A stretch of DNA of 22,543 nucleotides from a virus, in the IMG/VR virus record IMGVR_UViG_3300025120_000615, positions 1-22,543 of that record. One strand, 5' to 3'. Below, in pieces: positions 1 through 22,543 of this stretch; position 1 is the stretch's first letter; every line of letters begins with the position of its first letter. The notes beneath the pieces were generated by a model. That model did not search any database, was not told the origin of the DNA, and saw only the letters and a program-made list of their open reading frames with translations. Made by a program: the position numbers and the translations under genes.

Positions 1-1208
1 GTATTTCTCATACCTGTTCCTCTACACCACATTGGCTCTCCATATTCTAATGCTAAAGCCATAGATGCTTTTTCTGATTTAGACCTGATGTCTGAGAATA
101 TGTTATGAGTATGTGCTGTAGAAGCTATGGAGTTAAATGGTAATCCTTTTTGTTGTAAGAATGAATGCCACCCCATTACTCCTAAACCTAATGCTCTACC
201 TTTTTTAGCATGTTGGTGAGTTCTTCTTAATGAATCCTTACCATTTGATTTATCAATAAATTCTTGCATTACACCATCTAAAAACCAAGTAGCTAATTCA
301 ACCGCATCTGTATCTTTCCATTCTTCATATTTAGCTAAATTCATAGAAGATAAACAACAAATAAAACTATGTTCTTCATCTGTAAATAATGTAATTTCAG
401 AACAAATGTTTGTCATACTTACATTTAAATTATTTAGTCTATAAGCTATTGGGTTATCTTTATTAACATTATCCTTATACATTATGTAAGGTTCTCCTGT
501 TTCCATTCTAGATTTTAAAACAGTAGCCCATTTATTCATTGCTTCTGAATCTCTTGCTTCTAATTTTCTCATAAATGAATCTCCTACAACAACACATTGG
601 TGTAAGTTTAGACATTGTCTATTTGGATCACCCTTCGGTCTACGGATTTGTAAAAATTCTTCTATATCTCCGTGTTCTATATCTAAATTAACAGATGCTG
701 CTCCTCTTCTAACATTTCCTTGGTTAGTTGCTATAATTGATGAATCATAAATTTTAGCCCAAGGCACTACACCTTCACTTTTACCATTCCCAGTAATTCC
801 TGTCCCACGTTCTCTAATACGAGATAATGAAATACCCACACCACCACCAGAAGCGGTTAACTTCATTAGTTCTGCATTAGTTAAACCGATTCCACGTATT
901 GAATCTGGTGTATCGATACCAAAACATGAAATAGGTAAACCACGATCAGTTCCCATATTTGATAATACAGGAGAAGCTAAACCTAACCAACCACTCCACA
1001 TTATTTTAAAGAATTTATTTGATAATTCAGGTTTTTTAAGTCTATTAGCAGCAGCATTTGACACTCTTTTATATGCCGTTCTTACTGTTTCTCCTGGTAG
1101 TAAATAACCTTTTGAAATAGTTGCTAAAGAGATTTCATCCATCCATTCTGGGTATTGTTTTCCAGCTTCCCAGTTACTATAATCTACTTGTAGTGCGTTG
1201 TTTTCCAT
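1..1208 (-). CDS. nrdA: Class I ribonucleotide reductase large subunit (NrdA), 3' end cut by window edge
   Basis: Catalytic subunit that reduces ribonucleoside diphosphates to deoxy forms for phage DNA synthesis, working with the NrdB radical subunit encoded just upstream. I translated it directly from an ATG at 1208; 402 residues are visible and the frame runs off the left edge, so it is partial. All three active-site cysteines are recognisable: C94 in ISCFGI, C269 in the NICSEI loop (with N267 and E271, the N-x-C-x-E catalytic motif) and C285 in ICCLSSMNL. The motif RALGLGVMGWHSFL is also typical. C94 corresponds to E. coli C225, so the N-terminus is about 130 residues shorter than E. coli and the ATP-cone (dATP overall-activity) domain is absent. 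The start is only 3 nt after the nrdB stop, so no longer N-terminus fits. No Shine-Dalgarno is visible. The C-terminal radical-transfer tyrosines and shuttle cysteines lie outside the window. Confidence 0.95.
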   Translation of the reverse strand, partial: MENNALQVDYSNWEAGKQYPEWMDEISLATISKGYLLPGETVRTAYKRVSNAAANRLKKPELSNKFFKIMWSGWLGLASPVLSNMGTDRGLPISCFGIDTPDSIRGIGLTNAELMKLTASGGGVGISLSRIRERGTGITGNGKSEGVVPWAKIYDSSIIATNQGNVRRGAASVNLDIEHGDIEEFLQIRRPKGDPNRQCLNLHQCVVVGDSFMRKLEARDSEAMNKWATVLKSRMETGEPYIMYKDNVNKDNPIAYRLNNLNVSMTNICSEITLFTDEEHSFICCLSSMNLAKYEEWKDTDAVELATWFLDGVMQEFIDKSNGKDSLRRTHQHAKKGRALGLGVMGWHSFLQQKGLPFNSIASTAHTHNIFSDIRSKSEKASMALALEYGEPMWCRGTGMRN

Positions 1209-1211
1209 ATT

Positions 1212-2198
1212 TTAAAATAATGCTGCGGCATCCCAATTTTGAACACCTTTACTATAATTTGTTACTCTGTTTGCAAAGAAATCTGTGTGTTGTTTTCCAG
1301 CTGATAAGCTATCAAACCATTTCATTCTTTTTACTGCTTCCTGGTCTATACCATTTACTATAGGTTTATATCCTAAATCACTCATTTTAGTATTAACTCT
1401 ATGTTTAATAAATGAAATTAAATCATATTTAGGACAACCTGTTAAATCTCCCATTTCATATACCTTATCAATAAAATCTAATTCTAATTTTAAAGATAAT
1501 TTAGCTGCTTCTTCAATATCAGCTTGTAATTCTGGTGTATTAAATTCTGGATGTTCTTGCATTAATGTTCTAAATAACCAACATCCTGCTTCAGAATGTA
1601 ATGATTCATCTCTAATACTCCACTCTACTATTTGACCTACTCCTTTAAGTTTATTATCTAATTTAAAGGATAATAAAACTGCAAATGAAGAAAATAAATT
1701 AACACCCTCTGTAAATGCAGAAAATACAGCTAGTGATTTTGCTCTTTCATGCCAATTAGGAGTACCATCATGAGAATCTCTTACAGTAGTTAAAGCTTCA
1801 ATTTTAGCCATTGTTGCTTCATCTTCTAAAAACTCACTAAAATCATCTAAACCTAATTCCTCATTTAATAAAGAATAAGCTTCAGCATGGATTGTTTCAA
1901 AAGCACCAAATGTAACAGCCATTTTAATTACTTCTGGTTTTCTAAACCATTTGGTAACTAATGTTGACCAATAATCATTTACTACAGTTTCAGTTTGAGC
2001 AAATCCTTTTAATATAGTGCCAATAATATTTTTTTCTGATTCTGTGAGATTTTGTTTCCAATCATTAACATCACTCATCATTGGGACTTCAGTATGTAGC
2101 CAGTGTGCCTGTTGTTGTTTTAACCAATAATCAGAAGCTTCTTGATATTCAAAAGGTTTGTAAACAATTCTTTCTTTTAATAGTGATGTTTTTGCCAT
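1212..2198 (-). CDS. nrdB: Class I ribonucleotide reductase small subunit (NrdB), radical-generating
   Basis: Ferritin-like R2 subunit that houses the dimetal site and stable radical and passes it to NrdA. It has 328 residues, near the usual length. Metal-ligand positions are visible: E70 (AQTE), E101 and H104 (FETIH), E164 (FTEG), and E198 and H201 (RDESLH). The radical tyrosine position is Y108 (AEAY), with the same 4-residue spacing from the histidine as E. coli H118/Y122, so it looks like a tyrosyl-radical enzyme, not a Tyr-less class Ic type. The first ligand is Glu instead of the Asp of E. coli R2, by spacing. The C-terminus (NWDAAALF) is the expected flexible tail for docking to NrdA. 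It is followed after 3 nt by nrdA and preceded by the helicase gene across 22 nt, consistent with one operon. The leader is A-rich (AATTAAAAAATGG) with no Shine-Dalgarno. Confidence 0.95.
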   Translation of the reverse strand: MAKTSLLKERIVYKPFEYQEASDYWLKQQQAHWLHTEVPMMSDVNDWKQNLTESEKNIIGTILKGFAQTETVVNDYWSTLVTKWFRKPEVIKMAVTFGAFETIHAEAYSLLNEELGLDDFSEFLEDEATMAKIEALTTVRDSHDGTPNWHERAKSLAVFSAFTEGVNLFSSFAVLLSFKLDNKLKGVGQIVEWSIRDESLHSEAGCWLFRTLMQEHPEFNTPELQADIEEAAKLSLKLELDFIDKVYEMGDLTGCPKYDLISFIKHRVNTKMSDLGYKPIVNGIDQEAVKRMKWFDSLSAGKQHTDFFANRVTNYSKGVQNWDAAALF

Positions 2199-2220
2199 TT
2201 TTTAATTAATTTTTTTAGGG

Positions 2221-3591
2221 TTATTTTTCTAATTCAAAAAACTTTTTTCTTAGTAACTGTTTATCAAAAGAATCAACATCTGTGTCAAATTTGTTAGATT
2301 TAGCACTAGGAGCTAATTTTTCAATTTCTTCACTGTCATTGTAATCAAATACTTCAAAATGTCCAGTTGAAGTATCTGCATTAACAGAAAAAGTAAGACC
2401 ATCCATCCCATACCTATTTTTCATAATATGAAATCTACCTGTATTATTAACTTTATCTTCTTTTTTACGTGAAAGGGACATTGCAAAATCAGAAATCATC
2501 ATTTTATCATAACTTCCTGCTGCCTTATCTCCTTCAATTATTTTATCTTGGGCACCCGCACGATTTACTTGTGAAACGGACCAAATAGGAATATCTAATT
2601 GTCGTGCAAGCCCCTTTGTGCTAGTATAAATATCATCTATTTCATCTTTACGCTCACGATTTTTTCTTCTTGACGAAAGTAAATCAACATAATCTATTAT
2701 TATCATATCAGGTTTTATTCCCATTCCTGAGCATTTGTTAATATGAGACTCAATAGTTGAAATTGTTGCTCTACCTGTTGGAAATTCTTTAATAACTAGT
2801 TGACCTGGCAATTGTGGAATAATTTCTTCTACTTTATTTCTAAATGAATCTATTTTATTTACTGGTATTTTTGTAAAGAAAGCATCATATCTTTTACCAA
2901 CATAATCTTCTCCTAATTCAAGAGTATAATGTAAAACATTATATCCTAATCTAACAGCATGTCCTCCTAAGGATACAAGAGACCATGACTTACCACCTCC
3001 AGGATTACCAAAAATAAGACCAAAGTCTCCATTTCCTAAACCCTTTTGGAGTAAACCATTTATACGTTCCCAAGGAGTTGGAACTGTTTCTCTGGAGTTT
3101 TCTCTGTAACGACTTTCTATATCTTTATTGTACTCATGTCCTAAATTTTTATCTTCTCCTGCTTTTAAAGCATTATCTATTAAAAAACGAATACCATCAA
3201 AATCTCCTCCTTTAAGTAAATCAACAGAAGACATTAATGCTTTTTTTAATTGTTGGTTTCTACAAAAATTAGTAAATTCTTCTTGAACATATTCTAAATC
3301 TTCATCTGATGTTACATAAGCTTCTTTTAGTTGTTCTTTTATAGAAATTTGTAATACATCATTATCTACTTTTTGTAATAAAACCTTTAAAATGTCTAAT
3401 GAGGGAGTAGTATGGTACTTATCATAATAATTTAATATTTCTTTTATAGCCCACTTTTGAGCAGGATTTTCAAAATATTCAGGAGAAATTATATCATGAA
3501 TGTTAATTAAAAATTCTTTATGTGTAAGTAAAGAAGATAAAATTTTTATCTGAAACTCGTGACCGTACTGATTTATTGTGTTTAGTGTCAA
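2221..3591 (-). CDS. Replicative DNA helicase, DnaB/T4 gp41 family, TTG start
   Basis: Hexameric 5'-3' helicase of the RecA-fold DnaB superfamily that unwinds the fork. It has 456 residues, close to T4 gp41. The N-terminal about 150 residues form the helical domain. The RecA domain carries Walker A GNPGGGKS at 195-202, followed by the LHYTLELGEDYVGKR segment, and Walker B DMIIIDY ending at D300. The DnaB-type VSQVNRAG motif (sensor/Q loop) and the SRKKEDKVNNTGRFHIMKNR region follow. The start is a TTG: the reading frame has a TAA immediately upstream, and the next in-frame ATG is about residue 120, inside the protein. The TTG shares 4 nt (TTGA) with the RNase H stop codon, which points to translational coupling. 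It lies between the RNase H and nrdB genes in the replication operon. Confidence 0.93.
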   Translation of the reverse strand: MTLNTINQYGHEFQIKILSSLLTHKEFLINIHDIISPEYFENPAQKWAIKEILNYYDKYHTTPSLDILKVLLQKVDNDVLQISIKEQLKEAYVTSDEDLEYVQEEFTNFCRNQQLKKALMSSVDLLKGGDFDGIRFLIDNALKAGEDKNLGHEYNKDIESRYRENSRETVPTPWERINGLLQKGLGNGDFGLIFGNPGGGKSWSLVSLGGHAVRLGYNVLHYTLELGEDYVGKRYDAFFTKIPVNKIDSFRNKVEEIIPQLPGQLVIKEFPTGRATISTIESHINKCSGMGIKPDMIIIDYVDLLSSRRKNRERKDEIDDIYTSTKGLARQLDIPIWSVSQVNRAGAQDKIIEGDKAAGSYDKMMISDFAMSLSRKKEDKVNNTGRFHIMKNRYGMDGLTFSVNADTSTGHFEVFDYNDSEEIEKLAPSAKSNKFDTDVDSFDKQLLRKKFFELEK

Positions 3592-4628
3592 TCTTTATAA
3601 CCTTTAAATTGTGAAAAAATATCTTTTAACCATATATCTAAATTTCTAATCATCCCTCCTAATTTATCTTCATTATAGAACTGAATAAACATTTCAGGAT
3701 TAAAATCAGGAAAGTCCTCTATTATTAAATTATCTATATGTTCTATTCCCTTATCATCAATCATAGGAATGCTTAAATCCATAACTTTATAATTAGTTTC
3801 AATTCGGGATTGGTCCTGAACTATGCGAGAATATACAACATGGTCTTTGAATTTCCTAGCAGATATATCAAAAATGTCATCTAAAGTTAATTCTTGTGTT
3901 TTTAATTCAGGAAATTTCTTAAATATTCCTTTTGCACCTAACCCCTTAATACCTTTAATATTATCTGAATTATCTCCTAATAATGTTTTATATAAAATAA
4001 AATTTTTAGGTAATAAACCTAATTTTTCTTCTACTACTTTAGGAGTATAATATTCTTTTTCCATTGGTCTGTATAGAATAATTTTATCTGTTACCAATTG
4101 TAAAAAATCTTTATCGGAAGATACTATAAAACATGTAGAATTATGTTTTTTTACTAGTTTTTCAGCTAATACTGCTATAATATCATCTGCTTCTACCTTA
4201 TCAAGTATAGTAGTTTTAACAGGTAATAGTTTTAAATATTGTATTATACGTACTATTTGGTCAATTTTAGAATCATGTTCTTCTTCTAAATTATCAAATG
4301 CCTCCCAGTTAGTAATTCGTTGTAAATTTCTAGTTCCTTTATATTCGGAGAGCAAGTTCTTACGATTTACCGTAGAACCTGCTCCATCGAATACTACATA
4401 AACAGATGTAGGGTTTGTTTGTCTAATCATGGCACCTAAAGAACGAAAAAAACCTCCTAACCCCCCAACATGAACACCATCAGGGTTGACCATATTCATC
4501 ATAGCAAAATTTCTAAAAAATAAATTTAGACCATCTAAAATTAATACTCTATCGTGTTTTTTTGAAGTAGACTCCTCTTGATCCTCTTGAATATCATCCA
4601 AGAGACTAAATAGTTCTTTATGTTTCAT
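3588..4628 (-). CDS. 5'-3' exonuclease / RNase H (FEN-1-like, T4 RNase H type)
   Basis: Flap/5' nuclease that removes RNA primers and flaps during lagging-strand maturation. It has 346 residues against about 305 for T4 RNase H. The extra length is a polar N-terminal extension of about 27 residues (DDIQEDQEESTSKKHD) before the first beta strand. Metal-binding acids are visible in order: D32 (LILDGLNLFFR), D81 (VVFDGAG), E146-A-D148-D149 (VEADDI) and D172/D174 (SSDKDFLQL). The helix-3-turn-helix follows, with GDNSDN and then IKGLGAKG at about 218-234. R/K-rich elements such as NRKNLLSEYKGTR fit the arch region. It lies directly downstream of uvsX (8 nt gap) and overlaps the helicase start by 4 nt. 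No Shine-Dalgarno precedes the ATG. Confidence 0.92.
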   Translation of the reverse strand: MKHKELFSLLDDIQEDQEESTSKKHDRVLILDGLNLFFRNFAMMNMVNPDGVHVGGLGGFFRSLGAMIRQTNPTSVYVVFDGAGSTVNRKNLLSEYKGTRNLQRITNWEAFDNLEEEHDSKIDQIVRIIQYLKLLPVKTTILDKVEADDIIAVLAEKLVKKHNSTCFIVSSDKDFLQLVTDKIILYRPMEKEYYTPKVVEEKLGLLPKNFILYKTLLGDNSDNIKGIKGLGAKGIFKKFPELKTQELTLDDIFDISARKFKDHVVYSRIVQDQSRIETNYKVMDLSIPMIDDKGIEHIDNLIIEDFPDFNPEMFIQFYNEDKLGGMIRNLDIWLKDIFSQFKGYKD

Positions 4629-4636
4629 GATTTTAT

Positions 4637-5710
4637 TTATAAATCTTGTACGTCGTAAAGTACAGGGGTTGTATCTTCTTGGTCTTCTACAATTTTAAAT
4701 TGTCCTCCTCCAAGTATTTTAGACCATTCATCAGCATGAGCTTTTTTATACTCATTTTTATCCTTGTCTGTATCAGTAATAAAACCATGGTTTGTCATAA
4801 CAATTTTACCTCTTGATTGCATACCATTAACATGGTTTTTATCAATTTGTAAATTTGTTCTTTTACCCCATTCTACCTGCATACCTCCCTTAATTGCTTT
4901 AATTTTAGATGTACCAGCATTTGAAATATTTCCAAATGTAACTACAAATGTAGCATCATACCACATTGCCATTCCACCTTTGTTCATCATTTTTGGTTGA
5001 CCCATAGGTGATTCAGCTTTTGCTGTCCAAACTTTATTAACTGCAATTAATGTATTAGTATAAGGTGATGATTCTTTACGAGACATTACAATACTTTGGT
5101 TAACTGTATTACCAAATTGTGTTGACATTGCACCTGCATTCCATTCATTATTATTCTTCAGTTTTTCAACTGACATTGCACAAGGAATAGAACCAATAGA
5201 ATCCCAGAAAAATGCTAAGTCATAAGGTAAATTACCTTTTTTCTGTTCATTTTGTAAGTCCATTATAAATGCTGCTACATCTTCAATTGTATGTAATGTT
5301 TCTCTATCAACGTAAATAAAATTACCTTCATAATCCACAACTTCACCATCTTCATCCTTAATTAGATTAACTTCTAACCCCATTTGAGCTGCATGTTCCC
5401 AATTCCATTTCATTTCTGTAATAATGAATACAGGAAGTATTCCCATATTTTGAGCTGATACTGCTGCTTCAAGTAAAGCAGTTGTTTTTCCTGTATCAGA
5501 ATGTCCTCTAAGCAATGAAATATGTCCCATTGGAATACCAGGAACTCCAGATATTTTTTGAAACGCAGGGGATAGTGGTATCCATTTTTGATCCTTAAAT
5601 TTGACATTTTTATTTAAACCTTTAGAAGATTTAAATTTATTAAGATCAAATTTTGCCTTAATCTCGGCAGACACGGCTGCCGAGAGAGACTTTGATATCT
5701 TTTTTGCCAT
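4637..5710 (-). CDS. uvsX: UvsX recombinase (RecA/Rad51 family)
   Basis: ATP-dependent strand-exchange protein that forms filaments on ssDNA and drives recombination-dependent replication, displacing the gp32-like protein encoded immediately upstream. It has 357 residues, slightly shorter than T4 UvsX (391). Walker A GHSDTGKTT is at 69-77 and Walker B LAFFWD ends at D170; the catalytic Glu position is probably in ITEMKW at about 98-102. The SIGSIP segment and the TQFGNTVNQ/NTLIAVNKVW segment match the RecA core order. The C-terminus is acidic (KIVEDQEDTTPVLYDVQDL). The gap to the gp32 stop is only 2 nt. A very GC-rich hairpin sits inside codons 9-16 (5662-5685) and departs from the gene's AT-rich codon usage, so this gene may carry a translational or RNA-processing signal. 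Confidence 0.93.
   Translation of the reverse strand: MAKKISKSLSAAVSAEIKAKFDLNKFKSSKGLNKNVKFKDQKWIPLSPAFQKISGVPGIPMGHISLLRGHSDTGKTTALLEAAVSAQNMGILPVFIITEMKWNWEHAAQMGLEVNLIKDEDGEVVDYEGNFIYVDRETLHTIEDVAAFIMDLQNEQKKGNLPYDLAFFWDSIGSIPCAMSVEKLKNNNEWNAGAMSTQFGNTVNQSIVMSRKESSPYTNTLIAVNKVWTAKAESPMGQPKMMNKGGMAMWYDATFVVTFGNISNAGTSKIKAIKGGMQVEWGKRTNLQIDKNHVNGMQSRGKIVMTNHGFITDTDKDKNEYKKAHADEWSKILGGGQFKIVEDQEDTTPVLYDVQDL
5662..5685 (-). promoter_or_regulatory. Perfect 9-bp GC-rich RNA hairpin in the uvsX start region
   Basis: Arms TCTCGGCAG (5662-5670) and CTGCCGAGA (5677-5685) pair perfectly around a 6-nt loop. On the mRNA the stem begins 25 nt after the uvsX ATG. No U-tract follows on the minus strand, so it is not a classic terminator. 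The coding there uses CTC, TCG, GCC, GTG and GCC in a gene that otherwise prefers AT-ending codons, which suggests selection on the nucleic acid. Role unknown: translational attenuator, RNase site or protein-binding site are all possible. Confidence 0.6.
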
Positions 5711-5712
5711 AT

Positions 5713-6531
5713 TTAGAAAGGTAAATCATCAGTTTTACCTTCTTTATCATCAAATAAAGAATCGAATTGATCTACTTTACTTTGTTTAGCTTTTGTAGTA
5801 TCTAAACTAAAATTACTAGTTGTAGGTGCAGCAGGAGTTGTATTAACTTCTTCTGAATCTACTTCAGGTGATAACCATTTCTCTAGAGCAGATTTCATTT
5901 CATCAAATGTATACCTTTTAAATAATTCTTCTGGATTTGGTTGTTCATTTAACCAAGTTTCTACAGTGTCTTTATTTTCACTAAGTGGGGTAGTTTTTAA
6001 TCTAACTCTTACTGATGATTTATTGTAAGGAGTACCAGTTGCTTCTGGTCCTACTGTTTCTATTGTTAGGTCTCTACCATTTACAATATCAGTATAATCT
6101 CCAATTTCATCATCAACAGCTAGTGCTAATAATTCTTCATATACCATTTTACCAAATTGCCATAATCTAACACCTTTATCTTCTTCTCCACGTACTACAA
6201 CGGGAACGAAAACACGGTTTTTAGCATCTAACTTTTTAGCAAGTATATAATTTTCTTTATTATATTCTTCTCTTAATTTTTGAGAAAATAAATGAATAGG
6301 GTCTTTTTCACCAAAATTTAAAGGTGAAATCATAACCTTATTTGTAATCCCATAATAAAATTTTAATTCCTTGAATGGGTTAGCGGAATTGAAAGCAGAT
6401 GGTACAATTCTAATTTGTTGTTTACCTATACTAGGTCTCCAAAAAATTTTTGTATAATCTGTTTTTTGCGAATTTGAGCTCTGTTTTTGTTGTAGCCCGT
6501 CCAACTTCTGTTTAAGTAATGATAAATCCAT
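5713..6531 (-). CDS. Single-stranded DNA-binding protein, T4 gp32-like
   Basis: Coats ssDNA at forks and recombination intermediates and works with UvsX, encoded 2 nt downstream. It has 272 residues against 301 for T4 gp32. Layout: a short N-terminal Lys/Gln-rich segment (LLKQKLDGLQQKQ) of the kind that mediates cooperativity in gp32; an OB-type core from about residue 25 (TKIFWRPSIGKQQIRIVPS) to about 190; then a Thr/Ser/Pro linker and an acidic tail. The core has the aromatic and basic pattern of gp32 (KFYYGITNKVMISP, VFVPVVVRGEEDKGVRLWQFGK). Two differences stand out. The protein contains no cysteine, so the gp32 zinc site is absent. It also ends TDDLPF, matching the C-terminal tip by which bacterial SSB recruits partner proteins, unlike the T4 gp32 tail. 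The leader has a hairpin and an AU-rich stretch (6532-6593) suggestive of autoregulation. Confidence 0.88.
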   Translation of the reverse strand: MDLSLLKQKLDGLQQKQSSNSQKTDYTKIFWRPSIGKQQIRIVPSAFNSANPFKELKFYYGITNKVMISPLNFGEKDPIHLFSQKLREEYNKENYILAKKLDAKNRVFVPVVVRGEEDKGVRLWQFGKMVYEELLALAVDDEIGDYTDIVNGRDLTIETVGPEATGTPYNKSSVRVRLKTTPLSENKDTVETWLNEQPNPEELFKRYTFDEMKSALEKWLSPEVDSEEVNTTPAAPTTSNFSLDTTKAKQSKVDQFDSLFDDKEGKTDDLPF

Positions 6532-6565
6532 ATTTTATAACTTTTTTTATGTAACTCTAATATAC

Positions 6566-6593
6566 GAATAAAGGAACGCGATTCCAAATATTC
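6566..6593 (-). promoter_or_regulatory. Hairpin in the gp32-like gene leader, candidate autoregulatory element
   Basis: An imperfect inverted repeat: outer arms GAATA/TATTC, a small A-rich internal loop, inner arms GGAA/TTCC, and a 5-nt CG-rich loop. It lies 35-62 nt upstream of the ATG of the ssDNA-binding protein gene, and the 34 nt between are almost entirely A and T. T4 gene 32 mRNA has a folded element followed by an unstructured A/U-rich stretch at similar distances, where gp32 binds to repress its own translation. Function here is inference; I could not find a convincing pseudoknot partner for the loop. Confidence 0.45.
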
Positions 6594-6606
6594 TTATAAT
6601 TTTTTT

Positions 6607-7074
6607 TTAAACCTCAAGGATTTTATATATCTTTGTATTTAACTGGGTAAGCTCGTTATGTTGAGTAAGAAGAATACAATTATTGTAATGTTTCCAGTCA
6701 ATTTTAAATTTTGTGTCTACAACACCCCCATTTAATTTTTTAATTAATTCATTTAGGGCATTAATAGTATATAAAGTGTTTGATTCTTTTTTTCTATGTA
6801 CTAAGATAGTATTTTCTGGAATAGAACTTACATTAGCTTGTTCTACATTATATGTAACCACATATTCATCCTTATCAACAATTTCTAAAACAAATAGTTT
6901 GTTATAGATAATGCTATACTTATCCTTAATTCCTTCGATTAATGTGTCAAGTCCTTCTAAGTTCGTGAAGGTACAAAATAGTTTATTATTCAAGCTATTT
7001 AAATTTTTGATTTCTGTTATAACGTCGTAATTCGCGTTATACATATTAATCGGTCTTTCTAAAACTGTAGTCAT
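6607..7074 (-). CDS. Conserved-looking hypothetical protein in the replication operon
   Basis: No family recognised with certainty. The product is 155 residues from the ATG at 7074. It is soluble with no membrane segment or signal peptide. It has alternating hydrophobic strands (YNKLFVLEIVDKDEYVVTYNV), then IPENTILVHRKKESNTLYTINALNELIKKLNGG, and a C-terminal NNCILLTQHNELTQL, a mixed alpha/beta pattern. The first ten codons overlap the DNA polymerase C-terminus by 29 nt. An internal ATG at 7044 lies 1 nt after the polymerase TAA (TAATATG) and would give a 145-residue protein; by spacing I find this start at least as likely. The position between polymerase and ssDNA-binding protein suggests a replication or regulation role, but that is context only. 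The 75-nt gap after it holds the gp32 leader hairpin. Confidence 0.75.
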   Translation of the reverse strand: MTTVLERPINMYNANYDVITEIKNLNSLNNKLFCTFTNLEGLDTLIEGIKDKYSIIYNKLFVLEIVDKDEYVVTYNVEQANVSSIPENTILVHRKKESNTLYTINALNELIKKLNGGVVDTKFKIDWKHYNNCILLTQHNELTQLNTKIYKILEV

Positions 7075-8323
7075 ATCCTTCGATTTCTTTTATATTTAAT
7101 TTATATTTTTCGAACACATTTCGAATTTTTTCTAATAACTCAACTTCTTCCTCATCATAATCAAATAAAAACGAATCATATGTATATAACACTAGCTTCG
7201 TTTTATATCCCCTCAATATACGACACATATCCCACAATATCAACACATTTGTTGAAGTTTCTAAATTTTGTAAAACATAATTAAATAACTTTTGAGGATT
7301 CATGTTATCTAATTTTTCTTTTTTATATATGTACCCAGAAACCGGGCATTCTATATATCCCTCGCTTTCAAATTTACTCCAATTATCTCCTACGTATTTT
7401 TCTATTTTTTGAAAGAATTCCAGATGTTTATAATTTTTAAATACTCCCCCATAAAGTTGTTTAAAAGTAAGCTCTTTTGCTTTTTTATAATCCACTTTAT
7501 ATAAGGCAGCAAAATGAGAGTGAATATCACTAGTGGTAAAATTATAATCAATGAGGTTAGCAGCCAAACTAGGATGGTAAGCAGAGATATCAATTTCCAC
7601 AAATTTAGAATTACGTGGAATAAAACTTTTCCTACATCCATTTTCTTTATTAAGTGCCGCATAATTTACATTTTTGAATTTATTTGAGGGTCTTGTTGTG
7701 GTTGTCCTAAGGTTGTATTGAGTGTGTGTGTATTCACTATCAATCTCGTGGAAGTAACCGCTGAAGGTTTCATTATGTACTCGTATGCCATTTCTTTCGA
7801 TAGCGTTGAATACCACGGATACTTTATTGTTAAAGAATTCATAATATTTAGTTTTTTCTATGTTAATATTCGCTTTTAGATCTCTAAAAATCGTTTCACA
7901 TACCTCATAGTGTTTTACAATCGGTATAATTAAGTTTAATTCGGGGTTATCACTATGTTGTCTATAGTATAAATCGTGTGTTGGAGTTGTAGGTGGTATA
8001 TACGTAGTAGGGGGTGGGTTAATGTCATAAAGAGCTTTTAATGGAAAATAGTGTAATACTTCCTTTTTATCTCTACAATATAGTTTATTGAATTTTTGTA
8101 ATATTGTGTTTACATGCGTATTTACACCATTTAGGGCCTCGCTATGGTAAATACATAACATATAACCTTTACTTGCTAATAATGGTCTAATATACACTAA
8201 AGACACATTATTTTGTGCGGGGTGGATGTTATTATTAAATGGGATTATTTCAATAAATGCTTCTTTATAACCACTATTTAATAAAACCTCTAACTGCTCC
8301 TGTTCTTCTATAAGCCAATACAT
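7046..8323 (-). CDS. Compact family A DNA polymerase (palm/fingers intact, exonuclease region degenerate)
   Basis: DNA-dependent DNA polymerase of the Pol I (A) family, 425 residues, much shorter than Pol I (928) or T7 gp5 (704). The C-terminal half carries the three catalytic motifs. Motif A is VEIDISAYHPSL with D245. The O-helix is K283-x3-F287-x3-Y291-G, with spacing identical to E. coli K758/F762/Y766. Motif C is YTYDSFLFD with D383, where the usual HDE reads YDS. The QKLFNYVLQNLET segment (345-356) resembles the conserved Q-helix region. The N-terminal about 180 residues (IHPAQNNVSLVYIRPLL, GYMLCIYHSEAL) sit where a 3'-5' exonuclease would be, but I do not see the DxE catalytic pair, so proofreading may be lost or supplied by another protein. 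T4 uses a family B polymerase; whether this phage also has one cannot be seen here. Phe at 287 predicts ddNTP discrimination as in Pol I. Confidence 0.82.
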   Translation of the reverse strand: MYWLIEEQEQLEVLLNSGYKEAFIEIIPFNNNIHPAQNNVSLVYIRPLLASKGYMLCIYHSEALNGVNTHVNTILQKFNKLYCRDKKEVLHYFPLKALYDINPPPTTYIPPTTPTHDLYYRQHSDNPELNLIIPIVKHYEVCETIFRDLKANINIEKTKYYEFFNNKVSVVFNAIERNGIRVHNETFSGYFHEIDSEYTHTQYNLRTTTTRPSNKFKNVNYAALNKENGCRKSFIPRNSKFVEIDISAYHPSLAANLIDYNFTTSDIHSHFAALYKVDYKKAKELTFKQLYGGVFKNYKHLEFFQKIEKYVGDNWSKFESEGYIECPVSGYIYKKEKLDNMNPQKLFNYVLQNLETSTNVLILWDMCRILRGYKTKLVLYTYDSFLFDYDEEEVELLEKIRNVFEKYKLNIKEIEGYDYSFRKTD

Positions 8324-8356
8324 AAAACCTTTTTGACCAATATAAGTAAGGATTTT

Positions 8357-8965
8357 TTAATCTCCAATCTCTTTATAAAATTGAGTAAACCTACCTTGAA
8401 AATATTCTACAAACCCTCTTAATTTTAAATTAAGTGAAATTCTTTTAACAGTATTATAGTTTATAGTATATGTTTTTTCTCTATTCCCTGTTAATCCCCA
8501 ACTTAATTTTATTGGAGAAAATATTTGAAAAGACACACTAGGGTCTTTTGTTAAATATTGATTATAAGTAAGTAAATTTACTTCTTTAAATTTAATTTCA
8601 TTATTTTTTGATAAAAAGTATCTTTCAAATTCACCTAATTTATATTGTTCTGGGGTAATTTTGGGGTAGTAGGATATAGGTAAAGTTGGGGGTTTATTAA
8701 CATTGTTTGGGTAATTAATTTCTTGAATAGTCCAGAAAGTAGGGGATGTTGTTAACGGATTAGAATCATCAATATCAGATACTTCTTCTTTAAATAAAGT
8801 TAATAAAACACTAGGTGAGTCTTGTGGAGTTTTTCCACTATAATATTCACCTTTAGATGTTTTATAATAATATCCCCTATAAGGTGTTTGAGTAGATGAA
8901 ATATAAAATTCTCCCCCCTTAGTATATAGGTTAGATTTTAGTTGGGATAAGGGTAAATATTTCAT
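8357..8965 (-). CDS. Hypothetical protein at the virion/replication module junction
   Basis: I do not recognise a named family. The product has 202 residues, is rich in Tyr, Ser, Thr and Pro, and has no membrane segment. The N-terminus (YLPLSQLKSNLYTKGGEFYISSTQTPYRGYYYKT) and the GEYYSGKTPQDSPS motif look like a folded beta-rich domain, while the C-terminus (TVKRISLNLKLRGFVEYFQGRFTQFYKEIG) is probably helical and basic. It follows the baseplate hub gene by 14 nt in the same direction, so it is most simply read as the last gene of the late tail operon and may be a virion or baseplate component. The 33-nt gap to the polymerase gene contains no recognised terminator. Confidence 0.75.
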   Translation of the reverse strand: MKYLPLSQLKSNLYTKGGEFYISSTQTPYRGYYYKTSKGEYYSGKTPQDSPSVLLTLFKEEVSDIDDSNPLTTSPTFWTIQEINYPNNVNKPPTLPISYYPKITPEQYKLGEFERYFLSKNNEIKFKEVNLLTYNQYLTKDPSVSFQIFSPIKLSWGLTGNREKTYTINYNTVKRISLNLKLRGFVEYFQGRFTQFYKEIGD

Positions 8966-8979
8966 CTATAATTAAAAAT

Positions 8980-11900
8980 TTAACTAGGTGTTCCATTAAC
9001 TGGATTTCCTAAAGTAACATCAAAGGTATAATTTAATGTAGTTGGGTCAATATAATATTCTTTTCCATTTTTTATAACTTTTAATTGGAAATGAATATGA
9101 TCTTTTACTTTATCAGAATAATCTAAAGATAAATCTTGGTACTCCCCAACAGGATCTCCTAAGGTTATTGCTTGACCTGATGTAATATTAGGGATAATAT
9201 AAAATATATAAGCTATATATCCTGTATATTTTCCTGTACCCTCTATTCTAACCCCACTTGTTTTAGAAGCATTTGTAGCTTTAGTTATATAAACATTTCC
9301 TGAAATGGGGGCAAAAAATGTATTATAATTTACGGTGCCATTATATGCTCCTCTAGTTAATAAATCTAACCCATTATGTAATTTACCACCTTCTCTATTA
9401 GCTCCATATTTTCCTGCACCTTCTATATCATTTCTTATAACATTTGAAAGATTATCTCCCGTAATTCTATCATTAATTGGAGAATAAAATATTAAATTTG
9501 ATGTATCTTCTATAGTAGATAACCCTTCAACCTCTGTTTTATTAATAATTGGAATTTTTTGAACTTTAGGTACAGATATAGTTTCTAATTTAGTTATCCA
9601 TTTATTATCTTTTATTTCATGGTTTACTTGTTTAACTAAAAATTCTAATGTATTTGGGTAATTTGAAGGTAAAAAATTTATATCAACTTTTAATTTTTGA
9701 TATACTTTTATACCAGATAACCCATCTAATTCTAATTGTAAGTTAATAGGTATAAACCCTATAGTTCCTGTAGTATATTCTTTATTTTTATTTTTTAAAT
9801 CTGAAAAGTATCCTTTAAATGCGGTAAATCCTCTTTGAATAATTTCATCATTATATTTGAAATACTCTCCTAATTCTGTTATATTTCCAGGGATACGTTT
9901 TTCTCCTTTAAAATTCTTTCCTAAAATATAAGGTAAATAATAATCTCTATAATTTGAAATTTGAAGTTGTTCTTTTGATTCAGTTATTGTTACTTTATCA
10001 AAAGATGAGGTACCGACTGTTAGTGTAGGATCAATAATAGAAGAGTTATTTGAAACATTAGATTCTTCTGATGATTTAAAATCTGGGTTGAGTTTCGAAG
10101 GTGGGGGGTTAGATGCTAATACTTTAAATTTATCAGTTAATCCTTTATTCCATTTAGTAAAAGAAGTTGCATCCTCCCCTACTACATTACCATTAGCTGT
10201 GGCACCTATAGTAATAGTGTTTGCTAAATCAGGTGATATTTCTGTAGTAAATGAGTAGGATTTTATAAAATTTGAAGTTGGGGTTTCTTTTGAAGTTAAG
10301 TTATAACCATAAATGTTAAAGGGTATTGACGGTTCTTCAATTTCTTCAATTTGTTCTAAGTTGTTATTAAATTTTGCTACTTCAGAATCTTGTGACCCAA
10401 CTTTGGATATTGTTGATGAGATAAATTTTCTTAATTCATCTCTACCTGCAAATTGGGTTTGATCAATTATAGTTAAAATATTTGTTTCATCATCTATTAT
10501 AGGTTCTAAATTATTTACACTTCCTAAGGATTTATTTATACCATCACATATAGATTTTATAAAATTAAATAAACTTAAATCACCTTTTTTATCTAAATTA
10601 GTTTCTAAAATTTTTTCAATAAAATTAAAGCTTAAGTAAATATTCATTAACTTTCCATGAGGGACAGGGTTTTGGACTGAAAATGGGAGAAGTGATCCTA
10701 ATAAAGGATTATTTTGTGTTATAGGAGGGTCAAAAAAATTAGTATTTGTTACACAAATTCTAGGATCTATTGAAATTTGATTTGGAAAAATAGCCATTAC
10801 ATTCCCAAAAGAATTAGTATTAATATCTACTATAGGATAAGGTTTACTATCTTTACCTTTATACTGAGTAAGAATGTGATCTTTTATAAAATCTAATAAA
10901 GCACCAAATCTTACATAATATCCTATTTTTGCAACATTTACATTTGTTAATGAACTTATATCTGTTGATCCAAAAAAATTATTGAATGTATTTTTAAGGA
11001 GTTGGATTCTATCTGCATTAGTTATATTTTCTGATGTAGCTTGTTGGTTTGCTGAGGGGTTTAATATATACTTAAAATCTGGGTCATTATTTTGAAATCT
11101 TCCAATTTCTATTCTTTTTTTATATAAAAGTAAACTTATTTGGTCTTTATTTGCTTCATCTTCAGTTAAAAGATTATTATCGGGATTAGGTAAGGTATTA
11201 ATTTTAAAAGATTCAACTACATCTCCTAAACTTATTAGTTGGATTGTTATATCATAGGACCCATCATTATTGTAACTCCAATTAAAATTAGTAACTTTTC
11301 CAAACATAGCATCATAGTTACTATCATATTTTTTTCTATATTTTTCAATTTCTTCACTCATTTCAAGAGGGCTTGCTCCTTTAGATTGGAACCAAAATTG
11401 TTCTGTTAGAGTAGCTCCTACAGTTGTAATATCTCCAATATTAATCTTTTTATTAGGATTATCTCCGTCACTTTCTATGTAATGGCTATTTCCCCATTCA
11501 ACTAACATACTAAATCCTAATCTTAGGTAAAGTAAATCTATAAGCTCAAATTGAAATTTATTATACGCCTTTAAAGTTATTGTAGCTTTTTTTATAGAAC
11601 CACGATTAACATGGTTTATTTCTACTCCAGTTATTCCAGGCATTGGTTGAAAACCAAAATCTAACCCTCCTAATCCATAGGCTTTATTACTATTCCAAAT
11701 AGAATTATTTTTAGAATAACCTGATCTTTCTTGCCATTTGTTAAATTTATCTGCTATGGTAGGGTCTTCATTTATAGGTTTTCCATCAGCGTCTTCATTA
11801 ATTTTAGGGCTTAAGTTTGCTTGTTGTAACCCATTAAATAATATAGAACTTGAAGCAAGTTTATACCCTAAAAAATTTTCTGGATTTTCAATACCAAGTA

Positions 11901-12156
11901 ATTTTAATCTATTAAGTCCTTCTTCACCTGAAGTCCCGGTAATAATTGCCTGTTCTATATTAGCTCTTTCTCCATCACGTGGGGGATTTATTAATACAGA
12001 AGAAGCCATTTTAACCCAAGATAATTTTGAATTTAAATAATTTATATGCTGTTGATCTCTTAAAGAATTAAAACCACTTCCATAAACTTCTTGGCGAGTT
12101 TTAATTTGATCATTTACATATTTTTTAAATGGTTCCCCTACTACATTTCCTACCAT
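8980..12156 (-). CDS. Baseplate hub/spike protein with C-terminal M23 endopeptidase-like domain
   Basis: Large (1058 residues) tail-tip protein. The N-terminal and middle parts show features of a contractile-tail hub: QPMPGITGVEINHVNRGSIKKATITLKAYN followed by FELIDLLYLRLGFSMLVEWGN, then FGKVTNFNWSYNNDGSYDITIQLIS, and near 830-890 a hub-like beta segment (VDINFLPSNYPNTLEFLVKQVNHEIK). The C-terminal about 170 residues resemble an M23/LytM metallopeptidase: H927-x3-D931 (HNGLD) and H1020-x-H1022 (HIHF) supply the two zinc motifs, with GxxVxxGxxxG-like ITSGQAITLGDPVG between. The position of the conserved YxH histidine reads YIFY (F985), so one catalytic histidine seems missing. The inferred role is local peptidoglycan opening during injection, a gp5/gp27-type job done with a peptidase instead of a lysozyme. 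It follows the LysM gene by 2 nt. Confidence 0.8.
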   Translation of the reverse strand: MVGNVVGEPFKKYVNDQIKTRQEVYGSGFNSLRDQQHINYLNSKLSWVKMASSVLINPPRDGERANIEQAIITGTSGEEGLNRLKLLGIENPENFLGYKLASSSILFNGLQQANLSPKINEDADGKPINEDPTIADKFNKWQERSGYSKNNSIWNSNKAYGLGGLDFGFQPMPGITGVEINHVNRGSIKKATITLKAYNKFQFELIDLLYLRLGFSMLVEWGNSHYIESDGDNPNKKINIGDITTVGATLTEQFWFQSKGASPLEMSEEIEKYRKKYDSNYDAMFGKVTNFNWSYNNDGSYDITIQLISLGDVVESFKINTLPNPDNNLLTEDEANKDQISLLLYKKRIEIGRFQNNDPDFKYILNPSANQQATSENITNADRIQLLKNTFNNFFGSTDISSLTNVNVAKIGYYVRFGALLDFIKDHILTQYKGKDSKPYPIVDINTNSFGNVMAIFPNQISIDPRICVTNTNFFDPPITQNNPLLGSLLPFSVQNPVPHGKLMNIYLSFNFIEKILETNLDKKGDLSLFNFIKSICDGINKSLGSVNNLEPIIDDETNILTIIDQTQFAGRDELRKFISSTISKVGSQDSEVAKFNNNLEQIEEIEEPSIPFNIYGYNLTSKETPTSNFIKSYSFTTEISPDLANTITIGATANGNVVGEDATSFTKWNKGLTDKFKVLASNPPPSKLNPDFKSSEESNVSNNSSIIDPTLTVGTSSFDKVTITESKEQLQISNYRDYYLPYILGKNFKGEKRIPGNITELGEYFKYNDEIIQRGFTAFKGYFSDLKNKNKEYTTGTIGFIPINLQLELDGLSGIKVYQKLKVDINFLPSNYPNTLEFLVKQVNHEIKDNKWITKLETISVPKVQKIPIINKTEVEGLSTIEDTSNLIFYSPINDRITGDNLSNVIRNDIEGAGKYGANREGGKLHNGLDLLTRGAYNGTVNYNTFFAPISGNVYITKATNASKTSGVRIEGTGKYTGYIAYIFYIIPNITSGQAITLGDPVGEYQDLSLDYSDKVKDHIHFQLKVIKNGKEYYIDPTTLNYTFDVTLGNPVNGTPS

Positions 12157-12158
12157 AA

Positions 12159-12458
12159 CTATTCATTTATTTGTTCGAAATTAGATATAACTCCTGCTAT
12201 ATTAGATGGAATTCTTAATTGAACTCCTGGAGGTGGGAAGTATGAATTTTGGGGTAAATTAGGGTTTGCAATTGAAATTACCCACCATAAAGTAGGATCT
12301 CCATAATATTGAAGTGCTAAATTATCAAATCTATCACTTTCCTGGGTTATGACATACAGATCATTAAAATTTGAAGGTGGAACGGGATACTTAGTTGTAT
12401 TGTAGTATCTTTTACCATTTTGGTTTCTTTGAAATTGTATTGTTTTATACCTTTTCAT
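12159..12458 (-). CDS. Baseplate wedge protein, T4 gp53 / LysM-like
   Basis: Small (99 residues) protein with a LysM-like core: YVITQESDRFDNLALQYYGDPTLWWVISIANPNLPQNSYFPPPGVQLRIPS. This is the usual order of a start strand, an ALQYYGDPTLWW helix, an IANPN turn and a final G-x-x-L-x-I-P strand. In T4-type tails this fold occurs in gp53 and in tail protein X-like proteins that help join wedge and hub. The N-terminus (KRYKTIQFQRNQNGKRYYNTTKYP) is basic and probably strand-forming. It sits tightly between the large baseplate protein (1 nt gap) and the hub (2 nt gap), implying co-translation and a shared assembly step. Assignment to gp53 specifically, and not another LysM tail protein, is by context. 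Confidence 0.78.
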   Translation of the reverse strand: MKRYKTIQFQRNQNGKRYYNTTKYPVPPSNFNDLYVITQESDRFDNLALQYYGDPTLWWVISIANPNLPQNSYFPPPGVQLRIPSNIAGVISNFEQINE

Positions 12459-12459
12459 A

Positions 12460-14382
12460 TTATTGATTTAAACCTTGTGTAAGTATTGTCCCTGCTACAG
12501 GAAGTGGTGAAAATAAAGATACCCCTCTAGATTTAATTGAAGTTACTAACGCTTGGGAATCAGGTCTAACACGATCATAATTATTGTCTTTTCCTCTACT
12601 TCCTTTTGAAAGAGCAATATATCTTTCGTCGCCATAATCTGTACTATCTATTCCCGCTTCTGGTTTTCCTGTTGTTGGTTTATTTTGTTGTATTCTTGGA
12701 ACAAAGTTATGAATTGGAGTAAAGTTAAATCCTGTTACTTTTACCATATGGGGCATTTCTTTAACCATTTCATCACTTGAAATACCTTGAATTTCATTTC
12801 CCTCTGTATCAGGAATTGCAATCTCCCATGGAGATTCTTGAGGAACACTAAGATTTAAACCAGTAATAAACCCAGGTTGTTCATAACACCATCCTCCTAA
12901 TGTTAAGGTAATTAAATTTCCTGCCATATAACCCGCACTAGTATAATCAGGAGCTAATACAGAAGCAAGATAATTAAGTTTTTTATATTGAATCATTAAT
13001 TCTTCTTTAGATTGAGCGGCTACGGTCCAATCTAAGTTAATATTTCTCTCAAACCCACTATATCTATAAAACTTTTCTCCTCTACCCATATATTGTTCTG
13101 AATTCCATTCAGCTGAATAGTTGTCAGAAAAGCTATCTATAAATGCTCTAAAATGAATATATGTTTTTTCTTTTGGGTTTTTGTTATTTATAACACCAAT
13201 TCTAAATTTAACTAAATCATTTTTTTCTGTAGATGTAGTAACTGTCTCTGATTTATATAAAGGTAAAGCATTAATTTTATCTAGAGGTCCTGCTTTACCA
13301 CCATTCAATCCTTTAGTGTAACTAGAAACATTTTTATTTCTTCTTCCAGGATTACCTAAATTAACTCTTTGTTCAATATTTTTTCTACTATAAGATAAAG
13401 ATTTAGATATTATATTTTGTCTATCAGAAGTAGGATCTATTAATAGTTGAGATCTAAAATCAGTTATATTTGATTCAGCACTTTTTCCAATATATCTCCC
13501 TTCAATTCCTCTACCCGAAGATAATACATTAAAGTATCCTGTTTCAACATTATTACTATAACCTTCTGTTAATGTTGTTGAATATCTATTTAACACTGTT
13601 TGACCTACTCCCATTGCTGATCCTGGGCCCCCACCATATCTGATTAATTCAGTATTAAATTCTGATATGTTAAATTTTTGTGTGTTACTATTTGAAAATA
13701 AAGTTTTAGTAATATTATTTATTCTATTTTTAAATGGATTTAAACTGTTTAATATTTGACTAAAAGTTTGGTTTCCAAATAATTTACTTAATGCATTTTG
13801 CTGTGAAGAAGGTTGTAAAAGAGAAATTTTATTATTTTTTAAATTAACTAACCTATTATCGTCTGGTAGTTCTGTTTGGGATACAGATTGTGAATAAACA
13901 GGAACACCACCTGCTCCATTTATAAAGTTTTGAGCTTTTTGTCCTACACCTAATAAATTTAATAGAGGGTTAGTATTTTGTCCTACATTAGGAGAAGTAT
14001 TTCTTGTTGGATCTAATCCTTGTTTTAATAAATGGGTACCAAATGGATTTACTCCTACTTGAGCTATTGTAGAAGTTGGTAAGTAAACTCCATCATTTAC
14101 AAACCCACTAGCTTGTGTTTTAACTCCTGTTCTTGATAATAAATTTTGTTTAGCTATAAATTGTGCACCTTTAGTAGAAAATAAGAATTTACTCATTCTT
14201 TTAATATCTCTTCCTACATGCTGAAGTGTATTTGCTCTTAGAGTAAAATCTGGCCCCCCAGTATCACCAGGAGCAGTATCGATAGAAGTAGTAATGTAAG
14301 GTTCATTACTAGTACCTCCACCTACTGTATCTTTGCCATATCTTAATGATTTAAGATTAGTTTGTAAATCTCTAAGCGCCAT
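12460..14382 (-). CDS. Large baseplate structural protein, tube-initiator/cap-like C-terminal domain
   Basis: It has 640 residues. Residues 1-380 are Asn/Ser/Gly-rich and likely extended, with a short conserved-looking helix KRMSKFLFSTKGAQFIAKQNLLSRTG at about 61-86. Residues about 388-580 form a compact domain (YIHFRAFIDSFSDNYSAEW, GRGEKFYRYSGFERNINLDWTVAAQSKEELMIQYKKLNYLASVLAP, then LITLTLGGWCYEQPGFITGLNLSV and ESPWEIA). This pattern resembles tail-tube-like folds found in baseplate tube-cap proteins such as T4 gp48/gp54. The position downstream of the tape measure and upstream of the gp53-like gene agrees. It ends 1 nt before the next start. Function assignment is moderate: the structural role is secure from context, the exact T4 counterpart is not. 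Confidence 0.72.
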   Translation of the reverse strand: MALRDLQTNLKSLRYGKDTVGGGTSNEPYITTSIDTAPGDTGGPDFTLRANTLQHVGRDIKRMSKFLFSTKGAQFIAKQNLLSRTGVKTQASGFVNDGVYLPTSTIAQVGVNPFGTHLLKQGLDPTRNTSPNVGQNTNPLLNLLGVGQKAQNFINGAGGVPVYSQSVSQTELPDDNRLVNLKNNKISLLQPSSQQNALSKLFGNQTFSQILNSLNPFKNRINNITKTLFSNSNTQKFNISEFNTELIRYGGGPGSAMGVGQTVLNRYSTTLTEGYSNNVETGYFNVLSSGRGIEGRYIGKSAESNITDFRSQLLIDPTSDRQNIISKSLSYSRKNIEQRVNLGNPGRRNKNVSSYTKGLNGGKAGPLDKINALPLYKSETVTTSTEKNDLVKFRIGVINNKNPKEKTYIHFRAFIDSFSDNYSAEWNSEQYMGRGEKFYRYSGFERNINLDWTVAAQSKEELMIQYKKLNYLASVLAPDYTSAGYMAGNLITLTLGGWCYEQPGFITGLNLSVPQESPWEIAIPDTEGNEIQGISSDEMVKEMPHMVKVTGFNFTPIHNFVPRIQQNKPTTGKPEAGIDSTDYGDERYIALSKGSRGKDNNYDRVRPDSQALVTSIKSRGVSLFSPLPVAGTILTQGLNQ

Positions 14383-14386
14383 ATTT

Positions 14387-14677
14387 CTAACGTGGTAAAT
14401 TATCTAAATACTTAGGAACTGAATTAGGATCTAAACGAGAAGGAGATGGTTTTGAAATTATATTTGGGTCTCCATCTGTTGAATAAGTATCATGTAATTT
14501 AGAGTTTGAAAAATCAGAAGCTTGAGGTGTTAACCCATCAAATTCAGATAAAGAAGATCCATTACCTGATAAATTTAATTTTGCTTTTGAAATTGAAAAA
14601 TCAGGAATACTTGGACTTGATCCATCTAATTTAGATAAACTTGAACCGTCAGTTGTTAATTTGTTTAAAATGCTCAT
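14387..14677 (-). CDS. Small 29-residue tandem-repeat protein in the tail operon
   Basis: A 96-residue, hydrophilic, Ser/Asp/Pro-rich product with no recognised domain. It contains two 29-residue repeats, residues 10-38 and 39-67, both built as (D/N)GSSLS-x2-DG-x2-P-x3-DFS-x-SK, plus a degenerate third unit starting DGDPNIIS at 68. The tail ends VPKYLDNLPR. Such a repetitive, charged, probably disordered chain could bridge or decorate baseplate parts, but that is inference. It starts close behind a late-promoter-like motif (14691-14700), making it the first gene of the transcription unit that continues through the tube-cap, gp53-like and hub genes. The gap to the next gene is only 4 nt. Confidence 0.7.
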   Translation of the reverse strand: MSILNKLTTDGSSLSKLDGSSPSIPDFSISKAKLNLSGNGSSLSEFDGLTPQASDFSNSKLHDTYSTDGDPNIISKPSPSRLDPNSVPKYLDNLPR

Positions 14678-14690
14678 GTTACGTTTTTAT

Positions 14691-14700
14691 TATAAATATT
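14691..14700 (-). promoter_or_regulatory. Late-promoter-like motif copy 1 (coding strand AATATTTATA)
   Basis: Coding strand reads AATATTTATAATAAAA, 13 nt before the ATG of the 96-residue repeat protein. It is one of six near-identical copies that precede late tail genes. The complement is TATAAATA, the T4 late-promoter core. Confidence 0.55.
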
Positions 14701-14703
14701 AAA

Positions 14704-16680
14704 TTATTGAACTTGGTAAGTACCCATAGCAAATGCTGTACCTGCCTTAGTTGAATCTATACTAACTGTACCTTGTTTTGTTAATATTCTTTCTAATAAT
14801 TGATTGGTACGTTTACTTTCGTTATTTCCTCCACCTAAATTCGTTCCTGCTACTATCGTATCTTGGTTATTTAATGCTATTGAACCTTTAGGGGTTGATA
14901 ATATTCTATTCCCATAACCTGAGGATATCATATCATCAGCAGTTGCATTTTTAGTTTTGTTTACTTGACTTAACAATAACCCTGCCCCTGCAAGAGCAAC
15001 TAATGGACCTGCTATAGGACCTAAAGCAAAACTTGATTGAAATATTGAACCTATAGCGGTAACTAAAGACTTAGTAGCAAGTCCTCCTAAAATACCTGAT
15101 ATAGTCATTAAAATCGCTGGGGAGGCTGCTAAGTATCCTACAAAACTAGCTACTGCATCTAAAATAGGGGTAAATACTATTCCTATATCTCCTACAATAC
15201 CTTGAATTTTTGTTAAAACAGAAGCAAATTTTTCACTCGCAGATTGAGATTGTAATTGTTGGTAAGTAACATCACCATATGTGTCTTTGAATTGTTCTGC
15301 GGAAAGATTATTATAATCTTGTTGTAGTGCTATTTTTGCTAATTCTTCTCTACTTAAACCAATAGCTTTAGCTGCTGCTTCTTGTTGGATTCTATTTCCT
15401 GTTGCAAAGGCATTTATTATTTCTTCATTATCAGCTAATTCTGAGGATAAACCTGCTAAATCATTATTTAAAGCTAATAGTCTTGCTTTTTCTAAATTAA
15501 TATCTTTACCAATTAATAATTCAGCTTCTAATTCGTTTTGGATAGATTCTTCAAAGTTTAATAAACTTGAAGCAATTCCATCTACTGTTTCTAAATTAGC
15601 ACCAAATAATTTTGCTTGTACCGCTGCTTTAGCCAATTCCTCTGGGTTTTTTCCTAATGAAACTGTTATAGCTGCACTTGTGTTACTAATTTCTTCTAAA
15701 ATACCTTTAACATTAACGGCAACACCACTTTGTTTTACTAAAGCTCCTACAGTATTTACTGTATTATCTAAAACACCTTCTGTATCTTCACTTTGTAATC
15801 TAGATAATAAAGATAAAGTTCCAGCTTGTTCTGCGGATAACCCTAATTGTTTTGTTAAAGTAGATTGGGTAACTAATGTTTGACCTCCAAAATCTGCTAT
15901 TAACCCTGTTTGTTTTGAAAGTTCTAAAAAAGCCTCATTTAATCCCTTACTATTGATAAATAATTTTTCACTACTAGCAGCTGTAATAGCAAAATTAGAT
16001 TGTAAGTCTCGAGCTGCTGTTGCTGATATTCCTGTATTTTTTGCTACATTAGCTATATTTTGACTAGCTTCAAATGTTCCTTTAACTAAAAGTAAGAAAG
16101 AAGCTTGAGCTAATCTAGTAAGAGTAAGTACTTCTTTAAAATTAGAAGAAAGTAATTTTGAAAGGGTACCAGATTTATCAAATTGGTCTGCTAACTCTCC
16201 TAAATTATTTGAAGCTAATCCAAATAAATCTGTTTGTTTTTGGGCTTCGTCATTTATTCCTTGTATAGCATTTAAATTATCAATTTGAGTATTAAATCCT
16301 TCTTTTAATGTTACTACTGATTCATCTTCAATCTTTCCTCCTATTCTTTTAATAACATTAGCTTTCCTTAAAATAGTATCCCTTTCTTTTTCTATTTTAG
16401 AAATTTCCTTTTCAATGTTTCTAGATACATTTTTTCCCTTTTCAATTTCATTTAATAGTGTTTCCTGTTTATCTAAGGATTTATTTGACCTATTAATAGC
16501 TTTAGTTAAGTCATTTCCTAAAGAATCTACAATTCCTTGTGATTCTTTTGAAAGATTACTTAAATTATTACCAATATCTCTTTGAAGACTTTGTCCAATA
16601 CTTTTAAAAGTATCATCTAATAATTGAAATTCTTCTCTTAAAGCAGCAGTTTGTTTTTTTAATTCCTCAGGCGTAGCCAT
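14704..16680 (-). CDS. Tail tape-measure protein (T4 gp29 position)
   Basis: It has 658 residues against 590 for T4 gp29. The N-terminal third is coiled coil (LREEFQLLDDTFKSIGQSLQ, then DKQETLLNEIEKGKNVSRNIEKEISKIEKERD), followed by long Ala/Leu-rich helical repeats. Residues about 490-573 are strongly hydrophobic with several membrane-like helices (FTPILDAVASFVGYLAASPAIL, ISGILGGLATKSLVTAIGSIF, GPIAGPLVALAGAGLLL), typical of tape measures that help the genome cross the inner membrane. The C-terminal part is polar (STPKGSIALNNQDTIVAG). It lies directly after the gp26-like/overlapping chaperone pair, the canonical place. If the usual rule of about 1.5 Å per residue holds, the tail would be near 100 nm. 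A late-promoter-like motif lies 14 nt before the ATG. Confidence 0.85.
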   Translation of the reverse strand: MATPEELKKQTAALREEFQLLDDTFKSIGQSLQRDIGNNLSNLSKESQGIVDSLGNDLTKAINRSNKSLDKQETLLNEIEKGKNVSRNIEKEISKIEKERDTILRKANVIKRIGGKIEDESVVTLKEGFNTQIDNLNAIQGINDEAQKQTDLFGLASNNLGELADQFDKSGTLSKLLSSNFKEVLTLTRLAQASFLLLVKGTFEASQNIANVAKNTGISATAARDLQSNFAITAASSEKLFINSKGLNEAFLELSKQTGLIADFGGQTLVTQSTLTKQLGLSAEQAGTLSLLSRLQSEDTEGVLDNTVNTVGALVKQSGVAVNVKGILEEISNTSAAITVSLGKNPEELAKAAVQAKLFGANLETVDGIASSLLNFEESIQNELEAELLIGKDINLEKARLLALNNDLAGLSSELADNEEIINAFATGNRIQQEAAAKAIGLSREELAKIALQQDYNNLSAEQFKDTYGDVTYQQLQSQSASEKFASVLTKIQGIVGDIGIVFTPILDAVASFVGYLAASPAILMTISGILGGLATKSLVTAIGSIFQSSFALGPIAGPLVALAGAGLLLSQVNKTKNATADDMISSGYGNRILSTPKGSIALNNQDTIVAGTNLGGGNNESKRTNQLLERILTKQGTVSIDSTKAGTAFAMGTYQVQ

Positions 16681-16694
16681 AAAAAGTATTTTGT

Positions 16695-16704
16695 TATAAA
16701 TATT
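16695..16704 (-). promoter_or_regulatory. Late-promoter-like motif copy 2
   Basis: Coding strand AATATTTATAACAAAA, 14 nt before the tape-measure ATG, in the 38-nt gap after the gp51-position ORF. Confidence 0.55.
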
Positions 16705-16718
16705 AAAATATATTATTT

Positions 16719-17042
16719 TTATTTATAATTAGATTTTTTTTGGAATTTTGGGGGTGATAATTTACCAGATGAATCTATTAATGTCTGTTGGTTTTTTCCT
16801 TTTTTAGAATCTTCAATAGATTTTTTTTCTGCTTCATAATGATCTTTTATTAATTTAAAGGTATATTTACGAAGCCATAAAGGCATATTATAAACAGTAT
16901 TCCAATCGTATCCTCCTTTTCCGTAGAATACTATTTGGTGAATTTGATCAAAAACAGATTTTCTAAACTCAGAAGATGTTTTAGATGTCAGGCCAAAAAA
17001 AGTTAAGTCCAATGGGAATGTTAGTTGGTTCTCCCCCTCCAT
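16719..17042 (-). CDS. gp51-position ORF overlapping gp26-like gene; possible frameshift extension (tail chaperone)
   Basis: A 107-residue ORF from the ATG at 17042 in the +1 frame relative to the gp26-like gene, overlapping its last 62 nt. The product has a folded-looking centre (SEFRKSVFDQIHQIVFYGKGGYDWNTVYNMPLWLRKYTFKLIKDHYEAEKKSIEDS) and a basic disordered tail (GKNQQTLIDSSGKLSPPKFQKKSNYK). The WNTVYNMPLWLRKYTFKLI element resembles helical segments of tail-chaperone T domains and of small gene products next to the tape measure. The ATG has no Shine-Dalgarno. The frame is open back to 17054, and both T7 slippery runs (17047-17053, 16995-17001) fall inside the shared window, so it may be made as a gp26-fusion by +1 (or -2) frameshifting, independently from its ATG, or both. 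T4 places gene 51 directly after gene 26. The family call is by position. Confidence 0.7.
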   Translation of the reverse strand: MEGENQLTFPLDLTFFGLTSKTSSEFRKSVFDQIHQIVFYGKGGYDWNTVYNMPLWLRKYTFKLIKDHYEAEKKSIEDSKKGKNQQTLIDSSGKLSPPKFQKKSNYK

Positions 17043-17709
17043 CGGGAAAAAAAGTCAGATCTATGTCTGGCTGTATTTGTGAAATATATTCTCTGAGCGC
17101 CCTAGCATCTCGTGCTAGGAGGAAATTATCTACAAAATTTCGAATATCTTTTTTTTCACTATTCCCATCAATAGATAAAATCATGTATTTTAACCTTGTG
17201 GTTGCTTCTGGAGAGTTATTTTTTGAGATTCTTTTTAATCCTTTAAGTTCGTTTTGGATTTTTATTTCATCCCCATGAGTTAAAAGTTTAAATGTTATAT
17301 TATGATCTGTATTAGGTAAATCAAAATTAAATTCATTTAATCCTTTACTATAAAGAGATTCATCTAATACTTTATCTTCTAAAGTAGTTAAATCAATTGT
17401 TTCTTGTCTTCTATTATGAGTAAAAGTATAATCTTTACCATATCCTAAAATTCTAGAAGCAACTAATAAAGCATTTTTATCACCAATTAATAAATCACTA
17501 TAATTAATTTTAGATACAATTAATGATTGTAATAATTTATCAATTACAGTACCATTTTGAATGTAAGATTGATTAGTTAATATATCCTCTTCTTTAGCAG
17601 TCATATATTTCATTTCGATTTTACCACTAGAAAGTGGATTATCTTCAGAATACAATATTCCTTTTGAGGGTAAGTCTACTGTTTCAGTAGGTAATTTAAA
17701 TTCGGCCAT
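16981..17709 (-). CDS. Baseplate hub assembly protein / tail chaperone, T4 gp26-like
   Basis: It has 242 residues (T4 gp26: 208). The N-terminus has the family signature: LPTETVDLPSKGILYSEDNPLSSGKIEMKYMTAKEEDILTNQSYIQNGTVIDKLLQSLIV, then NALLVASRILGYGKDYTF. The C-terminus ends IPIGLNFFWPDI, matching the FFWP ending of gp26-like proteins. The usual Cys pair of the zinc-like segment is absent (HNRRQETIDL in place of a CPxC-type motif). It lies after the tail tube and before the tape measure, the position of tail chaperones in long-tailed phages. The last 74 nt carry two T7 slippery runs and are also open in the +1 frame (see the overlapping ORF). An intrinsic terminator and a late-promoter-like motif upstream of the start indicate its own transcription unit. 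A 7-bp hairpin (17101-17119) lies in the coding sequence. Confidence 0.85.
   Translation of the reverse strand: MAEFKLPTETVDLPSKGILYSEDNPLSSGKIEMKYMTAKEEDILTNQSYIQNGTVIDKLLQSLIVSKINYSDLLIGDKNALLVASRILGYGKDYTFTHNRRQETIDLTTLEDKVLDESLYSKGLNEFNFDLPNTDHNITFKLLTHGDEIKIQNELKGLKRISKNNSPEATTRLKYMILSIDGNSEKKDIRNFVDNFLLARDARALREYISQIQPDIDLTFFPDGGGEPTNIPIGLNFFWPDI
16995..17001 (-). other. Candidate slippery site 2 in gp26-like/gp51-position overlap
   Basis: The coding strand is AAC TTT TTT TGG in the gp26 frame. A +1 slip on Phe-TTT gives FFG followed by the downstream ORF instead of FFWPDI-stop. It lies 11 nt before the gp26-like stop codon. Confidence 0.4.
17047..17053 (-). other. Candidate slippery site 1 in gp26-like/gp51-position overlap
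   Basis: The coding strand is ACT TTT TTT CCC in the gp26 frame. A +1 slip moves tRNA-Phe from TTT to TTC, the codon that pairs best with its GAA anticodon. It lies 1 nt after the upstream limit (17054) of the +1 open frame and just before a GGAGGGGGAG purine tract. Confidence 0.4.
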
Positions 17710-17739
17710 AATCTTTATTTAATAAAACTCTTGTTCTAT

Positions 17740-17749
17740 GATAAATATT
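17740..17749 (-). promoter_or_regulatory. Late-promoter-like motif copy 3
   Basis: Coding strand AATATTTATCATAGAA, 30 nt before the gp26-like ATG and just downstream of the terminator. This is the most divergent copy (TATC for TATA). Confidence 0.5.
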
Positions 17750-17754
17750 AAGAT

Positions 17755-17781
17755 AAAAAAAGCTTGGCACAAAGCCAAGCT
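17755..17781 (-). terminator. Intrinsic terminator after the tail tube gene
   Basis: Perfect 8-bp stem AGCTTGGC (17761-17768) / GCCAAGCT (17774-17781) with a 5-nt loop. On the minus strand it is followed by a run of Ts (17754-17760 complement). It lies 26 nt after the tail tube stop. It should cap the sheath-tube transcript, fitting the need for far more tube and sheath than tape measure and baseplate. Confidence 0.88.
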
Positions 17782-17806
17782 ATTTTAGAAAATATGTTGA
17801 ATATTT

Positions 17807-18295
17807 TTAGAAATTTAATATACAGTAATCTGGTTGTACAGTCATTGTAATTTCTTGAGCGGCATTTTCAGTATCCCAATTGTAATCTCCAAATGAAGCT
17901 TCTGTTATTAATGCACCTTTTACGATCCATTCAGATACTACATCACCTACAGGACCTAATACATTAAATGTTAAGTCTTTTTTATAGAAATCAGAGTAAC
18001 CATCTCTACCAGTTACTGATTCATGATGTAATCTTACCCACTCCATTGTTGCTTGTGCTCCAGAAGGAGTAATTGGATCAAATAAGGTGAATGAAATTGT
18101 ATTCCAAGTTGTTTTACCTTTTACAAAACGTTGAACGTTAATGTGATTTAAGGCTACAGTTCCTTGAGTTAATGATACAGCTCCCATTCCTTTTACAGCA
18201 TATGATGGAATACCATCAATGTATACTATAAACCTATTAGCTTGTTTTGGCTCAAAAGCTGTAAAAAATATTTCGTTTGGATCTAATATTGCCAT
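17807..18295 (-). CDS. Tail tube protein (T4 gp19-like)
   Basis: It has 162 residues (T4 gp19: 163). It polymerises into the inner tail tube around the tape measure. Typical elements are FEPKQANRFIVYIDGIPSYAVKGMG near the N-terminus, the FVKGKTTWNTISFTLFDPITPSGAQATMEWVRLHHESVTGRDGYSDFYKKDLTFNVL core, and the EWIVKGALITEASFGDYNWDTENAAQEITMTVQPDYCIL end, in the order seen in gp19/T4-type tube proteins. It follows the sheath gene (43-nt gap with a late-promoter-like motif) and precedes a strong intrinsic terminator, as expected for a highly expressed structural gene. No Shine-Dalgarno; the leader is A-rich (AAAAACATAAAATGG). Confidence 0.93.
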   Translation of the reverse strand: MAILDPNEIFFTAFEPKQANRFIVYIDGIPSYAVKGMGAVSLTQGTVALNHINVQRFVKGKTTWNTISFTLFDPITPSGAQATMEWVRLHHESVTGRDGYSDFYKKDLTFNVLGPVGDVVSEWIVKGALITEASFGDYNWDTENAAQEITMTVQPDYCILNF

Positions 18296-18313
18296 TTTAT
18301 GTTTTTATTTTAT

Positions 18314-18323
18314 TATAAATATT
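18314..18323 (-). promoter_or_regulatory. Late-promoter-like motif copy 4
   Basis: Coding strand AATATTTATAATAAAA, 18 nt before the tail tube ATG. Confidence 0.55.
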
Positions 18324-18338
18324 CTATTTTTATATTTT

Positions 18339-20066
18339 TTATGCTGGGAATGTAGCTCCTGTTGGTAATACGTTAAAGTCTAACATTATGTATTCAGCAG
18401 TTCTAGTTGGTTGAATAAATATTTGACCTATTAATTCATTTCTATCAACTACATCTGGTGTATTGTTAGTATCGTCCATTACTACTTTAAAAGCATACAA
18501 TCCTTGTCTTTGTTGAACTGATTCTAAATAAGGATTAACTTGACTTAAGAAATTATTTCTTGTTGATGCAGAATTTTGTTCAAATACTAAATTATCTGCG
18601 ATTTGAGAAATAAAACTTTTAAGTGAAATTAATAATCTTCTAACATTAATTCTATCTAAAGCACTAGCTCTTTTCTGTAGTGTCTTTTGACCAAATACTA
18701 CTACTCCTGATTGTGGGAAAGTAGCAATTGGGTTAATATTAGCTTCATATAAATCATCTCTATTTCCAGCAGATAATTTTCTTTCAGCTCTTGTTACTTG
18801 ACCTAATCCCCCTCTAGTAATACCAGCGGGTGCAAACCAAGGATCACTTGAAGCATCTGTAAATGCATATACTCCAGGAATCATTGTTGAAGCAGGTACC
18901 CAAACTTGTTCCCCAATATTTGGGTCAATAGTTTGTAACCAAGGCCAATATGTAGCAGCATAACTAGAATCAAATCCAGATGCCTGTGTTATTGCTGAAG
19001 CAATTGCTGTATTGTATTTAACTAAATCAACAACAGAAATTGAATCTCCTCTAGCAATTGTATTATTTACTATACTAGTAATCTGTGTAGAATGTTCTGA
19101 ATTTAATAATCCAGGAACTGCAATTACATTATATTTGTACTCATCAACGTTTGACATTAATGAAATAGCATTAGTATAATCTGTTCCTTCTAATCCTTGT
19201 GAATCTGCACTAGAAATATTATTATAGTAATTAGCAGCTCTTCCTGTTGGAATATTTAAACCTACTGCCCCACTAAAGGAACCTGATCCTACTACTGGTA
19301 GAGATCCTGTAAATTCATTTTTAGCTGTTCCAGTATTATCAAAATATCTAGGAGTATTATAATTTACTTGTTTTACTCTTACAAATCTTGATGCATTAGC
19401 ATAAGATCCACTTTCTTGAATATAATAATCAGAACCATCATTTACTAATGTATGATCTACATCACCAATTACTTTAGATATATAATTTGAAGAATAAGGA
19501 TCTAATGATAAGTTATTATATTGTTCTACTACTATTTTACTATTTGTAGTATCATCTCCTCTACGGATTAATAAACTAAATGTTCCTGAACTAGTATTTA
19601 CACCTGCAATTTCCCATCTAATATTATCAGATGAACCTGATTCTAAAGCACCACCACTTAATAAAGTAGTACCTGTATTCATAATTGCACCTTCTGAAAT
19701 TGTTTCTAAAACAAAAGGAGATAAACCACTAGTAGGGCCTCCTGACCCTGTAGCTATTGTTGAACTTACTGCGGGTGAAAAAGAACCTGATGTTACTCTT
19801 GTTACTAATAATGAATTCCCTCCATTTTGAAAATAATTACTAGCAGCAATTGAATTAAAATATGAATAAAGATTAGATCCACTTTCTACAGATCCTCCAA
19901 AAACTGCTGTGTATTCACTAAATGAACCTACTATTGTAGGAATTTCAACAGGACCTTTTGTAGAAGGACCAATTATAGCCGCACCTCTTTCAACAGGTTG
20001 ACCTTGTATAAAGGATTGATCATTTTCTCTCGCCAATACCCCTGGAGATAATAAAGTTTCTGCCAT
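18339..20066 (-). CDS. Contractile tail sheath protein (T4 gp18-like)
   Basis: It has 575 residues (T4 gp18: 659). It forms the outer contractile sheath around the tube. The N-terminal sheath signature is clear: SPGVLARENDQSFIQGQPVERGAAIIGPSTKGPVEIPTIVGSFSEYTAVFGG, followed by YSYFNSIAASNYFQNGGNSLLVTRV. The variable middle is Ser/Thr/Gly-rich and surface-like. The C-terminal domain carries the conserved handshake region: ITRGGLGQVTRAERKLS, LYEANINPIATFPQSGVVVFGQKTL, RINVRRLLISLKSFISQIADNLVFEQN and DRNELIGQIFIQPTRTAEYIMLDFNVLPTG. It is upstream of the tube gene, the T4 order (18 then 19). The leader holds a late-promoter-like motif 30 nt from the ATG. Confidence 0.96.
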   Translation of the reverse strand: MAETLLSPGVLARENDQSFIQGQPVERGAAIIGPSTKGPVEIPTIVGSFSEYTAVFGGSVESGSNLYSYFNSIAASNYFQNGGNSLLVTRVTSGSFSPAVSSTIATGSGGPTSGLSPFVLETISEGAIMNTGTTLLSGGALESGSSDNIRWEIAGVNTSSGTFSLLIRRGDDTTNSKIVVEQYNNLSLDPYSSNYISKVIGDVDHTLVNDGSDYYIQESGSYANASRFVRVKQVNYNTPRYFDNTGTAKNEFTGSLPVVGSGSFSGAVGLNIPTGRAANYYNNISSADSQGLEGTDYTNAISLMSNVDEYKYNVIAVPGLLNSEHSTQITSIVNNTIARGDSISVVDLVKYNTAIASAITQASGFDSSYAATYWPWLQTIDPNIGEQVWVPASTMIPGVYAFTDASSDPWFAPAGITRGGLGQVTRAERKLSAGNRDDLYEANINPIATFPQSGVVVFGQKTLQKRASALDRINVRRLLISLKSFISQIADNLVFEQNSASTRNNFLSQVNPYLESVQQRQGLYAFKVVMDDTNNTPDVVDRNELIGQIFIQPTRTAEYIMLDFNVLPTGATFPA

Positions 20067-20096
20067 TTTTATATGTTGTTTTTAATATTATTTTAT

Positions 20097-20106
20097 TATA
20101 AATATT
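20097..20106 (-). promoter_or_regulatory. Late-promoter-like motif copy 5
   Basis: Coding strand AATATTTATAATAAAA, 30 nt before the sheath ATG. Confidence 0.55.
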
Positions 20107-20120
20107 GAAAACCTTTTCAA
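20105..20120 (-). terminator. Weak hairpin after the coiled-coil gene, possible attenuator
   Basis: TTGAAAA and TTTTCAA flank two bases immediately downstream of the stop at 20125. No T-tract follows on the minus strand and the ideal loop is only 2 nt, so termination would be weak; the stem adjoins late motif copy 5. Confidence 0.25.
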
Positions 20121-20124
20121 AAAA

Positions 20125-20397
20125 CTACTTTGAATCTACTTTTTGCGTTTCGTCTTTAGTAAATATTCCAGTAGCAAGGTCTATATTCCCAATACCATAC
20201 TTATCTTGTAACTCTTTAGCAACTTCATTTGAATCTTTTTGTAATTTAGCTAATTCTTCTAAAAGTTGAGCATTTTGGCCTTCTAAAATTGCTTGTTGAA
20301 CTTTTACTTGACCTAAAGAGAAAGTGATATTTCTATTTTCACCATCTGCTTTTTTTAATTTTTCTAATTCTTCTTCTGATAACTTGATTGTACTCAT
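20125..20397 (-). CDS. Small coiled-coil protein upstream of the tail sheath
   Basis: It has 90 residues and no family recognised with certainty. The sequence is dominated by heptad-like helix: LSEEELEKLKKADGENRNITFSLGQVKVQQAILEGQNAQLLEELAKLQKDSNEVAKELQDKYG, with Leu/Ile/Val spaced as in a parallel coiled coil and no membrane segment. The C-terminus (GIGNIDLATGIFTKDETQKVDSK) is probably flexible. The position between the tail fibre and sheath suggests a virion-assembly or scaffold role, but that is context only. Its 97-nt leader holds late motif copy 6 and a 14-nt direct repeat. Confidence 0.78.
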   Translation of the reverse strand: MSTIKLSEEELEKLKKADGENRNITFSLGQVKVQQAILEGQNAQLLEELAKLQKDSNEVAKELQDKYGIGNIDLATGIFTKDETQKVDSK

Positions 20398-20433
20398 TTT
20401 TTTAATTTTAAAGTTTAATTTTTATTATAGCCT

Positions 20434-20488
20434 AATATATGAAATTTATTTTACTACGCCACATTATTCTTATAAATATATGAAATTT
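20434..20488. repeat. 14-nt direct repeat pair in the leader of the coiled-coil gene
   Basis: AATATATGAAATTT occurs identically at 20434-20447 and 20475-20488, a 41-nt offset (about four helical turns). The second copy overlaps late motif copy 6. It could be a paired protein-binding site, or a relic of local duplication. Confidence 0.55.
20471..20480 (-). promoter_or_regulatory. Late-promoter-like motif copy 6
   Basis: Coding strand TATATTTATAAGAATA, 73 nt before the coiled-coil protein ATG and 14 nt after the tail-fibre stop. It has the longest leader of the set. Confidence 0.5.
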
Positions 20489-20494
20489 TTTTAT

Positions 20495-22543
20495 TTATTT
20501 ATTTTCTAATATTTTTATTCTAGCTTCTAGTTCTTGTATTGCTTTCATTAAATATATATTCATTCCTGATGGATTAAATTGGTATCTTTTTTCTCCACTT
20601 TCTTCATCTTCAACTAAAGGATATGCTTCTGGAAATTTATCAACTTCATTTTGTGCTATATAACCTTTTTGTTTTTTTTCTGTATTATCTTGATTGTTAA
20701 AATGAAATTCTTTAGGTTGTAAATCTTTAAATTTATCTAAAATATTTTCATTCCAATTAGTTATATTCTTTTTTAATCTTTTATCTGAACTTCCTGAATT
20801 ATAAGAAGTACTAGTTGAAGTTATTACTATTGCACCACATACTGTTGATCCATTATGTCTAAATTGAACTGCAGTATGAGTTCCACTATGACCACCTATT
20901 ATCATACTAACACCAGATTGAGTATTTATATGCACAAAGTTATTAGTTGATGGGTAGGTTGAAGTTGGTGTTCCAAAAAAAACATCGTTACCTTGAAAAC
21001 GCATTTTTATTGCAGAAGAAGTATTTGATACTCCACTTAATATACAAAAATCTCCTGCTGAAACAGTATCTGTTGCTAAAGAATAATCTACACTGCTATT
21101 TTCTCCTGTTCCAAGAGTTAATTGAGGGGTACTTGATTGGCCCGCTGGTCTAAATATTTCAAATTTAGTTCGGGGTTGATCAGTTCCTATTCCTACTTGT
21201 CCATCAGCATCAATAGTCATTCTCCTTTGAATACCAGATGCTCCTGCTGAAGTCCAAAACTCCAATTTACCGTTGTTATTTCCTGATTGTCTAACGGCTC
21301 CTATCATTGCATTTCTTGTACCACCGCTACCAAAAGATATAATACCTAAATTTTGTCCATTAGTATCTGTTGTTGGTGTAAGCAATTCTAAAACACCAGC
21401 ATAACCTGCTGTAGCACCACCCATTATAGTTAACACTTTATAACCATACCCTACTTGGTCAGGAGAACCTGTTCCTATTCCTACGTTTCCATTTATATCT
21501 ATCATCATTTTGCTGTCAGCAATACCAGCACTATTCTGATCAGAAACTGAATCAACTAAAAAATGTAATTCTTGTCTAGCCGCACCATCCCCAATGGATT
21601 TTGCAACAATACCTACTTTTCTATAATATGAATTAGTAGCTTCAGAATAACCTAAACTAATTCCACCAAAAACACCAGAACCAGCATTTGCACCTTGACC
21701 AAAATGAGCATTAAAAGATGAAGCAGTTCCATTTACTTGAAGAGTTGTTTGGGGGGTTGTTATTCCTATTCCTACGTTGCCTCTTGAGAAAAATGAATTA
21801 CCGCCGTATTGTAATGTTAAGTTTGGATCTTGACCTACTTGAGCAAAAAATTGAAAATCAGAGGCACCTTCTGTAAAACGTATTCTACCAAAATTAGTAG
21901 TACCTTCTTGTTGAAAATTTATATCGTAATCTGTAGCATTCGTTGCAGATAACAAAGTTAACGACCTTGACCCAGTCAATGTGCTAGAACCTATAGTAAC
22001 ATTTCCATCAGACGAGATTCGCATTTTTTCTGTAGAACCACCAGTAGCAAACAATATATTAGATTGAGAACGAATTGCAAAATCATCAGTAGTACTACTT
22101 GTTATCATATCTCCTGTAGAAGTAGCAACTTGTAAGCCTGCTTTAAAGACACTTGCATTGTCAAATCTTAATCTTAAATTATCATTATTATCAATATCTA
22201 TTCCATCTCCATTTACCATTATCATTCCTGAAAAAGTTGCGGTTTGATTATCGTCAAGAATTAAAGCATTAACTTGAGTATCTCCATTTCTTTTTGTTAA
22301 AAACCTTAATTTACCACCAGTTCCTGCATCTGTTTCTGAAACTATTGTTGAAAGTATATCGGCTGTAGATGCTTTTTTAAAGTTTAAATATTGGGTTTCT
22401 GCTGATATAGTCACTTCCCCTGCAAAAGTTGCTGAACTTCCATTTATTAATAATTCTTGAGTATTACCAACTCTAAATTCTAAAGCAGTTGAGCTATGTC
22501 CTGTATCTATAATCCCACTTGAATTACCATTACTATATGAAAG
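20495..22543 (-). CDS. Tail fibre with C-terminal S74 self-cleaving chaperone, 5' end beyond window
   Basis: Receptor-binding or side tail fibre. A GTG at 22414 has been taken as its start, but the frame continues without a stop to the window edge, adding 44 residues (ending NGSSATFAGEV) in the same fibre style, so the true start is outside. The visible part is 683 residues. It has recurring beta units ending in a (G)NV(G/T)IG-type step: DGNVTIG, RGNVGIG, NGNVGIG, DGQVGIG, spaced by roughly 75-100 residues. The C-terminus is an S74 intramolecular chaperone: SDKRLKKNI at about 20,790-20,763 with Ser (20786-20788) and Lys five residues on (20771-20773) as the cleavage dyad, then GYIAQNEVDKFPEAYPLV and a terminal coiled-coil helix (IYLMKAIQELEARIKILENK). 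Autocleavage before the Ser would release about 97 residues after trimer folding. Confidence 0.9.
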   Translation of the reverse strand, partial: LSYSNGNSSGIIDTGHSSTALEFRVGNTQELLINGSSATFAGEVTISAETQYLNFKKASTADILSTIVSETDAGTGGKLRFLTKRNGDTQVNALILDDNQTATFSGMIMVNGDGIDIDNNDNLRLRFDNASVFKAGLQVATSTGDMITSSTTDDFAIRSQSNILFATGGSTEKMRISSDGNVTIGSSTLTGSRSLTLLSATNATDYDINFQQEGTTNFGRIRFTEGASDFQFFAQVGQDPNLTLQYGGNSFFSRGNVGIGITTPQTTLQVNGTASSFNAHFGQGANAGSGVFGGISLGYSEATNSYYRKVGIVAKSIGDGAARQELHFLVDSVSDQNSAGIADSKMMIDINGNVGIGTGSPDQVGYGYKVLTIMGGATAGYAGVLELLTPTTDTNGQNLGIISFGSGGTRNAMIGAVRQSGNNNGKLEFWTSAGASGIQRRMTIDADGQVGIGTDQPRTKFEIFRPAGQSSTPQLTLGTGENSSVDYSLATDTVSAGDFCILSGVSNTSSAIKMRFQGNDVFFGTPTSTYPSTNNFVHINTQSGVSMIIGGHSGTHTAVQFRHNGSTVCGAIVITSTSTSYNSGSSDKRLKKNITNWNENILDKFKDLQPKEFHFNNQDNTEKKQKGYIAQNEVDKFPEAYPLVEDEESGEKRYQFNPSGMNIYLMKAIQELEARIKILENK

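Follow-up and report, generated by a model that had tools for sequence, protein, structure and literature searches.

A predicted +1 frameshift site conserved in gp26-like tail assembly chaperone genes, and its relation to T4 gp26 and gp51

The stretch of DNA analysed here, referred to as the window, is the viral record IMGVR_UViG_3300025120_000615 over 22,543 nucleotides. On its minus strand it carries tail genes that include a gp26-like gene, which we call G, and an open frame overlapping the end of G, which encodes a domain that we call T. The features of the locus are as follows.

18339-20066, minus strand: tail sheath protein gene (PHROG 23, E = 2e-72; Pfam sheath domains)
17807-18295, minus strand: tail tube protein gene, gp19-like (PHROG 4542, E = 3e-22)
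16981-17709, minus strand: G, predicted gp26-like short tail assembly chaperone of 242 aa, zero frame, stop codon TAA at 16983-16981
16719-17054, minus strand: open +1 frame overlapping the end of G; its ATG at 17042 is not conserved
17047-17053, minus strand: first T7 run, rejected as the shift site (many relatives lack it or have it interrupted)
17042-16719, minus strand: 107-aa ORF of the program-made ORF list, inside the open +1 frame
17031-17040, minus strand: purine tract GGAGGGGGAG, 30-39 nt upstream of the shift site
16991-17001, minus strand: candidate shift site TTT TTT TGG CC, its T7 run at 17001-16995
16722-16994, minus strand: 91-aa T domain (GLTSKTSS...YK) in the reading that a +1 shift would give, with its stop codon at 16721-16719
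14704-16680, minus strand: tape measure protein gene, 658 aa, matching the immuto tape measure protein

The gene order in the window is sheath, tube, G, T and tape measure, and it is identical in Flavobacterium phage immuto, whose annotated tape measure protein is 43% identical over 365 aa to that of the window (E = 7e-83). This order bears out the position just before the tape measure gene that an earlier sequence-only reading of the window had given to the overlapping pair. Two other ORFs were examined by eye: the end (SDKRLKKNI...) of a large, tail-fibre-like ORF with a GTG start, at 20495-22414, resembles an intramolecular chaperone domain, and the C-terminal part of a 1058-aa ORF in the baseplate region, at 8980-12156, resembles an M23-type peptidase domain (HNGLDL...).

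The overlap itself, proposed in the same reading, is real: the frames of G and of the 107-aa ORF are both open over the 74 nt from 17054 to 16981, the last stop codon in the ORF frame lying at 17057-17055. Relative to G the ORF is in the +1 frame, and the 3' end of G reads AAC TTT TTT TGG CCT GAC ATC TAA. Both of the T7 runs claimed for the overlap are present, at 17053-17047 and 17001-16995, and each is phased as TTT TTT in the G frame. As signals they differ, since the second run is conserved and the first is not; some relatives moreover have a stop codon in the +1 frame after the first run, which puts that run out of reach, and it was rejected as the shift site. T7 runs as such are unremarkable in this AT-rich window (34 observed, 52 expected), and the string TTTTTTTGGCC is unique in it (1 observed, 0.05 expected). 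What far exceeds chance, from the sequence comparisons, is the conservation in relatives and not the number of T7 runs in the window.

To describe this conservation we used five scans of viral contigs, of 80 loci each. One started from the window G, the others from a mixed alignment, from relatives in phages that infect Gram-positive hosts, from cyanophage syn9 and from the locus L153. One of the search patterns of the first scan, PIGLNFFW, overlaps the site, which biases the 80 loci of that scan in favour of the motif; all other scans used patterns from different parts of G. Frames were counted in the 315 loci in which both G and T were recognised by profile, excluding the cyanophage set. In 303 of them (253 distinct) T is encoded in the +1 frame; 11 have it in the -1 frame, and one has it elsewhere. 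Apparent '+2' frames of T (for example in L300 and L337) were artefacts of choosing the longest ORF or of contig ends, and were corrected by the profile-based assignment. The sequence TTT TTT TGG CC occurs at the same place in 202 of the 253 distinct +1 loci, followed in frequency by TTT TTT TAC CC (17), TTC TTT TGG CC (9) and TTT CTT TGG CC (7), and the remainder carry rarer near variants, including TTT TTT CGT and TTC TTT CGT. The check that the sequence-only reading had suggested, of overlap, frame and T run in related phages, thus finds all three kept.

The position of a shift is narrowly confined by the frames themselves. Among 82 non-redundant loci, which share less than 80% identity, 21 contain none of the start codons ATG, GTG and TTG in the +1 frame from its last stop codon to the site, and in 18 of the 82 the frame opens just 2 nt (seven loci) or 8 nt (eleven loci) upstream of the T run, while the G stop codon usually follows 18 nt after the start of the run. 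In those 18 loci a switch of frame is therefore restricted to about 20-26 nt that hold the T run, and because many loci have no start in the +1 frame, which is closed until 2-8 nt before the run, a shift must occur at the run. The T frame is also constrained as protein: between the G stop codon and the first conserved internal ATG, pN/pS is 0.265 in the T frame, as compared with 1.1 and 1.4 in the other two, and T is conserved across 49 aligned relatives. We conclude that T is under purifying selection and that translation in all probability covers it from near its start. Coding in two frames at once accounts for part of the base conservation at CCT GAC. The codon before the T run (17004-17002 in the window) avoids a final T, being AAC in 30 cases and AAT in 1, AGC in 8 and AGT in none; elsewhere T-ending codons dominate, and the share of AAC is only 26%.

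Some relatives have changed the arrangement. In nine contigs (L153, site at 3239-3250; L369-L374; L376; L377) T is in the -1 frame, the T7 run is gone, and all nine keep A AAT TTC TT(C/T) TGG CC, in which A_AAT_TTC is a textbook heptamer of the X_XXY_YYZ type. In a maximum-likelihood tree of G, the seven members sampled from this clade form one group with 100/100 support, lying inside the +1 group, which indicates that a clade nested in the +1 group switched to a predicted -1 shift at the A_AAT_TTC heptamer. In another relative (L045, 3226-4147) a gene resembling a GIY-YIG homing endonuclease (TGIYKITSPTSKVYIGQSIDIHQRW..., identified by eye) lies between G and T. There T begins with its own ATG, and the former site has acquired three silent changes (TTC TTT TGG CCC GAT), the G residues FFWPD being unchanged. 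This single case suggests that the T run may serve the shift and not the protein sequence of G.

Cyanophage-type loci are consistently of the -1 kind. All 81 (L204, 2690-2892, and L205-L284) have T_TTT_TTC at the end of G, followed by T in the -1 frame; GAGGG is found slightly upstream in 54 of the 81, GAG accounting for 29% of Glu codons elsewhere, and downstream folding is somewhat stronger. From this arrangement, the cyanophage 'gp51' annotations would represent just the last part of a product of -1 frameshifting. Two further loci, Stenotrophomonas phage RAS14 (L086) and the jumbo phage record LR756511 (L088), likewise have their next ORF in the -1 frame; near the end of G they carry T_TTT_TTT and T_TTT_TTC, respectively.

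The relation of G to the T4 proteins was approached through intermediates and fold, because direct profile comparison of the window-group G with T4 gp26 was not significant. On its own, the window G scores 16.7 bits (E = 0.0059) against PF12322, below the cut-off of 24.5, and matches the PHROG 150 baseplate hub family with E = 3e-8. The G of LR756508 is 38.6% identical to the window G (E = 5e-49) and matches PF12322 above the cut-off (E = 9e-16). The AlphaFold2 model of G (pLDDT 91.6) matches, in BFVD, a T4-like baseplate hub assembly protein (E = 3e-14) and a hub subunit of SP-15 (E = 6e-17, TM-score 0.82), and a T4-type gp26 (Proteus phage phiP4-3) with only E = 1.7e-3. According to this model the window G belongs structurally to the T4-type 'baseplate hub / hub assembly' proteins. 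A fold search of the PDB with the G model gave nothing significant, the HK97 chaperone 2ob9 being matched with E = 2.3 and probability 0.30, and no relative came up when the PDB was searched by sequence. The AlphaFold2 model of T is helical (pLDDT 79.8) and had no significant match in a BFVD fold search.

For T the connection runs through gp51. T4 gp26 and gp51 both match PF12322 and each other (E = 7e-21), gp51 being about 48 residues longer. The -1 fusion of the cyanophages and T4 gp51 match over their full length (E = 5e-17), and the C-terminal extension of gp51 matches the cyanophage T (E = 2.8e-11), which in turn matches the window-group T (E = 1.5e-5); reversed-profile controls gave E values of 0.16 or higher, and the direct match of the window T to the gp51 C-terminus is weak (E = 0.009). 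Genes 26 and 51 of T4 were considered as a frameshift pair and rejected as such, gene 26 being on the opposite strand and the two being paralogues. Because the cyanophage fusion matches gp51 end to end, T4 appears to keep G and GT as separate genes, gp26 and gp51. This reading, drawn from sequence relations, agrees with the short and long tail assembly chaperones that gp26 and gp51 represent according to Vladimirov, Gautam and Davidson (2022, Virology 566:9-15), as that work is cited in PMC10885494, and so it is already published.

The frame relation, the site, the gene order and the family relation together support the proposal of the sequence-only reading that the gp26-like protein and its fusion are the T4-type counterpart of G and GT. 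We regard it as highly probable that the locus encodes a tail assembly chaperone in two forms, G and a +1 G-T fusion made at TTT TTT TGG CC. Most ribosomes would read G to its stop codon and make the protein of 242 aa. A minority would slip one base forward at 16991-17001, the Phe-tRNA in the P-site moving from UUU to the overlapping UUU while UGG is still empty, and would continue in the +1 frame to give a G-T fusion of 329 aa (...NFF/GLTSK..., the stroke marking the junction). By analogy with lambda G/GT and T4 gp26/gp51, many copies of G may bind the tape measure protein, and the few copies of G-T may also recruit the tail tube protein through T and so start tube assembly. We infer the frameshifting itself, its +1 direction, the low efficiency assumed here and the chaperone activity from these comparisons.

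Three other explanations would account for the same overlap. Slippage by -2 on the T run would make the same fusion with one extra Phe, as is known in Mu (PMC5009743), since it reaches the same frame and the T7 run lets tRNA-Phe re-pair two bases back. The two would be distinguished by the tryptic junction peptide, which would end in ...EPTNIPIGLNFFGLTSK after a +1 shift and in ...NFFFGLTSK after a -2 shift. However, in at least 11 distinct loci with TTC TTT TGG/TAC or TTC TTT CGT the -2 movement would put tRNA-Phe on UCU, whereas a +1 movement keeps it on UUU or UUC. The frame relation shared by the two, given as '+1 (or -2)' in the sequence-only reading, stands, and +1 is preferred because -2 is forced into a mismatch at the TTC TTT TGG loci; we consider -2 improbable. 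Slippage of RNA polymerase on the T7 run, with one base less or two more in the transcript, could also yield G-T without ribosomal frameshifting, and a homopolymer at the frame junction of an AT-rich genome is what it would use. It is disfavoured because loci with TTT CTT TGG, TTT CTA TGG and TTC TTT TGG, with runs of only 3-4 T, keep the same frame relation, and because the avoidance of T in the preceding codon (AAC against AAT) means that longer runs are not favoured, and it seems to us very improbable.

The T frame could finally be a separate gene in ordinary overlap, started at the ATG at 17042 or at a TTG at 17012. Such an ATG does exist, close relatives commonly have a TTG 11 nt upstream of the site, and L045 demonstrates that a separate T gene can exist. 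Yet neither start is conserved, many loci lack any start before the site, selection on T extends upstream of the first conserved ATG, and both the near-invariant site and its exchange for a -1 heptamer would be left unexplained, so that we give this explanation very little credence.

The predicted +1 shift appears to do without the usual stimulators. The purine tract GGAGGGGGAG is indeed present between the two T runs, as had been described, but a role as classical Shine-Dalgarno stimulator is ruled out by its distance from the site, which is too large. Shine-Dalgarno-like words occur between -45 and -12 in 36 of the 82 loci, as against 13.4 expected from synonymous resampling, and are thus 2.7 times commoner than expected; in relatives the Shine-Dalgarno-like purine tracts sit 28-33 nt upstream of the shift site. 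The tract is at most accessory. No nearby Shine-Dalgarno stimulator was found at the site, and a search for a downstream pseudoknot or hairpin gave no signal across the +1 group and nothing special in the window.

Comparison with known systems places the locus between several of them. In T4 the two forms, a short one and a long one with a C-terminal extension, correspond to those predicted for the window and belong to the same family through intermediates and by fold, but they come from two genes on opposite strands, whereas the window has one gene and a predicted +1 shift. The Kyanoviridae (cyanophage syn9) resemble the window in having one G gene followed by a T ORF ('gp51-like') that can be reached only by frameshifting, although this is -1 at T_TTT_TTC and the G proteins share low similarity; poly-T -1 sites have already been reported in chaperone genes of T4-like phages (PMC12846349). 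Lambda G/GT (-1), Mu (-2) and HSTV-2 (+1) likewise place a short and a rarer frame-shifted long form before the tape measure gene (PMC5009743), but no sequence similarity of the window proteins to them was seen, and the fold match to HK97 2ob9 is weak and not significant. At the level of the site, CUU_U of RF2 (prfB) and UUU_CGU of influenza PA-X resemble the window group in having YUU in the P-site followed by U or C and re-pairing at +1, and the variants in the group include CTT T and TTT CGT. RF2 has a stop codon in the A-site and a close Shine-Dalgarno sequence, whereas the window site has neither, and the genes are unrelated. In bacteria, +1 shifting at UUU_Y is known to occur with no stop codon present (PMC5009743).

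On balance we favour the view that TTT TTT TGG CC and its near variants are an ancient and widespread +1 route in the gp26/gp51 family outside T4 and the cyanophages, exchanged for -1 in one nested clade and dropped after the homing-endonuclease split, and that it operates with neither a downstream RNA structure nor a nearby Shine-Dalgarno sequence, the upstream purine tract or the nascent peptide perhaps helping. Systems of this kind are known; within the literature covered, which includes Vladimirov 2022 as cited by other papers, the conserved +1 route, its exchange for -1 and its reach are apparently new. Our literature search found no paper joining cyanophage, frameshift and gp51 in this sense.

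Tail chaperone frameshifting has been regarded as general among long-tailed phages, with T4 as the exception. The predicted long chaperone would be missing or truncated in the annotation of named genomes, immuto and Mel-JY01 among them, and probably in that of many others. Lacking the usual stimulators, a strong natural signal of this type (UUU_U, then UGG or UAC) would be useful for studies of +1 frameshifting in bacteria, notably with phages of Bacteroidota. The switch in shift direction can be placed inside one clade, and a single family would thus have taken four routes to the same two products, namely a -1 shift, a +1 shift, gene duplication and a split gene.
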